NCBI GenBank assembly: GCA_002813895.1
Contig: CP024912.1
Coordinates: 682,001 to 746,000, forward strand
DNA: 64,000 nucleotides
Direction: 5' to 3'
Source of the DNA: Cyanobacterium sp. HL-69
GTDB taxonomy: Bacteria; Cyanobacteriota; Cyanobacteriia; Cyanobacteriales; Cyanobacteriaceae
Shown here piece by piece: positions 1-64,000 of the stretch. The translations under genes and the position numbers were made by a program. Position 1 is the first letter of the stretch, and the number at the start of each line of letters is the position of its first letter. The notes beneath the pieces were generated by a model. That model was not told the origin of the DNA, made no database searches, and was given only the letters and a program-made list of their open reading frames with translations.

Positions 1-1
1 A

Positions 2-136
2 GGCACCGTGCGCACCGTCATGAATTTGCCCGATAGTTACTGCTCCAACCATTCCTTAGAAGTGATAGCAGGAATCAAAGAAAAAGACTGTAAAATATTA
101 TTACAACAATGGTTCAAAACTAAAAGAAACCTGTAG
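2..136 (+). CDS. C-terminal end of an unidentified protein (cut by window edge)
   Basis: An open frame enters from the left edge and ends at a TAG at 134-136, giving 44 residues that finish in ILLQQWFKTKRNL. The composition is that of an ordinary soluble protein, with two cysteines and a basic tail. I do not recognise the family from this short end. It lies about 110 bases before dps on the same strand. No strong hairpin separates them, so read-through into dps cannot be excluded. That the frame is coding is an inference from its openness and residue make-up only. Confidence 0.45.
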   Translation, partial: GTVRTVMNLPDSYCSNHSLEVIAGIKEKDCKILLQQWFKTKRNL

Positions 137-244
137 AGTTTGCAGTTTGGGGTAAATATTTGTTAAGGTGAAAAAGGTAAGTAGCTAATTGTAAGCTATA
201 CACCATAAGAAATAGCAATAATTTACTAGGAGAATAATACATAT

Positions 245-730
245 ATGGGAACCCATTTATATAGTACCCGTTTAGACTTAAACGAAGAAGTCCGTGACAA
301 AGTCGCAACCTTATTAAACCAAACCTTAGCCACCACCCTAGATCTCAAAACCCACACAAAACAAGCCCATTGGAACGTAAAAGGTAAAGACTTTTACCAA
401 CTTCATAACTTTTTCGATGAAATGGCAGGAGAATTAGAAGGGTATGTGGACATGGTAGCCGAAAGGGTAACAGCCTTAGCATCTGTGGCTCTTGGTACTG
501 CAAAAGTAGCCGCCACCAATTCTGTCTTAGAAGAATATCCTCTAACCGCAGTGACAGGAGAAGAACATTTAAAGGCTTTAGCCGATAGATATGCCGCCTA
601 TGGCGCCCACTTAAGAAAAGCCATTGACATAACCGATGGATTAGGGGATGCTGATACTGCCGACTTATACACCGAAATTTCTCGTACCATCGATATGCGT
701 CTTTGGTTTATCGAAGCCCATTTACACTAA
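245..730 (+). CDS. dps: Dps family ferritin-like DNA-protection protein
   Basis: A 161-residue protein of the Dps/miniferritin family, which forms 12-subunit shells that oxidise Fe(II) with peroxide and store the iron. All five residues of the inter-subunit ferroxidase site are visible at the spacing of E. coli Dps: H42 (in AHWNVKG), H54, D58, D69 and E73. Length is typical and there is no signal peptide, so it is cytoplasmic. The ATG is preceded by AGGAG at 228-232, twelve bases upstream. A possible -10 (TATACA, 197-202) lies in the 108-base leader but I see no matching -35. The next gene converges on it. The dps call is firm; whether this paralogue binds DNA cannot be read from the sequence. 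Confidence 0.93.
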   Translation: MGTHLYSTRLDLNEEVRDKVATLLNQTLATTLDLKTHTKQAHWNVKGKDFYQLHNFFDEMAGELEGYVDMVAERVTALASVALGTAKVAATNSVLEEYPLTAVTGEEHLKALADRYAAYGAHLRKAIDITDGLGDADTADLYTEISRTIDMRLWFIEAHLH

Positions 731-753
731 GGTTAGTGATGAGGGTTGTGGTC

Positions 754-767
754 AATAATTAATTATT
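754..767. terminator. Perfect 14-bp AT palindrome between convergent genes
   Basis: AATAATTAATTATT reads the same on both strands and lies between the end of dps and the end of the convergent binding-protein gene, overlapping the latter's stop codon. It could form a weak hairpin and serve both directions, but it has no GC stem, so a terminator role is only a guess. Confidence 0.25.
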
Positions 768-2373
768 TACGATGGATGGTTTTAAATTCAAACTTATAAC
801 CATTTTCACTCAACCCCTCAAAGTCTGGAACTATTTGCACTAGGGGGATTTGTAACAAACTATCTTTTTCTTTTCCATAGTCCGATAGTTTAATGCCCTC
901 TTGTAATAGTTTATTTAAATTTCCTCGATGGGGATTAAGAGTCATAGCACTGACAACTTCTTGAAAAATATTATAAACTAACTCCTCATTCCATCCCTCC
1001 ATCATCTGCCCATGGACAACAACATCAGAAGAAAATCCCCAAGGTAAAGCCATAACCATTTGATCCACCGCCTCGGCTCCTTCGGTTAGGGTGTTATCAT
1101 TAAATAAATTTTCGCTACTTAAAATCGGTAAAAAATAATTGTTTTCCTTGGCAATGTTGATGGCTTCAGAAAGTCGATTTTGCCCCAATGCCATCACTAT
1201 CGTATTCGCTCCCGTAACGGTTTTTAATGTTTCTTCGGGGGTAGAATTTTGACTCACATCTACTTCTACTATTACATTACCCTGCCACAGAGGTAAGTTT
1301 TCGATGATGGCTGACTTAAACTTGATACTATCATCATCCTGAGAGTCGTAAAATATAATCCCGTTAGGAGGAGAATTGAGACTGTTACCATAATTCAATA
1401 AAGCCTGAGTTGCCATGGTTAAGTAAATATCCTGCCGATTTTCTGGCTCAATGATTTGTAACTCTTCTTCTTGTTGCTTCCATTGAATATTCATGGGAGA
1501 AATGACTCCCAAACCCTGCTCTTGATAGATCGATAAAGCTAAATAACTATTCGCATCCAGACGATAATCTATTATTCCTAGAATGTTATTAGCATTGAGG
1601 ATATTTTGGCTCAAGGTTTCTATGTCTGCACCCTGATAATTAACTATTACCACTTCTAATAATCTTTGGTCATCATTACTGGGTTGTTGGTTAAACTCTT
1701 TTTGATAACGGGCGACCCCAGAGAGTAAATTTATATCTTTTTCCATGTTGCCTGTAATAGTAATGGCGAAGGTGAGGGGATTTCCACGACTATGGGCGAT
1801 CGCATTTTGCTGGTATATTTGAGCCTCATAATCATCCCCATTATCCTCTATATATTCCCCATAAAGGGCGATCGCCCTTTGCCAATGCCCCCGCCCAAAA
1901 GCATCAGCGCCCGAACGTTTGAGAGGATTAACCTCAAAAAAAATTTTTTCCCCCTGACTAATAAAATTATTTCCATCTTTAGAAACCAAACCCACAGATA
2001 AATTATTGCTATATTCCCCCAAAATTCTTTGATTTAAAATAACCATCGATAAATTAGTTAAAATTATTCCCAAAATCGTTCCTAAAATTAAAAATCTCCA
2101 ACCAACACCAACACTTTTATCTCTCAACAAAAAAGCAACCAAAGAAAAAATATTTTCAGAATCATCAATCTCTTTTTTATTCAACTCAACTTGTCCTACC
2201 CTCGTCTCATCAGACCCACTAAAAACAGATTTTCCCGCCTCCCTAGGCAAAAAACAAATAGGACAAATATCAGTGAAATTTTCCACCACCTGATGATTTC
2301 CAAGACAAAGGGGATAATCCTGATTATTTTTCGCCATACCATCACAAATCCAAGGACGTAAAACAGTAGCCAT
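763..2373 (-). CDS. Membrane-anchored protein with periplasmic-binding (type 1) fold and N-terminal cysteine cluster
   Basis: About 536 residues. The N-terminus carries CxxC-like cysteines (WICDG, LCLGN, ICPICF) that look like a small metal-binding knob. A single hydrophobic segment of about 22 residues (FLILGTILGIILTNLSMVIL) follows near residue 95. The remaining ~400 residues resemble the ligand-binding domain of branched-chain amino-acid ABC transporters and ANF receptors (VARYQKEFN, LGVISP, NGIIFYDSQ, ANTIVMALGQ). A tethered, cytoplasm-in/periplasm-out topology is inferred. A longer frame begins at a TTG (2398-2400), but the internal ATG at 2371-2373 is the better start; neither has a clear ribosome site. 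No permease or ATPase is adjacent, so it is more likely a sensor or orphan receptor than a transporter part. It is divergent from pilM. Confidence 0.65.
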   Translation of the reverse strand: MATVLRPWICDGMAKNNQDYPLCLGNHQVVENFTDICPICFLPREAGKSVFSGSDETRVGQVELNKKEIDDSENIFSLVAFLLRDKSVGVGWRFLILGTILGIILTNLSMVILNQRILGEYSNNLSVGLVSKDGNNFISQGEKIFFEVNPLKRSGADAFGRGHWQRAIALYGEYIEDNGDDYEAQIYQQNAIAHSRGNPLTFAITITGNMEKDINLLSGVARYQKEFNQQPSNDDQRLLEVVIVNYQGADIETLSQNILNANNILGIIDYRLDANSYLALSIYQEQGLGVISPMNIQWKQQEEELQIIEPENRQDIYLTMATQALLNYGNSLNSPPNGIIFYDSQDDDSIKFKSAIIENLPLWQGNVIVEVDVSQNSTPEETLKTVTGANTIVMALGQNRLSEAINIAKENNYFLPILSSENLFNDNTLTEGAEAVDQMVMALPWGFSSDVVVHGQMMEGWNEELVYNIFQEVVSAMTLNPHRGNLNKLLQEGIKLSDYGKEKDSLLQIPLVQIVPDFEGLSENGYKFEFKTIHRK

Positions 2374-2595
2374 AAAAAATTGTTGAAGATAGCTTACCAA
2401 ACAAGTTATATGTACATATTAGTATCAAATCATTTTCCAGTAAAAAAAATTAATAGGACTTTTTTCTCAATGTTTATATAATCTTGGATAAGCTAAATAA
2501 AAAAACTTGGAAAGAATCGCAGAAAAAACTTAAAATAAAATAAATTATTAAAAAAAATCCCTTATTAAGTAAAAATACGTAAAAATCAAAATAAA

Positions 2596-3711
2596 ATGGT
2601 AGGTTTTTTAAGCAATTTACTGGGAGGACAAGGAAAAGGAGTAGGGATAGAAATTAATCCCGATCGCATTTCCTTGGCACAAGTAAGCAAAAAAGGGCAA
2701 CAATATAAACTTCTCAAATATCAATCTCTGGAAGTACCCGAAGAAATATTTGAAGAAGGACAAATAAAAGACTCCGAAGCCCTTGCCGAATTGATCGAAC
2801 AACTGCTCAAAGAAGCAAAAATCAAACCCAAACAAGTGGCCACATCAGTGCCGATGAGAGAATCGATCATCAGAATTTTGCCCATTCCCGCAGAATTAAA
2901 TGATCAAGAACTCAAAGACACAGTTTTAAATCATGAAGCTAGTCTGTATCTACCCTATCCCAAAGAAGAAGTAGATCTTGACTATCAAAAACTAGGTTAC
3001 TTCGTAGATGATAGTGACGGCATCGAAAAAGTCCAAGTTTTACTGGTGGCTACCCGTAAAGAAAACACCGATCTTTACCTAGAAACATTCCAACAAGCGG
3101 GAATGGATATTAAAGTCCTAGAAATAAATAGTTTCTCCCTCATTAGAACCCTCAAACCACAACTACAGCAGTTTAGCGCCAGTGAAGCAGTTGTATTAGT
3201 TGACATTGAATTTGACAGTACCGAAATCGCCATCATTGTCGAAGGAGTACCCCAATTTTCCCGTACCGTACCCATCGGCACTTATCAAATGCAGATTGCC
3301 CTAGCTCAAGCCATGAATCTGCCCACCTCTAAAAATACCGAAATTCTCCAAGATATTACCATTCCTAACAATCCCGACCAAACCTCCACTAGCAGCACCA
3401 GTAGCCAAACTTGGATTAACCCCGGTATGGATTCATTGTTGAGAGTATTAGGGGAATTGGTGGACGAATTAAGGCGATCGGTTAACTTTTATATCAACCA
3501 AAGCGGAGATGTAGAAGTTGTGCAAATTTTGATCGCAGGCCCCGGAGCTGGACTGGCTCAAATTGACGAATTTTTCACCAAAAAACTTAATATTCCAGCC
3601 ACCCTCTTTGATCCCGTAACATCATTAGGAATTACAATGAAAGAGGAATTATCAGGTATGGAAAGATACGGTTTAGGAACAGTGTTGGGTTTAGCCATGA
3701 GGATGAATTAG
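2596..3711 (+). CDS. pilM: Type IV pilus assembly protein PilM
   Basis: A 371-residue actin-like (ASKHA) ATPase on the cytoplasmic side of the type IV pilus alignment complex. The N-terminus has the usual GVGIEINPDRISLAQV strand pair, followed by TSVPMRESIIRILPIP and LVDIEFDSTEIAI, all typical of PilM. A serine/threonine-rich loop near residues 255-265 (STSSTSS) precedes the second lobe, which contains QILIAGPGAGLAQID. It heads pilM-N-O-Q; the gap to pilN is 3 bases, so the two are surely co-transcribed. A -10-like TATAAT (2477-2482) lies 114 bases upstream without a recognisable -35. PilM binds the N-terminal INxL-type motif of PilN, which is present in the next gene. Confidence 0.93.
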   Translation: MVGFLSNLLGGQGKGVGIEINPDRISLAQVSKKGQQYKLLKYQSLEVPEEIFEEGQIKDSEALAELIEQLLKEAKIKPKQVATSVPMRESIIRILPIPAELNDQELKDTVLNHEASLYLPYPKEEVDLDYQKLGYFVDDSDGIEKVQVLLVATRKENTDLYLETFQQAGMDIKVLEINSFSLIRTLKPQLQQFSASEAVVLVDIEFDSTEIAIIVEGVPQFSRTVPIGTYQMQIALAQAMNLPTSKNTEILQDITIPNNPDQTSTSSTSSQTWINPGMDSLLRVLGELVDELRRSVNFYINQSGDVEVVQILIAGPGAGLAQIDEFFTKKLNIPATLFDPVTSLGITMKEELSGMERYGLGTVLGLAMRMN

Positions 3712-3714
3712 ATT

Positions 3715-4539
3715 ATGCACAATATTGACATTAACTTTCTTAAAGAAAGAAAACAAGATGCCATCACTCAGGTAGGTAAAACCGCTGGTTTTAAGAAAGA
3801 AACCACCATGGCGGAGAGAATCCCCATTTTTATTGGTTCGGGGGTTGCGGTGTTCCTCATCGCCGCGGTGGGGGGAGCTTCTTTGTTGCTCAATAATCAA
3901 AAAACATCCACTGAAGCTAGTATTGGTCAATTAGAGTCAGAAATTCAAAGACTACAGGGACAAAACGCCGAAGTTAATCAAATTCAACAGGAGATTGATA
4001 ATATTAATGGGCAGGTGGGGATTTTGGTGAGTGTTTTTGATGAGATTAAACCTTGGTCCGCTATGTTGCGGGAGATTTCGTTTTTAACACCCCCCAATGT
4101 CCAAATTCAATCGATCACTCAATCAGGAAGTAGGGGACTTACCATTGCTGGTTTTGCTGATTCCTATGATGATGTAAACGATTTTATGTTAACTCTCAAG
4201 GCTTCTAGTTTTCTTAATGGTAATGAAACTCGCCTGACTAGCACCAGTTTAACCGAAAACCCCAGTACTGTAGCCACTAGCCGAGCGCAACTGGAGGCTG
4301 CCGATGGTGATGAACCTGTAGCCGCTAATGATAGTTTGATCATTTCCTTGGGTCAGGTTGTATCTTTTAATATCACTACCGAAATTAATGATGTTCCATC
4401 TACGGAATTGGTTAATTTACTGGATAGTCGAGGGGCGATCGGTTTGGTGAGCCGTATTGAGGCTTTAAGACAATTGGGGGCTTTAGATATTGAACCCATT
4501 GTACAAGAACAACCCGCTGAAGAAGAAACTACTCAATAA
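3715..4539 (+). CDS. pilN: Type IV pilus inner-membrane protein PilN
   Basis: 274 residues. It starts with the short cytoplasmic PilM-binding motif DINFLKERK, then a transmembrane helix at about 37-60 (IFIGSGVAVFLIAAVGGASLLL). A periplasmic coiled coil follows (~65-100, rich in Q/E/N), then a ferredoxin-like domain. It pairs with PilO to link PilM to the secretin PilQ. Length is somewhat above the ~200 residues of proteobacterial PilN because of a loop of small and acidic residues around 185-205 and a C-terminal extension ending EEETTQ. It sits 3 bases after pilM and 20 bases before pilO. Confidence 0.9.
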   Translation: MHNIDINFLKERKQDAITQVGKTAGFKKETTMAERIPIFIGSGVAVFLIAAVGGASLLLNNQKTSTEASIGQLESEIQRLQGQNAEVNQIQQEIDNINGQVGILVSVFDEIKPWSAMLREISFLTPPNVQIQSITQSGSRGLTIAGFADSYDDVNDFMLTLKASSFLNGNETRLTSTSLTENPSTVATSRAQLEAADGDEPVAANDSLIISLGQVVSFNITTEINDVPSTELVNLLDSRGAIGLVSRIEALRQLGALDIEPIVQEQPAEEETTQ

Positions 4540-4559
4540 CTAATAACAAAGGAGGAATT

Positions 4560-5327
4560 ATGACTACATCTTTCACCACTACCGAAGATTTTGGCGATGA
4601 GGCAGAGGGTTTTGGCCCGGAGTCAAACTATCCAGAAGTATTTGGTATAATTTTTACCCCAAAGGCAACGGGGATTACTATAGGCGTGGTGGGCTTTATC
4701 ATTGCCGCTTTTTTGGGCTGGACGCAATTACGCCCTGTAAGTGAGGAGTTATCGACCTTACGAGCAGAAAAAAGTGAGAAAGAAGGACAGCTTAATCAAT
4801 TGAGCGAGAGTGATTTAGAACAAAGAATCACTACGAAGCGAGGGGAATTAGAACAGGCAGAAAATCTAAAAGTTCAGGTGGAAAGTTTGTTCGCCCAAGA
4901 GCGCACCTTAGAGACTGTTTTATTGGACTTGAATCAATTTGTTAATAGTTCTAATGTCACTATGACCAGTTATACTCCTTCGGGGGATAGGGCTGCGGTA
5001 AGTGATGATAGTTTTGGACAGATTGCTATTAATAATATTCAAGTTAAAAGTTATAATCTCAACCTAGAAGGTAGTTTTTCTAATTTAATATCTTTTGTGC
5101 AAGATTTGGAAAGATTGCAACCTTTTTTGGTGGTGCAAAATTTTAATGCCACGGTTTCTACCCCCCAGCAGTATTTGTTGGAAAATAATCAGGTTTTTCC
5201 TTTTGGTTCTCCCGAACTCAGTACCACTATTACTATTAGTGCTTTATTTTCTGATGTTCAAGATATTGCTCCCCCAGCAGAAGAAGGAGAAGCTACAGAA
5301 GGAGCCACGGAGGAAACTACTGAATAA
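4560..5327 (+). CDS. pilO: Type IV pilus inner-membrane protein PilO
   Basis: 255 residues with a cytoplasmic acidic N-terminus, a transmembrane helix near 38-57 (GITIGVVGFIIAAFLGW), a coiled coil (~60-115) and a periplasmic domain that would pair with PilN. It starts after an excellent ribosome site (AAAGGAGG, ending about 5 bases before the ATG). The acidic, Glu/Thr-rich tail after about residue 235 (PPAEEGEATEGATEE) is of the same kind as the PilN tail. Its place in pilM-N-O-Q makes the call firm even though PilO sequences diverge strongly. Confidence 0.88.
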   Translation: MTTSFTTTEDFGDEAEGFGPESNYPEVFGIIFTPKATGITIGVVGFIIAAFLGWTQLRPVSEELSTLRAEKSEKEGQLNQLSESDLEQRITTKRGELEQAENLKVQVESLFAQERTLETVLLDLNQFVNSSNVTMTSYTPSGDRAAVSDDSFGQIAINNIQVKSYNLNLEGSFSNLISFVQDLERLQPFLVVQNFNATVSTPQQYLLENNQVFPFGSPELSTTITISALFSDVQDIAPPAEEGEATEGATEETTE

Positions 5328-5402
5328 TTTTTTTTAGGTTTACTGTCTGAGCATTTTTTTATAATTATTTTTTAACCCCATTGTGTGTAGGAGTTTAATT
5401 TC

Positions 5403-7589
5403 ATGAGTTTATTGTCTTCCCGTCAAGTTCGGTTTGTTAGTAGCACCGTTGCAATTCTTCTTGGTTATCAGTCATGGGCGATCGCCTCCCCTAACCGCCA
5501 TAATGCCCCCCCTAATGACCTCGTACCCCTACTACTAGCCCAAAATAACGAAGTATTATTTCCCAACCCTGACGTACGCATCGACGGGCAACCCGTACGT
5601 CCCACAAACATTGAAGCGGCTCCCCCTTTCCAACAAAGAGCAGTAGCTCCGCCTACTGGTGATATATCCGTTTCCAATACCGATATTAGCACTCAAAATG
5701 TAAATCTTGGAACCACTGCTGTCGTTCCTCGCTTAGTTCTTCGGGATGCTCCCCTTGATGAAGTTTTAAAAATACTTGCCCGTGCCGCTGGTCTGAGTAT
5801 TATGTTTGATTATTCTAAAGCACAAGAACAAGGAGAAGGGGCATCAATACTTAGAGAACTTATTACTATTGATTTGGAGGGGGAAAGAGTACAGGATATA
5901 TTTAATAATCTTTTAAAACTTAATCGTCTCGAAGCCTATAGACAAGGTAACACAATTTTTGTGGGTGAAAGTTTACCTTATTCTGTTAATGACACCATTA
6001 GTCGCACCCTTAGAGTTAATCAAGCAAATGCTGGTACTCTTGCCGCTCAACTAGCCCTTGCCGGTGCTACAGTTCAAGAAGTATCAGAAATTTTTCAAGA
6101 AGAAAGAAATGCTGAAGGTGTTTTGATTGGTAGAACTGTTACAGGCAGGGAAATTAGACCGTTAAGTGCCGCTGATAATCAGGCTAATCAAGGAACTCCT
6201 TTACCTTTGAGAAGGCTAAGTGCTACCGTGGATGAGAGAACCAATGCGATTACTCTCACAGGAACTCCAGATCAAGTAAGAATTGCCAGTAACTTAATTC
6301 TTCAATCAGATGTGAGATTAAGACAAGTTGCTGTTAACGTCCGTATTGTAGATGTCCAATTAGACCAAGGCACCAGCTTCGGCTCTAGTTTTTCCTTTGG
6401 AGTTGATAACACAGGTATCGTACAAGATGGAGGAACAGGAGTAATCAACTTTGGAACTAGAGATCAGAATGTGAGTTCTGAGGATTTTCGTATAGGTCCT
6501 GATGGTAACTTAATTCCTGGCTTTGATGAGTCGATTATCATTACAGAAGGATTCACCAGAGATTTAGCTCAAACTTTAACAGAATCTTTAGCTAATGATC
6601 TGACTTCAACGAACAATGATGATTTAAACCGCACCTTCCAAGACACTATTGATAGAACCCTTGGGCAATTTGGTAATAATACAGCTTTTAACCGAGATCA
6701 AGCGGAAGATTTACAAAGAGCTTTAGTTAATAACCTTGCCAGAACCATTACTGAATCTAACGTTAATAATGATACGACTAACATAACTGATAACATTAGT
6801 CGTAACGTAGTGAGAACCCTACAGGGTTTACCCATCGGAAGTCCTCGTTCTGGTCGTATTTCTCCTTTTGGCAGTGACTTCAACCCCGCACAGCCGGGGG
6901 TAGGTGCTGCTACAACCCCCGGAAGAAATTTTAACCTTCCCCAAGCCTTCCTTGCTCAAATTCGCTCTAGTATTAGCTCAGGTAACGCCAAAATCTTGAC
7001 AGATCCCACTCTTGTAGTACAGGAAAGCCAAACAGGAAGTGTTTCTTTGGTTGAAAATGTTGTGACTAGTGTATTAACGGAGGTTGATGTAGAAAGTGGC
7101 GTGAGAACTGTTACCCCAGTCATTGAACCAGCAGGACTTAATCTATCAGTGCAAGTTGATCGTATTGATGATAACGGATTTATCAGTTTATTAGTCAATC
7201 CCAGTATCAGCGCTCCAGGTAACCCTCAAATATTCGATAGTGGTGGCGGTGCTAGTAACGTTATTACTCCCTTGGTGGAAAGAAGTGTCTCTTCTGGCTT
7301 AATTCGCCTTCGGGATGGTCAAACTTTGATTCTTTCAGGTATTATTCAGGATGCTGAACGGGTACAAGTATCTAAAATTCCTATCCTCGGAGATTTACCC
7401 CTCATTGGTAGTTTATTTCGTTCTACTTTTACAGATAAAACCAGATCTGAGGTTATTGTTATGTTAACACCCCAAATTCTAAATGACTCGGAAGGTTACA
7501 GTGGTATGGGATACCAATATACTCCTAGTGCAGAAACGGGACAAATTCTCAGAAATCGTGGGGTAAATATTCCAGGAAGTCCTTTTTAA
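5403..7589 (+). CDS. pilQ: Type IV pilus secretin PilQ
   Basis: 728 residues; the outer-membrane secretin through which the type IV pilus passes, also needed for DNA uptake in naturally competent cyanobacteria. A signal peptide-like N-terminus is followed by a proline-rich stretch, an STN/secretin N-domain (LVLRDAPLDEVLKILARAAG, ~115-135) and N1-like repeats with the usual LSATVDERTNAITLTGTP. The secretin core contains ILTDPTLVVQESQTGSV and, near the end, LRDGQTLILSGIIQ and KIPILGDLPLIGSLFR. Between the first secretin strands and ILTDPT there is an insert of about 150 residues rich in N, D, T and helical segments. It lies 75 bases after pilO. A hairpin at 7602-7623 follows. Confidence 0.94.
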   Translation: MSLLSSRQVRFVSSTVAILLGYQSWAIASPNRHNAPPNDLVPLLLAQNNEVLFPNPDVRIDGQPVRPTNIEAAPPFQQRAVAPPTGDISVSNTDISTQNVNLGTTAVVPRLVLRDAPLDEVLKILARAAGLSIMFDYSKAQEQGEGASILRELITIDLEGERVQDIFNNLLKLNRLEAYRQGNTIFVGESLPYSVNDTISRTLRVNQANAGTLAAQLALAGATVQEVSEIFQEERNAEGVLIGRTVTGREIRPLSAADNQANQGTPLPLRRLSATVDERTNAITLTGTPDQVRIASNLILQSDVRLRQVAVNVRIVDVQLDQGTSFGSSFSFGVDNTGIVQDGGTGVINFGTRDQNVSSEDFRIGPDGNLIPGFDESIIITEGFTRDLAQTLTESLANDLTSTNNDDLNRTFQDTIDRTLGQFGNNTAFNRDQAEDLQRALVNNLARTITESNVNNDTTNITDNISRNVVRTLQGLPIGSPRSGRISPFGSDFNPAQPGVGAATTPGRNFNLPQAFLAQIRSSISSGNAKILTDPTLVVQESQTGSVSLVENVVTSVLTEVDVESGVRTVTPVIEPAGLNLSVQVDRIDDNGFISLLVNPSISAPGNPQIFDSGGGASNVITPLVERSVSSGLIRLRDGQTLILSGIIQDAERVQVSKIPILGDLPLIGSLFRSTFTDKTRSEVIVMLTPQILNDSEGYSGMGYQYTPSAETGQILRNRGVNIPGSPF

Positions 7590-7601
7590 GGATATTTTAA
7601 G

Positions 7602-7623
7602 ACAAGGGGTTAGATCCCCTTGT
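7602..7623 (+). terminator. Hairpin after pilQ, probable operon terminator
   Basis: ACAAGGGG (7602-7609) and CCCCTTGT (7616-7623) form a perfect 8-bp stem with a 6-base loop, 13 bases after the pilQ stop. The following TTGCGG is not a real T-tract, so termination strength is uncertain, but position and stem quality fit the end of the pilMNOQ operon. Confidence 0.55.
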
Positions 7624-7668
7624 TTGCGGTATTCAAAGGAAACAATTTTTTGTGGAATTATTGAAGTT

Positions 7669-7783
7669 ATACCAAATCCGTAAATAAAAATATACCTTAG
7701 TTCAATTCATTGAACGATAAACTGTTAGCCTTGTAATTCATTGCAAGGCGGGGGTGATGTACTCTACCATTCGGATTTAGTAT
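7669..7783. repeat. MITE-like element, copy 1 (terminal inverted repeats)
   Basis: A 115-bp piece bounded by ATACCAAATCCG (7669-7680) and CGGATTTAGTAT (7772-7783), which are inverted copies with one mismatch. It is flanked by TT on the left and TA on the right. Inside are two small hairpins, TTCAAT-TC-ATTGAA and GCCTTG...CAAGGC. It has no coding capacity. The same termini bound an unrelated-looking 135-bp piece at 33235-33369. Together with the relic at 7834-7978 it fills most of the 466-base gap between pilQ and mgdA. Confidence 0.55.
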
Positions 7784-7833
7784 TAGACATATGAGACGCT
7801 TATGGTGAGCGTTGATATATCTTGTAACATACA

Positions 7834-7978
7834 GAGTCGTATAAAGCTGAATCATATCTGACTTTTGATGAACTGGAGGAAAGTCTTGACTAGGAAAATT
7901 AGTTTTAATTTGATAGTCGAAAAAGAATTAAAAAAACTGGATAAATTAGCTCAAAAAAAGATTCTTATTTGTGGCTAA
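7834..7978 (+). pseudogene. Remnant of a RelE/ParE-type toxin-antitoxin pair
   Basis: A frame without a start codon reads ...SYLTFDELEESLD and stops at 7891-7893; it resembles the C-terminal end of a small antitoxin. Overlapping it by 26 bases, an ATG at 7868 opens a 36-codon frame ending at 7976-7978 (MNWRKVLTRKISFNLIVEKE, then LKKLDKLAQKKILICG). The IVEKELKKLDKLAQKKI part matches how RelE-like toxins begin (first strand, then the basic amphipathic helix), but the catalytic remainder (~60 residues) is missing. The overlap is the usual antitoxin-toxin arrangement. I read it as a decayed pair; the family assignment rests on a short match. Confidence 0.45.
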
Positions 7979-8055
7979 AAATAATTTTGTGCATAAGTCA
8001 CGTTAGAATAAAGAAGATTTTAGGTAAATGGAAGAAAAGGAGCTGATATTTAACT

Positions 8056-9468
8056 ATGCCAGACAAAAAAAACCCAGAAATTGACCCTATTCCCTCGTTA
8101 TTAGCGGAATTTTCGGATCCTGAAATGGAGGAGGAAGAGTTTAGAAATGATTTCTTTCAGGGGTTGTCGGGCAGAAGAAAAAAGGCCGCTTTTGCTTTAA
8201 CTCTTATTTGGGGTGTAACTATTGGTTTACATCTTTTTCCTTGGAATTTTTCCCTCATCATATTTTTAGGGCTATTGATTTTTGTTGAAATGGTGAGATT
8301 AATTTTTAGCACGTCTAAAAATGCGAATCTACCTGAGTTTGAGCAGATGGACAGTTTACCTTTTGTTTCTTTGTTGGTTTCGGCAAAAAATGAGGAGGCT
8401 GTGATCAAGAAATTGGTAAAGATGTTGCTAAATATCGATTATCCTAGTCATTTATATGAGTTATGGATTGTGAATGATAATAGCGGCGATCGCACTGGTA
8501 AAATATTAGATGAATTAACCCAAGAATATTCCCAATTAAATGTCATCCACCGAGACGGTTTGGCAAAGGGTGGTAAATCAGGGGCGTTAAATTTTGCCTT
8601 TTCTAAGTGCAAGGGAGAGGTTATCGGAGTGTTTGATGCTGATGCGGTAATTCCTGAGAATTTATTACAAAAGGTTGTACCTCTGTTTGTCAGGGAAAAC
8701 ATTGGGGCAGTGCAAGTGAGAAAAGCGATTTCTAATCCTGCCGAAAATTTTTGGACGAGGGGGCAATGGGTAGAAATGTCCCTCGATAGTTATTTCCAAA
8801 GACAGAGAATTAACTGCGGTGGCATCGGAGAGTTGAGGGGTAATGGGCAATTTGTCCGTCGTGATGCCCTTAATAGTTGTGGTGGTTGGAACGAGGAAAC
8901 TATCACCGATGACCTTGATCTTACCATTCGTTTACATCTTGATCACTGGGACATCGATATTTTAGAACATCCTGCGGTGGGTGAAGAAGGGGTTAAAAGT
9001 GCGATCGCACTCTGGCATCAGAGAAGCCGTTGGGCAGAAGGTGGTTATCAACGTTACTTCGACTATTGGCGTTTTATCCTCAGTAATCGCCTCGGGTGGC
9101 ACAAAAAATTTGACCTCATTTTCTTCTTTATGGTTCAGTATATTTTCCCTACCGCCGCCATTCCCGACTTAGTAATGGTGTTAACCCGTCATCGCTTTCC
9201 CCTTGTGGCACCCCTCAGCAGTATTACTCTATTTCTCGCCTTTTGGGGTATGTACACAGGTTTAAAACGCAGTCAGAACAAAAAGTCATTTACCATAGCT
9301 CAACATATCATCATGATAGGACAAAGTTTCCTTGGCTTGGTTTATATGGTTCACTGGTTTATCGTCATGCCAGTTACTACTGCCCGAATGTCTGTACGCC
9401 AAAAACGCCTCAAATGGGTTAAAACTGTCCATGAAGGAGACACCGAAGAAAACCTCGAATTAGCCTAA
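8056..9468 (+). CDS. mgdA: GT2 glycosyltransferase, probable monoglucosyldiacylglycerol synthase
   Basis: 470 residues, membrane-bound. Helices lie at about 45-85, followed by a GT2 (cellulose-synthase-like) catalytic domain: SLLVSAKNEEAV, IVNDNSGDRT, FDADAVIP (DxD), TDDLDL and the product-site motif QRSRW. At least three helices follow after about residue 355. Architecture and sequence match Synechocystis Sll1377, which transfers glucose from UDP-glucose to diacylglycerol, the first step of galactolipid synthesis in cyanobacteria (established for that protein). The substrate is inferred by homology. The ATG has AAGGAG at 8036-8041. It appears monocistronic. Confidence 0.8.
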   Translation: MPDKKNPEIDPIPSLLAEFSDPEMEEEEFRNDFFQGLSGRRKKAAFALTLIWGVTIGLHLFPWNFSLIIFLGLLIFVEMVRLIFSTSKNANLPEFEQMDSLPFVSLLVSAKNEEAVIKKLVKMLLNIDYPSHLYELWIVNDNSGDRTGKILDELTQEYSQLNVIHRDGLAKGGKSGALNFAFSKCKGEVIGVFDADAVIPENLLQKVVPLFVRENIGAVQVRKAISNPAENFWTRGQWVEMSLDSYFQRQRINCGGIGELRGNGQFVRRDALNSCGGWNEETITDDLDLTIRLHLDHWDIDILEHPAVGEEGVKSAIALWHQRSRWAEGGYQRYFDYWRFILSNRLGWHKKFDLIFFFMVQYIFPTAAIPDLVMVLTRHRFPLVAPLSSITLFLAFWGMYTGLKRSQNKKSFTIAQHIIMIGQSFLGLVYMVHWFIVMPVTTARMSVRQKRLKWVKTVHEGDTEENLELA

Positions 9469-9604
9469 AGTAATCTTTCTGTTGTTAATTGGGGGTTGCC
9501 GCAAAAAATGGATTCGTGAGGGCAGGAAATAGGCAAAAGTTTAATGTGACTCAGCGCACTCTATTGGTTAAAAAATAAACCAAAAATATAAACAAACTAG
9601 AAAC

Positions 9605-10159
9605 CTACAAAAACAAATTAATATCCCTCGCTAAAATCCAACCTCTACGTAAATCATCATCTTTTCCTAATTCACGGGGTTTTTTTGTGCCATAGAACCA
9701 AGGGCGAGATGAACTATCGGCAGTTATGGCAATAATAATATTTTCTTCAATGATTATTTGACAACTATTTTTTTTACAGTCAAAATCATTGATTTTTTTA
9801 TCTAAAATTAACGGTTGAAAATCATCCCATGTTTCCAATGGTGACAAATATCTCCCCTCTTTATCCTGACTATACATTGTACCTGTGAGGGGTTTTTGTT
9901 GAGAATACTGGGTAGGATGGCAGCTTAACCATCTACCGTTAACCGTTAACCAGTCATTAGCACTAAAAATGGTACACACCAACCACTCTTGTTTTCTTTC
10001 TTTGATTTGACTCAACCTTAAGCCAAAAAAACCATAACCTCCCATACCATAGCTACCAGCATAATAAGTAATATCAACAATGTAGCGATTGTTCACTAGA
10101 GCCGAATTTGCATAGGTAATAAAATCTTTGCTGTGGGAGGCATTGATAATTTTATCCAT
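9605..10159 (-). CDS. Hypothetical protein, 184 residues
   Basis: I do not recognise this gene. The predicted protein is soluble, has no signal peptide or membrane segment and begins MDKIINASHSKDFI. It has an aromatic/glycine-rich stretch at about 33-47 (YYAGSYGMGGYGFFG) followed by basic residues, two cysteines close together (FDCKKNSC) and a C-terminus ending ARDINLFL. It converges with mgdA and sits about 250 bases downstream of the YqeG-like gene, separated from it by a strong hairpin (10214-10239), so it is likely transcribed alone. Confidence 0.6.
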   Translation of the reverse strand: MDKIINASHSKDFITYANSALVNNRYIVDITYYAGSYGMGGYGFFGLRLSQIKERKQEWLVCTIFSANDWLTVNGRWLSCHPTQYSQQKPLTGTMYSQDKEGRYLSPLETWDDFQPLILDKKINDFDCKKNSCQIIIEENIIIAITADSSSRPWFYGTKKPRELGKDDDLRRGWILARDINLFL

Positions 10160-10213
10160 TAATAATTGCTTTTTTTATTATTATGATTATTCAAAATATC
10201 TACCTAGTATAAA

Positions 10214-10239
10214 GGACATTCTGCCGTAGCAGAATGTCC
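10214..10239 (-). terminator. Strong hairpin after the YqeG-like phosphatase gene
   Basis: GGACATTCTGC (10214-10224) and GCAGAATGTCC (10229-10239) form a perfect 11-bp stem with a CGTA loop. Read on the minus strand it lies about 165 bases after the end of the phosphatase gene and is followed by TTTATAC, which fits an intrinsic terminator. It could also be a mobile palindromic repeat, since the distance from the gene is long. Confidence 0.55.
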
Positions 10240-10405
10240 CGTCATTTTATATGGAGTTATATATACTTAAGGTCTTTATATAAGCTGACCTCAATTTATC
10301 TTCGAAAACTATAATGACATATATCTAAAGTTTTCTTAATTTTCTTAAGATTTATTTAATATTTATTTGCACAAGATAAACAAATTATAAGAAATGTTAC
10401 AAATG

Positions 10406-10927
10406 TTAATTTTTATAAACAGAAACACCTATTTTTTGGGAAAACCAAACTTCAAAATTACGAATAGAAAATAGAGGACTTTTTGATATTTCGGTGCTTT
10501 CCATGGGTTCAACAAAAATTGTAAACATACCCAAACGATTTCCTGCTAATACGTCAGTAAATAATCTATCTCCTACCATGGCAACCTTATCTACGGGGTG
10601 ATTCATGGCATCAACTGCCTGACGGAGTTTTTTACGGGATGGCTTTCTAGCACCAAAAATAAAAGGAACATCAAGGCTAGATGCGATCGCACTTATACGA
10701 CTTTTACTGAGATTATTACTAACTAACCATAAATCTACCAGAGGACGAACTTCTGTAATCCAGTCCATTAATTCAGTGGAAATAATACTTTGTTTAAAAG
10801 GTACAAGGGTTTCATCCACATCCAAAACTAAACCCTTTAAACCATATTCTTGAATGATAGAAGGGCTTAGTTTTGTAACAACATCGCCCAAAACTAAATC
10901 TGGTTGTAACAAAAGAGATTTTGACAT
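10406..10927 (-). CDS. YqeG-family HAD IIIA phosphatase
   Basis: About 173 residues from the ATG at 10925-10927. A longer frame begins at 10966, but the MSKSLLLQPDLVLGDV start is the one that fits the family. HAD motifs are all visible: DVDETLV (nucleophile Asp and general acid), LVSNN, the lysine in ARKPSRKKL and GDRLFTDVLAGN. It is related to B. subtilis YqeG and the chloroplast/mitochondrial PGP phosphatase (PTPMT-like GEP4) group, so phosphatidylglycerophosphate dephosphorylation is a possible role. That substrate is inference. It is cytoplasmic or membrane-peripheral, without transmembrane helices. Confidence 0.82.
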   Translation of the reverse strand: MSKSLLLQPDLVLGDVVTKLSPSIIQEYGLKGLVLDVDETLVPFKQSIISTELMDWITEVRPLVDLWLVSNNLSKSRISAIASSLDVPFIFGARKPSRKKLRQAVDAMNHPVDKVAMVGDRLFTDVLAGNRLGMFTIFVEPMESTEISKSPLFSIRNFEVWFSQKIGVSVYKN

Positions 10928-11128
10928 AAAAAAATTAGTTATTTTAAATTTACAGTAGTTTTCCAATAACTAAACCACCATAAAAGAAACTATACCCTTT
11001 AAAATGGTTCAACCCTATGAAAAATGACTGTAAGCATTCTATTCGAGACTAGATAATTTAAACAGTATAAAAATTATTGATTCAATAAATGCGATCGCCT
11101 CATAATTTGTTGTAGCAAAAATAGCACT

Positions 11129-12556
11129 TTAACCAAACTCTACCTTAGCCCAATTAAGATTTTCATGGACAGTTTTCAAGGAATTCCCCTCAGAATATAA
11201 CCGCAATAAAGGTTCAGTACCACTAAAACGAATTAATAACCAACTCTCATCCTCAAGACGATATTTATAACCATCAATAGCAAGACAATCAATCACCTTT
11301 TTCCCTGCAATTTCTTCTAAAGGCTTACTAGCGAGGGTAGCTTGTAACTGATTTTTTTGCTCCATACTCCCAAGGGTTAAATCAATGCGATCATATTGAG
11401 ATACAAAATTAGTTTTTTTCTGTAAATCTCCGTACAATTCCCCAATGCCCTTCCCTGACTTCACCATGGCTTCAAGGACATATAAAGCCGATAAAAGAGC
11501 ATCTCGTTCGGGAATATGGGTACTATACCCCACTCCCCCAGATTCTTCTCCCCCCACCAACACCTGAGTTGTTAGCATCTTCTCAGCGATGTATTTATAA
11601 CCGATAGGAGTTTCTGAGAGAGGAATATCAAATAAATCTGCTACTTTGGGGATTAAATCTGAACCGCTGACAGTTTTAATAATTTCTCCCTTCAACCCTC
11701 TTCTTTGGGATAAATGCTCGATAAAAATAGGAATTAAAATTTGTGTACTACAATAATTACCCTCACTATCCACCGCCGCAATGCGATCGCAATCTCCATC
11801 AAACACTAAACCGACTCTAAGGGCATCAGAATCGTTTTTACCCCTTTCCTTAACCTCACGAAACAACTCAGGGATATACCGAGCCAAAGGCTCAGGAGCA
11901 TTCCCCCCAAACAAAGGATCTCTTTGACTATTTATTTCATTGATATTACATCCAAGGATACGACCCAACCCCGTAGATGCCGCTCCGTGCATCACATCCA
12001 CAATTACATCTAATTTACCCGCCGAAATCCCTTCCACAATGGCAGACACATCCACCAAACTAGCCAACTGCTTAGTATAACTATCCCAAGGATCAAACTT
12101 TGTAATCGTACCCACCTCAGTCGGTTTCGGTAAATCCGTATCCAGCAAAGCCTCAATCTTACTTGTCACATCCCCAGAAACAGAACCCCCAAAACCACCC
12201 TTCACCTTCAAGCCCAAATACTGAGCAGGGTTATGACTAGCCGTCAACACCAAAGCCCCCAAAGCATTTTGACTATAAGCCGCCCAACTAAAAGCAGGGG
12301 TGGGGGCATAACTATCCGCCAACAATACATCGTAGCCATACTCCTGTAACGCTTGAGAAGCTACCAACGCAAAATCTTCCGCCAAAAAACGACGATCAAA
12401 ACCCACCACCATCAACTTACCATGGGGGTTGTCTTCTTGTAACACCTTCGCACACAGGGGAGCCAACTTCGCCACCCGTTCCATGGTAAAGTCAGCGGCA
12501 ATTACTCCACGCCACCCATCAGTACCAAACTTAATTGGATTAGCTTGAAAACCCAT
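11129..12556 (-). CDS. Phosphoglucomutase/phosphomannomutase family protein
   Basis: 475 residues of the alpha-D-phosphohexomutase superfamily, interconverting hexose 1- and 6-phosphates. Visible motifs: KFGTDGWRG at the N-terminus, TASHNP with the phosphoserine (S107), metal-binding DGDCDR, the sugar-specificity loop GGEESGG and phosphate-binding RFSGTEP. Length and sequence fit the second cyanobacterial mutase (like Synechocystis Slr1334), not the ~550-residue main Pgm, so glucose versus mannose or glucosamine preference is open. It lies downstream of prk on the same strand with a 94-base gap. Confidence 0.88.
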   Translation of the reverse strand: MGFQANPIKFGTDGWRGVIAADFTMERVAKLAPLCAKVLQEDNPHGKLMVVGFDRRFLAEDFALVASQALQEYGYDVLLADSYAPTPAFSWAAYSQNALGALVLTASHNPAQYLGLKVKGGFGGSVSGDVTSKIEALLDTDLPKPTEVGTITKFDPWDSYTKQLASLVDVSAIVEGISAGKLDVIVDVMHGAASTGLGRILGCNINEINSQRDPLFGGNAPEPLARYIPELFREVKERGKNDSDALRVGLVFDGDCDRIAAVDSEGNYCSTQILIPIFIEHLSQRRGLKGEIIKTVSGSDLIPKVADLFDIPLSETPIGYKYIAEKMLTTQVLVGGEESGGVGYSTHIPERDALLSALYVLEAMVKSGKGIGELYGDLQKKTNFVSQYDRIDLTLGSMEQKNQLQATLASKPLEEIAGKKVIDCLAIDGYKYRLEDESWLLIRFSGTEPLLRLYSEGNSLKTVHENLNWAKVEFG

Positions 12557-12650
12557 AACAGTAACCTACAACACTAAGTTAAGAGCGGAATCATTAATAA
12601 TACGAGCCTAAAAATTTCCTAACACTTAAAGCCCACCACCTAAAAAAAAA

Positions 12651-13658
12651 TTAAACCTTAGCAACCTCTTGGGCTTCGCTATTGGCTACGGTACCAGTAA
12701 TTTGTTCGTAGGTTTCACGCATTTTTAGACCGACTAAAACTTGGAATAAACCAGTACCATTATTAGAACCAGGGTAGTCCTTATGTTTTAACAATAATTC
12801 GGTCATTTCGCCATAGTATTTAGTACCTGTACGGCTGAGGTGACTTTCAACATAGATCATTTCTTCTAAATTGTCGAACTGACCATCAATTTCAAGGATA
12901 GAAACTTCATTACCCATGTAGTTATCAGGTCCATAATACATTTTTAGACCAGGATAAGAACAGGTTAACTTACGTCCACAGGGGCGCCAATCAATGGTAG
13001 AACCTTCATCAAATAAGTAGGTAGGATTGAAATGTTCGATACCTTCTTTTTCGATTAAACGAACTCTCAAGATTTTACCTTCTTTTTCTTCTATTAATTG
13101 AGTAGGTAATACTTGGATAACAATATCTGCGTGTTGTTTTTGTGGCTCAATGTAAGCGGTGAAGTCAGGTTTTCTAGCATTGATAGAAGCTACAACATCA
13201 TCATAACTGTGACCTCTTTCGGCCATATCACGCTGAATTTTCCACTGAATTTTTACTTCTTCGCTAATGTCGAGGTAAACGCTGAAGTCAACTAATTCTC
13301 TTACTCTAGCATCATAAAGAGGATGTAAACCCTCGATTACAATTACTTTATTGGGTTCAATTTTTTCGGGAGGATCTAATTCTCCAGTTTCGTGGTTATA
13401 AATAGGTTTATCAATAGCTTGACCATCTTTTAAGGCTTTAATTTGTTCTGCCATTAAGTCGAAGTTGTTGGCTTTAGGATTCAAAGCGGTAACACCTGCT
13501 GCTTTTCTACCTTTACGGTCTAAACTATGATAGTCATCAAGACAGATAACGGTCATAAATTCTTTACCGAATAAATCTTCTAAACGACGTAAAAAGGTTG
13601 ATTTACCGCAGCCAGAGTCTCCGGCTACTCCAATAATTACTACTTTATCTTGAGTCAT
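12651..13658 (-). CDS. prk: Phosphoribulokinase
   Basis: 335 residues. It phosphorylates ribulose 5-phosphate to RuBP in the Calvin-Benson cycle. P-loop GDSGCGKST at 13-21; the redox pair C17 and C39 is at the usual place and a C-terminal pair is present (RPCGRKLTC). Catalytic motifs include LDDYH and the IEGLHPLYD strand. In cyanobacteria it is switched off in the dark by CP12/GAPDH and oxidation; the cysteines needed for that are here. A good ribosome site (GAGGAAAA) precedes the ATG on the minus strand. The 189-base gap on its 5' side must hold its promoter; rbcR lies just beyond it on the same strand. Confidence 0.97.
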   Translation of the reverse strand: MTQDKVVIIGVAGDSGCGKSTFLRRLEDLFGKEFMTVICLDDYHSLDRKGRKAAGVTALNPKANNFDLMAEQIKALKDGQAIDKPIYNHETGELDPPEKIEPNKVIVIEGLHPLYDARVRELVDFSVYLDISEEVKIQWKIQRDMAERGHSYDDVVASINARKPDFTAYIEPQKQHADIVIQVLPTQLIEEKEGKILRVRLIEKEGIEHFNPTYLFDEGSTIDWRPCGRKLTCSYPGLKMYYGPDNYMGNEVSILEIDGQFDNLEEMIYVESHLSRTGTKYYGEMTELLLKHKDYPGSNNGTGLFQVLVGLKMRETYEQITGTVANSEAQEVAKV

Positions 13659-13847
13659 TTTTTCCTCTATATGTGAAACTAATATACTTTATATAAGTAA
13701 TCTTGCTATTGATTGTTATCTTATCAGTCAATTGCACACTATTCTATATCTAATTGTTTTGTTTGTTAATCTTAATTGTTGAAAAGGTGAATAAGTGATA
13801 ACACAATTAACAATTACCCTTGGGGAAATTAGGTATGGTGATAATAA

Positions 13848-14855
13848 TTAAACATCTTCTGCAATTTCTACTTCTGTTTTCTCCAAAAATACTTGATTCT
13901 CTTGGGATAGTTTTTCTAGGGATTGATTATAATTTTCGGTGGAAAACTGGGGTAATATTTCTTTAATAAATGCTTCGGCGGCTTTGGAGCGATAGCGATT
14001 GGAGTTGACAATAACCGAAAGAGTGCGCCTAATTTCTACTCCTTCGATGGGGGCGCGGTGCAATACTCCCATTTTTAGTTCTTTTTCGATCGCCGTTATG
14101 GACACAAAAGAAGCTCCTAATCCTGATAAAACGGCATTTTTAATGGCCTCTATGGAGTTTAACTCCATTTCTACTTTTAGATCATTAGTATTAATACCGC
14201 TACGGGTTAAAACCTGATCAATGACTTTACGAATAGTAGATTGGGAGTCGAGGGTAATGTAATTGAGGTGGTATAAATCATCCTTGGCAATGGTTTCTTG
14301 TTCAGCAAAGGGATGATTCGAGGGGATTATCAACGCCAATTCATCCTCAGCATAGGGGATAATCTCTAATACATCTTGTAATTCGGAAGGCACTTCACCG
14401 CCAATTATAGCTAAATCCACTTGTCCGTTTGCCACGGCCCAAGAGGTACGACGGGTGGAGTGTACCTGTAACTGTACGGAAACATAAGGATATTTTTGGT
14501 GAAATAAACCAATCATGCGGGGTAGTAAATATGTTCCTGTGGTTTGGGAAGCTCCCACAATCAGGGTTCCCCCCTGCAAATTTTGTAAATCTTCAATGGC
14601 ACGGCAGGTTTCTTGACAAAGGGTAATAATTTTTTCACCATAGGCAAGTAAGAGATTTCCCGCTTCAGTTAATTGCGCTTTTCTTCCTCCCCTGTCGAAT
14701 AAAGGTACTGTTAATTGTTTTTCCAAATTTTGTATTTGTAAACTGATAGCGGGTTGAGAGACATAGAGACTATCTGCCGCCCGTTTAAAACTACCCTCAT
14801 CGGCAATTGCCTTCAAAATCCGTAATTGATCAAGGGAAAAAGGAATCTCAGCCAT
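13848..14855 (-). CDS. rbcR: LysR-type regulator RbcR (Ycf30)
   Basis: 335 residues. N-terminal LysR winged helix ([40 protein letters not shown] as two adjoining helices, ~6-46) and an effector domain beginning [22 protein letters not shown]. The sequence closely follows Synechocystis Sll0998 (RbcR), the activator of RuBisCO and other carbon-fixation genes, rather than NdhR or CmpR. It ends with an acidic tail ([10 protein letters not shown]). It is divergent from the Z-ISO-like gene; a 13-bp palindrome at 14892-14904 between them is a candidate operator. Lying directly upstream of prk suggests shared carbon control, which is inference. Confidence 0.85.
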
Positions 14856-14891
14856 AGTAAAATTAGATTTCGTTATTTAGAATTTTAATTT

Positions 14892-14904
14892 ATTTTCTGA
14901 AAAT
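14892..14904. promoter_or_regulatory. Candidate LysR operator upstream of rbcR
   Basis: ATTTTC-T-GAAAAT is a perfect 6+6 inverted repeat with one central base, 37 bases upstream of the rbcR start in the divergent intergenic region. It contains the T-N11-A core typical of LysR-type sites. Autoregulation is a common property of the family. AT-rich palindromes also occur by chance, so this is a candidate only. Confidence 0.35.
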
Positions 14905-15023
14905 AATGACCAAAACTAGATATTAAATAGATTGGGATCAGTTTTGACCCTATTTATTGATAAGATCTAGGTAATCAGTAAAATAAGTATTTATTATATA
15001 TTTATCCCATAAGTATAAACTTT

Positions 15024-15806
15024 ATGTTCCCCTTTGCGGTAGAAATAATTAACTTTTTTCCTCAATATTTCCCCCCCCTATTGGCCGTTGTCAATCTTCC
15101 ACCATGGTTAACCCCTAGTCATTTAATCATGGTGGGTTTATTGGTGGGCTTTGCGATCGCCCATAGCGGTTTAGCCGCCCTCAGACCATGGGGAGAGAGT
15201 AAAATAGGAGCAAGACTATATCGGGTACTATTTGCCCTTGTTAGCATCCCCTTTGCCACCGTATTAATTATTTACTTTTTTAACCATCGTTATGATGGAG
15301 CCGTATTATGGCAAATCCAAGACGTGTCAGGGGTAAAAACCACCGTTTGGATATTATCCGCCATTTCCTTTATATTTCTTTATCCTGCTACCTTTAACCT
15401 ATTGGAAATTGCCGCTATCCAAAAACCCCAAGTACATTTATACGAATCAGGCATTATCCGCATTACCCGACATCCTCAAATGGTAGGACAAGTAATCTGG
15501 TGTATTGCTCACACCATCTGGCTAGGCACTACTTTTACCATTGTCACCTCCTTGGGTTTAATTGGTCATCATCTTTTTGCCGTTTGGCATGGAGATAAAA
15601 GACTGACTAAACGTTATGGAGAAGCATTTTTGAAAGTCAAAGAAAGAACCTCTATCTTACCTGGGTTGGCCATTTTTGATGGCAGACAAACCCTACAAGG
15701 TAAAGAATTTTTGAAACCTGCCTATGTGGGAGTAACTGCATTTACTCTTTTATTTTGGTTTATTCACCCTTGGTTAATGACTGTAACAAGTCGTGTCAAT
15801 TGGTAA
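15024..15806 (+). CDS. NnrU-domain membrane protein, probable 15-cis-zeta-carotene isomerase (Z-ISO)
   Basis: 260 residues with about six transmembrane helices. Characteristic NnrU/Z-ISO features: AHSGLAALRPWGE near 55, YPATFNLLEIAAIQKP, RITRHPQMVGQ near 150 and GHHLFAVWHGDKRL near 190. The conserved histidines in these motifs are those expected to bind heme b in plant Z-ISO. The cyanobacterial homologue (Synechocystis Slr1599) has been reported as the Z-ISO needed for light-independent carotenoid synthesis. I infer the same role from similarity; NnrU family proteins in other bacteria have been linked to nitric oxide metabolism. Divergent from rbcR. Confidence 0.7.
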   Translation: MFPFAVEIINFFPQYFPPLLAVVNLPPWLTPSHLIMVGLLVGFAIAHSGLAALRPWGESKIGARLYRVLFALVSIPFATVLIIYFFNHRYDGAVLWQIQDVSGVKTTVWILSAISFIFLYPATFNLLEIAAIQKPQVHLYESGIIRITRHPQMVGQVIWCIAHTIWLGTTFTIVTSLGLIGHHLFAVWHGDKRLTKRYGEAFLKVKERTSILPGLAIFDGRQTLQGKEFLKPAYVGVTAFTLLFWFIHPWLMTVTSRVNW

Positions 15807-15972
15807 TTTGATTGGATGATTTTCCCTTCCATCTTGCACAATATAGGTAGGGGATCAATAATGGCACTAAGAAAAATTATTTAAAAGACTTATTTTAAGT
15901 TACCTTCTTAGGCTATTATCTGATTCGACATCGCTATTTTATAAATTTTTAAACTATTAGAAATAAATTAAT

Positions 15973-16314
15973 ATGATTTCTGTCACTCAAGAATCTTTTG
16001 ATAGAGAAGTTTTACAATCTTCTCATATGGTTTTAATCAATTTTTGGGCGCCTTGGTGTGGTTTGTGTACCATGCTGCAACCTATCCTCAATCGTCTTGA
16101 GTCGGAGTGGGAAACGGAGTTAAAAATAGTTAGTGTTAACGCTGACCAAAATTTACGTTTAGCTAATAACTATAGTCTTAGTAGTCTGCCCACCCTGATT
16201 TTGATGCATCGAGGGGAAATTATTGAGCGTTTAGAAAGTTTCCATAATAGAGAACATTTATATAAAACTGTTAATGATGTGATGTTGCATCTACTGCACC
16301 AAACCACTGCTTAA
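15973..16314 (+). CDS. Thioredoxin-like protein with CGLC active site
   Basis: 113 residues, a single thioredoxin fold: [21 protein letters not shown] with the active-site pair C29/C32, [23 protein letters not shown] with the conserved cis-proline, and a C-terminal helix. The dipeptide between the cysteines is Gly-Leu instead of Gly-Pro, which in this fold changes redox potential and partner choice. It is therefore probably one of the atypical cyanobacterial thioredoxins rather than TrxA. It is cytoplasmic. coaD follows 35 bases later on the same strand. Confidence 0.82.
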
Positions 16315-16349
16315 ATATAATTAATTTATTCTCCATTTTCTTTAAATTC

Positions 16350-16826
16350 ATGATTGCAATATACCCCGGTAGTTTTGATCCTATTACCCTCGGACATTTG
16401 GACTTAATACAACGGGGTAGTGTTTTATTTGAACAGATAATAGTGGCGGTATTAAAAAATCCTAATAAAAAACCTTTATTTAGTTTAGAAACTAGGGTAA
16501 AACAGATTCGTCTTTGTACCCAAGATATTCCTAATGTAGAAGTAGATACCTTTTCGGGGTTGACAGTGGAATATGCCAAGTTAAAACAAGCAGGGGTATT
16601 ATTAAGGGGTTTGAGGGTTTTATCAGACTTTGAGCAGGAGTTACAAATGGCTCATATTAATAAAACTCTGGCGAATAATGTGGAAACGGTTTTTTTGGCA
16701 ACCAATACGGAGCATAGTTTTGTTAGTAGTAGTGTGGTTAAAGAAATTGCTCGATTTGGCGGTAAAATTGATCATCTGGTACCAGAGGCGATCGCCCCTG
16801 ATATTTACAAAGCATTACAAAAGTAA
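16350..16826 (+). CDS. coaD: Phosphopantetheine adenylyltransferase
   Basis: 158 residues, full length. It makes dephospho-CoA from 4'-phosphopantetheine and ATP, the penultimate step of CoA synthesis. Nucleotidyltransferase motif [16 protein letters not shown] at the N-terminus (T/HxGH present as TLGH), [19 protein letters not shown] in the middle, and [13 protein letters not shown] matching the second nucleotide-binding motif. Co-directional with the thioredoxin-like gene 35 bases upstream. Confidence 0.96.
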
Positions 16827-16913
16827 CCTAAGATTTTTTACAAAACATAACAGCTATGGTCAACGGATACCTTAAAATTAAGCTCATATAGATAGTTAAT
16901 TTATTTTATTACA

Positions 16914-17876
16914 ATGCGGATTTTAGCTCTTATTCCAGGTGGTATCGGAGATCAAATTTTATTTTTTCCCACCCTAAAAAGTATTAAAGATCAATACCCC
17001 AAGGCAATTATTGACGTATTAGTAGAACCTAGGTCAAAAAATGCCTACCGTGTCTGTCCTCACGTCAAAGAAGTTCTAGTATTTGATTATAAAGATAAAA
17101 ACGGACTAGCCGACTACCTAAACCTCCTTGGTATCATTAGAGATAGGGAATATGAAGTAGCCGTAACCCTCGGACAAAATTGGGCTGTCGGCTTCTTATT
17201 ATGGCTTGATGGCATTCCTACCCGTGTAGGTTACAAAAGTTCTAAATCTTGGTTTATCAATAACCCTGTCGAACTAAAAACCGAGCAATATGCCGCCTAT
17301 ATGTACCATGACTTAGTCCATGGATTAAACATCACTCAATCTTGCCCCCCTGTGTCTATTAACGTACCCAAAGAAGACATTGAATGGGCAGAGGTAGAAC
17401 AAAAACGTCTCGACATCAAAGAATCTGGTTATATCCTCATTCATGGGGGATCCAGTGAGCTCGCCAAAACCAAAGGCATCGATAAAATTTACCCTGTGCC
17501 AAAATGGCAAAGAATTGTCGAAGATGTCCAGAGAAAACAACCCAATCTTCCCATCGTTTTACTAAATGGTCCTGATGATCAAGAATGGATAGCAGAAATG
17601 TTGCAGTTATGTAACAACCTTAAAGTAATTAGTCCCCCAGATATTGGCAAACTATCCGCCTTTATCGCAGGTGCTAACCTAATGTTATGTACAGACAGCG
17701 CCCCCATGCACTTATCCGTAGCGGTAGGTACTTATACCATAGCCCTATTTGGTCCTACTCAAGCCGATAAACTATTACCGCCCCACAGCGATAAATTTAT
17801 TGGTCTTCAATCCCTTAGTAAAAACATTGCCGACATATCCACAGACAAAATTTTAGAAAAAATGTGGCAAGGTTAA
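16914..17876 (+). CDS. Glycosyltransferase family 9 (heptosyltransferase-like)
   Basis: 320 residues with the GT9 pattern: MRILALIPGGIGDQILFFPTLKSI at the N-terminus, a middle linker, ILIHGGSSELAKTKGI at the start of the C-terminal Rossmann lobe and the donor-site stretch LCTDSAPMHLSVAVGTYTIALFGPTQ. GT9 enzymes usually transfer ADP-heptose to lipopolysaccharide core. The next gene is gmhB-like and a heptose-phosphate kinase lies at 45.9 kb, supporting a heptose-type donor. The acceptor in this organism is unknown. Start is the ATG at 16914. Confidence 0.85.
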   Translation: MRILALIPGGIGDQILFFPTLKSIKDQYPKAIIDVLVEPRSKNAYRVCPHVKEVLVFDYKDKNGLADYLNLLGIIRDREYEVAVTLGQNWAVGFLLWLDGIPTRVGYKSSKSWFINNPVELKTEQYAAYMYHDLVHGLNITQSCPPVSINVPKEDIEWAEVEQKRLDIKESGYILIHGGSSELAKTKGIDKIYPVPKWQRIVEDVQRKQPNLPIVLLNGPDDQEWIAEMLQLCNNLKVISPPDIGKLSAFIAGANLMLCTDSAPMHLSVAVGTYTIALFGPTQADKLLPPHSDKFIGLQSLSKNIADISTDKILEKMWQG

Positions 17877-17926
17877 AAATAATTGTCAATTAATATTATA
17901 GGTTTAAAACCTTATCCTTTATGTAA

Positions 17927-17943
17927 GGTGGGCATTGCCCACC
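17927..17943. repeat. Short palindromic repeat (GGTGGGC-ATT-GCCCACC)
   Basis: A perfect 7-bp stem with a 3-base loop, 50 bases after the GT9 gene. A near copy (AGGTGGG-TAATG-CCCACCT) is at 33380-33398. Palindromes of this type are dispersed in many cyanobacterial genomes. It may also help terminate GT9 transcription, though there is no T-tract. Confidence 0.5.
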
Positions 17944-18056
17944 AATATTATTAATATTAGATTACGCTAATAAAAGGTAAAAAGATAGGTTAAAAATCAA
18001 AAAATATCAAGTTAAATAAAATTAGTTAAAATTACTTTTCAGCAAAAATAAAGGTT

Positions 18057-18641
18057 ATGGTCGTGGCGAAAAAAGCAGTTTTTTTAGATCGTGATGGTGT
18101 TTTAAATGTTGAGGCAGGATATATACATAATGTAGAAGATTTACAACTAATACCCAATGTTGCCAAAGCGGTTAAAAAAATTAACGATAGTGGCTTTTTT
18201 TGTTGTCTAGTTTCCAATCAATCAGGCCCTGCGAGGGGTTATTATCCCGATAGTCATGTTAAAGCATTACACCAAAGATTAGAACACTTATTATGGCAAG
18301 AAGCCCAAGCCAAACTAGATGCCCTTTATTACTGCCCCTATCTCAGTCCTCAGGCAGGGGGAGTAAACCCTGAATTTACCTACTGGGGTACATGGCGAAA
18401 ACCTAATACGGGAATGCTGGTGGCAGCCGCATGGGAGCATAATTTAGACCTAAAAGGTAGCTTTATGGTGGGAGATAAAGCCACAGATGTAGATTTGGCC
18501 CACAATGCAGGGTTAACAGGTATTCTGGTTACTACTGGTTATGGTACTAAGGTTATGGGGGGGCAGTATCAGCACAAAACTCATCCTGATTACATTGCCT
18601 CAGATTTGAGTGAAGCGGTAGATTGGATTTTGCAGTGTTAG
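18057..18641 (+). CDS. gmhB: GmhB-type HAD phosphatase (heptose 1,7-bisphosphate 7-phosphatase)
   Basis: 194 residues, HAD subclass IIIA. Nucleophile motif FLDRDGVLN, then VSNQSGPARGYY, RKPNTGML and GDKATDVDLAHNAGL, the order seen in GmhB/HisB-N phosphatases. The CxH...CxC zinc site of E. coli GmhB is not present: the loop after YYCPYLSP has no further cysteines, so this is a zinc-less variant. Context with GT9 next door supports D-glycero-manno-heptose metabolism. A histidinol-phosphatase-like activity is the alternative. Confidence 0.8.
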   Translation: MVVAKKAVFLDRDGVLNVEAGYIHNVEDLQLIPNVAKAVKKINDSGFFCCLVSNQSGPARGYYPDSHVKALHQRLEHLLWQEAQAKLDALYYCPYLSPQAGGVNPEFTYWGTWRKPNTGMLVAAAWEHNLDLKGSFMVGDKATDVDLAHNAGLTGILVTTGYGTKVMGGQYQHKTHPDYIASDLSEAVDWILQC

Positions 18642-18679
18642 AAGTGGAATATTGACGCTCTCATCTTTGATTTAATAGT

Positions 18680-18695
18680 GGGCGATGTGTCGCCC
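18680..18695. terminator. Hairpin between convergent gmhB and pstB
   Basis: GGGCGA-TGTG-TCGCCC forms a 6-bp GC-rich stem in the 61-base gap between two converging genes, followed on the plus strand by TACTTTTCT. It is a plausible terminator for gmhB and possibly serves both directions. Confidence 0.5.
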
Positions 18696-18702
18696 TACTT
18701 TT

Positions 18703-19512
18703 CTAACCAAAACGTCCGCTTACATATTGTTGGGTGGCTTCTTCGGCTGGATTTTGGAAAATATTTTCGGTTTTATCATATTCCACCAAATAACCTAATT
18801 TTCCTCCTCCTCCTTCAACGCTACGGGCATTAAAAAAGGCGGTTAAATCTGATACCCTAGAAGCCTGTTGCATATTGTGAGTAACAATGACAATGGTATA
18901 GTCTCGTTTCAATTCATGGATGGATTCTTCTACCTTTAGGGTGGAAATGGGATCTAGCGCAGAACAAGGTTCATCCATTAAAATAACATCAGGTTTAATG
19001 GCAATGGTACAGGCGATACATAGGCGCTGTTGTTGCCCCCCAGAAAGGGCTAGGCCACTTTGCTTTAGTTTGTCTTTTACTTCATCCCATACGGCTGCTT
19101 TACGTAAGGAGTCTTCTACTAAGTCATCCATATTTCCTTGATAACCATTGAGCCTTGCCCCCCAAGCAATATTTTCGTAGATAGATTTGGGAAAGGGGTT
19201 AGCTTTTTGGAATACCATACCTATTCTAGATCTTAATCCCACAGGATCTACTCCTTTGGCGTAGATATCTTTGCCTTTGAAGGTGATTCTCCCCTGGACT
19301 CTAGCACTGGCGACTAAGTCATTCATGCGGTTAATACATCGAAGGATGGTACTTTTACCACAACCAGAAGGCCCGATAAAAGCAACGGCGTTATTTTTGG
19401 GAATGTCTATGTTTACCCCTGCTACGGCTTTATGAGTACCATAATAAACATCTACGTTTTCGATCTGGACTACGGGTTCTTGTGCTATATTTTTATCTGA
19501 TTCTGGACTCAT
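18703..19512 (-). CDS. pstB: Phosphate ABC transporter ATP-binding protein PstB
   Basis: 269 residues. Walker [11 protein letters not shown]-loop region [23 protein letters not shown] (the FPxSIYEN part is diagnostic of PstB), signature [12 protein letters not shown], Walker [14 protein letters not shown] and the H-loop VTHNMQQA. It energises high-affinity phosphate import with PstC/PstA and a PstS-type binding protein. None of these is adjacent: both neighbours face other directions, so this copy stands alone. The upstream 174 bases contain one TTTAACCT-like octamer on the minus strand but no convincing tandem Pho box. Confidence 0.94.
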
Positions 19513-19686
19513 GATTATTTTTAGTAATTTAAAATATGGGGCTAAACCTTTTTGTCTGGATAAGGTTAAACTAAATTATTGTAAGGCTCGGATGAAAGTT
19601 GAGTAATAAAAAAACAAATTTACAGTAATTATAGTCTGAGTGTAGCGGTTATAAGTTAAGACAAAATTAACAAATTTGAAAATACG

Positions 19687-20883
19687 ATGAGTAATATTTC
19701 CCTATGTATGATTGTCCGAAATGAGGCGAAATCTTTGCCTAAGTGTCTTGGCAGTGTGAAGGACTTGGTTTCAGAGATGATAGTTGTGGATACGGGTTCA
19801 ACGGATGATACTAGGGAAGTTGCTCGGGGTTTTGGGGCGAAGGTGGTGGATTATGGGTGGAATGATAATTTTGCTGAGGCGAGAAATTTTGGTTTGGGGT
19901 TTGTGGAGTCGGATTGGGTGTTGGTGTTGGATGCGGATGAGGTTTTTAATGGTCAGTTAATTTCGGCGGTGGAGAAGGCGACTAGGGTGGATGACAATTT
20001 GGTAGTCAATTTGGTGCGCCATGAGGTGGGGGCTAATTCTTCTCCTTATTCGTTGTTGTCTCGTTTATTTCGTCGTCATCCTAAAATTAAGTTTTCTCGT
20101 CCTTATCATGCTTTAATTGATGATGCAGTGATGGATTTGTTGAGGGAGGAGAGTCATTGGCGGGTGGTGGATTTGCCTGAAGTGGCGATCGCCCATTATG
20201 GTTATCAACCTGCTATCATTGAGGCACAGGATAAGGCTAAACGGGCAAGGGTTGCCATGGAGTCTTATTTACAGGACAATCCTAATGATAGTTATGCCTG
20301 TAGTAAATTAGGGGCTTTATATCTTCAGTTAGGGGAAAGAAAAAAGGGTTTAAAGTTATTAACTAAGGGTTTGAAGTTACATGGTAGTAGCCCTGCGGTT
20401 ACGTTTGAGTTGCACTATCATCTTGCTAATGCCTCAGTGAAAGATAATCAGTTTGACTCGGCCATAAAACACTATGAAAAGGCGATCGCCCTTCCCCTTT
20501 TACCTATCATAAAATTAGGGGCATATCATAACTATGCTAGTTTAGCTTATCAACGGAAAGAATATCTAAAGGCGATCGAGTTGTACCAAGAATGTTTGAA
20601 AATAAAACCCGATTTTCCCCTCGTTTATTATAATCTTGGTTTATGCTACAAAGCCCTAGGACGCAATTTCAAAGCCATCAGTGCCTATCAAACCGCCATT
20701 AAACTTAATCCTACCGATGCCTATTCCTATCAAAATCTAGGGCTATTGTTATACAGACAAGCACAATACGAAGAAAGTCAACAAGCCTTACAACAAGCCG
20801 TAATGCTTCATCGTCAACAAAATCCGAATTTTGCCCTACAATTAGAACAAGAGTTAAAGGCGATCGGTTTTTCCTTTGAATAA
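19687..20883 (+). CDS. Family 2 glycosyltransferase with C-terminal TPR repeats
   Basis: 398 residues. The N-terminal ~190 residues are a compact GT2 domain (SLCMIVRNEAKSLPKCLGSV, VVDTGSTDDTREVA, WVLVLDADEVF). At least four TPR units follow, e.g. YACSKLGALYLQLGERKKGL, LGAYHNYASLAYQRKEYLKA and VYYNLGLCYKALGRNFKAIS. There is no membrane segment. Such GT2-TPR proteins are frequent in cyanobacteria and are thought to glycosylate proteins or cell-surface polymers. Donor and acceptor cannot be read here. It is divergent from pstB and monocistronic as far as can be seen. Confidence 0.82.
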   Translation: MSNISLCMIVRNEAKSLPKCLGSVKDLVSEMIVVDTGSTDDTREVARGFGAKVVDYGWNDNFAEARNFGLGFVESDWVLVLDADEVFNGQLISAVEKATRVDDNLVVNLVRHEVGANSSPYSLLSRLFRRHPKIKFSRPYHALIDDAVMDLLREESHWRVVDLPEVAIAHYGYQPAIIEAQDKAKRARVAMESYLQDNPNDSYACSKLGALYLQLGERKKGLKLLTKGLKLHGSSPAVTFELHYHLANASVKDNQFDSAIKHYEKAIALPLLPIIKLGAYHNYASLAYQRKEYLKAIELYQECLKIKPDFPLVYYNLGLCYKALGRNFKAISAYQTAIKLNPTDAYSYQNLGLLLYRQAQYEESQQALQQAVMLHRQQNPNFALQLEQELKAIGFSFE

Positions 20884-21083
20884 GTAGTGATTAATGGATA
20901 ATTAATTTTTACCAATTCTCACGCCTCTACTGTTCTTTGACATAAAAAATCTGATACTTAACGTAGATAAATCTTTAGAATGAATCCCCCCTGCCCTTTT
21001 AACGGGAGATGTCGAAGACAGAGGAGTAGGGATTTAGGGGGCAAAACGGTAATGCTTTTCACAACTGATTACTTGAACTTAAT

Positions 21084-21989
21084 ATGACTTGGAAAGAAAA
21101 AACAGGAAATCAAAGGGATTGGCATTGGCGAGGGTGGAAAATTCGCTATAGCTACATCAGAGTTAACCCTGAAAATAAAAACAACGATATTCCCATAATT
21201 TTATTACACGGTTTTGGGGCTTCTATCGGACATTGGCGCCACAATATTCCTGTATTAAAAAAAAATCACACCGTTTATGCCCTAGATTTACTTGGTTTTG
21301 GGGCATCCCGCAAAGCCTACACCAATTATGATGTTACTTTATGGTCTGAATTAGTGTATGATTTTTGGCGAGAATTTATCAATGTACCCGTAATTATCAT
21401 AGGTAATTCTATCGGTTCATTAATTGCTCTTTTTGCCACCGCCCAACATCCTACCATGGTGCATAGATTGGTAATGTTGAGTTTACCTGATTTATCGGCA
21501 AGGCAGAAGATGTTACCCAAGTTTGTTTTACCTTTAGTTAAAACCCTTGAAACTATTGTGGCTTCTCCTTTACTTATCAGGATAATATTTTTGGTTGCTC
21601 GTCGCCCTGGGGTAATTCGTAAGTGGTTGGGGGTTGCCTATGTGGATAAAACTTCCGTGGATGATGAATTGGTGGATATTATTGCCACACCTCCCCAAGA
21701 TAAGGGGGCAGCGCGCACTTTAATCGCCCTGAGTAAGTCCGTTAATCAATCTGATTTTTCTTTATCTGCAAGGGAATTATTAGGGCAGGTTAATATTCCT
21801 ATGTTACTACTTTGGGGTAAGGGCGATCGCTTCATACCCCCTACCATAGCCCCCCAATTAGCTACGGTTAACCCCTTAATTACCTTAAATTTATTGGATG
21901 ATTTGGGGCATTGTCTCCACGACGAAAAACCCGATTTATTTCACCAAATTTTATTTGATTGGCTGAGAGTAATAGACACTAATACTTAG
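21084..21989 (+). CDS. Alpha/beta-fold hydrolase
   Basis: 301 residues. The oxyanion strand ILLHGFGASIGHWRHN, nucleophile elbow GNSIGS, acid in LLWGKGDRFIPP and histidine in LDDLGHCLHDEKP make a complete Ser-Asp-His triad. No signal peptide. Substrate unknown; the family includes esterases and chlorophyll- or lipid-related hydrolases. The 200-base upstream gap has a TTGACA at 20937-20942 without a well-spaced -10, and a C-rich/G-rich stretch (~20985-21045) with partial inverted symmetry. Confidence 0.8.
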   Translation: MTWKEKTGNQRDWHWRGWKIRYSYIRVNPENKNNDIPIILLHGFGASIGHWRHNIPVLKKNHTVYALDLLGFGASRKAYTNYDVTLWSELVYDFWREFINVPVIIIGNSIGSLIALFATAQHPTMVHRLVMLSLPDLSARQKMLPKFVLPLVKTLETIVASPLLIRIIFLVARRPGVIRKWLGVAYVDKTSVDDELVDIIATPPQDKGAARTLIALSKSVNQSDFSLSARELLGQVNIPMLLLWGKGDRFIPPTIAPQLATVNPLITLNLLDDLGHCLHDEKPDLFHQILFDWLRVIDTNT

Positions 21990-22018
21990 GGGAGAAAGTA
22001 ATAATATCGATTATTTCT

Positions 22019-22038
22019 CTTTTGCCACTTTCCAAAAG
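22019..22038. terminator. Hairpin between convergent hydrolase and mutS
   Basis: CTTTTG (22019-22024) pairs with CAAAAG (22033-22038) around an 8-base loop; with one mismatch the stem extends outward into TTTCT/AGAAA. It sits in the 161-base convergent gap. No T-tract follows on either strand, so termination is only suggested by position. Confidence 0.35.
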
Positions 22039-22150
22039 AAAAAGTAAGAACATTACTAGCTTTTACACCTCATGATAAATAGTACATGAATAAATCAAAA
22101 CTAGAAAACTGTTTCAGTCTTCACTACAAAACTTTTTCATCAAAGCCTAA

Positions 22151-24769
22151 TTATTCAAAAATATCTAACTGATTCATAATTTCCTCGGTATTATCTTGAT
22201 TAGAAGGGGTTAACTTTTTAATATTTTTCCTCAAACCCATGGCGATTTTACTGTGTTTTTCGATTTGAGTCATAACTTGTTTCGCACGGCTAATTACAAC
22301 TTTTGGTAAACCTGCCAATCTTCCCGCTTCAATACCATAGGATTTATCAGCACCCCCAGGTTTGACTTCATGGAGAAAAATTATTTCGTTTTCTAACTCC
22401 TTCACCGTTACCTGATAGTTAGCCACATTATCTAAAATAGAAGCCAATTCGTTTAACTCGTGGTAATGGGTAGCAAAAATAGTACGACTTTGGATTTCAA
22501 TGGCAAGGTATTCGGCAACCGCCCAAGCAATGGATAAACCGTCAAAGGTGGCTGTACCTCTACCGATTTCATCTAATAACACCAAAGATTTATCGGTGGC
22601 ATGGTTAAGAATGTTGGCAGTTTCGTTCATTTCCACCATAAAAGTAGATTGCCCTGTGGCGATGTCATCCACCGCACCCACACGGGTAAAAATGCGATCG
22701 CATATACTTATTTTGGCACTTTCTGCAGGAATAAAACTACCTATTTGAGTCATTAATTGAATCAAACCAACTTGGCGAAGATAACAACTTTTTCCACTAG
22801 CATTAGGTCCAGTTAATACTATTAAATCAGGGGTTTTTTCTGCCCCCAAAGAGGTAGAATTAGGCACAAACATGCCAAAACCTAATATTTTTTCCACCAC
22901 AGGATGACGACCATTTTTAATTTTAATGGTACGATCTTCGGTAATTTCAGGACGGTTATAATCTTGATATACTGCTAACTCCGCCAGTCCGCTTAATACA
23001 TCCATAGCGGCGATCGCTCTTGCAACTTTCCTTATTTCGTCAGTTTTTTGTGCCACCGTAGAACGTAAATCCACAAAAATTTGATACTCAAACTTTGCCA
23101 AGTCATCTTTTGCATTTAAAATGCGATTTTCCTTTTCTTTTAACTCAGCAGTAATGTATCTTTCTTCATTCAATAAAGTTTGTTTACGCTGATAATTTTC
23201 GGGAGCAAATTCTGCCTTAGAACGGGGCATACTGATATAATAACCAAAGGTTTTGTTATAACCCACCTTCAAATTATTAATTCCCGTGCGCTCCCTTTCC
23301 GTCACCTCCAGATTAGCCAACCATTCCTTATCCCCATCAATTAAACGGCGCATCTCATCCAACTGCTTATTTACCCCATCTCGGATAATACCCCCCTCCT
23401 TCACGTGTTGCGGAGGAGACTCCACCAAAGAATCTACCACCTCTTTACCCAACTCCTCCAACTCAGGCGGTACATTTTGCAAAGCTTGGAAATAGAGCGA
23501 TTTACCTTCTTTCGCCAACTCTGCTAAATAGGTCAATTTTAATAAAGAATCCCCCAAATTGAGCAACTCCTTCGGATTTGCCGTACTTGCACCAACTCGG
23601 CCCGTAATACGTTCTAAATCATAGATACTCTTAAATAAACTCCTCATTTCCTCCCGCAAGGGCAAATTATCAATTAACTCAGCAATGGTATCTTGACGGG
23701 CTATAATTCCCCGCTTACTGAGTAGAGGTTGCAATAACCAACGCCTGAGCGCCCTTGCCCCCATAGCGGTACAAGTCTTATCCAAAGCCCACAATAAAGA
23801 GCCATGAAAGGTGTTGTCTCGCACCGTAGTAGTGATTTCGAGGTTTCGTCGTGAGGTGGCATCTAGCATCAAATAATCTGCAACACTGTAAGTGCTAATA
23901 AGTTGCAATGGTACTTGATTCGCCTTTTGGGTATCCTGCACATAGTCGAGTAAACCTCCTGCAGCCCGAATGGCGAGGGGTAAATGTTCACAACCGACTC
24001 CCTCTAAGGATTTGAGTTTAAATTCTAATAATAATTTGGGTTTAGCTTCGTTAATATCAAAGGTTTTTTGCGATCGCAACGTATAACAAAAACAATCAGG
24101 AAGAAACTCAGGGAGATGTTCCGACTTTTGCCCCGGACGCAATAAACTATTAATATCAGGAGCATTGATAGGAAACAAAATTTCCGCAGGTTGCAACCTC
24201 AACAATTCCGTCGCCAAACTGGTTAAATCTTTGCTCTGGGTAGTAAAAAATTCCCCCGTAGAAATATCTGCATAAGCCAAACCCCAATGCTCTTTTGCTA
24301 CCACCACCGCCGCTAAAAAATTGTTTTGCCGAGAGGGTAACATCTCATCTTCTGTTACCGTGCCGGGGGTTAATAACTTAGTAATCGCCCGTTTAACTAA
24401 CCTTTTCTCCGCCGTTGCCTTAGAAGCATCCTCCACCTGATCACAGATTACCACCCCATACCCCTTTTCTACCAATTGTCTCGCATAACGATCAAGGGCG
24501 TGATGGGGTACACCAGTCATGGCAATTCTACCCACATTTTGCCCCGCATCCTTACTGGTAATGACTAACTCCAATTCTTGGGCAATTGTCACCGCATCCT
24601 GAAAAAAGCACTCAAAAAAATCTCCCACCCTATACAGTAAAAGACAGTTAGGATATTGTTCCTTTACCTCCACATAATGATGATACATGGGGGTTAAGTC
24701 TTTGATGTTGATTAACCGATAATCTTCGTGGGGAGCGTTTCTGGTGGCTTTGGTGGTAACAATTTCCGT
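22151..24769 (-). CDS. mutS: DNA mismatch repair protein MutS
   Basis: About 873 residues, a full-length MutS1. It recognises mispaired bases and recruits the downstream repair machinery. Mismatch-reading motif DFFECF (the F-x-E wedge) near residue 52, connector and lever domains, then the ATPase: Walker A GPNASGKSCY, STFMVEMNETANIL, Walker B LVLLDEIGRGT and ATHYHEL. The C-terminal ~40 residues (dimerisation tail) end QLDIFE. The frame extends to 24772; the ATG start MTEIVTTKATRN is used. Divergent from the restriction enzyme gene with a ~110-base gap. Confidence 0.96.
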   Translation of the reverse strand, partial: TEIVTTKATRNAPHEDYRLINIKDLTPMYHHYVEVKEQYPNCLLLYRVGDFFECFFQDAVTIAQELELVITSKDAGQNVGRIAMTGVPHHALDRYARQLVEKGYGVVICDQVEDASKATAEKRLVKRAITKLLTPGTVTEDEMLPSRQNNFLAAVVVAKEHWGLAYADISTGEFFTTQSKDLTSLATELLRLQPAEILFPINAPDINSLLRPGQKSEHLPEFLPDCFCYTLRSQKTFDINEAKPKLLLEFKLKSLEGVGCEHLPLAIRAAGGLLDYVQDTQKANQVPLQLISTYSVADYLMLDATSRRNLEITTTVRDNTFHGSLLWALDKTCTAMGARALRRWLLQPLLSKRGIIARQDTIAELIDNLPLREEMRSLFKSIYDLERITGRVGASTANPKELLNLGDSLLKLTYLAELAKEGKSLYFQALQNVPPELEELGKEVVDSLVESPPQHVKEGGIIRDGVNKQLDEMRRLIDGDKEWLANLEVTERERTGINNLKVGYNKTFGYYISMPRSKAEFAPENYQRKQTLLNEERYITAELKEKENRILNAKDDLAKFEYQIFVDLRSTVAQKTDEIRKVARAIAAMDVLSGLAELAVYQDYNRPEITEDRTIKIKNGRHPVVEKILGFGMFVPNSTSLGAEKTPDLIVLTGPNASGKSCYLRQVGLIQLMTQIGSFIPAESAKISICDRIFTRVGAVDDIATGQSTFMVEMNETANILNHATDKSLVLLDEIGRGTATFDGLSIAWAVAEYLAIEIQSRTIFATHYHELNELASILDNVANYQVTVKELENEIIFLHEVKPGGADKSYGIEAGRLAGLPKVVISRAKQVMTQIEKHSKIAMGLRKNIKKLTPSNQDNTEEIMNQLDIFE

Positions 24770-24881
24770 CATTATTTCCTATCAATTTTTGGGCTTTTCC
24801 TATTCTATTATTAACTACGATGAGGAAACTAATCAATAATCAACCACTAATATTTTTTAAACTTACTTACAAAATTCAAAT

Positions 24882-25625
24882 ATGTCAAAATATAATCTCA
24901 GGTTTATAACCGACACGGATTTATATAATCATACGAAAGAAACCGTTGAAAAATATACATTTAAAATAAACTTAAAAACCTTTAGTAAGAATTTAATTGA
25001 TCCTATTAAATTAACATTCAATTCTAAAGTTTATAACAAAAATATTGTTGATGTTATTGAAAACGAAATAATTAGACAAATGGATAAGTCAAATACTAAT
25101 CACATTGGTTATTTTCATCAAAATATTTTTCAATATATGGGTAATGGATGGGAAGTGCCAAAACGGGGTTATGACGTAATAAATAAAAAATTAAATTACT
25201 ATGTTGAAATGAAAAATAAACATAATACGATGAACTCTTCATCATCACAAAAAACTTATATGAGAATGCAAAACACATTATTAAATAATCCTGAAGCAAC
25301 CTGTATGCTGGTTGAAGTAGTGGCAAAAAAGAGTCAGAATATAGTGTGGAATATTAATTTAGATGGTAATACTGTTTCTAATGGTCAAATCAGAAGAGTA
25401 TCAATAGATAAATTCTATGAATTGGTAACAGGAGAAAAAACTGCTTTTAAACAACTATGTGAAATTTTACCATCGGTAATTGATGATATTATAAGTAGAA
25501 CAGAATTAGATGAAAAACAAAATACTGTCATTTCAGAATTATTAGAAATATCACCTAATTTATTAAAAAGTATTTATTTACTATCTTTCCGTAAATATCA
25601 AGGATTTGATCAGTTTAATGTCTAA
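24882..25625 (+). CDS. Type II restriction endonuclease, Eco47II family (predicted GGNCC)
   Basis: 247 residues. The sequence follows the Eco47II family from end to end: FITDTDLYNHTKETVEKY, NKNIVDVIENEIIRQMDKSN, TNHIGYFHQNIFQYMGNGW and KLNYYVEMKNKHNTMNSSSS. The last segment holds the presumed PD-(D/E)xK-type residues (YDV...YVEMKNK). Eco47II cuts GGNCC; the same target is inferred here. The gene is markedly AT-rich compared with its neighbours and overlaps the methyltransferase start by 8 bases, a standard cassette layout. It is cytoplasmic. Confidence 0.85.
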   Translation: MSKYNLRFITDTDLYNHTKETVEKYTFKINLKTFSKNLIDPIKLTFNSKVYNKNIVDVIENEIIRQMDKSNTNHIGYFHQNIFQYMGNGWEVPKRGYDVINKKLNYYVEMKNKHNTMNSSSSQKTYMRMQNTLLNNPEATCMLVEVVAKKSQNIVWNINLDGNTVSNGQIRRVSIDKFYELVTGEKTAFKQLCEILPSVIDDIISRTELDEKQNTVISELLEISPNLLKSIYLLSFRKYQGFDQFNV

Positions 25626-26925
25626 AGAATTTGTCACAGAAGCTCTACTAGCTGATATTTTGTCAGTGTCTCGATCCACCATAGAAAAATGGAAAATCAG
25701 CGGTAAAATTACACCCTCTAAAAATGGTGAATATTGCTTAGAAGATTTACAATATTTTCCTTCTATTAAATCAATGATAAATTCTCAGTGGGAAAAACAA
25801 CAAAACATAATTCCTAAAAGAAAATATCAATCCATCGAACTTTTTGCAGGGGCTGGTGGTTTAGGCATTGGCTTAGAAAAAGCAGGTTTTGATACCATTG
25901 CTTTAAATGAAATCTATAAAGATTCTTGCAATACTTTACGACATAATCGCCCCCATTGGAATGTAATTGAAGGAGATATTAGTAAGGTTAATTTTTTAAA
26001 CTATAGTCAATATAATATTGATTTATTATCAGGAGGATTTCCTTGTCAGGCTTTTTCCTATGCTGGAAATAAATTAGGATTTGAAGATACTAGGGGCACT
26101 TTATTTTTTGAATTTGCTAGGGCTATTAAGGAGTTACAACCCAAAATTTTTGTAGGGGAAAATGTACGAGGTTTACTAAATCATGAACAGGGTAAAACTT
26201 TAAATGCAATTAAGTCAGTAATTTCTGAATTAGGGTATGTTTTAATTGAGCCGAGAGTTTTAAAAGCTATTTTTTATCGTGTACCTCAAAAGCGAGAAAG
26301 ATTATTTTTAATAGGTATTAGACAGGATTTATTTAACTATACAAATTTCATTTGGCCTGAGCCTTTTTCACGCATTATGACTTTAAAAGATGCCTTAAAA
26401 AAAGGAGAATTATATAATAGTGATTGTCCTCCCTCTGCTGGTCAAAATTATCCTGTTAAAAAACAAAAAGTAATGGATTTAGTACCCCCAGGGGGTTGTT
26501 GGACAGATTTGCCAGAAGATATTAAACGTGAGTATATGGGCAAAAGTTATTTTTTGGGGGGAGGAAAAACGGGTATAGCTAGAAGATTATCTTTTGAACT
26601 TCCTAGCTTAACTTTAACTTGTTCTCCTGCTCAAAAACAAACGGAAAGATGTCACCCCCAAGAAACTAGACCTCTAAATATTCGGGAGTATGCTAGGATT
26701 CAAACATTTCCTGATGATTGGAGTTTTATGGGTTCAATCAGTAGTCAGTATAGGCAGATAGGTAATGCTGTGCCTGTTAATTTGGCTTGGGCTTTGGGTA
26801 ATTGTCTGATAGCTGTGTTGAATCAAATAGAGGATAAGGTTGAGTTACAGGATAGGGAGTTTAATGAGACTGCTTTTGCCAATCACCAACAAATGGATTT
26901 ATTTGACTCAAGTTGCTATGGGTGA
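25618..26925 (+). CDS. DNA (cytosine-5-)-methyltransferase with N-terminal HTH
   Basis: About 435 residues from the ATG at 25618; a TTG four codons earlier is possible but the ATG overlaps the endonuclease stop in the usual way. C5-MTase motifs in order: I FAGAGGLGIGL, IV GGFPCQAFS with the catalytic cysteine, VI GENVRG, VIII VPQKRERLFLIG and, after the target-recognition region, IX/X near RIQTFPDDW and QIGNAVPVNLAW. The first ~45 residues look like a helix-turn-helix (LLADILSVSRSTIEKWKISGKI). It protects the host at the endonuclease's site, predicted GGNCC. Confidence 0.92.
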   Translation: MSKEFVTEALLADILSVSRSTIEKWKISGKITPSKNGEYCLEDLQYFPSIKSMINSQWEKQQNIIPKRKYQSIELFAGAGGLGIGLEKAGFDTIALNEIYKDSCNTLRHNRPHWNVIEGDISKVNFLNYSQYNIDLLSGGFPCQAFSYAGNKLGFEDTRGTLFFEFARAIKELQPKIFVGENVRGLLNHEQGKTLNAIKSVISELGYVLIEPRVLKAIFYRVPQKRERLFLIGIRQDLFNYTNFIWPEPFSRIMTLKDALKKGELYNSDCPPSAGQNYPVKKQKVMDLVPPGGCWTDLPEDIKREYMGKSYFLGGGKTGIARRLSFELPSLTLTCSPAQKQTERCHPQETRPLNIREYARIQTFPDDWSFMGSISSQYRQIGNAVPVNLAWALGNCLIAVLNQIEDKVELQDREFNETAFANHQQMDLFDSSCYG

Positions 26926-26965
26926 ATTATTTTTTGTTAATACTTTATCCATAATTCACCTTTTT
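26921..26965 (+). terminator. Intrinsic terminator of the restriction-modification cassette
   Basis: GGTGAATTAT (26921-26930) and ATAATTCACC (26951-26960) form a perfect 10-bp stem around a 20-base loop, followed at once by TTTTT. The stem overlaps the methyltransferase stop codon. This is the clearest rho-independent terminator in the window and ends the R-M transcript before the convergent regulator gene. Confidence 0.8.
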
Positions 26966-26981
26966 GTTAGATAAACTCAAT

Positions 26982-27737
26982 TTAGCCAAAACGATAACCA
27001 AAACCTCTTACGGTAATGATATATTCTGGATGACTAGGATCTAATTCTAATTTTTCTCTTAGCCAACGGATATGAACATCAACGGTTTTTGTGTCTCCGA
27101 GAAAGTCTGCTCCCCAAATGTTGTTGATTAATTGATCTCTATCCCATACTCTTTTAGGATAGGTCATGAATAGCTCTAAGAGTTTAAATTCTTTGGGAGA
27201 TAGGCTTACGGCTTGGTTTCTGACGGTTACTCTACATTCATCGGGGAAAAGGGTAATTTCTTTGTATTGTTTTACGTTTTCTGGAGGGGCGTTGTTGATG
27301 CTGTTGCGACGAATTAAGGCACGACAACGGGCGACTAATTCTTTCATGCTGAAAGGTTTGGTTAGGTAGTCGTCGGCACCTACTTCTAGTCCTAATACTC
27401 TATCGGTTTCGGCGGTTTTGGCACTTAGAATGAGGATGGGAATATTATTTCCTCGATGTCTGAGTAAGCGACATATATCTAAGCCGTTTACTTCTGGTAA
27501 CATTAGGTCTAAGATTATCATGTCAAAACCTTGTTTTTCGGTGGTTTGGCTGGTTTGACGTTCTAGTAAATTCAGTGCTTCTCTGCCGTTGTGGGTATTG
27601 GTTACTTGGTATCCTTCTTCTTCAAGGTTGAGACTAATCATGTTTCGGATTAAGTCTTCGTCTTCAATGACGAGAATACGGCTGGGAAGTTGTCTTTTGG
27701 TAGTGGAGGCAATGGGTGGTAAGTCCAGAGTAAGCAT
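26982..27737 (-). CDS. OmpR/PhoB-family response regulator
   Basis: 251 residues. Receiver domain (~20-140) with acidic pocket EDED, phosphoacceptor in ILDLMLPEVNG, and the Thr/Ser-Lys pair (LSAKTAET, DYLTKPFSM). The C-terminal winged helix (~150-250) includes LSPKEFKLLELFM, DRDQLINNIWG and TKTVDVHIRWLREKL. The 20-residue N-terminal extension is unusual for the family. It is not RpaA or RpaB by sequence; it resembles orphan cyanobacterial regulators of the PhoB/NblR kind. No histidine kinase is adjacent. Convergent with the R-M cassette. Confidence 0.85.
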   Translation of the reverse strand: MLTLDLPPIASTTKRQLPSRILVIEDEDLIRNMISLNLEEEGYQVTNTHNGREALNLLERQTSQTTEKQGFDMIILDLMLPEVNGLDICRLLRHRGNNIPILILSAKTAETDRVLGLEVGADDYLTKPFSMKELVARCRALIRRNSINNAPPENVKQYKEITLFPDECRVTVRNQAVSLSPKEFKLLELFMTYPKRVWDRDQLINNIWGADFLGDTKTVDVHIRWLREKLELDPSHPEYIITVRGFGYRFG

Positions 27738-27893
27738 AAAAACTCTCTATGTTTTGTTCTCTAATAACATTTATATCAGAAATATGACTTGGGGATTCGA
27801 TTTTGGTTTATTAATTTTATTAAAAGTTTTTGTCCTATGGTTGGGTAATGGATTAGATTAGTAGTTAAGTAGTTATTAGAGATTTAAGCAATT

Positions 27894-28016
27894 ATGGATG
27901 TTAAACTATTATTATTGATTTTGACTGGTTTATTTATCGTAGCGGCTCCGTTTTTCGGTACTAGAAATGGTTTTTATGATTCCGATAATTATGACGGGAA
28001 TGGCTCTGCTCACTAA
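27894..28016 (+). CDS. Small membrane peptide, 40 residues
   Basis: ATG at 27894-27896 opens a 40-codon frame: one hydrophobic helix (VKLLLLILTGLFIVAAPFF, ~3-21), then a short polar tail with NGFYDSDNYDGNGSAH. The tail is asparagine/aspartate/glycine-rich and looks conserved rather than random. It ends 3 bases before the beta-CASP gene on the same strand, so the two are almost certainly co-transcribed. It resembles small single-helix proteins of thylakoid complexes in size and topology, but it is not one of the named Psb, Psa or Pet subunits I can recall. A function cannot be assigned. Confidence 0.65.
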   Translation: MDVKLLLLILTGLFIVAAPFFGTRNGFYDSDNYDGNGSAH

Positions 28017-28019
28017 TTT

Positions 28020-29678
28020 ATGGCGGTTATGATTCAACAGCAGGAATGTTCTTCTTCTCCATCTTTTCATTTGTCTTGCTCTCCTTTGGCAGTGGGTCAT
28101 GATACTGAAGGATTGGCTATTATGTTAAATGTGGGAGAATACCGCATTTTGCTTGATTGTGGTTTGGAGAATATAAAGTCTCTTCTGGTTGATCAATCTT
28201 TACCGCCCCATTGGGTTTTTTGTACCCATGCTCACCATGATCATGGGAGGGGTTTGCTTTCTTTACATGAAGTATATCCTCATCTTCCTATTTATTGTAG
28301 TGAGGTTACAAAAAAACTTTTACCTCTCAATTGGTTGAGGGCTGATGGCTCCATGGTGGAGCCTTTTTGTGATAGTATTCCGTGGCGATCGCCTTTACAA
28401 TTAGAAAAGAATTTAAGTGTAGAATTATACCCTGCTGGACATCTACCGGGGGCCGCCGCTGTTTTATTCCGTTATCATCACGGGGATAGGGTTTATAAAA
28501 TCTTCTATACGGGGGATTTTTGCCTTTCTAATCTTCAGTTGGTGGAGGGTTTATCCCTCGATAATATGCGTGGTTTAAGCCCTGATGTGTTGATTATTGA
28601 GGGTACCTATGGCACTGCCCGTCACCCCCATCGTCGTCAACAGGAAAAACATTTGATGACTAAAATTCGAGAGGCGATCGCATCTAACATCAATGTTATT
28701 CTACCAGTACCAACCTTCGGTTTAGGACAAGAATTATTAAAATTGTTGCGATCACACCATCAATTTACAGGGGCAAACATTGATATATGGGTAGATGGTA
28801 ACGTGGCGATCGCCTGTGACCTATACTTAGAATTAATAGATTATTTTCCCGCTAATGTCCAAAACTTTGCCAAACATCAACCCCTGTTTTGGGATGAAAA
28901 AATTAAGCCAAGAATGAGAAGATTAACCCCTAACATTAATAGAAAAAAAATAGGGGAAGAAACATCTATTATCTTGACCGATGACCTATCAAAAATAGAC
29001 GAATATTGTCAAAATAATGACTATAAATGGTTAATATTGACCCCAGAACATTCAAAAATTAATAAAAGTAAAACCTTTAACCAAATTATAAATAAACTAA
29101 ATACCGAAAAAGTAATCGTAGAAAATTATCTATTAGCAGAACATAGCGACGGACGAAATACCACCCAACTAATCCACAACCTCCGTCCTCAACACGTCAT
29201 TTTTGTCCATGGCACCCCCAACTACCTCGCCGACTTAACCGCCCTCGAAGAATTACAAAATCGTTACCAACTCCACTGCCCCGAAGTAAACATCAAAGTA
29301 GATTTACCCATCGGAGAGCAATTTATTCAACCAAAAATTAGCCCCCAACAAAACTACGAAGGAGAATTAAACGAAACAGGAGCATATATTACCATCACCT
29401 TACCAGAGCAACTAAACAAAGATTCTCGTTGGCAAAATTTTGCGGATACAGGGCTAATAGAAGCCCGTTGGCAAGGGGAAGAATTAGTTTTAAGGGGTTT
29501 ATCTCAACGGGAATTATTACAGCAAAATAGCTCTATTCGTCGTCAACTAAATGCCGAATCATGTCATAACTGTGCTTATTATGACGAAGATTGCTGTCAC
29601 AACGAAAAATCCCCCCTCAATGGTTTTGAAGTACCAGAAGATGGATTTTGCCCCGCCTTTGAAGATAATGGACAATAA
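28020..29678 (+). CDS. Metallo-beta-lactamase/beta-CASP hydrolase with C-terminal Cys cluster
   Basis: 552 residues. MBL metal site CTHAHHDHGRG (HxHxDH) near 70, later ligands in AGHLPGAA and YTGDF. Beta-CASP features are IIEGTYGTARHP (motif A region), VPTFGLGQELLKLL and, near 400, VIFVHGTPN. These mark the CPSF73/RNase J-like class of nucleic-acid hydrolases. After about residue 500 a cysteine-rich tail occurs (CHNCAYYDEDCCHN ... GFCPAF), likely binding zinc or an iron-sulfur cluster. It starts 3 bases after the 40-residue membrane peptide gene. Probably a ribonuclease; it is not the canonical RNase J, which lacks such a tail. Confidence 0.82.
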   Translation: MAVMIQQQECSSSPSFHLSCSPLAVGHDTEGLAIMLNVGEYRILLDCGLENIKSLLVDQSLPPHWVFCTHAHHDHGRGLLSLHEVYPHLPIYCSEVTKKLLPLNWLRADGSMVEPFCDSIPWRSPLQLEKNLSVELYPAGHLPGAAAVLFRYHHGDRVYKIFYTGDFCLSNLQLVEGLSLDNMRGLSPDVLIIEGTYGTARHPHRRQQEKHLMTKIREAIASNINVILPVPTFGLGQELLKLLRSHHQFTGANIDIWVDGNVAIACDLYLELIDYFPANVQNFAKHQPLFWDEKIKPRMRRLTPNINRKKIGEETSIILTDDLSKIDEYCQNNDYKWLILTPEHSKINKSKTFNQIINKLNTEKVIVENYLLAEHSDGRNTTQLIHNLRPQHVIFVHGTPNYLADLTALEELQNRYQLHCPEVNIKVDLPIGEQFIQPKISPQQNYEGELNETGAYITITLPEQLNKDSRWQNFADTGLIEARWQGEELVLRGLSQRELLQQNSSIRRQLNAESCHNCAYYDEDCCHNEKSPLNGFEVPEDGFCPAFEDNGQ

Positions 29679-29815
29679 AACTTATTTCCCATTGCTGAAT
29701 AAATCAAAAGCTGTAAATATAAAGAATTTGGGCATACTCATAGCTGTCAAAAAAATACGCAAAAATCGCCATTATAAATTAACATCATGACCCCACTTTT
29801 TTCATCACATTCTAA

Positions 29816-31507
29816 TTAATTATTAGTAAAAATAATGTTGAAATTTTGGTCAACAAATCGTTGATAAACCTCTCGTAAAGGAGGGATAGATTGCTCATTT
29901 ACCACATAGGTTTTAAACTCTTGACCTTCGCTCAAATATTCAGCATATCCAGCTTGAAGGTAGGGTTTATAGTTTTCATTATTCCTCTGATGCACTTCAA
30001 AAAATGCCAACATCATCGAATGGGTGTATTCATTCAAAAGTACGGGAGAAGGAAGAGTTAAATTTGTAACCGTGCTGATTAAATCACTAATCCCTGCATC
30101 TAGCTGAGAAAAATCCACATGAGCTTGTCCTTCTTGTAGTTGCAAATATACATCAGGAATTTCTAATAGAGGATGAGTTTGAGCCAACTCAAACACAAAA
30201 GGCGTTGCAGGATCATAACTACCCGCTGCGATAAAAAGGGGAACTTCTAAAGAGTTAACTCCCTCTGGTCCAAAAATGCCACCGTTAACGGGATTCATGG
30301 CAAAAATAGCTTTTATCCTCTCATCCCTAAATTGATAGTCTTCTTGGGGCAGTTGTAAGGCTCTACATTGCAAAATAAGGGCGGTATTGAGGTTGCCTAT
30401 ATCTAGGTTGCAACGTTCATTGAGTCTGTCCCAGTCAAAGGTTGCGCCTCCCACGGCCAGAGCGGTATATCCTCCAAAGGAATGTCCGAAAATACCTACG
30501 TTTTGGGTATCTAGTCTGCCTTGCCATCGAGATTGATTCAAAAGTTCTAATTCATCAAGGGTGTGAGTAATATCGAGGGGACGGTTGATAAATTCTTCTC
30601 TGACAAATAGTTCTCCTGTAAATCCTTTGATAAAGTCTTCGGTTTGTTTGATGTCACTGCCAATATGTTGGGGCATAATTACGAAGTAACCATAGGAGGC
30701 TAGGTGTTCGGCCCTGGCGTGAAAGTCTTCGGGACGGGAACTAAGTCCATGGGAAATGATAACTACGGGGGTATTTTCTACGGTTTGGGTGGGGTAATAT
30801 ATTTCGGCGTAGTATCTTCTGTTACGGGATTCATCTAGTAAGTTAATGGTTTCTTGGCGAAAGGGGATGTTTCCTTGTTGGCGAATATCAGGCAGGTTGG
30901 CGTAGTTGATTCCCCTAGATTCACGGCTTTGTATTTCTGCTTGTTTGATAACTTCTTGTTCGTAGATGGCGCTGGCTTGGAGGACTGTTTCGACTTGTTG
31001 GGTATAGCGTAGGATGCGCTGAATGTCTATTTCGACATCTACGGCAAGGTTTTTGAGGATGTTGATGAGGGTTAGTCCTTCGGGTTGGAGGGCTGATGTT
31101 ATTAATGCTCCACGAATTAAGTATTTGCCGTTACTTCCTCCTTTGATGTTGATTACGCTACCGAAGTAGGTGAGGAGTCTTTCGGCTTCTTCTGTGTTGA
31201 GGGAACGAGAAATTAAGATAGGATCTACTGCTACGGGGGTTATGAGGGCTTCTCTAAACTGTTGTTTTTGTTCTTCGTTTACCCCTGCGAGGTTTAGATA
31301 GGTTTGTAGGTTTCGGTTAACGGTACCTGTTTCGGCAAATAGTTGTAGAGATTCTACTTTGAGGGTTAAACTAAGGGGGTTATAGATGAATGATATGTTA
31401 CGGGCGATCGCCTCTTGTGTGTTAATAATTTCAGCAATCCCGATGGTAGTTAACGTTGCGATCGCACTGAGGGCAATGGCGCTAATTTTATTTACTCGAA
31501 AAATCAT
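29816..31507 (-). CDS. DUF1400-alpha/beta hydrolase (PAF-acetylhydrolase-like), exported
   Basis: 563 residues. A hydrophobic N-terminus (KISAIALSAIATLTTIGIA) reads as a signal peptide. Residues ~35-160 are the cyanobacterial DUF1400 domain (FIYNPLSLTLKVESLQLFAETG). The rest is an alpha/beta hydrolase: VVIISHGLSSRPEDF, nucleophile elbow GHSFGG, acid around AAGSYDPATPF, and a His in GQAHVDF or a later position. Periplasmic or thylakoid-lumen lipase/esterase is inferred. Divergent from the ECF sigma gene across a 172-base region. Confidence 0.82.
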   Translation of the reverse strand: MIFRVNKISAIALSAIATLTTIGIAEIINTQEAIARNISFIYNPLSLTLKVESLQLFAETGTVNRNLQTYLNLAGVNEEQKQQFREALITPVAVDPILISRSLNTEEAERLLTYFGSVINIKGGSNGKYLIRGALITSALQPEGLTLINILKNLAVDVEIDIQRILRYTQQVETVLQASAIYEQEVIKQAEIQSRESRGINYANLPDIRQQGNIPFRQETINLLDESRNRRYYAEIYYPTQTVENTPVVIISHGLSSRPEDFHARAEHLASYGYFVIMPQHIGSDIKQTEDFIKGFTGELFVREEFINRPLDITHTLDELELLNQSRWQGRLDTQNVGIFGHSFGGYTALAVGGATFDWDRLNERCNLDIGNLNTALILQCRALQLPQEDYQFRDERIKAIFAMNPVNGGIFGPEGVNSLEVPLFIAAGSYDPATPFVFELAQTHPLLEIPDVYLQLQEGQAHVDFSQLDAGISDLISTVTNLTLPSPVLLNEYTHSMMLAFFEVHQRNNENYKPYLQAGYAEYLSEGQEFKTYVVNEQSIPPLREVYQRFVDQNFNIIFTNN

Positions 31508-31621
31508 AAATAATTAGTTTTTATAAATAATGGAATGAGCAGAAGACACAAGACAAGGCAATGGCTTTTCTATATTAGTCTAATACCACAATAACGACTT
31601 ATCGATTATCAATTATTTATT

Positions 31622-31650
31622 GAACCTTTTAAAAATCTTCCATGTCTAAA
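31622..31650 (+). promoter_or_regulatory. Candidate ECF-type promoter for the sigma factor gene
   Basis: GAACCT (31622-31627), a 17-base spacer and TCTAAA (31645-31650) resemble the GAACTT/TCTGA-type promoter used by RpoE-like ECF sigma factors. Transcription would start about 23-25 bases before the ATG at 31680. ECF genes are commonly autoregulated, which makes this placement meaningful. The match is by eye. Confidence 0.5.
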
Positions 31651-31679
31651 ATGGTGAGTCAATTAAAAAACAAAGATTT

Positions 31680-32249
31680 ATGACAGTGTTAGCGGATGAT
31701 CACACCAAAATGACCGATTCTGAATTAATTCAGAGGTGTCAACTTGGCGACGAGAGTTCCTTTCGTTTAGTATATCAACGTTACCGACACAAGGTAAGAG
31801 CAACTTTGTTCAAGCTATGCGGTCAAGAAATACTTGATGATTTAACCCAAGAAGTTTTCTTAAAAGCGTGGAAGGCGTTGCCAAAACTTAGGGAATCGAG
31901 ATATTTTTCAACTTGGCTATACCGCATTTGTTGGAATGTTGCGTGCGATCGCCGTAAACAATTAGCCAAAATTCGTAGAGACAAAAAAACTCTTTATCAA
32001 TATGCTCCTGAAGTAGTCCTTGACCAAGGACAGTTATTACAAATGCACTATCAGGAGATAGTACAACAAGGGTTACAAAATCTCAAAATGGATCATCGTG
32101 TGGTTTTAGTTTTACATGACCTAGAAGACTTACCCCAAAAGGAGATTGCCGAAATACTATCTATTCCCGTGGGTACAGTAAAATCAAGATTGTTTAATGC
32201 TCGTAAAGCCATGCGTAAATTTTTAGAACATCAGGGGGTTAAAATATGA
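31680..32249 (+). CDS. ECF sigma factor (RpoE/SigG-like)
   Basis: 189 residues with sigma region 2 (SFRLVYQRYRHKVRATLFKL, DDLTQEVFLKAWKAL, FSTWLYRICWNVACDRRKQ) and region 4 (LPQKEIAEILSIPVGTVKSRLFNARKAMRKFL). No regions 1 or 3, which defines the ECF group. It is followed by, and overlaps by ATGA, a small membrane protein that fits an anti-sigma factor, as in Synechocystis slr1545 (sigG)-slr1546. Likely role: envelope or membrane stress response. The putative ECF promoter just upstream suggests autoactivation. Confidence 0.9.
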   Translation: MTVLADDHTKMTDSELIQRCQLGDESSFRLVYQRYRHKVRATLFKLCGQEILDDLTQEVFLKAWKALPKLRESRYFSTWLYRICWNVACDRRKQLAKIRRDKKTLYQYAPEVVLDQGQLLQMHYQEIVQQGLQNLKMDHRVVLVLHDLEDLPQKEIAEILSIPVGTVKSRLFNARKAMRKFLEHQGVKI

Positions 32250-32614
32250 GCAAATTTTTCCATCACCATTCTTCTGAGGATGAAGAACTTGTCGATTTCC
32301 TCAAAAACTATTGTCCTGATAATCCTTTAGAACGTTCTAACCATGAACAATTATTATTTAGGGCGATCGCACAAGAGGGAAAATCTAGTCATAAAAAAAT
32401 GTTCCGTTGGCGTTGGGCCATTCCCACCAGTTTGGTGACGGGTTTATTAATTGTGTGGGGCGCATCCACCACTCAACAATTTAGCCCTCAAGTAGCCCAA
32501 GAAACAACAGAATTAGAAGCCTTTATGTTTGAAGTTTGGTCTTACTCCTCTACCAGTCAGAATGCAGAATTTAACCCTGACTCTGACTACGTTACTTTTA
32601 CTAACGACTACTAA
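32246..32614 (+). CDS. Probable membrane anti-sigma factor
   Basis: 122 residues. A cytoplasmic N-terminal part (~1-55, with a His/Asp/Glu-rich start SKFFHHHSSEDEE), one transmembrane helix (WAIPTSLVTGLLIVWGA, ~64-80) and an acidic/aromatic extracytoplasmic tail ending TFTNDY. Start and sigma stop overlap as ATGA, indicating translational coupling, as normal for sigma/anti-sigma pairs. The zinc anti-sigma motif HxxxCxxC is absent. The call rests on position and topology, not on sequence similarity. Confidence 0.7.
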   Translation: MSKFFHHHSSEDEELVDFLKNYCPDNPLERSNHEQLLFRAIAQEGKSSHKKMFRWRWAIPTSLVTGLLIVWGASTTQQFSPQVAQETTELEAFMFEVWSYSSTSQNAEFNPDSDYVTFTNDY

Positions 32615-32671
32615 AGAGTTTTTTAGAACTCACAACTTAACATTACACCATTCATTAGGAAAAAAAAGATT

Positions 32672-33178
32672 ATGAAGAACAATATTAGCCGATTATTAGC
32701 TTTAACTACCATTTTAACCCTCACTGGTGGCACAAGGGCGATCGCCCTTGACGTTGATACCATCAACCTTGAAACCAGCCTAAACGAAACCATCGAACTA
32801 GCCCAAGCCAGAGAAGGAGGCAAAAGATGGGGGGCAAATAAACCAGGACAAAGCCGTTTAATTGAAGAATTAAACCTTACCTCAGAACAACAACAACAGA
32901 TGGTTGAAATAAAAAATAAATATGAACCTCAAATGACCAACCTCCGAGAAGAAATTCGCACCGAGCGCCAAGCCCTGCGAATCATGATGAATAACAATCA
33001 ATCCGCCGATGCTATCCGTGCCAAAAATCAAACCATCTCGAACCTAACTCAACAAATGCGAGAACTAGGTTTTGAAACCATGCTCGAAATGCGCGAAGTT
33101 TTGACCCCACAACAAAGGGAGCAACTAAGCCAAATCATGAACGAAAGAAGATCTAGTAACCGTCGAAATCCTCAATAA
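32672..33178 (+). CDS. Spy/CpxP-like periplasmic protein with LTxxQ motifs
   Basis: 168 residues. Signal peptide (~1-25), a linker, then an all-helical domain with two LTxxQ motifs, LTSEQQQQM (~70) and LTPQQREQL (~145), the hallmark of the Spy/CpxP/ZraP/CnrX group. Members act as periplasmic chaperones or stress/metal sensors that feed back on envelope-stress regulators. It lies 57 bases after the anti-sigma gene, so sigma, anti-sigma and Spy probably form one operon. That it modulates the anti-sigma factor is inference. Confidence 0.8.
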   Translation: MKNNISRLLALTTILTLTGGTRAIALDVDTINLETSLNETIELAQAREGGKRWGANKPGQSRLIEELNLTSEQQQQMVEIKNKYEPQMTNLREEIRTERQALRIMMNNNQSADAIRAKNQTISNLTQQMRELGFETMLEMREVLTPQQREQLSQIMNERRSSNRRNPQ

Positions 33179-33234
33179 TTAAAGTTTATAGTAAAAAGTA
33201 GTTTCAACTCTTTCTATCATCAAACTTCAAAATT

Positions 33235-33369
33235 ATACTAAATCCTGTTTCAATAATATACTAATTAGGGTGGGTAATGAGGAACAGGCAACAGACAAAA
33301 GATAATAATTGTTTATTATCAATTGTTATACGGTGGATAATAGTAAACCTGATAAATCGGATTTGGTAT
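33235..33369. repeat. MITE-like element, copy 2 (terminal inverted repeats)
   Basis: ATACTAAATCC (33235-33245) and GGATTTGGTAT (33359-33369) are inverted copies with one mismatch, bounding 135 bp without coding capacity. The ends match those of the element at 7669-7783 and the flanks are again TT on the left and TA on the right. The interior differs and includes AT-rich ATTATCAATTG-type repeats. It fills part of the 371-base gap after the Spy-like gene; the rest holds a palindrome at 33380-33398 and otherwise nothing I can identify. Confidence 0.5.
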
Positions 33370-33379
33370 TACGTTCCGA

Positions 33380-33398
33380 AGGTGGGTAATGCCCACCT
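33380..33398. repeat. Short palindromic repeat (AGGTGGG-TAATG-CCCACCT)
   Basis: 7-bp perfect stem with a 5-base loop, eleven bases beyond the MITE-like element. It is a relative of the palindrome at 17927-17943 and lies between two genes that converge here (Spy-like and a sensor kinase), so it may act as a bidirectional terminator. Confidence 0.45.
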
Positions 33399-33549
33399 CA
33401 ACTACAACTAATAAAAAATGCACAAATAATGGTTATTTGTCGCCAAAATCTGTGCATATTTTTCCTGTATCAGTAGCTGTTGCCATTAATGTCTTCCATT
33501 GGTTTTTTAAATCTCTGAAATATAAAAATTTCAAGTAAATTTCTAAACC

Positions 33550-35796
33550 CTAACTAGCTCTTTCCATTACTTTATTAATCTTTTTAAGCAAAATGCGAGG
33601 TTGCAAAGGCTTCAATAAATATTCATCCACCCCAAAATTAGATAACTCCTCCCAATCTTGACCACTAATTTCATCCCGAATAATCATCAAATAAACATCA
33701 GGATTACTCAAAGCCTTAATTTCCATGGCTAAAGTTAAAGAAACCGATTGATTTTGTTCTAAAACAATCACCCGAGGATTTATTAAATCAATCTTACTAA
33801 CGGCATCTGTAACATCAAATAACCAAATCACCTGATAATCGGCCGCTGTCAGCAACTCACACAAAAAAGTACCAATTTCGTCATCTTCACAAATAACCAC
33901 CACAGTCTTATTCACCTCGCCATTAGGCAAAGAAGTAGATTTTTCTGGCTGTCGAATCAAAGGACTAGAATCAGAATTGGGTAAATAAACCGTAAAGCTA
34001 GAACCCTTATCAACCAAGGACTCTACCTCGATTATCCCCCCATGAAGTTCCACCAAATGCTTAGTTAGAGCCAATCCCAGCCCTGTTCCCGGATTCGTAC
34101 GAGTACGATAATTTTCTAGTTGTTGAAATTTAGTAAACAACAAAGGAAGTTGCTCTTCACAAATTCCAATACCTGTATCCTCCACCTGAAAAACCCCTTG
34201 ATTACCTTCTCTCCATACCCTTAAAATTACCTCTCCTCCTGCCCCTGTAAACTTGATGGCATTGTCAATCAAATTAAGCAGTATTTGATAAAGTCTTTCT
34301 CCATCAGCATAAAATAAATCTTCATTCTCTTCCACTCGATAATCCATTTGTACCATCACCCCTTTATTACGGGCAATTTCCAAACCATAAAGCAAGACCA
34401 TCTGAGCGATACTTTTAAGGGCGATCGCCTCTATATTTAATAAATACTTACCCGACTCAATTTCTGTAAAATCAAGAATATTATTAATTAACTGTAATAA
34501 CTTTCGTCCATTATCTTGAATTATTTTTAAATATCTAGTTTGCTTTTCTGGAGTTAAAATGCGATCGCTACCATCCTTCGACCAATGTAACAAAGTTCCC
34601 GATAAACCAATAATACAAGTCAAAGGAGTTCTTAATTCGTGACTAATACTACCCAAAAACTCACTCTTAGACTGTTGGGCTACCTCCGCCAAAATTAAAG
34701 CATCCTGTAGTTGCTTTGCCTTCTTTTCTACCTGCTTCTCTAGGGCTTTTTTTTGTTCCTGCAACTGTTGATAATAATCATATTGATACACTGCCACAGC
34801 TAAATACTCGCTAATATGCTTTAGAAACTTAATCTCATTATCATGCCAAACCCTGACACTTTCGCACTGATGAGCAACGAGTAAAGCCCATGTTCGGTGC
34901 TTAACTACAATAGGAATAATTATTTTGGCTTTTACCTTTAATTTCCCCATTACTTCAACTAAATAATCATCTAAACTACTGTTACCAACATCATCAACAA
35001 TGAGGATAAAATCTTCCGCATACTTACCTTCACAATCAATGCCCTTAAAGTAATCATCATTACTCAAACTTAGTAAAGAGTCGATGTTTTTTGATGCCTT
35101 AGTTTCATAGGTGACAATATCAATACACCTTTTTTCATCATCCTTTTCAAAAGGGACGTTGATTTGATAGATAAACAGACGATCTATTTTTAATAAACTT
35201 TGAACCTGATCCAAAGTAGTTTGAATAATAGATTCTAAATTTATATTATCTTGAATTTTTTGAGTTAATGTATGCAAGATTTCTTCTTGCTTAATTCTAT
35301 TTTCTAAAATAGTTTCAATGGAATAAGTCTCTGTAAGAGCGTTATTCTCCGCTTTCTCTTTTAGATTAAGAGGATTACTAAAAATTTCTAAAACGTCAAC
35401 AATAAATTGTTGACCATAACTATTATTTCCTATAGAAATATGATCAAGATTTTTTTCTATTTTTTTATTATGTTGTAAACTAAAAAAAGGTTTAATTTTG
35501 TCATAAAACTTTTTAATTTCTTGAAGACAAAAGCTAATAGTTACCTGAGAATAAAAATCGTTAATTTCTTTTTCTATCAAAAGAAGTGCTTGAAATTCAG
35601 GATTAATAATTAACTTAAAATTATGATAATAAATATTTTTTATGGCTGTTTTTTTCGTTTTACTAAAGTCACTCTGACTGAGAAAAATGAAATCATCCTC
35701 CTGTTTTTTAGCAGTTTCTTCCCAGAGATGATAAAGTTTATCTAACATCTGTTGAGAGATAATTTTGTTATGGAGAGAGAGATTATAGTTAGCCAT
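33550..35796 (-). CDS. Hybrid sensor histidine kinase with GAF and degenerate receiver
   Basis: 748 residues, no membrane segment. Unrecognised N-terminal domain (~1-170), a phytochrome-type GAF (~185-345, with ALLVAHQCESVRVWHD), a coiled coil (~345-380), HisKA with SHELRTPL (His intact) and HATPase_c with NLIDNAIKFTG, EDTGIGI and GTGLGLAL. The C-terminal receiver-like domain has VVVICEDDE and LLKPLQP. Two oddities: the GAF lacks the bilin-binding cysteine of cyanobacteriochromes, and the receiver's phosphoacceptor Asp is Glu (VIVLEQNQ). So the kinase core appears active but the receiver is probably a pseudo-receiver. Partner unknown; another kinase-like gene lies 148 bases upstream. Confidence 0.85.
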   Translation of the reverse strand: MANYNLSLHNKIISQQMLDKLYHLWEETAKKQEDDFIFLSQSDFSKTKKTAIKNIYYHNFKLIINPEFQALLLIEKEINDFYSQVTISFCLQEIKKFYDKIKPFFSLQHNKKIEKNLDHISIGNNSYGQQFIVDVLEIFSNPLNLKEKAENNALTETYSIETILENRIKQEEILHTLTQKIQDNINLESIIQTTLDQVQSLLKIDRLFIYQINVPFEKDDEKRCIDIVTYETKASKNIDSLLSLSNDDYFKGIDCEGKYAEDFILIVDDVGNSSLDDYLVEVMGKLKVKAKIIIPIVVKHRTWALLVAHQCESVRVWHDNEIKFLKHISEYLAVAVYQYDYYQQLQEQKKALEKQVEKKAKQLQDALILAEVAQQSKSEFLGSISHELRTPLTCIIGLSGTLLHWSKDGSDRILTPEKQTRYLKIIQDNGRKLLQLINNILDFTEIESGKYLLNIEAIALKSIAQMVLLYGLEIARNKGVMVQMDYRVEENEDLFYADGERLYQILLNLIDNAIKFTGAGGEVILRVWREGNQGVFQVEDTGIGICEEQLPLLFTKFQQLENYRTRTNPGTGLGLALTKHLVELHGGIIEVESLVDKGSSFTVYLPNSDSSPLIRQPEKSTSLPNGEVNKTVVVICEDDEIGTFLCELLTAADYQVIWLFDVTDAVSKIDLINPRVIVLEQNQSVSLTLAMEIKALSNPDVYLMIIRDEISGQDWEELSNFGVDEYLLKPLQPRILLKKINKVMERAS

Positions 35797-35944
35797 TAGA
35801 TATATTTTATTTAAATGAGTTGGCTAAAATTAATTCGCTTATATTACTATGATGAATCTTATTTAGCTATTTTGATAAAACTGTAATCTTTTCTAAAGAT
35901 TAGAGAATAATATAATGATGAAGCTACGGAGATAGTATATCAAT

Positions 35945-37360
35945 TTAGTGGGATTCAAGGTGATGAGGGGTTGTGGGAATATTCACCTCAAAGCGATAGC
36001 CCAATTCTGGGGTTCCTTTTAGTTTGATATTGCCTTGTTGCAATTTTGCTAGATGACAACTAAATAATAGGGTTATCATATCGTAGCTACAGGTTTTAAT
36101 CTCATCCAAATAAGATTTTATTTGCTCTTCAGATTTATTTTTTTTATCTGTGTCATAATACCGTTGAATTGCTTTGAGATAGCTTTCTGTTTTTTCGTAG
36201 GGAATACCATCTCCTAGCCATGGATGTTTGATGATGGTGGTTATTTTAATCTCAGATTGCTGGTGGGAAAAATGGACTTGAATATTGCCTCCCGGTCTAG
36301 CGGTTTCTATAATAGTTGTGACAAGATAATAAATGGTCTGTTTAATTTTTTCTCTATCCAAATACCAAAGTTTTTCCCCAGGTTCGAGGGATATGCGTAG
36401 GGAACATTGTTTATTTTGAGCAGAAATTTGTAAGGACTGAGTAATTTGTCCTGCTATTATTTCAATATCAACTAGGCTTAGTTCTAAATTGTTGTTATTT
36501 TCTATGACTCCAAGGCTAGTAATTTCATCTAATAAGGCGGTGATTTCTTGACCACTATCATAGATAATGTTTAGGTATTCCAGTTGTTTTTCATTTATTT
36601 TGCCATAGATACCTTGTTTTAGGACGCTAGACATACCTATAACGGAGGTTAGGGGGAGGGATATTTTTTGAATTAATTGATTAACTAATTTTATCCTCAG
36701 ATTAATTGAATAAGTACTTTGATAGTCTAGGTTATGGTCAGATAGTGTTTGAAGAGAAGAGGAGAGTTGATTTATGTTGCTCTCATAGCTTATGTTTTGG
36801 GGTGTTTGAGCGTTATTGATTAAAAAGTCTCTTTCATATTCTGCGATGCACCAACGGGCGGTAAGGGAAAAATATTCGATTTGTTCATCGGAAAATGGAC
36901 GAGATTCTAGGTCAAAGATTTCTAAACAACCAATACATTCTCCCTCGGCGGTAATGAGAGGTACACCTAAGTAGGCTTTAATTTGATGATGTTGCACCAA
37001 GACATTTTGGAAAAAAAAAGAATCTTTTAGGGTATTCTCAATTTTGAGGGGTTTTTTACTATCAATTACGTAGGTGGCGAAAGAATCTTCTTTGGGGATT
37101 TTACGAGAGCGGATTAATTCACTATTGAAGCCAAAGTTGGCAACCCCGAATCCTGATTTAAAGTTGTATTCTTCCCCATGGAGAATGCCTAAGATACATA
37201 TGGGGGCATTAAGCACACGGGCTGATATTTGGGTGGCTTCGTCAAACATGGGAATGACTTTATTTTTATTCAGCTCTAACCGTGCGATCGCCTCTTGGTG
37301 ACGATTCTTTCTCTCCTCTGGAGATTCATTATGCCAATGACAAAATAGGGGTGTCAGCAT
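35945..37360 (-). CDS. GAF-domain histidine-kinase-like protein lacking the phosphoacceptor His
   Basis: 471 residues. N-terminal GAF domain (~40-185: ICILGILHGEEYNFKSGFG ... YLGVPLITAEGECIGCLEIFD), then a HisKA-like helical hairpin where the usual SHELRTPL is KISLPLTSVIGMSSVL, so the phosphorylatable His is absent. GIYGKINEKQLEYLNIIYDSGQ continues the expected helix. The ATPase-like part keeps only faint traces (no DxGxG, no clear N box; ends LGYRFEVNIP). It reads as a pseudokinase. The start MLTPLFCHWHNESPEERKNR precedes a run seen in many cyanobacterial GAF kinases. Confidence 0.78.
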   Translation of the reverse strand: MLTPLFCHWHNESPEERKNRHQEAIARLELNKNKVIPMFDEATQISARVLNAPICILGILHGEEYNFKSGFGVANFGFNSELIRSRKIPKEDSFATYVIDSKKPLKIENTLKDSFFFQNVLVQHHQIKAYLGVPLITAEGECIGCLEIFDLESRPFSDEQIEYFSLTARWCIAEYERDFLINNAQTPQNISYESNINQLSSSLQTLSDHNLDYQSTYSINLRIKLVNQLIQKISLPLTSVIGMSSVLKQGIYGKINEKQLEYLNIIYDSGQEITALLDEITSLGVIENNNNLELSLVDIEIIAGQITQSLQISAQNKQCSLRISLEPGEKLWYLDREKIKQTIYYLVTTIIETARPGGNIQVHFSHQQSEIKITTIIKHPWLGDGIPYEKTESYLKAIQRYYDTDKKNKSEEQIKSYLDEIKTCSYDMITLLFSCHLAKLQQGNIKLKGTPELGYRFEVNIPTTPHHLESH

Positions 37361-37470
37361 CCGACTGGGGAGTTAGTGTTGATTGTATTTTAAAATTCTA
37401 TAACTTTTTTGGTCAATGAACCTCAGTAATTTAAAAGAATTGTCAATTTTGAGTTATTTATTATCAATTA

Positions 37471-39108
37471 TCAATTATTTGCCCCTTGCCACCAAACAAT
37501 GGAAGTATTAAGGGGCTGAATTGTTGCTTCTGGATAATAAAATTCGAGAATTTGTTGGGCAGAATAACCCCGACTAGCAAGATTATAACTGCCAAATTGA
37601 CTTAAGCCTACCCCATGACCAAAACCACCTCCTACAAAACGATAGCCATCCAATTGATTACCATTTGTATATATTGGCTCAAGGTAAAATAAGGTACTCA
37701 CAGGAGGCTCAAAAGCGCTTCTTACCTCATTTTTTTCTAGTTTTACCATACCTAAATCCGTTTCCACTTCCATGACCAAGATTCTACCTGATATGGAGCG
37801 TTGAGTAACTTCCATTTTTTTGATGGTTGTAAATTCTGCCAAGGGATGACGGATTCGCTCCAAATACTTACGTAAATCGTTGTTAAGATCATCAAGGGCG
37901 CGGGGACGATTCCAGCGAAATAGACGGCGCCCCACCTCGTTAAACCCCCTATCAAGGGAGATAAAACGTCTAAAGTTTGCCTCAACGCTAAGGGGATTTT
38001 GTTCTAAATTCCAAATGGGGGTAGGGGCATCGATCACTGGTTGAAGGTAAGATCTATCTTCCCCATTCCAAGTGTCACTAAAGGCTGATGTGATGCCCCC
38101 AGAGGTGGAAAAATAGAGAGCATCCACCAACTCATCATCATAGGTTAATACTAAACCACGGGTAGAGGCGATCGCCCGATCCGACAGATTAGAAGTTTGT
38201 GCCAATCCATAATATACCTGACAATGGGTTGTAGCACACATTTCATAATTATCAGCCTCAAAGCGACGGGTATTACGCAGGGCATAAGTACGGGCAATAA
38301 TGGTTTGTGCTTCCGCAGCCGCTCGGGGTGCATTAGCCCCAATTTCATGGGGTACCACCCCTCGTAAATAAGTTTCTATATCAACCCGATTCACAAGGGT
38401 ATAGTTACCGTAGGCATTGGGTTGGATGTTTAAACGACCACCATACAAACGCACAGGACCATCATTTCCTTCCCTTACCCTCACCAAATTTTTATTGGTC
38501 AAAATATCAAGGTAATCAACCGTATAACTACTGTTGCCCACAGAAAAAGCCACTTCAGGAATTTCTAATAAAACCTCCGTTTCAATATAAACCCCCTCCA
38601 TATCCGAGGCTTTAATGCTATTTAACAACAACCTTTTGAGTAAAGGAGTATTGTAAACATCCCTTTTTGCCCATACCTGCCAGCGTCCTGGTTGAGTAAT
38701 TTCCACCTCAATGCCCAAATTTCGCCAACGGTTAGCATCATCCTCCGCTGTTTCAAAGGTAGCATGATCTCCCAAAATAACGATTTCCTGAATTTTTCTT
38801 TCTTCAAGGGCTTTTGGGGCAATGGTCAAAGTAACTTGATTTGTGGCAAGATTACGCACAGGGTTATTACCATCCTCTCCCCGCTCACGAAATCTGAGGT
38901 TAAGACTATCCCCCTCCGTACTACTGATAATTAACTTATCATCTCCTTCTTCCCCAAATCGTTGTACCACACCAACCCTCAACTCCACCCCTTGGGCGGC
39001 AGAATAGGGTATATTAACCCCCAAAAGAAGCATAGAAGAAAAAAGAATAGACCACTGGTTAGCCAAGAGATTATGGCACACCAAGGAAGTTAACGATTTA
39101 TGACTCAT
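37471..39108 (-). CDS. SpoIID/LytB-domain protein, exported
   Basis: 545 residues. An N-terminal hydrophobic segment (WSILFSSMLLLGVNIPYSAA) acts as signal peptide or anchor. The SpoIID core is near 215-350: RVDIETYLRGVVPHEIG, AAAEAQTIIARTYAL and ALYFSTSGGITSAFSDTW. Towards the end GGGFGHGVGLSQFGSYNLA matches the conserved SpoIID C-terminal motif. SpoIID enzymes are lytic transglycosylases acting on denuded peptidoglycan; in cyanobacteria the role is presumably wall remodelling. The DUF3038 gene lies upstream with a 3-base gap, so the two form an operon. Confidence 0.88.
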   Translation of the reverse strand: MSHKSLTSLVCHNLLANQWSILFSSMLLLGVNIPYSAAQGVELRVGVVQRFGEEGDDKLIISSTEGDSLNLRFRERGEDGNNPVRNLATNQVTLTIAPKALEERKIQEIVILGDHATFETAEDDANRWRNLGIEVEITQPGRWQVWAKRDVYNTPLLKRLLLNSIKASDMEGVYIETEVLLEIPEVAFSVGNSSYTVDYLDILTNKNLVRVREGNDGPVRLYGGRLNIQPNAYGNYTLVNRVDIETYLRGVVPHEIGANAPRAAAEAQTIIARTYALRNTRRFEADNYEMCATTHCQVYYGLAQTSNLSDRAIASTRGLVLTYDDELVDALYFSTSGGITSAFSDTWNGEDRSYLQPVIDAPTPIWNLEQNPLSVEANFRRFISLDRGFNEVGRRLFRWNRPRALDDLNNDLRKYLERIRHPLAEFTTIKKMEVTQRSISGRILVMEVETDLGMVKLEKNEVRSAFEPPVSTLFYLEPIYTNGNQLDGYRFVGGGFGHGVGLSQFGSYNLASRGYSAQQILEFYYPEATIQPLNTSIVWWQGANN

Positions 39109-39111
39109 GAC

Positions 39112-39750
39112 TTAATCTACCTCTCCATCAAATAAACGAACCCATAATCTTTCCATTCCCCTTGTACCGCTGTAAAACAAAAGTTCCTCTAACAAAGAAA
39201 GAGCCAACTGATTCAACTCTTGGGGAGATGCTAAATATACAGAAACTTTAGCTCTTTTGGGGTTCATCCTAGAAATAAAGTGAGACTTAAAACGGGTGAA
39301 ATATTCTGATAATCGAAAATTGTTCTCCAAGGGTATATCCTTATCCCTCATCTGTTGTACTGCCAATAGTAACTGAGTCATTGGCACAAGCAATTGTTTT
39401 GCACAAGTGTGGGTCAAAAGAATTAATGTTTTTAATTGTTCGGGGCTTAATATTTCTCGGTTATAACATTTACGCCAAGGGTTCGTACAACGTAAGCGCC
39501 ACAAATCAACTCGGTTATTGATAATGCCCTGAAGTCCCACATGGTGAGAAGTTGCCAACATTTCTTCTGATGCTCCTAATCTCAGAGCTTCGATCGCCAA
39601 TAGTAACAGATCTAACTGTTGTTGTACTCTTAACATTCCTCTGGTGGGGGGAGAGGAAATATCTGGTAATGTGTCGAGAATCACGGGAAATGGATTACCT
39701 CCACTAGAATCATTATTCGGATTAGGAGTTAAGGGTACAGACTGGGTCAT
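39112..39750 (-). CDS. DUF3038 family protein
   Basis: 212 residues from the ATG at 39748-39750; a TTG 30 bases earlier also opens the frame but gives an atypical start. Mostly helical, soluble, starting with a proline/asparagine-rich stretch. Recognisable family features are LRVQQQLDLLLLAIEALRLGASEEML and WRLRCTNPWRKC. The family is cyanobacterial and of unknown function. It sits immediately before the SpoIID gene, so a role in wall metabolism is possible but unsupported by any motif. Confidence 0.7.
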   Translation of the reverse strand: MTQSVPLTPNPNNDSSGGNPFPVILDTLPDISSPPTRGMLRVQQQLDLLLLAIEALRLGASEEMLATSHHVGLQGIINNRVDLWRLRCTNPWRKCYNREILSPEQLKTLILLTHTCAKQLLVPMTQLLLAVQQMRDKDIPLENNFRLSEYFTRFKSHFISRMNPKRAKVSVYLASPQELNQLALSLLEELLFYSGTRGMERLWVRLFDGEVD

Positions 39751-39994
39751 CTGGAAATTGTTGGTAAAATTACTGATCAATATTAATACTTTTGATGTAC
39801 TGGATTGAAAAAAGTTTCCTTTTTGATCCGATTTTTATATTATCACAAGGTCTAATTATCTTTTTCTAGTATATATTCCTGTTTCAATCCCTTATCTACC
39901 ACCCAAATTAAGTTTATTCTTTATATCTAAAAAATAGTCTCTGATTTGAGTGGCAGAAAATATATTTCATTTATGTAGAGTGGCTGTCTAAAAT

Positions 39995-41095
39995 TTAATC
40001 CGCTGCTGGAAGAAACTGCATTGTTTCGGTCGTTTCAAATAGTCCTGAAGTATCCCCAGAAAAAATTGTACCGTCAGTGAGGGTTAATTTTCGGCTTGGA
40101 CTCCCCGCTGATAAGTCTAAGTTAGCCATATCGACCCAAAAAACATTGGGCTGACGAGTTGACTCAAAGAAATAGCGTCGATTTTTTTGATCGGCCACAG
40201 TACGCCAAATAGTTGAGGAGATTTCGGGGCGTTCGGGAGTTGAAATACCTAGGGGAACGGAAGTGTTACGCATTACGGAAAAAACATTGGCAATTCCTTG
40301 CACCGCATCGGCGGTTTTAGGGACGGCATTGATATAAAAAGAAGCTCTCACAAAGCGATCGCTCGCTCGATTAGTACCGGGTAACATGGTTGTACCACCA
40401 ATATTTTGCCAATAACCATTTAATGCCATTTGTTGCTCAAAGGGGGGCGAGTTGGTCATAACTTGATAGTCTCGGCTATGGTGAATTTGCAACTTCCCAT
40501 CAATATATTCAAAAATGGCCGAATCCCCTGTGGCATCAGAGATAGAAAGGTGAACGGTTCCTTCTTTTCCGTCGGGGGATTTCATGGGGATAACATAAAA
40601 TTCGTCTTTCTCCATGGCCGCCACTGCTTCTTCTACGGTGGCGAAGTTGTCGAGCATATACTGTACCCATAGGGATAATGATATTGCTTTACGAGAATCA
40701 TCCGCACTGGGGGTGGGAAATTCTGTTTCAGTGAGATAAAGCATATTAGCCACTAACCCCATTTCGTTCATGCCATCGGCGATGCCAATATCCCAAACAC
40801 TAACCCCCACGCTACCATATTTTGATGTCCAAGCCATGGATTTTGCTCCCGCTAGTCCACTTCTTTCTATGCCCCTTGGAAATGCCCACAGGTTGCTATC
40901 CATCTGGGTTAGCCAATCCATGGTACGACCAGTGATGACTAGATTTTCGTTTCCAAGATATACTGCTCTGGTACAGCCTAAGACAGGGAGTTGAAGCAAA
41001 TTAACCATCATGGCTGAAAGTGCGATCGCTTTGACGAAGTCGGAATTATTGATAAGGTTGGTAAACGATGATAAAAACATCAAGATTTTTCCCAT
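39995..41095 (-). CDS. Linear amide C-N hydrolase (choloylglycine hydrolase / penicillin V acylase family)
   Basis: 366 residues. A hydrophobic leader (~20-40, AIALSAMMVNLLQLPVLG) is followed directly by Cys41-Thr-Arg, the N-terminal nucleophile of Ntn hydrolases exposed after processing. Further family residues: TGRTMDW (Asp), GMNEMGLVANMLYL, SDATGDSAIFEYI and MTNSPPFEQQ (Asn). The leader suggests export to the periplasm. Known members cleave bile salts, penicillin V or acyl-homoserine lactones. In a free-living cyanobacterium an acyl-amide or quorum-signal substrate is the likelier guess. Confidence 0.85.
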   Translation of the reverse strand: MGKILMFLSSFTNLINNSDFVKAIALSAMMVNLLQLPVLGCTRAVYLGNENLVITGRTMDWLTQMDSNLWAFPRGIERSGLAGAKSMAWTSKYGSVGVSVWDIGIADGMNEMGLVANMLYLTETEFPTPSADDSRKAISLSLWVQYMLDNFATVEEAVAAMEKDEFYVIPMKSPDGKEGTVHLSISDATGDSAIFEYIDGKLQIHHSRDYQVMTNSPPFEQQMALNGYWQNIGGTTMLPGTNRASDRFVRASFYINAVPKTADAVQGIANVFSVMRNTSVPLGISTPERPEISSTIWRTVADQKNRRYFFESTRQPNVFWVDMANLDLSAGSPSRKLTLTDGTIFSGDTSGLFETTETMQFLPAAD

Positions 41096-41287
41096 TTTAT
41101 GAATAGTTTAATCTTTTACGATGATATTTAAATTCAACTTTCTGGTTATATATTTATAATTATTTGTTACATTCTGATGATGCTCCCGTAGTTTCTTTTT
41201 TTCTTCGTAATTAATTTTAATAGTAGGGGCTATAATTATTAGAAATAATAATAAGTTTAGATAATTTAGATATAAAAACATAAATTT

Positions 41288-42130
41288 ATGGGTAAGGAAA
41301 TAGGAAAAAATTTGGTTTTTGCTCCGGCAGACATGGCAGAAGATGTCTCGCAGAAGTTGGCGACAAATTTTACTCTCGAGAAAGTACTTTATGCTCTTTT
41401 AGCCTTATTTCTTGCCTATGGGGCTGTTTTTTTCATCCAAAAAATTACTAATTGGATTGCAGAAAGAGTACCTCGCCGTTATCGCTTATTAACAAAGCAA
41501 TCTTTACCTTTTTGGAAGGGGTTAATTTTAATTAGCACTATTACTTATTTGATAAGGTTATTTTTTAATCTATCTGAATCTAATTTGTTAGCGTTGACTG
41601 GTAGTATCGCCGTAGCCGTGGGTTTTGCTTTTAAAGATTATATTAGTTCTATTATTGCTGGGGTGGTTGCCTTATTTGAAAGTCCTTATCGTGTGGGCGA
41701 TCGCGTTCAGATAGGCGATCACTATGGAGAGGTTGTCAGCTATGGCTTACGGGGTATTCAAATTCAAACCCCCGATGATAATACTGTCACCATACCCCAT
41801 AATAAAGCATGGACAGAAGCTATCTCAAACTCCAATGGTGGTAATTTAGAAGCTCAAGTTGCCACAGAGTTTTTCTTTGAGCATGATGCGGATGATGAAA
41901 TGATTATTAATATTCTTTATCAGGCGGCCTATAGCAGTAAATATACTCAATTAAAATTACCTATTGCTGTGTTGATGAAAGAGGAAGAATGGGGAACAAA
42001 ATTTAAACTACGTTGTTATCCCATGGATGCAAGGGATGAGTTTCCCTATCAAACAGATTTAATTCGTCGAGCAAAAAAAGCCTTAGCCCGTCATAATGTT
42101 GCTTATCTAAAAAGACTTTCGGATGGTTAA
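41288..42130 (+). CDS. MscS-family mechanosensitive channel
   Basis: 280 residues with three transmembrane helices. TM3 and the beta domain are typical: LTGSIAVAVGFAFKDYISSIIAGVVALFESPYRVGDRVQIGDHYGEV, given here as the stretch 108-155. A reduced C-terminal cytoplasmic vestibule follows. It protects cells against hypo-osmotic shock by opening under membrane tension. The DUF202 gene follows after 8 bases, implying co-expression. Start ATG 41288; divergent from the Ntn hydrolase. Confidence 0.88.
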   Translation: MGKEIGKNLVFAPADMAEDVSQKLATNFTLEKVLYALLALFLAYGAVFFIQKITNWIAERVPRRYRLLTKQSLPFWKGLILISTITYLIRLFFNLSESNLLALTGSIAVAVGFAFKDYISSIIAGVVALFESPYRVGDRVQIGDHYGEVVSYGLRGIQIQTPDDNTVTIPHNKAWTEAISNSNGGNLEAQVATEFFFEHDADDEMIINILYQAAYSSKYTQLKLPIAVLMKEEEWGTKFKLRCYPMDARDEFPYQTDLIRRAKKALARHNVAYLKRLSDG

Positions 42131-42138
42131 TTTTTCCC

Positions 42139-42570
42139 ATGTCTAAATTACCAAAAATAGACCGCCAAAGAGAGCATCAAGCCAACGAACGCACCTTCTT
42201 GGCATGGTTACGTACTTCCATTGCCCTTATCGGTTTTGGTTTTGCCCTCACCCGTTTTGGTATTTTCCTTAAACAGTTAGAAATATCTTTAACAAGGGAA
42301 AGACTTAGTCAAAATGGCTTACTCAACTCGGAAAATTTAGGTGTTGTCCTCGTGGTTTTAGGAATATTAGTCATTGGAGTTGCCCTTCATAACTATAATC
42401 GAGCTTTTTGGCAAATTGAAAGGGCTGAGTATCAACCTAATCGTTTTATGGTGTTTATGACAGCCCTTCTGGTGGTTATTGTGGGTTTTCTGAGTTTGGC
42501 GGTGATGATTAGACGCAATCCTTTACCTATTTACAATCCTCCGTCACCACAAAATTATCTCGACGACTAA
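42139..42570 (+). CDS. DUF202/YidH family membrane protein
   Basis: 143 residues, three predicted helices. The diagnostic N-terminus RTFLAWLRTSIALIGFGFAL matches YidH/DUF202. Function unknown; yeast relatives (VTC subunits) carry this domain in polyphosphate polymerase complexes. Its position 8 bases after an MscS channel gene suggests a membrane-stress or osmotic context. It ends back to back with the convergent DUF3285 gene. Confidence 0.85.
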   Translation: MSKLPKIDRQREHQANERTFLAWLRTSIALIGFGFALTRFGIFLKQLEISLTRERLSQNGLLNSENLGVVLVVLGILVIGVALHNYNRAFWQIERAEYQPNRFMVFMTALLVVIVGFLSLAVMIRRNPLPIYNPPSPQNYLDD

Positions 42571-42756
42571 CTATCTAGTTAAATAAGAAACTCCTACCAA
42601 AAAAGCCAATAAACCAACAGTAGTTAAAAAGAAATGCTTTAACGAAAGCCCCCCCTTATTAACCATATTACGCATGGCTAATTTTACATAACTAGGTTTT
42701 TCCTCTACATTATTTTCAGGCTTCGTATCCACAGACTCAGGACGAGAATTAGTCAT
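42571..42756 (-). CDS. DUF3285 small membrane protein
   Basis: 61 residues: a polar N-terminus, then KPSYVKLAMRNMVNKGG and a single helix (FFLTTVGLLAFLVGVSYLTR), which is the cyanobacterial DUF3285 pattern. Function unknown. Its stop directly abuts the DUF202 stop (convergent, no gap), so the two transcripts probably overlap at their 3' ends. Confidence 0.8.
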   Translation of the reverse strand: MTNSRPESVDTKPENNVEEKPSYVKLAMRNMVNKGGLSLKHFFLTTVGLLAFLVGVSYLTR

Positions 42757-42816
42757 AATTATTTATCTAAAAATTAATTTAATATTCCTGTCTTAGCTTA
42801 ACAAATTCAAAAGCCA

Positions 42817-43701
42817 TTATATTAACCAAATCACCACAGGTAAAGTAATAAAACTCATTACCGTAGAAATGATAATAGTTTGAGCTACAATAGTCCCATT
42901 CCCCCCAAACTCCTTCACCATCACAAGAGTATTAACCGCCGTAGGCATAGCCGTTTGTAATACCAACACCTGTAAATCTATCCCCTCCAATCCCGTTATT
43001 CTGCCTACTCCCACCGCTATCAAAGGGGCGACAATTAACTTAGCCAAAGCCAATAAACACTCCCCCAGCGTCAAAATAAATTTGCTTTGTGCCAACTGCA
43101 TTCCCAAAATGATCAAAGCAATAGGAATTGCCGAAATTCCCAATAACTCCATACTTCTGCCTAAATTAAACGGCAACTCAACCCCACTAATATTGAGCAT
43201 AGCCCCAAAAACCATCGCCCAAATCAAAGGAAGCCTTAAAGTTAAAATAATTCCCTTTTTGATTCCTCTGTTACTCAAAATAGCAGGAAGCATTCCAAAT
43301 AAAAAAATACTAGAACCAATCATATAAATAATAGCTCTATCTAAACCCTCATCTCCTAATGCAAAAGTAGTTATCGGTAAGCCCATATTGCCATTATTCG
43401 GGCAAAGAATCACTGCAAAAATACTTTGTCGGTTATCCTTATCAACCTTGAGAATGAATGCAAATAACCAAATTACACCATAAATAACTAGAGAAATTAG
43501 CCCATAAGTTAAGATAATGAGTACGACACTTCTTCCCGAAACCGTATTACGATAGAGGCTATCTGCCACAATAGCAGGGGCAAGAATATAAATACTCAAC
43601 TGACAAAGACTAGATTGATCTAAATTTAGCTTTTGCCCTGCGATGTAACCGATAATAATTATTAACCCGACAGGTAAAACCGCCGACAAAATTACATTCA
43701 T
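42817..43701 (-). CDS. AEC-family transporter (auxin efflux carrier superfamily)
   Basis: 294 residues with about ten transmembrane helices in two inverted halves. Typical AEC features: ILPxGLIIIIGYIAG-like start (VLPVGLIIIIGYIAG), FAVILCPNNGNMGLPI at the first crossover (NxGxxGLP) and QTAMPTAVNTLVMVKEFG at the second. Bacterial members export or import small organic acids and other metabolites; the substrate is not determinable. It is divergent from tonB. Confidence 0.86.
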   Translation of the reverse strand: MNVILSAVLPVGLIIIIGYIAGQKLNLDQSSLCQLSIYILAPAIVADSLYRNTVSGRSVVLIILTYGLISLVIYGVIWLFAFILKVDKDNRQSIFAVILCPNNGNMGLPITTFALGDEGLDRAIIYMIGSSIFLFGMLPAILSNRGIKKGIILTLRLPLIWAMVFGAMLNISGVELPFNLGRSMELLGISAIPIALIILGMQLAQSKFILTLGECLLALAKLIVAPLIAVGVGRITGLEGIDLQVLVLQTAMPTAVNTLVMVKEFGGNGTIVAQTIIISTVMSFITLPVVIWLI

Positions 43702-43889
43702 AAAACTTTTTACGAGGATAATACAATATATACTAGCCTCGTATCACTCCAGAAAAGTCATTTAACTATTCTGAAGCAATGCTTTTAAACTTAATCTTAT
43801 TTATCCGAAAAGTAACCATTCACCAGTTGCCAATAAACTTGTTAAAATACTGAAGGAATATTACAGTTAAATTTTTAGGCTTACATAAT

Positions 43890-45404
43890 ATGGTAGTCAC
43901 CGCAAATCGTAAGGCATCCTCCCTCGGTAAATTTAAGAAACCATTACAAAAAATTAACTGGTCATTACTGGCATCCATTGCATTTCATGGAGCATTCTTT
44001 GGTCTTATTTTACCGGAACTAAACTTAAATTCTCAGTCAGAAAACGCTGATATATCGGGGGAAACTAACGTAATTGAATTAAATGCCCTTGAACAAACAA
44101 GACTACCTAATGTTTCTAGCCCCCAAAGGTTTGCTAATTTCAATAATTTGAACCTTCCCAACGGCACAGAAAATGGCATTGATAGCATTCCTATGCCCAA
44201 TTTTGATGGTTTACCATTTTCCTCCTATGACAACTCCTTTTCTTCCTTACCTGCCCCCCCACCTTTACCACCTATTTCAGGGGGGTTTAACTCTAACTAT
44301 GGCGGTAATATTATTGACATTCCAGCGCCCATAAATTTACCAGCGCCCCCTCCCCTCAGTTTTAACGCTAATATTCCAGCGCCCCCTAGTTTCAACGATA
44401 CCCCTATTACCAATAATAATTTTGACAACTTAGAAGGAAGAGTTATTGATATAGTGCCAAAATCTCCTGAAGAAGAAGCGGAAATTCGCCGTGCTATTTT
44501 TCAGGGTAGAGATGAGCAAGATATTGCCAATCCTCGGGATGTTTTTAATAATCGCAACTCTTCTATCGCGAGAAATGAAACTAATGAAAATGATGAGCCT
44601 TTAGTTAATATTGTCTCTAATAATCCCAATAATAATACCCAAACGGAAAATTTAACCCCTAGAATAGCCCCAAGGGATGAAAATGTTAGTGATGAAGAAG
44701 CGAGAAAAAATTACATCGCTTGGCTTCAAGATGTAGAAAATCCTACTCCTCAAGAAATTACTATCACAGGTATTTATCCCTCAGAGGCTTGTGCTAACGA
44801 CATTGAAGGAATAGCAACCTATGGAGTAAGTGTTAATAGTCAGGGAGGTGTAATTAACACTCAACTTATTAAAAGTTCGGGTTATCCTTTACTTAATAGT
44901 CAAGCCCTTGAACAAATTAAAGCAAGAAGTTTTGAAAATGGCACAGGGGCAAACAAGCCTTTCCATGTTTATGTGGAATTTAAGCCCACTAATGAGGTAT
45001 GTGCATCTAGTGCTTCCACTACTAATAATAATTCCCCAACTCCAGTTAATAACTCGCCTAATAACAATCAAACTCCCACCGTTAATCCTCCTGCCAATAA
45101 CAGTCAAAATCCGGTGGACAATAACCCCCCAAGGGCGAGAAACAATGCCCCAGAAATAAATTCTTCAGGGGTAACTCCAGCCCAACTTAATATTAATCCT
45201 CCAGCTAATCCTCCTAAAACTCCCGAATCGGTGAGAGATATTCTTTCTAATACTCAATCTCAGAATAGTAATAATAGCTCGGAAAATCAGTCTCCACAAA
45301 ACTCTAACGATGAGGAGTTAGATATAGAAAATGGTGCTAATTCCCTCGGAGGTGAGCCTATTACTCCAGAAAACAAAGATTTAGAATTAGAATTTATAGA
45401 TTAA
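43890..45404 (+). CDS. TonB-like energy transducer with long disordered tail
   Basis: 504 residues. Basic cytoplasmic start, one transmembrane helix (WSLLASIAFHGAFFGLIL, ~25-42), a Pro/Asn/Ser-rich spacer with APAPPPL-like segments (~110-170), and a TonB C-terminal domain at about 270-375 (ISEACANDIEG-type start, VSVNSQGGVINTQLIKSSGYPLLNSQAL, NKPFHVYVEFKP). Unusually the TonB domain is not terminal: about 130 further Asn/Pro/Ser/Glu-rich residues follow. It couples the inner-membrane proton-motive complex to outer-membrane receptors; no exbB/exbD or receptor is adjacent. Confidence 0.82.
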   Translation: MVVTANRKASSLGKFKKPLQKINWSLLASIAFHGAFFGLILPELNLNSQSENADISGETNVIELNALEQTRLPNVSSPQRFANFNNLNLPNGTENGIDSIPMPNFDGLPFSSYDNSFSSLPAPPPLPPISGGFNSNYGGNIIDIPAPINLPAPPPLSFNANIPAPPSFNDTPITNNNFDNLEGRVIDIVPKSPEEEAEIRRAIFQGRDEQDIANPRDVFNNRNSSIARNETNENDEPLVNIVSNNPNNNTQTENLTPRIAPRDENVSDEEARKNYIAWLQDVENPTPQEITITGIYPSEACANDIEGIATYGVSVNSQGGVINTQLIKSSGYPLLNSQALEQIKARSFENGTGANKPFHVYVEFKPTNEVCASSASTTNNNSPTPVNNSPNNNQTPTVNPPANNSQNPVDNNPPRARNNAPEINSSGVTPAQLNINPPANPPKTPESVRDILSNTQSQNSNNSSENQSPQNSNDEELDIENGANSLGGEPITPENKDLELEFID

Positions 45405-45488
45405 TTTTCATTAAAAAAGAAAGTTATAACAATGTAAAAAAAGATAAAATAGTATCATAACAAAACTAATAAAAAAGGTATTTTTTTT

Positions 45489-45860
45489 ATGGCGGAAATA
45501 AATAATAAAAGAAGTAGCCGTCGAGTTTTGGCTGTATGTAAGGCATTAGATAATGACGGGCATTTTGTGGGTTTTACCCTCGACATTACCAAGGATGGTA
45601 TCCATTTGATTGTGGAAAAATCGTTTAACCCTTCATCCACCTTTGATTTAATGCTTAATTATCATTTTGATTCTGATACTCAGTTGTCTAATGTCCCCAT
45701 TACCGTGGAGAAAATGTGGCGTAAATCTACCAATGATGAATATGATCAAATTGGTGCTAAAATTGTTGACACAAAACAACCAGAAGCCCTGGCACAGTTA
45801 GTGGCTTTTTGTGACAAAAGAGCGAAAGAAAAATATGAATTTTCTCTCGAATTAATTTAA
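45489..45860 (+). CDS. PilZ-domain protein
   Basis: 123 residues, a stand-alone PilZ domain. The N-terminal arginine motif (KRSSRR) and the LDITKDGIHL strand, equivalent to (D/N)xSxxG with T in place of S, are visible, so c-di-GMP binding is possible though one position is conservative rather than canonical. Such proteins regulate motility or exopolysaccharide. It precedes the heptose-kinase gene by 19 bases and probably shares its transcript. Confidence 0.75.
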   Translation: MAEINNKRSSRRVLAVCKALDNDGHFVGFTLDITKDGIHLIVEKSFNPSSTFDLMLNYHFDSDTQLSNVPITVEKMWRKSTNDEYDQIGAKIVDTKQPEALAQLVAFCDKRAKEKYEFSLELI

Positions 45861-45879
45861 TTTACCCCGTTTATTTATC

Positions 45880-46917
45880 ATGATTGATGAGCAGGAATTT
45901 ATCCTTAAATTAAGACAAGAAAAACATCGATTAAATGAAGTTTTAGATAGTTTTAAAAACCTTAATTTACTGGTGATAGGAGATTTAACCCTTGATGAGT
46001 TTTTGACAGGAGAAGTTGAGCGACTTTCGAGGGAAGCCCCTGTCTTAATATTACGTCATGAAGACACTAATCAAATTCCCGGGGGCGGTGCCAATGCTGT
46101 TTATAATTTGGCTAAACTGGGGGCTAATATTCGAGTGGCTGGATATGTGGGAAACGACATTCAGGGGGATGCCCTTTTAAAAATTTTTGAGTCTGCCCAT
46201 ATCGACACGAGGGGCATCATAAAAGATTATAGTCGCCCTACGGTGACCAAGACTCGTATTGCTGGTCATGCGAGGCAGTCTGTTACTCAACAAATCGTTA
46301 GGGTTGATAGAAAATCTGATGCTTTACCTTCTGAAGAGTTACAGTTAGAATTATCAGATTATATCGAAGGTCAATTGTACCATGTGGATGGGGTAGTTTG
46401 TTCGGATTATGGGGATGGGGTATTTACTCAACCTATTATTAAGTCTTCTTTAAATCATCATTTGGTGGTGGTGGATACTCAAAAGGATTTACAACGGTTT
46501 TCGGGGGCAACGCTTTTTACTCCTAATTTACCTGAGGCTGAATTGGCGGTGGGTTATGCTATCAATGATGAAGCTAGTGTGTTGTCGGCAGGAAAGGATT
46601 TATTAGCTAAGACTCAGGCTAAATATATGTTGATTACTAGGGGTGAGGAGGGAATGAGTTTGTTTTCTTACCAAGATAATCAATTACGGGTAGAGCATAT
46701 TCCTGCTTTTAATCGCACGGATGTTTTTGATGTGACGGGGGCAGGAGATACAGTGGTGGCGGCACTTTCTTTGGCTTTATGTAGTGGGGCGACTCCTTGG
46801 GAGGCAGCGGTTTTGGGCAATTTGGCTGCTAGTATTGTGGTAAGAGTATTTGGCACGGCAACTACTTCTATTGAGGAAATGAAGGAAGCTCTTAATATAT
46901 ATTTAGAGGAAAACTAG
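45880..46917 (+). CDS. rfaE1: PfkB-family heptose 7-phosphate kinase (HldE kinase-domain type)
   Basis: 345 residues of the ribokinase fold. LLVIGDLTLDEFLTGEVERLSREAPV at the N-terminus, IPGGGANAVYNLAKLGA, and the PfkB signature DVTGAGDTVVAALSLAL with the catalytic Asp. The VERLSREAPV segment is typical of RfaE/HldE kinase domains, which phosphorylate D-glycero-beta-D-manno-heptose 7-phosphate at C1. The adenylyltransferase domain of fused HldE is absent, so a separate enzyme must supply it. It fits with gmhB and GT9 at 17-18.6 kb. Confidence 0.85.
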   Translation: MIDEQEFILKLRQEKHRLNEVLDSFKNLNLLVIGDLTLDEFLTGEVERLSREAPVLILRHEDTNQIPGGGANAVYNLAKLGANIRVAGYVGNDIQGDALLKIFESAHIDTRGIIKDYSRPTVTKTRIAGHARQSVTQQIVRVDRKSDALPSEELQLELSDYIEGQLYHVDGVVCSDYGDGVFTQPIIKSSLNHHLVVVDTQKDLQRFSGATLFTPNLPEAELAVGYAINDEASVLSAGKDLLAKTQAKYMLITRGEEGMSLFSYQDNQLRVEHIPAFNRTDVFDVTGAGDTVVAALSLALCSGATPWEAAVLGNLAASIVVRVFGTATTSIEEMKEALNIYLEEN

Positions 46918-46978
46918 CGTTACTCCTTCCATTATAATAAAATGGTACAGCACAGCATAGCCATAAGGGAAACTCGTG

Positions 46979-48454
46979 ATGTTAAGCTACTTTCTCGCCA
47001 TTATTATTGTCATTGCCAGTTTAAATTTATATTTAAGCGCTTTTATTCGTCCCAAAATTCACCGTCGAGATGATTTTCTCTGGAGTGGGTTAGGATTATT
47101 TTACGGTTTGACTCTATGGGTTTGTGCGGGGAGAGTGAGTGGGGCTATTTTACTTTCTCAATTGGCTATTGTAACCGTTGCGATCGCCTTTATGTGGGAA
47201 AATATAAGTTTACGCAAGGCATGGATAGCTGAGGAAAAAAATACTTTAGAAGGTTTTTCGATACTAAGTTTTGTTTTAAATACTTTAGGTAAATTTTCTA
47301 AACCTAAAAAGAAAAAAGAAGTTATTTCTCAACAGGTAAAAGAGGAAAAAACTGCACCATCTGAGGAAGAAAATTTCCCCGAAATTACCCCAGAAATAAA
47401 AGAAGCCCTAGAAAAAGTTGAGGAAGAAGAAATTACTCAGTTTTCAGAAATAACCACCCCTGAAACTGTCAAGGAAACGGAGGAAAACAATTTAGAGACT
47501 CCACAAGAGGTAGTAACTAATGATTTAGCCCAAGAGTTGGAAGAAAATGCTCAACCTTCTCCACAAGAAGATGAATCTTTGATGATAAACCAAAAAGAGG
47601 ATAAACAAGAAAATTCTTCAATGGTAGATGAGGAAGAAAAATCAACAGAATTACCCCAGAAAAAAAGTTTTCTCGGTGGAATCTTTAGTATTTTTAGCAA
47701 GAAAAAGAAATCAATTAAACAAGAAGAAAGTATCAGTAAAGAAGAAGATGACATAGGAGATAATTTTATTGATAATCCCGAAGATGAGAATAATAACGAT
47801 GGATTTTTTGATGAGGAAGAAGAAGAAAATAAACAAGCCTCTCAAGACGCAGAAGAAAACACCTCTGATTTACCCATTGATGAGGAAACTTTAGCAGAAT
47901 TTTCCCCTGATGAACAAACTGTTTCTGATAATGATGACATAACAGATTTAGAAGCCTCGGCGGATGATGAGACTGTGTTAGAAGATGATAATTATATAGA
48001 TGACTTAGAAACTTCCTCTGATGATGAAACTGTTTTAGAAAAAACCTCTACGGATGAAGCACAAAACGATTTGTTAGAAGCATCTGCGGATGATGAAACT
48101 TTATTAGAGGATGACAGCTTTAATGAGGAAGAGAATATCTCCTTTAATCAAGATATGGATAGTGAGGATATTTCTGATGTTTCTAAAGATACTGGTGAGG
48201 AAAATTCTCTAGTTTCAGAAGTGATGGAAGAAGATAGTAATTTTATAGATGAGAATCCAGCGGAAATACCTTCAGAAGATACTATTAATTCTTTTGATGA
48301 TGTAACGAATAAATTAAACTCCGAGAATCTTGTGGAGTCTGATAACTGGGATTTTTTGGATGATGAAGAGGAAAAAAAACCAGAGGATAATTCTTCGGCT
48401 GATAAGGGTGAAAACATTGATGACATCTTGGAGGAGTTTGATAAGAAAGATTAG
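46979..48454 (+). CDS. ycf66: Ycf66 family membrane protein with long acidic C-terminus
   Basis: About 491 residues. The first ~100 are Ycf66: helices at the N-terminus, then RPKIHRRDDFLWSGLGLFYGLTLWVCAGR and ILLSQLAIVTVAIAFMWENISLRKAW. The remaining ~390 residues are extremely acidic and low in complexity, with basic KKKKK patches near 230-240. At 47948-48116 a unit LExSxDDETxLE recurs three times. Ycf66 is conserved in cyanobacteria and some plastids, function unknown. A GTG lies directly before the ATG; the ATG at 46979 is chosen. The 3' end overlaps comEC by 4 bases on the opposite strand. Confidence 0.8.
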   Translation: MLSYFLAIIIVIASLNLYLSAFIRPKIHRRDDFLWSGLGLFYGLTLWVCAGRVSGAILLSQLAIVTVAIAFMWENISLRKAWIAEEKNTLEGFSILSFVLNTLGKFSKPKKKKEVISQQVKEEKTAPSEEENFPEITPEIKEALEKVEEEEITQFSEITTPETVKETEENNLETPQEVVTNDLAQELEENAQPSPQEDESLMINQKEDKQENSSMVDEEEKSTELPQKKSFLGGIFSIFSKKKKSIKQEESISKEEDDIGDNFIDNPEDENNNDGFFDEEEEENKQASQDAEENTSDLPIDEETLAEFSPDEQTVSDNDDITDLEASADDETVLEDDNYIDDLETSSDDETVLEKTSTDEAQNDLLEASADDETLLEDDSFNEEENISFNQDMDSEDISDVSKDTGEENSLVSEVMEEDSNFIDENPAEIPSEDTINSFDDVTNKLNSENLVESDNWDFLDDEEEKKPEDNSSADKGENIDDILEEFDKKD

Positions 48455-50601
48455 TATAAAATTTCTTGGTATGGTAAAAAGCCTTTATCTGGTTGCCATT
48501 GAATTGTGCCTATTTCGTTTAGGGAATAGGTTTTGATATTTTTGGATTCTAATACTTCTTGTTGATTAAAATAGTTATAGTTAATGGCAATGGATGGGTT
48601 TAGTTGTTCAATTTTTGACATTGATAGGTTATTTCCAGACCATATTAAGTTATCAATTTTACCTATACTAGATGTATCTAAGTTAATGGTTTTGTCTGCA
48701 TTTACTAGCATCCATTTTTTTTCTGCTATTTCCCATGTGATAATATTTAAGTCGTTGGAAATAGGATGTAAGTTAATAGGGTTATTTTGATTTTGGTAAA
48801 TGTTTTTTATGTTAGTTTTTTGGTTTAGGTAGTTGAGGGATAAGTTGTTTTCGTTATTTGCTTTGACTAAAATTAAGTCAATGTTATTTATTCCTTGATG
48901 ATTAAGAAAGTTCGTGACAGTATAATTTATATTATTTTTTTCTGGCAAATTAATAACATAATTACGAAGGTTATTCTCTATAACTATAATTGCCTGTTGA
49001 TTACTCCTCATGATTGTAATTTGAGTTAAGTTTATTTTTTGGTAAGCAATGGGAATAATCATTAAACAAACTATAAAGATGCTTAATTCTCTCCATCTTT
49101 TTTGTAGTCTTTTATTAAAATAAATGGCGATATAAATAGAATAGGCAATTAGTATGGTTATTAGAGATATGTTACCCATTGCTAGGGATGAAAACGGTAA
49201 ATTATTACTAATTTTTACAATCTCAATCATCAACCAAATGAAAGGATATAAAATAAGGGCGATCGCACTTGCTATAATAGGAAAAAATAAACCGATAAAA
49301 CCACTTATGATGCCCCCCAAACTGACAATTAACACCAACGGAGAAACAATAATATTCGTCAAAATACTGTAGGGAGGAAGACGGTTAAAAATATAACCCT
49401 GTAAAGGTAAAATCCAAATAGTAGCCGACAAAGGCACCGCAATTAACCCCGCAACATTAATCGGTAAAAAATCTAAGCGGGAAACAATAGCAGGAAGAGT
49501 AACAATTAAGCCAAAAGTAGCCAAAAAACTAAGCTGAAAACCTAAATCCCAAATCCACAGAGGATTGATTAACAGTAAAATAAATCCCGTTAAAAATAAA
49601 CTAGCAAAAATATTCACCCGACGATTATCATCCAAAAGGGCAATCAATACCCCCAACCCCATAAAACTAGCCCTCAATACCGAAGGATAAAAACCTGTAA
49701 GAGTCAGGTAAAACAAAAGACTAATTATCCCAAGACTTAAACGCCACCCAGAAGAAAGTTTTTTTGTTAGCCATAAAACAAAGCCCAATAAAAGAGATAC
49801 ATGGAAACCAGAAGCCGCTAAAATATGGGCTAATCCAGCATCCCGAAAAGAATCTTGAATATCAAAAGATAAATCAACCCCCCGACTACCAATTACCATG
49901 GCACTAACCAGAGTACCATGGGGAATATTAAGATAACGTACATGGGTTTGAATGACTCTTTTTCTCAACCAATATACTGACTGTTGATAAACGTTACCAA
50001 ATTGATTTAACTCAACTTTTTCTGCGGTAAAACCAGCCCAAATTCCTTGCCTTGACAAAAAACTAGCAAAATCAAAACCCCCTGGTTGACTTGCCATGGG
50101 TGGTTGATACAATCTCCCTGTTAAAGTTACTTCCATGGAGGGAAATAAATCAATGGTTTCCAATAAGGGCGCTGTTACATATAGTTTACCGTTTACCTTT
50201 TTTCCTTCAAATTCCTTGGCTTCAAGGGTAAATCTTGCCCTTTGGTTACGATTTACTTGTAAGGGGGTAATAATTTTTCCTTTGACTTGTAAAGTACTAT
50301 CAAAGTTGTTTTCTATCTGGTTGAGTTGATGACTTACATCAATATTTGAGGGAGTCGGTAAGCGCCATTGATAGTAATAGTAACCACTGACAATAGTTAA
50401 ACCTGCTATTAACCACCATATCTTTTTTGGGGCGAAATGCCATTTTAAGGGAATAACAAAAGCGAGAGTTACACTGACAACAATAACTCCTAATATCAGT
50501 AATATCTCATTATTTTCAAAGATGCTTAACCTTGTCAAGAATAAGCCGATTACATAGGATATGATGAGCAAATATATTTTATAACTATCTCTATTAGGCA
50601 T
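48451..50601 (-). CDS. comEC: ComEC/Rec2-type competence membrane protein
   Basis: 716 residues. N-terminal helices, a soluble OB-like part (~80-200), then the competence channel domain with GLAHILAASGFHVSLLLGFVLWL and FYPSVLRASFMG, and around 10-12 membrane helices in total. It would carry single-stranded DNA across the inner membrane in natural transformation. The C-terminal ~200 residues occupy the place of the metallo-beta-lactamase domain of B. subtilis ComEC, but no HxHxDH is present (N/I/Q-rich instead), so a nuclease role is unlikely. With the pilMNOQ operon it supports competence potential. Confidence 0.88.
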   Translation of the reverse strand: MPNRDSYKIYLLIISYVIGLFLTRLSIFENNEILLILGVIVVSVTLAFVIPLKWHFAPKKIWWLIAGLTIVSGYYYYQWRLPTPSNIDVSHQLNQIENNFDSTLQVKGKIITPLQVNRNQRARFTLEAKEFEGKKVNGKLYVTAPLLETIDLFPSMEVTLTGRLYQPPMASQPGGFDFASFLSRQGIWAGFTAEKVELNQFGNVYQQSVYWLRKRVIQTHVRYLNIPHGTLVSAMVIGSRGVDLSFDIQDSFRDAGLAHILAASGFHVSLLLGFVLWLTKKLSSGWRLSLGIISLLFYLTLTGFYPSVLRASFMGLGVLIALLDDNRRVNIFASLFLTGFILLLINPLWIWDLGFQLSFLATFGLIVTLPAIVSRLDFLPINVAGLIAVPLSATIWILPLQGYIFNRLPPYSILTNIIVSPLVLIVSLGGIISGFIGLFFPIIASAIALILYPFIWLMIEIVKISNNLPFSSLAMGNISLITILIAYSIYIAIYFNKRLQKRWRELSIFIVCLMIIPIAYQKINLTQITIMRSNQQAIIVIENNLRNYVINLPEKNNINYTVTNFLNHQGINNIDLILVKANNENNLSLNYLNQKTNIKNIYQNQNNPINLHPISNDLNIITWEIAEKKWMLVNADKTINLDTSSIGKIDNLIWSGNNLSMSKIEQLNPSIAINYNYFNQQEVLESKNIKTYSLNEIGTIQWQPDKGFLPYQEILY

Positions 50602-50924
50602 TATCTTAAGCCAAGATGCTATCTATTAATTGACATAATTTTAAATCATTTCCTAGAAAGTCAATCTTTTTATTCTATTTTGGGCGTTGCTGATTTTAAA
50701 TATGATTTCTCGTTTAGGTGGAGAATAGGGAATGGTGATAATATTTTCATGTCTCAATTTTGAGCTACAAAAAACGAACTTTTCTTTTAAAGTACTCTCA
50801 AGTCAAAACAAATTCCTTAAATGTCTCTTTGTGTCCTTCGTGTGTTTGCGAGATATGATAAACGAGGGTCGATAGAATATTACAAAATGTTAAAGAATCG
50901 CTTTTTTTTCTTGACTTTTATCCT

Positions 50925-51065
50925 TTTACACGGGATGATAAAAATGTCTATAATACAATAGAAATCTGACTGTTTGTATTTATTTTTGTCAAGCCTCTCA
51001 TTTTTTAAAAAATAACATAAACTCGGACAAACAACCACAACAAAAGCCAAAAAACTCATTTTTTT
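50925..51065 (+). ncRNA. Candidate intergenic small RNA (promoter, hairpin, T-run)
   Basis: In the 535-base gap between comEC and plsC, a plus-strand promoter-like pair TTTACA (50925-50930) - 18 bases - TATAAT (50949-50954) is followed by TGTTTGT (50971-50977) pairing with ACAAACA (51027-51033), a TTTTTTAAAAAA palindrome between them and a run of seven T at 51059-51065. There is no open frame of note. Both flanking genes are on the other strand. The rest of the gap shows no gene. This is a hypothesis from layout only. Confidence 0.25.
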
Positions 51066-51136
51066 AACGTGAAAACCTTTATATTTATAAGATGCTAGTA
51101 CTATCTAACACTTACCTCTGCTAAAACATTTTATAG

Positions 51137-51781
51137 TTAAACCCGATCATGAAGTTTATTAATTTCATCGGCGCAACTTTGCGTAACTAACTCTAAATCT
51201 TTTTTCTTGGTGGAAGCAGGAGGGGTAATAACATTCCCTATTCTGATAGTCACAGATGCAGGTTGAGGTAACTTTTTGCCATCTACTAAAATGTTTTCGG
51301 TACCACAAAGACAAACAGGTAATATGGATGCCTGAGATTTGGCAGCAATTAGGGCGGCTCCTAATTTGGGGTTGTAAACCCTACCATCAGCGGTGCGAGT
51401 ACCTTCGATAAAGACACAGGTAGTCCATTCTTGCTCTATTCTAGCTAATGCTTGACGGATGGCGTTACGATCGCCCTCACCCCTACTAACAGGGTAAGCC
51501 CCTAAAAAGGAAATTAATTGACCAAAAAGACGAGAATTAAATAACTCTTGTTTTGCCATAAAAGAAATTCTGCGAGGAATGGCACAGGCAAGGATAGGCG
51601 GATCAAAAATACTGGCGTGATTACTGACAATCATCAACTTTCCCTCAGGGGGTACATTTTCCACATTTTCTACTTTGCCCCGAAAATAGAGATGAAAAAA
51701 AGGAGATACTACCAGAAACCTTGCTAAATAATAAATTGCTGGATTAGTCTTTTTAACGGATAATTTTGAATCCTTAGTCAT
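51137..51781 (-). CDS. plsC: 1-acyl-sn-glycerol-3-phosphate acyltransferase
   Basis: 214 residues. The catalytic motif NHASIFDPP (HxxxxD), then the acceptor-binding FIEGTRTADG and PVCLCGTENI define the PlsC/LPLAT family. It adds the second acyl chain to lysophosphatidic acid to make phosphatidic acid, at the membrane. Length fits bacterial PlsC. Divergent from the PBP4-like gene across a 329-base region that may hold a structured element (51882-51971). Confidence 0.9.
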   Translation of the reverse strand: MTKDSKLSVKKTNPAIYYLARFLVVSPFFHLYFRGKVENVENVPPEGKLMIVSNHASIFDPPILACAIPRRISFMAKQELFNSRLFGQLISFLGAYPVSRGEGDRNAIRQALARIEQEWTTCVFIEGTRTADGRVYNPKLGAALIAAKSQASILPVCLCGTENILVDGKKLPQPASVTIRIGNVITPPASTKKKDLELVTQSCADEINKLHDRV

Positions 51782-51881
51782 TTTCTAATTCTTCTGTTAA
51801 GATACTTTAAGTCAATAAACCTGAGGGAAGCAGACACTGCCTAAAAGGAATGAAAGTTTTTTACTTTAGTAAATAGAGCGG

Positions 51882-51971
51882 GAATAATTGGTCCTTCGAT
51901 TGAACTCCCATAGCGGTAATATACCTATCCCACAAGGTGTATGGTCAACCACCAACAGTTAATTATTATTC
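51882..51971. ncRNA. Candidate structured RNA element in divergent plsC-dacB region
   Basis: Nested complementary segments can form one long interrupted hairpin: GAATAAT (51882-51888) with ATTATTC (51965-51971), TGGT (51889-51892) with ACCA (51951-51954), TTGA (51900-51903) with TCAA (51945-51948) and CCATA (51908-51912) with TATGG (51940-51944). The rod-like shape with internal bulges recalls 6S RNA, and the region is unusually rich in G and C for the neighbourhood. No conserved 6S motif was recognised and no promoter assigned. The remaining ~240 bases of the gap show only AT-rich sequence and a TTTACT-TT-AGTAAA palindrome. Confidence 0.3.
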
Positions 51972-52110
51972 AAAATACATAAGTAGTATGGATAACTTAT
52001 AAACCTTAATGCTTACTTTTAAAAAACCATAACCAATTTTTGAAACTTAAAATAATTAATTACTTCTAACACACCATAAAAACAATACATTTAACTCCGT
52101 TCATTATCAT

Positions 52111-52995
52111 ATGATTAAAAAGCAACATTTTATCACTTGGCTATCAATTCTTTCTTTTGCCTCCGCTGGGGCTGTATCAGCCCAAACCAATGCTTCTATC
52201 CTTGAGTTTAATCCCTCCTCTGAAGGGCAATCTATTCCCATCCCTATTATTCCTCCAGAAACTAGAAGTGTAGCTCCTAATATCTGTACCCCTGAATTAA
52301 ACGCATCTATTCAACAGGTGATTGATGCCTACGGTGGAGGTTGGGGAATTTTGGTGCAAAGTCTGGAGACTGGGGAAACTATTTATCATTACAATGCAGA
52401 TCGAGGTTTTATTCCTGCTTCTAATACAAAAATATTAACCACAGCGGCGGCTTTACAAAGAATGGATCCTAATGCTACCTTTAGCGGTAGCACTTCATTA
52501 AGGGAATGGATTAATGTCACTAATTTGAGAAGTAATAATTATTATGCTGATACATTATTGCGCCGTGTGGGTGGTTCGGCTACTGCTAAACAAATTTTGG
52601 CACAGATGGGGGTGAATCCTAGTGCTTTTCATTTTGCTGATGGCTCTGGATTATCTCGTAATAATGTTGCTACCCCAAGGGCGATCGTTGAGACTTTAAG
52701 AGTAATGTATAATGATCGTCATCGGGATGTATTTTTGGCATCTTTACCCACGGCAGGGGTAAGTGGTACTCTAACTAATCGCATGAGACAAACCCCTGTG
52801 CAGGGCATCGTGAGAGCAAAAACTGGTACTCTCAGGGGTGTAAGGGCTTTATCTGGTTATTTAGATCATCGGGAGCATGGTACTTTAATATTTAGTATTA
52901 TGGCCAATCATCCTACTAATGTGGGTACTAATTTGGTAGGGGCGATCGATCAAATGTTAATTCGTATTAACATGGCTGGGCCTTGTGATTCTTAA
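52111..52995 (+). CDS. dacB: Compact D-Ala-D-Ala carboxypeptidase (PBP4/S13-like), exported
   Basis: 294 residues. Signal peptide (~1-24, ending VSAQT). Penicillin-binding motifs: S104-N-T-K107 (SxxK), S182-R-N184 in DGSGLSRNN (SxN) and K237-T-G239. These identify peptidase family S13. E. coli PBP4 has ~240 residues between SxxK and SxN; here there are only ~75, so the accessory domains II and III are missing. Likely a minimal DD-peptidase trimming peptidoglycan cross-links in the periplasm. The three motifs are intact, so activity is plausible. Confidence 0.82.
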   Translation: MIKKQHFITWLSILSFASAGAVSAQTNASILEFNPSSEGQSIPIPIIPPETRSVAPNICTPELNASIQQVIDAYGGGWGILVQSLETGETIYHYNADRGFIPASNTKILTTAAALQRMDPNATFSGSTSLREWINVTNLRSNNYYADTLLRRVGGSATAKQILAQMGVNPSAFHFADGSGLSRNNVATPRAIVETLRVMYNDRHRDVFLASLPTAGVSGTLTNRMRQTPVQGIVRAKTGTLRGVRALSGYLDHREHGTLIFSIMANHPTNVGTNLVGAIDQMLIRINMAGPCDS

Positions 52996-53116
52996 AGAAT
53001 TTGTAACAAAATTGACATAGGCATTTAACCATGAAAATATAGTTTATTAGCCCTATCCGTGATGGTTTTTGGTGGTGGGGGAGGTAATCTATATTTACAG
53101 TTTGGGAGTATGGTCT

Positions 53117-53506
53117 ATGATTGTTTATGTCTTATTATACAATTCGGGAACGAGTAACGAGGGTATTCATACCTTACAAATAGGCGATCGCGATTGTGTG
53201 TTAATGTTTGAGTCTGAGGATGATGCGGTGCGCTATGGTTTGCTTTTGGAGGCTCAGGATTTTCCGTTGCCCTCGGCGGAGGGTATCGAAATAGAGGAAA
53301 TTGAGGATTTTTGTGCCAGTGCGGGGTATGACTACAAATTTATCTCTGATGGGATGTTAGAAGTCCCCCCTGAGAATAATGTTGAGCATATGGACTGGGA
53401 TATTGATGGTACTCCTCAAGCACCCATTACGGAAAATTCTTCGGAAGCGGAAATGTCTGCTTTTGAATTAGAGCGCATTCGGCGCCAATTGGAGGGGTTA
53501 TTATAA
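53117..53506 (+). CDS. DUF3110 family protein
   Basis: 129 residues from the ATG at 53117, which has GGGAG at 53104-53108; an upstream GTG at 53069 would add 16 atypical residues. The family pattern is clear: MIVYVLLYNSGTSNEGIHTL, DRDCVLMFESEDDAVRYGLLL and FPLPSAEGIEIEEIEDFC. Small, acidic and soluble. Conserved in cyanobacteria and plants, function unknown. Short ATAATGGATAATG-type repeats follow before murQ. Confidence 0.78.
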   Translation: MIVYVLLYNSGTSNEGIHTLQIGDRDCVLMFESEDDAVRYGLLLEAQDFPLPSAEGIEIEEIEDFCASAGYDYKFISDGMLEVPPENNVEHMDWDIDGTPQAPITENSSEAEMSAFELERIRRQLEGLL

Positions 53507-53605
53507 TTAATTGATAATTGAGAATGGATAATGGATAATGTTGTTTGACTGTTAATTAAAGTTTTAATGGTCAATAAACAACGTTGATAATTTTGGTTTT
53601 TAATC

Positions 53606-54511
53606 ATGAATAATGAAATCACTAGGGGACATCTTTTAACTGAACAGATTAATCCTCTTAGTACTAATTTGGATCAGCTTTCTTGTTTGGAAATTGTTGA
53701 TGTTTTTAATCAAGAGGATCAAAAAACCGTAGATGCGATCGCCCTTGCCCGTGAATCTTTAGCCCAAGCCATTGACATTACGGCTCAATCCCTTGGTAAA
53801 GGGGGGCGATTATTTTATATCGGAGCAGGTACCAGCGGACGCTTAGGGGTGCTTGATGCGGCGGAATGTCCCCCCACCTTTTGCACCGATCCCACCCTCG
53901 TACAAGGTATTCTAGCAGGGGGAGAAGGGGCTATGTTCAAAAGTTCCGAAGCCCTCGAAGACTTACCCGAAGATGGGGCAAAGGCGATCGCTCTTAACGA
54001 CATTACCGAAATTGATGTAGTAATAGGCATCACCGCAGGAGGTACCACCCCTTACGTCCATGGAGCCTTAGAAGAAGCCAGAAAAAGAAAAGCCAAAACT
54101 GTTTTTATTAGTTGTATCCCCCAAGAGCAACTAAAAATAGAAGTAGATGTCGATATTAGACTACTCACAGGCCCTGAAGTTCTAGCAGGTTCAACCCGTC
54201 TCAAAGCAGGTACAGTAACAAAAATGGCATTAAACATCATTTCCACAGGGGCAATGGTAAAACTAGGCAAAGTTTACGGCAACAGAATGATCGACGTATC
54301 CGTCACCAACAGTAAACTATTAGACAGAGCCTTAAGAATTATTACCGACTTAACCGACTTAGAGCGAGAAAAAGCCCAAGAATTATTAACCGCCAGTGGC
54401 TCAAAAGTAAAATTAGCCCTATTAATGCACTGGAAAAACCTTAGTAAAACCCAAGCCCAAACCCTCCTACAAAAATATCAAGGCAACCTACGTCAAGCCG
54501 TCAACAACTAA
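53606..54511 (+). CDS. murQ: N-acetylmuramic acid 6-phosphate etherase
   Basis: 301 residues, single SIS domain. Motifs: RLFYIGAGTSGRLGVLDAAECPPTF split around the phosphosugar site, IAGGEGAMFKSSEALED, IGITAGGTTPYVHGALEEA and TRLKAGTVTKMALNIIST. It cleaves the lactyl ether of MurNAc-6-P to GlcNAc-6-P in peptidoglycan recycling. No transporter or anmK is adjacent. A hydrolase gene follows after 2 bases, implying one transcript. Confidence 0.94.
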   Translation: MNNEITRGHLLTEQINPLSTNLDQLSCLEIVDVFNQEDQKTVDAIALARESLAQAIDITAQSLGKGGRLFYIGAGTSGRLGVLDAAECPPTFCTDPTLVQGILAGGEGAMFKSSEALEDLPEDGAKAIALNDITEIDVVIGITAGGTTPYVHGALEEARKRKAKTVFISCIPQEQLKIEVDVDIRLLTGPEVLAGSTRLKAGTVTKMALNIISTGAMVKLGKVYGNRMIDVSVTNSKLLDRALRIITDLTDLEREKAQELLTASGSKVKLALLMHWKNLSKTQAQTLLQKYQGNLRQAVNN

Positions 54512-54513
54512 AA

Positions 54514-55350
54514 ATGGTCACCAGAAAAACATTTATAACAAACCATAACATCGAAATATCTTACCTAGAATGGCATCAAGGAAAAACCCCCCTACTACTA
54601 TTACACGGCATGGCAGACCATAGCCTAGTATGGGAGAATTTAGGAGAATATTTACAACAAAAATATCATATCATCGCCCCCGACCTGAGAGGACACGGCA
54701 ACAGTAGTAAACCAGAAAAAGGTTATTTCAACGATGATATTATCCATGACCTAGAAGCTCTCCTCCATCACCTACAATGGGATAAAATTCACGTCATCGC
54801 CCATTCTTGGAGTGCCAAATTAGTTCCCATTTGGGCAACCCAAAGCCCCCAACTTTTCAAAACCATGACCCTAGTTGATCCCTTTTATATCAACAAAATT
54901 CCCCGTTGGAGCAAAATCACATTCCCTTTTTTGTACAAAGTCTTGCCCTTTCTCAAAATGACAGGCACTTTTCCTGACTACCAATCCGCAGAAAATACCG
55001 CCAAATCTCTCAAACAATATCAAGGTTGGTCAGAATTACAACAAAAAGTATTTGAATATAGCATTACCCAAAACGAAAATAAACAATGGTCTAGTAAATT
55101 TGCATCCCACGCCAAAGATGAAATTTTTACTGACGTCATGCTACAAGCAGGATTAAGCGAAAAATTAACCATTCCTACCCTTTTTATTAAACCCGAAAAA
55201 GGACTAAACAAAAGTCCATGGCAAATCAAACCCTTTGAAAAATATCTCCCTAATTTAACCATCAAAACAGTACCAGGAAATCACTGGGCTTTTTTAGTGG
55301 AACCAGAACCATTTAATCAAGTTATTGCCGAATTTTTATCTCAAAATTAA
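54514..55350 (+). CDS. Alpha/beta-fold hydrolase
   Basis: 278 residues. LLLLHGMADHSLVWENL at the oxyanion strand, DLRGHGNSSKP cap, nucleophile elbow AHSWSA (Ala and Ser in place of the outer glycines), acid near TLFIKPEKG and histidine in GNHWAFLVEP. Cytoplasmic. It is coupled to murQ by a 2-base gap, which hints at a role near cell-wall recycling, though the substrate is unknown. The 3' end overlaps the convergent GAF gene by 4 bases. Confidence 0.78.
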   Translation: MVTRKTFITNHNIEISYLEWHQGKTPLLLLHGMADHSLVWENLGEYLQQKYHIIAPDLRGHGNSSKPEKGYFNDDIIHDLEALLHHLQWDKIHVIAHSWSAKLVPIWATQSPQLFKTMTLVDPFYINKIPRWSKITFPFLYKVLPFLKMTGTFPDYQSAENTAKSLKQYQGWSELQQKVFEYSITQNENKQWSSKFASHAKDEIFTDVMLQAGLSEKLTIPTLFIKPEKGLNKSPWQIKPFEKYLPNLTIKTVPGNHWAFLVEPEPFNQVIAEFLSQN

Positions 55351-56165
55351 CTTTCGTCTTTATGAATTTTTTCCCTTAATAAATCAAGTATTTCTCCCGT
55401 AATATTAATAATTTGATTAGGACCAAAACCCCCTTTATCAAGTTCCTTAAAAATAGCCTTTGCTACAATATCCGAAATCTTAGCAGGATCTGGAGTAATA
55501 TTTGAAATTTTATTTCCTTTTTCTTCTACCTCCTTAGATACCGCAATTTCAAGAAATCTTGATTGCAACATATTTTGTAATTCGATAATTTGAATAGATT
55601 TACCAATAAAAAGAGCAAATATTTTTAAAATTTCTAAATCCTTATTATTAAAAGGTTTATCATTATTTTGTTCACTCACATTAATAACCCCAATCACCTG
55701 ATTACCAATAAAAATAGGTGCAGAAATTAAACTTTTATAATCATGCTCTTTTTGTCTCGCCACTTGCACAAATGGAGATTTATTAATATCCTCCACTAGC
55801 AAACACTCTCCCGTAGAAGCCACATACCCCGCAATGCCATCATTTAGATGGGTAACTTCCTCATAGGCTTCCTTGGGTAAATCCCCATAATGGGTAAACA
55901 CCCTTAAATAAGGCTCTTGTTTTTTATTACCTTGACTATCTATTACTCTGGTTTGTAAGAGCATAATAGAACATTTTTTTGACTCTAAAATTTGAGCCGT
56001 CATATACGCCAAGTCTTTTAAACCTGTTTCAACATTGCTATTTTTTTCTAAAAAATTAGTAACCCCTAATAATTGGAATAAAAAGCCTTCAGACTTAAGG
56101 GAGGGGTTTTCGTTTACGAGATTTTGAGAATCACTGGATGTTGTTTTTATCATTTTTTCTGCCAT
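55347..56165 (-). CDS. GAF-domain protein without output domain
   Basis: 272 residues. One GAF domain at about 45-200: CSIMLLQTRV, LRVFTHYGDLPKEAYEEV, GIAGYVASTGECLLVEDI, SLISAPIFIGNQVIGVINVSEQ. A C-terminal helical segment (~205-270) follows with no kinase, cyclase or phosphodiesterase signature. Probably a small-molecule or redox sensor acting through protein contact. Upstream (56166-56434) is AT-rich with an AACAATTGTT palindrome and no gene. Confidence 0.72.
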   Translation of the reverse strand: MAEKMIKTTSSDSQNLVNENPSLKSEGFLFQLLGVTNFLEKNSNVETGLKDLAYMTAQILESKKCSIMLLQTRVIDSQGNKKQEPYLRVFTHYGDLPKEAYEEVTHLNDGIAGYVASTGECLLVEDINKSPFVQVARQKEHDYKSLISAPIFIGNQVIGVINVSEQNNDKPFNNKDLEILKIFALFIGKSIQIIELQNMLQSRFLEIAVSKEVEEKGNKISNITPDPAKISDIVAKAIFKELDKGGFGPNQIINITGEILDLLREKIHKDES

Positions 56166-56434
56166 GGTAATAAAATTATTGATAATATTGACAAAATTAT
56201 AATCCTAAATTTTGCTTACTTTTTTCTTTTCTGTAGTGTTTTTTTAATATTTTTTTATCAATAAAGTTAGGGAAAACTATATGGAAATATTCATAAAGTA
56301 TCAATCAAATTTTTAATAAGTTTAGGAAAACAATTGTTGTAAATATCTATATGTGAATGTCTATATTTGTATGTTAACCAAAATACTATTAATACTCTAT
56401 GCTTTTCTTAATGAATTGTAATAATGATAATCTT

Positions 56435-57376
56435 TTATAAATGATCAATTTCTTTTGCTTTATCAGGTAAATCAGCATTTTTTTGACCATTACTTCTGAG
56501 TTTACCGACCATCATATCTAAGGGAGTTTGAATTAAATCAACAAAATTTCCCTTTCCGATTAATAATTTTAAAATGTTTTTAGGAAACTCCTTAATCAAC
56601 CAAACTAATAAACGATAACTATATTTTGAAGTGGAATAGTCTGGCATTAATTTTGAGCCATGGAGTTGATGGAGGTATTTGGAGGATTTACCATAACGTT
56701 TCCATTGACTTTTAAAATCTTTCATATTATCCCGATGACGATGCAATACTAAAGCATCAGGAACAAATTTTATTTCTGACTCAATTTCTTTAAGAATACG
56801 CCAACAAATATCCGCATCTCCGCCAGTCGTCAAATAGGGGCGAAATAATCCCACTACTTTAAGGGCTTCCCTTCGTACAGCCAGATTTGCGGTTTGTCCA
56901 TAGGGAAAAAACTCATTGGCTAGAGTATATTTTTGGGATAATATATCTCTTTTGTCGGCATATTTTTCCAATATATTATCTCCTTTAATTGCTTTTATTT
57001 CCCCTGCCACAATCATAGTTTTAGTATCATTAAATGGTTGTATTAGTTTTTCTAACCAATCTTTTTGAGGACGACAATCTACATCGGTAAAAGCAATAAT
57101 TTCTCCTTGAGCTTCTTTTATTCCTCTGTTACGAGCAGCGTAGGAGCTTTGAATTTCATTTTCTTGAACACATTTAATATTGATGTTTTTGAGAATTTTA
57201 GCCTTTTCTTCTATTAATTTAAATGTATCGTCAGAACTATTATTATCAACTAAAATAAATTCTGTTTTTTCATGATTATAGGTTTGATTCTTTAAACATT
57301 CTATTAATTCTGGAAGATCTTTTTCGCCATTATATATCGGAATAATTACGGAGACAAAAAGTTCAATTTTGCTCAT
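56435..57376 (-). CDS. Family 2 glycosyltransferase
   Basis: 313 residues. GT2 fold: VSVIIPIYNGEKDLPELIECL, VDNNSSDDTF, SYAARNRGIKEAQGEIIAFTDVDC (DxD as DVD), then PYLTTGGDADICWRIL in the acceptor region. No membrane helix, but a basic/hydrophobic C-terminus may contact the membrane. Donor and acceptor unknown; probably surface polysaccharide. Starts 44 bases after a small exported protein gene on the same strand. Confidence 0.84.
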   Translation of the reverse strand: MSKIELFVSVIIPIYNGEKDLPELIECLKNQTYNHEKTEFILVDNNSSDDTFKLIEEKAKILKNINIKCVQENEIQSSYAARNRGIKEAQGEIIAFTDVDCRPQKDWLEKLIQPFNDTKTMIVAGEIKAIKGDNILEKYADKRDILSQKYTLANEFFPYGQTANLAVRREALKVVGLFRPYLTTGGDADICWRILKEIESEIKFVPDALVLHRHRDNMKDFKSQWKRYGKSSKYLHQLHGSKLMPDYSTSKYSYRLLVWLIKEFPKNILKLLIGKGNFVDLIQTPLDMMVGKLRSNGQKNADLPDKAKEIDHL

Positions 57377-57419
57377 GATGATGATTATTTTGTGATGAAT
57401 TAAAGATGTTTAGGTTATT

Positions 57420-57740
57420 TTAGAAGGTTGGTAAAGTGTTTCTATTGGATGGGGGTGGGGTATTATTAGGGAGATTTTGAATATTCGTATTTACTGGTTG
57501 ATTGGTTTGATTTGGTGTTGTTACTTCAGGGGTGGTAGTTTGATTAGTGGGAGAATTTTGAGTTTCTTGGGGAGGAGAAGATTCGGTAGAGATTATTTCT
57601 ATATTACAAAGGAATCCTAGATTCACTACTTTTCCTCTGGTGTCGGTAAAGTAGCATTCTGGCATAGCAAAAACCCCTTGGGCTGTAATAGTAGCAAGGC
57701 TAGTGATGGTTAATATTTGTAGTAGTTTATGGTTAATCAT
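57420..57740 (-). CDS. Small exported Thr/Pro/Asn-rich protein
   Basis: 106 residues. Signal peptide ~1-25 (LLQILTITSLATITAQGVFA|MP), then a short folded-looking segment with two cysteines (PECYFTDTRGKVVNLGFLC), and a low-complexity tail of Thr, Pro, Asn and Gln. I do not recognise the family; the cysteine segment resembles a small secreted motif found in other cyanobacterial proteins. It probably shares a transcript with the GT2 gene downstream. Confidence 0.6.
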   Translation of the reverse strand: MINHKLLQILTITSLATITAQGVFAMPECYFTDTRGKVVNLGFLCNIEIISTESSPPQETQNSPTNQTTTPEVTTPNQTNQPVNTNIQNLPNNTPPPSNRNTLPTF

Positions 57741-58107
57741 CTTTTTAATTTAATTTACCCTTTATTTCTATTATATATTAAGTGCTATTTATCTCATTTT
57801 TTGATACGATTTTATTTTCCTAAAGGTTTTATAAATTTGAAATACATAGATAAATTGACCATGAAGATAATTCGATTGTTTCCTATGATGTGGTATTTAA
57901 TTATTTGTTGACTATTCTTATCGGACATAAAAAATTAATAAGCAGAGAAATTATGGCAAAATTTCTGAAAAGGGAATGGAAGAATAAAAAATTGAAGATT
58001 TTGTGATTGCCATGATTCATATGTGAATTAATAAAATCTTGTTAGTGAGATAGGTTTATACAATTTCATAAATAATATAATGTAACAAATCGTTATTGTA
58101 CATATAC
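57741..58107. other. Intergenic region with no recognisable gene
   Basis: 367 bases, very AT-rich. A -10-like TATAAT at 58076-58081 lies 27 bases before the SLH lipoprotein ATG, without a good -35. An ATTCA-TATG-TGAAT hairpin occurs near 58016-58029. A 60-codon open frame (57729-57911) has composition typical of chance AT-rich sequence. I see no RNA gene or mobile element. Confidence 0.5.
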
Positions 58108-59220
58108 ATGGCTATACTTCGTTATTTTTCATTTTTAGTTCTAGCTATATTTATTTATGGTTGTAGTGGTAATCAAACTCTTGAATCAAGACTTACTCCT
58201 GACGAGAGTTTGACAACGGAGGAGGAAGTAAATACCCAAGGGGAAGGAAATGTCACTACTGAGGAGTTGGAGTTACCTGAGGATTTTCCCCAAGATATTC
58301 CTATTTATCAGGGGGCTGAGTTGATTAGAGTTGAGGGAAATACCTTTGTGTGGACTTCTTCAGATCCTATCAATTTGATTATAGATGCTTATGAGCAAGG
58401 TTTAATGGGTTTTGAGTGGCAGGTGGAAAGGGGGGAGGATGATTCTTTGGTGGCAACAAAAGCCGATGAGGATACTACTGTGATGATGAATTTTGAAGTC
58501 AACGCAGATGAAACGCAATTTAGTTTGACTGATAGCCGTATGGTATCAGAAGATAATAGTCAGGAAGAGGAACCTACGGTTTCGGAGGAGGATTCTCCCC
58601 CACGGGTGACAACGTCTGAACCTTTGCAACAATTGGCACAAGTGGGAGTTATCGAGGAGGGTAAGGAGTCTATCAATGAAGAGGAGATGATTACTCGTCG
58701 TCAATATGCCCGTTGGTTAGTGAAAACGAATAATGTTATATTTGGTAGCGATAATGGTAAGTTGATTCGTTTGGCTAGTGCCAATAGTGAGGCAGTTTTT
58801 CGGGATGTACCGAATAATGATCCTGATTTTCCTTATATTCAGGGTTTGGCCAATGCGGGGTTGATTCCTTCTCGTCTTACTAATAATCCTGATGCGATCG
58901 CATTTAACCCTGATGAACTATTAACCAGAGAACATTTAATCGCTTGGAAAGTGCCTTTTGATTTTCGTCAAAGTTTTCCTACTACCACCCTTGATAATAT
59001 TCGAGAAACCTGGGGTTTTCAAGATGCAAACCAGATGAATCCTGAATTATGGCAAAAACTTTATATCGACTGGCAAAACGGTGATAACGCCAATGTACGC
59101 CGTACTTTTGGATTTACTACCCTATTTCAACCACAAAAAACCGTCACCACAGAGGAGGCGGCTATTACTCTCAACCGCTTTGGTTATCAAGGGGATGTTC
59201 GTTCGTTAGATCAGCTGTAA
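58108..59220 (+). CDS. SLH-domain lipoprotein
   Basis: 370 residues from the ATG at 58108; a TTG four codons earlier is less likely. A lipobox (AIFIYGC, cysteine ~19) marks a lipoprotein. An acidic spacer, a small domain (~60-150) starting LPEDFPQDIPIYQGAELI, and SLH-like repeats (MITRRQYARWLVKTNN, FRDVPNNDPDFPYIQGLANAGLIPS, TTEEAAITLNRFGY) follow. SLH domains bind secondary wall polymers. Probably outer-membrane or periplasmic and wall-linked. Confidence 0.78.
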   Translation: MAILRYFSFLVLAIFIYGCSGNQTLESRLTPDESLTTEEEVNTQGEGNVTTEELELPEDFPQDIPIYQGAELIRVEGNTFVWTSSDPINLIIDAYEQGLMGFEWQVERGEDDSLVATKADEDTTVMMNFEVNADETQFSLTDSRMVSEDNSQEEEPTVSEEDSPPRVTTSEPLQQLAQVGVIEEGKESINEEEMITRRQYARWLVKTNNVIFGSDNGKLIRLASANSEAVFRDVPNNDPDFPYIQGLANAGLIPSRLTNNPDAIAFNPDELLTREHLIAWKVPFDFRQSFPTTTLDNIRETWGFQDANQMNPELWQKLYIDWQNGDNANVRRTFGFTTLFQPQKTVTTEEAAITLNRFGYQGDVRSLDQL

Positions 59221-59327
59221 TGATTCGGTAGATAATATGAGATATTTGTTGTAATTTAATAATATTTCATTCCATCATTAAACAACGCCGTTTATTATAT
59301 AGAGGATAGTTTGCAATTTTTATTTTT

Positions 59328-59822
59328 ATGAATCGTTTATTAAAAGTAGTTATAATTTTATTTCTTGCCGTTGGCTTTATCCTTGGCAGTGCTACTCCTG
59401 CCTATGCTCAGGAAATGGTTAATTTAACCTATGCAGATTTAGATGATCAAGATTTTTCTAATCAGGAATTGGTGGGGGCTGTGTTTGCTGCCTCTAGCAT
59501 GAGAAGGGTATCCATGCGTAATTCTGATTTGACTAATGCCATGATGACAGAGAGCGTATTATTAGACGCTGATTTACATGGGGTTAATTTTTCTGGGGCG
59601 TTAATTGACCGAGTTACTTTTGATTTTTCTGATCTTAGTGATGCTATTCTTACAGGTGCGATCGCCACTAGAACCAGATTTTATGACACCGACATCACAG
59701 GGGCAGATTTTACCGATGCGGTAATTGATCGTTATCAAGTTTCCTTGATGTGTGAAAGAGCCGAAGGAGTTAACCCTATAACGGGTATATCTACCAGAGA
59801 CAGTTTGGGTTGCAAGGATTAA
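59328..59822 (+). CDS. Exported pentapeptide-repeat protein (thylakoid-lumen type)
   Basis: 164 residues. Signal peptide ~1-27 (ends TPAYAQE), then pentapeptide repeats A(D/N)LxX from about 35 to 140 (LTYADLDDQDFSNQELVGAVF, DLTNAMMTES, DADLHGVNFSGALIDRV, DLSDAILTGAIA, GADFTDAVID). The C-terminal CERAEGVNPITGISTRDSLGC with two cysteines is the hallmark of the lumenal TL15/TL17-like family of cyanobacteria and chloroplasts. Role unknown; location probably thylakoid lumen or periplasm. Confidence 0.82.
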   Translation: MNRLLKVVIILFLAVGFILGSATPAYAQEMVNLTYADLDDQDFSNQELVGAVFAASSMRRVSMRNSDLTNAMMTESVLLDADLHGVNFSGALIDRVTFDFSDLSDAILTGAIATRTRFYDTDITGADFTDAVIDRYQVSLMCERAEGVNPITGISTRDSLGCKD

Positions 59823-59844
59823 TTAATCAATTATCCATAATATA

Positions 59845-59964
59845 GCCGTTTCTGCATCAGGAGGCACAGTAAGACCAAAAGGCAGACGTAAATCTGTCTT
59901 GAGTCATGAGCTGTTGAATGATGAAGCTCCCGACGAGAGCTAAAGCGGTCGGGTAGTAGTTCAC
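59845..59964 (+). mobile_element. 3' relic of an IS200/IS605-type tnpB with omega-RNA-like end
   Basis: In the 305-base gap before the DUF4079 gene a frame without a start reads AVSASGGTVRPKGRRKSVLS and on to NDEAPDES, stopping at 59941-59943. VSASGGTVRPK-type sequence is how cyanobacterial IS605 TnpB proteins end. Over the same bases AGCTC (59925-59929) pairs with GAGCT (59937-59941), and CCGAC (59930-59934) in its loop pairs with GTCGG (59948-59952), a pseudoknot as in the TnpB omega-RNA scaffold, ending near GTAGTTCAC (59956-59964). The rest of tnpB and the left end are absent. The remainder of the gap is AT-rich. Confidence 0.6.
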
Positions 59965-60127
59965 CACCTTCCTTATAGTTAATTAATTGTAAGCTACATT
60001 GTTTTTCATGGAAGTTAGCTATCTATTTGTTTATTCATGCAACAAAGCCATTTAGAATTATCAATTCTCAATTATTTACCGCTATACTTCATAGTAAGTT
60101 AAGAACTATAAAGAACTACTAAAAAAT

Positions 60128-60610
60128 ATGAAGGAAACAATTAGAGAGATATTGCAACCAGTGGCGGACATTTTTTCTGGGTTTAATACCCCTGAAGTCG
60201 TGGTACATTGGGGACATCCCTTTTTCATGGGCATTGTAATTTTCTTTATGGGTAGTGCCGTAGCTGTTACTGGTTGGCGTAGTCGTCTTTTAACTACGGA
60301 AGGAGAAGTGGCAGAAAATAAAATGAATCATCGCAAAATTGCTCCTTTGATGACCTTATTTATCATTATGGGTTACAGTGGTGGTTTATTATCCTTGATA
60401 ATGCAAGGAGAGCCTATTTTATCTAGTCCTCACTTTTGGACTGGTTCATTGGTAATCGGTTTATTAAGTGTAAATGGTTTAATCTCTGCCACTGGCTTTG
60501 TAGGTAACAAAGATAGTTTACGCACTGCCCATGCTTACCTTGGTAGTATTGCCGTAACTGTAATGGTTATCCATGCAATTTTAGGATTAAAACTAGGACT
60601 TTCTATCTAG
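60128..60610 (+). CDS. DUF4079 membrane protein
   Basis: 160 residues, four predicted helices. Family features: VVVHWGHPFFMGIVIFFMGS, the loop WRSRLL, KIAPLMTLFIIMGYSGGLLSLIMQ and RTAHAYLGSIAVTVMVIHAILGLKLG. The regularly placed histidines in helices recall b-type heme ligation in cytochrome-b561-like bundles, but that is a guess. Conserved in cyanobacteria and plastids, function unknown. Follows the IS605 relic; the ClC gene is 77 bases further. Confidence 0.75.
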   Translation: MKETIREILQPVADIFSGFNTPEVVVHWGHPFFMGIVIFFMGSAVAVTGWRSRLLTTEGEVAENKMNHRKIAPLMTLFIIMGYSGGLLSLIMQGEPILSSPHFWTGSLVIGLLSVNGLISATGFVGNKDSLRTAHAYLGSIAVTVMVIHAILGLKLGLSI

Positions 60611-60687
60611 TTATCCCCGTTTTACCATAAAATATTCCTCATTCCCCCCATGTAAAATTTAACCCCTAAAATTCACATATTATTGCT

Positions 60688-63339
60688 GTGGATAGTTTTT
60701 TGCCCCAGAAATTGCTCCAAAAAGGTTTAGTTTGGCTAAAATCTCGTCATTGGGCGAGAAACTCCATTTCTCCCCGTTATGCTCTCGTTGAAGCCGCCTT
60801 AATTGGAGTTTTTGGGGCTTTAGCCGCTTTGTTACTTAAACAGGGTATTGGGTGGTTAGGGGGTATGAGGATTAATCTCGTCAATCAATGGGGGGCGATC
60901 GCCGTTTTACCCCTTTCTGGACTATTTTTCGGCGCCCTAGCAGGATTATTACTAGAATATGTGGCCCCTACGGCAGGGGGGGGAGGGGTAGCCCAAGTAA
61001 AAGCCTCCCTTGCTCGTTATGCGGTGCCATTATCTCTCAAGATAGCCTTGGTAAAAATTATCGGTACAATCTTAGTTTTGGGGGGAGGGTTAACCCTTGG
61101 CAGAAGAAGCCCGACGGTGCATATAGGGGCAGCCTTGGCCGCGGAATTAACCCGTTTAGTACCTACATCCCCCGAACATCGTCGTCAGATTATCGCCGCC
61201 GGGGCCGCCGCAGGACTTGCCGCAGGATTTAATACCCCCATTGCAGGGGTGATGTTTGTCATCGAAGAATTGATGAGGGATGTATCTAACCTCACCCTAG
61301 AAACCGCCATCGTCGCATCTTTTACAGGGGCGGTAGTATCGATTATTTTACAAAGTCCAGACTTAAATCTTCCTTCTAGTTTATTACCCGCTGATAGTAT
61401 TAGTTTTTCTCCTCAAGATATTCCCCTTTATTTGATATTAGGTATTATGGGGGGACTATTGGGGGCTTTGTTTAATAAGGGAGTTCTAAAAAGTGTCAAG
61501 TTCAATCAGCAGTTGAAAATGCCCCTATGGCAAAAAATTGGCTTAACGGGGTTGGTGTGTGGCAGTGCGATCGCACTTTTACCCCCCTATTTCCGTGATA
61601 ATGCAGGATTAAGGGAATTTTTGGTCAAAGGTGAACTACCGTGGGAACAAATAGCACTGGTATTGGGTGCCCATTTTATCTTAACTATCATCGCCGCAGG
61701 TTCTGGCGCTCCGGGGGGATTATTTGCCCCAGCCCTGATTATGGGTTCTTCTTTAGGCTATCTCGTTGCAGACATGGGTAGTATTTGGATAAATATAGAT
61801 GCAAGGGCAACCTTTGCACTGGCTGGGATGGGGGCATTTTTTACGGGGGTTGTGCGAGTGCCTGTCACCGCCATCGTGATGATTTTTGAACTGAATGCCA
61901 ATTTTAACTTGGTATTACCCCTCATGATTACCTGTGCGGTGTCTTATATCAGTGCGGAAGCGCTGCAAAAAGGCTCCATGGATCAATTATTATTACATCA
62001 CATGGGCTACGATTTAAACGATGAAAATCATAATGATAGTAGTCGTCAAAAAGATTTTTTGCGGGAATTGAAGGCAGGAACAGTAATGCAAACCAATGTA
62101 GAAACGGTTTCTCCCCGTCTTAAGGTGATTGACTTGTTAGATTTAATGTCCTTATCATCCCATCGGGGCTTCCCTGTGGTGGATAATGGCAAGTTGGTGG
62201 GTATCGTAACTCAGTCGGATTTAGTTAAGGTGCGCAATCCTTCCTCTTTGTTACTGACAAAAGAAATTATGACTCCTAACCCCATCAGTGTGCCTCCTGA
62301 TGCTTATTTAAGTGATGTTTTGTACCTGTTAAACCGTTATACCCTCTCCCGTTTACCTGTGGTGCAAGAAGGGCGTTTGGTGGGCATTATTACCCGTACG
62401 GATATTATTCGGGTGGAGGTGGATGAGTTGAAAGCTGATGTGGCCATTAAGACTCAGGTGGCTTACACGGTGTATCAAAGTCGTTCCCCTGCTACGGGTA
62501 GAGGTTCTATTTTAGTTCCTGTAACTTCTGAGGATGATTATGAAAGTTTGGCAAAAATTGCCGTGGCGATCGCCCTTTATAATGATTATGAAATTGAATT
62601 TATAAAGGTATTAAAAATTGCTAAACATTTAGATCCTCATAGTACCTATGTGGACACAGAAAATGCTAGGGAATTAATGTTAACCTTGGAAGAAATAGGA
62701 AAAAAATCTAACATCCCCATCCACACAAGAATCGTCATAACTCATCACCGCACAGGATTATTGTTAGAAATTATTAAACGAGAATATATTGATTTATTAG
62801 TAATGGGATGGGGTAAAAATTCCAGTTCTCAAGAGTTTATATTTTCCCATTTAGTCGATAATTTAATCACCCAAGCCCCCTGCGAATTAATTTTAATTAA
62901 ACTAGGCAACAACCATAGTTATCCTCACAATTTGATGGCCAGAGGTAGTTGTTTAGTTCCCATGGCGGGAGGCCCCAATGCTAGAGAGGGGTTAAAACTT
63001 TTACCCGCTTTTCTTAATGTTTATCACAAAGGAAGTTTACCCCCTGTATGGTTAGCTAAAGTTTCTCCCCCCAGCGAGAAAAAAGTAGATTCCTCGGATT
63101 TATATTTTGCTGTGGAGGAGTTACAACCCCACGTTGAAACCATGGTCAAACCCCTTTCTATCGCTTCCCATTCGGTGGTGGATGGTATTCGCCTAATTGC
63201 CCACAACCAAAGGGCAGAACTGGTTATTATCGGCGCTTCTCGGGATAGTTTATTAAAACAGACTATCCATGGTAACATCCCCGATGCGATCGCCTCAAAG
63301 CTTGACACCACCGTTATCTTAATCCGTTTACCATCTTAA
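60688..63339 (+). CDS. ClC chloride channel/transporter fused to CBS pair and two USP domains
   Basis: 883 residues, GTG start. ClC core (~30-440) with TAGGGGVAQVKASL, LTLGRRSPTVHIGAAL and GSGAPGGLFAPALIMGSSLG. Then two CBS domains (~465-590: HRGFPVVDNGKLVGIVTQSD and LSRLPVVQEGRLVGIITRTD), which bind adenosine nucleotides, and two universal-stress-protein-like domains (~605-740 and 755-883, e.g. GSILVPVTSEDDY, DLLVMGWGKN, ELVIIGASRDSLL). The gating glutamate of GREGP is replaced: the motif reads GRRSP, with R140 in its place. Inner-membrane anion transport under nucleotide control is inferred. Confidence 0.88.
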   Translation: MDSFLPQKLLQKGLVWLKSRHWARNSISPRYALVEAALIGVFGALAALLLKQGIGWLGGMRINLVNQWGAIAVLPLSGLFFGALAGLLLEYVAPTAGGGGVAQVKASLARYAVPLSLKIALVKIIGTILVLGGGLTLGRRSPTVHIGAALAAELTRLVPTSPEHRRQIIAAGAAAGLAAGFNTPIAGVMFVIEELMRDVSNLTLETAIVASFTGAVVSIILQSPDLNLPSSLLPADSISFSPQDIPLYLILGIMGGLLGALFNKGVLKSVKFNQQLKMPLWQKIGLTGLVCGSAIALLPPYFRDNAGLREFLVKGELPWEQIALVLGAHFILTIIAAGSGAPGGLFAPALIMGSSLGYLVADMGSIWINIDARATFALAGMGAFFTGVVRVPVTAIVMIFELNANFNLVLPLMITCAVSYISAEALQKGSMDQLLLHHMGYDLNDENHNDSSRQKDFLRELKAGTVMQTNVETVSPRLKVIDLLDLMSLSSHRGFPVVDNGKLVGIVTQSDLVKVRNPSSLLLTKEIMTPNPISVPPDAYLSDVLYLLNRYTLSRLPVVQEGRLVGIITRTDIIRVEVDELKADVAIKTQVAYTVYQSRSPATGRGSILVPVTSEDDYESLAKIAVAIALYNDYEIEFIKVLKIAKHLDPHSTYVDTENARELMLTLEEIGKKSNIPIHTRIVITHHRTGLLLEIIKREYIDLLVMGWGKNSSSQEFIFSHLVDNLITQAPCELILIKLGNNHSYPHNLMARGSCLVPMAGGPNAREGLKLLPAFLNVYHKGSLPPVWLAKVSPPSEKKVDSSDLYFAVEELQPHVETMVKPLSIASHSVVDGIRLIAHNQRAELVIIGASRDSLLKQTIHGNIPDAIASKLDTTVILIRLPS

Positions 63340-63405
63340 AACTATTCCCTGTTCCCTAGAAAAACTTTTTTTGTGGGAAATCCCTCACTCTGATAGACTT
63401 TAATC

Positions 63406-63434
63406 TTGATGAGATTTACTCAAATCATTATAGA
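63406..63434 (+). promoter_or_regulatory. Candidate sigma-70-type promoter of the FBPase/SBPase gene
   Basis: TTGATG (63406-63411), exactly 17 bases, TATAGA (63429-63434). It lies 33 bases before the start codon, leaving a leader of about 27 bases that contains the ribosome site GGAGG (63456-63460). Good spacing and position; judged by eye. Confidence 0.55.
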
Positions 63435-63467
63435 AAATTAAATTTAAAAATCCTCGGAGGATACACG

Positions 63468-64000
63468 ATGATAGAAACTACTATCGGACTAGAGATTATT
63501 GAAGTAGTAGAACAAGCGGCGATCGCCTCATCCAAATGGATGGGTAAAGGCGAAAAAGATATTGCTGATGAAGTAGCAGTAGAAGCTATGCGCGAAAGAA
63601 TGAATAAAATCAATATGCGCGGCCGAATCGTAATCGGTGAAGGAGAAAGAGATGACGCTCCCATGCTTTACATCGGCGAAGAAGTGGGCGTATGTACCCA
63701 AGAAAACGCCAAAGACTTCTGTAACCCTGATGAGTTAATCGAAATTGACATCGCCGTTGACCCCTGCGAAGGTACTAACCTAGTCGCCTATGGTCAAAAT
63801 GGCTCCATGGCTGTACTCGCCATCTCCGAAAAAGGTGGTCTATTTGCAGCCCCCGACTTCTACATGAAAAAATTAGCTGCGCCCCCAGCCGCCAAAGGTC
63901 TTGTGGACATCAACAAATCCGCTACTGAAAACATTAAAATCCTTTCTGAGTGTCTAAAACGCGCTCCTGAAGAATTAGTAGTCGTAGTAATGGACAGATC
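63468..64000 (+). CDS. glpX: Class II fructose-1,6-/sedoheptulose-1,7-bisphosphatase, 5' part
   Basis: 177 complete codons, cut by the right window edge. It begins [56 protein letters not shown] and [13 protein letters not shown] are the GlpX-type Li-sensitive phosphatase motifs (metal-binding Glu/Asp in GEGERD and DPCEGT). In cyanobacteria this bifunctional F-I enzyme handles both FBP and SBP in the Calvin cycle. GGAGG sits 7 bases before the ATG and a well-spaced promoter precedes it. Confidence 0.95.

Follow-up and report, generated by a model that had tools for sequence, protein, structure and literature searches.

In ISDra2 of Deinococcus radiodurans, the 3′ end of tnpB overlaps the right end of the element (PMC8612924, PMC10097598), and the guide RNA (omegaRNA or reRNA) is described as being composed of the tnpB 3′ end, the right end and about 16 nt of flanking DNA (PMC8612924). 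The layout reported for this RNA comprises stem 1, a pseudoknot between positions -5U to -3C and -105G to -103A, stem 2 and a terminal stem (PMC10097598). Core-deleted IS605-type transposons and PATEs, the latter retaining both ends, have been described in haloarchaea of the genus Haloquadratum (PMC3119063), and free-standing IS605 stem loops have been reported in Borrelia plasmids (PMC2775950). A search of titles and abstract openings revealed no work on the cyanobacterial IS605 case presented here.

The window analyzed in this study is a stretch of 64,000 nucleotides of Cyanobacterium sp. HL-69, located within contig C1 of a genome of 3.30 Mb in three contigs (G000). It contains, on the + strand, a 123-bp sequence (59842-59964) that is the end of an IS605-type tnpB element, consisting of the last 33 TnpB codons and the right end. 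Like the Borrelia stem loops, this sequence is an IS605 end that lies, without its gene, beside an unrelated gene; unlike them, since they are reported to be phylogenetically conserved, it is absent after the orthologous gene of genome G003 (PMC2775950). It also differs from the PATEs, as these are described, in that the right end alone is present (PMC3119063).

The relic and its relatives

The relic was originally predicted to begin at position 59845; the homology in fact starts three bases earlier, at 59842. Positions 59842-59940 encode the 33-residue tail IAVSASGGTVRPKGRRKSVLSHELLNDEAPDES, which is directly followed by the stop codon TAA (59941-59943). In a single comparison, this tail showed 75% identity over 32 residues (E 1e-14) with residues 371-402 of the TnpB of L012, an intact relative from genome G010. 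The L012 protein contains the Pfam domains HTH_OrfB_IS605, OrfB_IS605 and Cas12f1-like_TNB; the 33-residue tail, which is too short on its own, gave no Pfam match. The right end contains (i) the tetranucleotide GAAG (59923-59926), which is invariant or nearly so among the relatives, at the foot of (ii) a hairpin (59929-59953) with the arms CCCGAC (59929-59934) and GTCGGG (59948-59953), and (iii) the terminus GTAGTTCAC (59956-59964), which had been correctly recognized in the original prediction and is part of the right end shared by the relatives. This arrangement of GAAG, hairpin and terminus corresponds to the subterminal-hairpin end known from IS200/IS605 elements, in which GAA pairs with TTC at the DNA level; the GAAG of the relic is presumably the DNA-level guide for the cleavage site. 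The GAAG-hairpin-TAGTTCAC layout recurs with many self-complementary stems (127 distinct strings at 231 loci, as counted by a regular expression with nested readings included).

The TnpB-derived coding sequence, the subterminal right-end hairpin and the conserved terminus mark the locus as a relic of an IS200/IS605 tnpB element. Neither TTTAAC nor a left end was found at 59842, and the relic holds the right end only, whereas a PATE or MITE keeps both ends around a deleted core. It is an ordinary IS605 right-end relic.

A second copy of the relic, with 96% identity (E 5e-53), is located on contig C3 of the same genome (C3:48821-48945), so the sequence in the window is not a chance resemblance. 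No tnpB was found next to this copy, within the 5.5 kb around it. A common left boundary of the two copies was considered and rejected, since the C3 copy reaches 33 bases further into tnpB. Relic DNA gave matches in 14 of the 60 genomes searched (the native genome included) and none in the plasmid collection.

Within the family (15 genomes, again including the native one), the L012 TnpB gave a match of some kind in at least 13 genomes at E ≤ 0.001. Near full-length TnpB copies with 84-100% identity are present, among the matches listed, in G010 (three, one of which is the query), G003, G011 and G002. Near full-length relatives with the same end therefore occur in at least 4 of the 15 genomes, which bears out the proposal that an IS605 right end has survived here alone, with the C-terminal coding end of tnpB retained and both the nuclease gene and the left end gone from the locus. 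The full-length relatives encode a TnpB of about 400 aa within an element of about 1.4 kb, which is flanked on the left by TTTAAC and ends on the right in TTCAC. Inspection of 11 loci on the left side, including one with an internal deletion (L036), revealed TTTAAC as the start motif in nine and CTTAAC in L029; the start of L022 was not placed. The 3′ ends of the relatives, where they meet unrelated flanks, read TTCAC, or TCAC in L014 and L015. The motif TTTAAC differs from the target motif given for ISDra2, TTGAT. A scan of named genomes identified 175 stretches encoding a relative, and the best 80 of these 175 are all cyanobacterial by title.

The closest known elements are thus the cyanobacterial IS605-type elements that carry tnpB only (IS1341-like, e.g. 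L012), with which the relic shares the TnpB tail, the GAAG-hairpin-TAGTTCAC arrangement and stem 2 of the guide-RNA scaffold. Compared with them, it is missing stem 1, the left end and almost the whole of tnpB.

Other right-end relics were also observed. L016 (G014) and L004:2779-2944 (contig C3 of G000) consist of TTTAAC and a few bases of the left tip fused to the tnpB tail; the fusions lie at different points of the tail, which indicates independent internal deletions. L235 (G160) and L268 (G091), both from one genus, share one right-end relic whose flanks are almost identical in the two, and this relic has therefore been inherited vertically.

An intact tnpB with a matching 3′ end, for which a search of the genome had been suggested, was sought in G000 with the L012 TnpB as the query (E ≤ 1), and no TnpB of the subfamily of the relic was found. 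Of the seven places recovered, two are the relics, with 76% and 71% identity, and the other five are pieces of distant TnpBs (25-31%), so an omegaRNA made from the relic would meet only TnpBs of the latter kind in this cell. The two intact TnpBs of G000 (398 and 407 aa) are 29-31% identical to the subfamily, and their right ends differ. A left-end query (E ≤ 0.001) matched 6 of the 15 family genomes and gave no match in G000; a right-end query matched 8 of the 15, the two relics of G000 among them. Of the Y1 transposases encoded by G000, one is intact (C1:187899) and one is broken.

Guide-RNA scaffold in the relatives and in the window copy

Two alignments of right ends were used to predict the structure of the guide RNA. 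The first (A2, 28 right ends) was built from 31 sequences, of which five were dropped by eye; the window reference took the place of the first sequence, and the copies from C3 and G001 were added. RNAalifold predicted 23 pairs in this alignment, 13 of which show changes on both sides, and the clearest pairing is that of CATCA (59855-59859 in the window) with TGATG (59919-59923), the two arms of stem 2. The second alignment (A3) contains 39 sequences, of which 34 are right ends (the two copies of G000 among them) and five are tnpB-less mini-elements (see below); in its selection, 7 of 39 candidates were dropped by eye.

The layout derived from A3 comprises (i) a 5′ hairpin (stem 1), (ii) stem 2 and (iii) a pseudoknot of the stem-1 loop with the TTC of the 3′ end. 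With its columns picked by eye after the alignment had been viewed, and with many of the sequences related, this layout is paired in 87% of cells, compared with 61% in shuffles, and reaches a covariation score of 0.675, compared with 0.197 (0 of 500 shuffles as high). Sliding it by 1-3 columns left 37-48% of cells paired. Of the five covariation measures, two remain within the range of the shuffles, namely the number of pairs changed on both sides (10 versus 8.9; 123 of 500 as high) and that of further pair types (37 versus 34; 52 of 500 as high). All six pairs of stem 1 show changes on both sides. No such change is seen in the pseudoknot, where two of the three pairs are broken in 7 and 8 of the 39 sequences; the pseudoknot is therefore consistent with the data but not proven.

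As predicted from this covariation, the omegaRNA of the relatives resembles that of ISDra2 in layout: the order of stem 1, stem 2 and terminal hairpin is the one reported for the latter, and the 3′ TTC would be available for a pseudoknot. The comparison thus yields a covariation-supported omegaRNA layout and the target motif TTTAAC for this cyanobacterial TnpB group.

The homology of the window copy begins inside stem 1. The 3′ arm of this stem, AGCCGT (59844-59849), is present; the copy reads TTATCCATAATATAGCCGT at the stem-1 site and supplies neither the ACGG arm nor GAA, the presumed partner of the 3′ TTC, whereas the C3 copy has the complete stem-1 hairpin ACGGATGGAATAGCCGT. The window copy can still form stem 2 and the terminal hairpin. 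The scaffold in the window is thus incomplete, with the stem-1 5′ arm and GAA absent, and it differs from that described for ISDra2 in the loss of stem 1 and of the pseudoknot partner and in the lack of a cognate TnpB found in the same genome.

The original prediction had described a pseudoknot scaffold composed of two pairings. One of them, the hairpin CCCGAC/GTCGGG, is present. The letters of the other, AGCTC (59925-59929) and GAGCT (59937-59941), can likewise be read in the window copy; this pairing is doubtful because its second arm stems from a GAGAGC variant limited to the two copies of G000, while the G001 relative and the intact L012 read TCAGC. When folded as a single sequence, the window copy is more stable than most of its shuffles (z -1.96; 7 of 200 as good), which is weak evidence; for the C3 copy and L012, 1 and 4 of 200 shuffles, respectively, were as good. 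Stem 2 is absent from the predicted minimum fold of the window copy and present in that of L012.

The lack of a structural match to known omega-RNA models had been named beforehand as a point against the original proposal. Rfam searches with the whole window and with the relic (E up to 5) gave no match, but a set of 20 control loci (intact or related elements and relics) likewise matched no family of Rfam 15 other than two tRNAs. The negative result for the relic therefore says little and counts neither way; for the TnpB group as represented by these 20 loci, it means that no omegaRNA family of Rfam 15 was matched.

Origin of the relic

The relic is flanked by a pentapeptide-repeat gene on its left (59328-59822; Pfam PF00805) and by a DUF4079 gene on its right (60128-60610; PF13301). 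The matches to these genes lie about 308 kb apart in G003 and on different contigs in G004, which places the relic at a synteny break. In G003, a 477-aa reading frame directly follows the pentapeptide gene, without the relic. An unrelated repeat of 65-76 bp (59974-60049, + strand) is situated directly to the right of the relic; positions 59974-60038 have an inverted copy (92% identity) at C1:629750-629814 of G000, 112 kb away, and a copy of the stretch 59974-60049 with 88% identity occurs in G001. The DUF4079 gene of G004 is preceded, at a distance of a few hundred bases, by a tRNA-Thr. A tRNA-Thr that shares its anticodon with this one, and whose flanks are similar, is found in G000 at about 629.5 kb of C1, beside the inverted 65-bp repeat copy. 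The repeat beside the relic putatively marks a rearrangement, and we infer that the synteny break removed the left part of the element.

In our judgment, the relic is very probably a dead, 5′-truncated IS605-type element. Its source would have been a full element, comprising a left end after TTTAAC, tnpB and a right end, with a length of about 1.4 kb in the relatives. This element would then have lost its left end, about 370 of some 400 tnpB codons and the portion of the guide-RNA scaffold on the 5′ side, plausibly when a rearrangement brought the pentapeptide-repeat gene and the DUF4079 gene together; the order of these events is one that we infer. The remainder would be a set of right-end DNA signals without a left end, which is decaying. 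It most likely does nothing, since the left end is absent, the genome search yielded no cognate TnpB and the omegaRNA is incomplete. The decay is not far advanced, as indicated by the intact right-end core (GAAG, hairpin, GTAGTTCAC) and stem 2, and by the whole scaffold of the C3 copy. The relic itself matters little, because truncated IS605 copies are common; it mainly marks a past rearrangement of the genome.

It is rather unlikely that the relic originated from a short mobile derivative without tnpB, composed of a left tip and the whole scaffold as in the C3 copy, which decayed and was later cut by the rearrangement. Both G000 copies are short and have the GAGAGC variant in common, and in the C3 copy the tnpB tail is immediately preceded by TTTAAC and GTAA, which also stand at the left ends of the L012 and L024 elements; the junction in G014 (L016) is similar, with a longer left tip. 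However, the C3 copy has no left-end hairpin, and an IS200/IS605 copy without this hairpin should not be excisable. Moreover, TTTAAC is absent from the left edge of the window copy, a pattern describing derivatives with a short left tip gave 0 matches in the genome contigs searched, and the six occurrences of TTTAAC in the 5.5 kb around the C3 copy equal the chance expectation.

The right-end hairpin might alternatively have been exapted, so that it now protects or terminates transcripts of the pentapeptide-repeat gene. This gene lies on the same strand and ends 19 bases upstream, and IS605 stem loops at the 3′ ends of genes have been reported in Borrelia plasmids (PMC2775950). We regard such a role as very improbable, given that no terminator-like site was found in 59780-60180 and that the orthologous gene of G003 is not followed by such a sequence.

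By analogy with the length described for ISDra2 (PMC8612924), a guide would correspond to the 16 nt of flanking DNA at 59965-59980 (+ strand), the last 7 bases of which fall within the neighboring repeat, from 59974 on. A search of G000 for TTTAAC followed by the 14 bases after 59964, with up to 3 mismatches, recovered the relic only, and the reversed-pattern control gave one match too. The scan of 59780-60180 detected no promoter-like site on the + strand and a single one on the minus strand, with 1.2 expected by chance. The original proposal that the relic is transcribed as a trans-acting omegaRNA, with the bases after 59964 guiding a TnpB encoded elsewhere, draws on the intact stem 2, terminal hairpin and TTCAC end and on the two intact TnpBs of G000, but is unsupported and exceedingly improbable in view of the missing stem-1 5′ arm and pseudoknot GAA, the low identity of these TnpBs to the cognate protein (29-31%, with different right ends), the lack of a further match to TTTAAC plus guide and the promoter-like site found only on the minus strand at chance level.

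Shortened right ends and tnpB-less mini-elements

To estimate how common truncated right ends are, the pattern TGANNNNNGAAGCN{12,42}TAGTTCAC was run on a hand-picked set of 35 near-closed genomes. It gave 78 matches in 20 of the 35 genomes, and the reversed pattern gave 0. After merging of identical sequences, 75 distinct right ends remained: contiguous TnpB homology extends over 1.1 kb or more in 42, is shorter in 24 (some of these being interrupted rather than cut) and is absent from nine. With 24 shortened right ends and nine without TnpB homology among the 75, truncation is ordinary.

An excess of relics of scaffold length, which would hint at selection for the scaffold, was also considered. 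In eight of the 24 shortened right ends, no more than 160 nt are left (binomial p 0.017 relative to a uniform cut). When five rows were dropped, from a list picked after the data were seen, the count fell to 4 of 19 (p 0.30), so that no robust evidence for such an excess remained. The dropped rows are L268 (orthologous to L235), L263, L298 and L249 (mini-elements) and L293 (taken for a similar short element).

The mini-elements were observed in other genomes of the order. They have no tnpB, measure about 230-420 nt, extend from TTTAAC or a near variant to TTCAC and keep the whole omegaRNA scaffold; they also hold a conserved stretch outside the TnpB homology and a stem 1 of the form GTCTTGG/CCAGGAC. 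They are located at L247:1308-1542 (+ strand; G156), L249:1179-1549 (+ strand; G117), L263:1351-1693 (+ strand; G172) and L298:82-500 (minus strand; G167), which represent four genera, and in L309 (minus strand), an IMG/VR contig. The five sequences are 83-88% identical over 193-199 nt. Among the described systems, the PATEs, reported as IS605 derivatives that have lost the core, come closest to them (PMC3119063).

A relative of the mini-elements with 72-78% identity was observed in L315, from plasmid pn1 of Nostoc sp. UHCC 0926 (record 137820-140954); the gene table of this record, which is incomplete, lists no annotated feature in the stretch. This Nostoc plasmid was the one match of L263 in the plasmid collection, and L263 gave no match among phages. 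In viral contigs, the pattern GTCTTGACCAYCAATGCCG was found in 9 stretches, of which L309 alone contains a mini-element; the other 8 have no TAGTTCAC downstream within the stretch examined. A second mini-element pattern recovered L309 again and nothing further from the viral contigs.

Judging from their sequences, the mini-elements would be better candidates than the window relic for the idea of a guide acting in trans, and L247, L249, L263, L298 and L309 are possible stand-alone guide-RNA elements. They offer a place where trans-acting guide RNAs could be examined. A broader reading, to which we assign a low probability, is that IS605 elements of this order have repeatedly shed tnpB while keeping both ends and a complete scaffold, and persist as guide-carrying parasites of a borrowed TnpB. 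If so, the mini-elements would supply their own guide to the TnpB of full-length relatives, and the nuclease would retain or spread them too. The C3 copy, with its whole scaffold, would then be a degenerate member of the group and the window copy a dead one, and the best candidates would lie outside the window, in G156, G117, G172, G167 and the IMG/VR contig.

Two further loci were noted beside these elements. L300 (G167) diverges more strongly, and in our alignment its stem 2 is unpaired. L259 (G185) contains a left end and a right end without tnpB.
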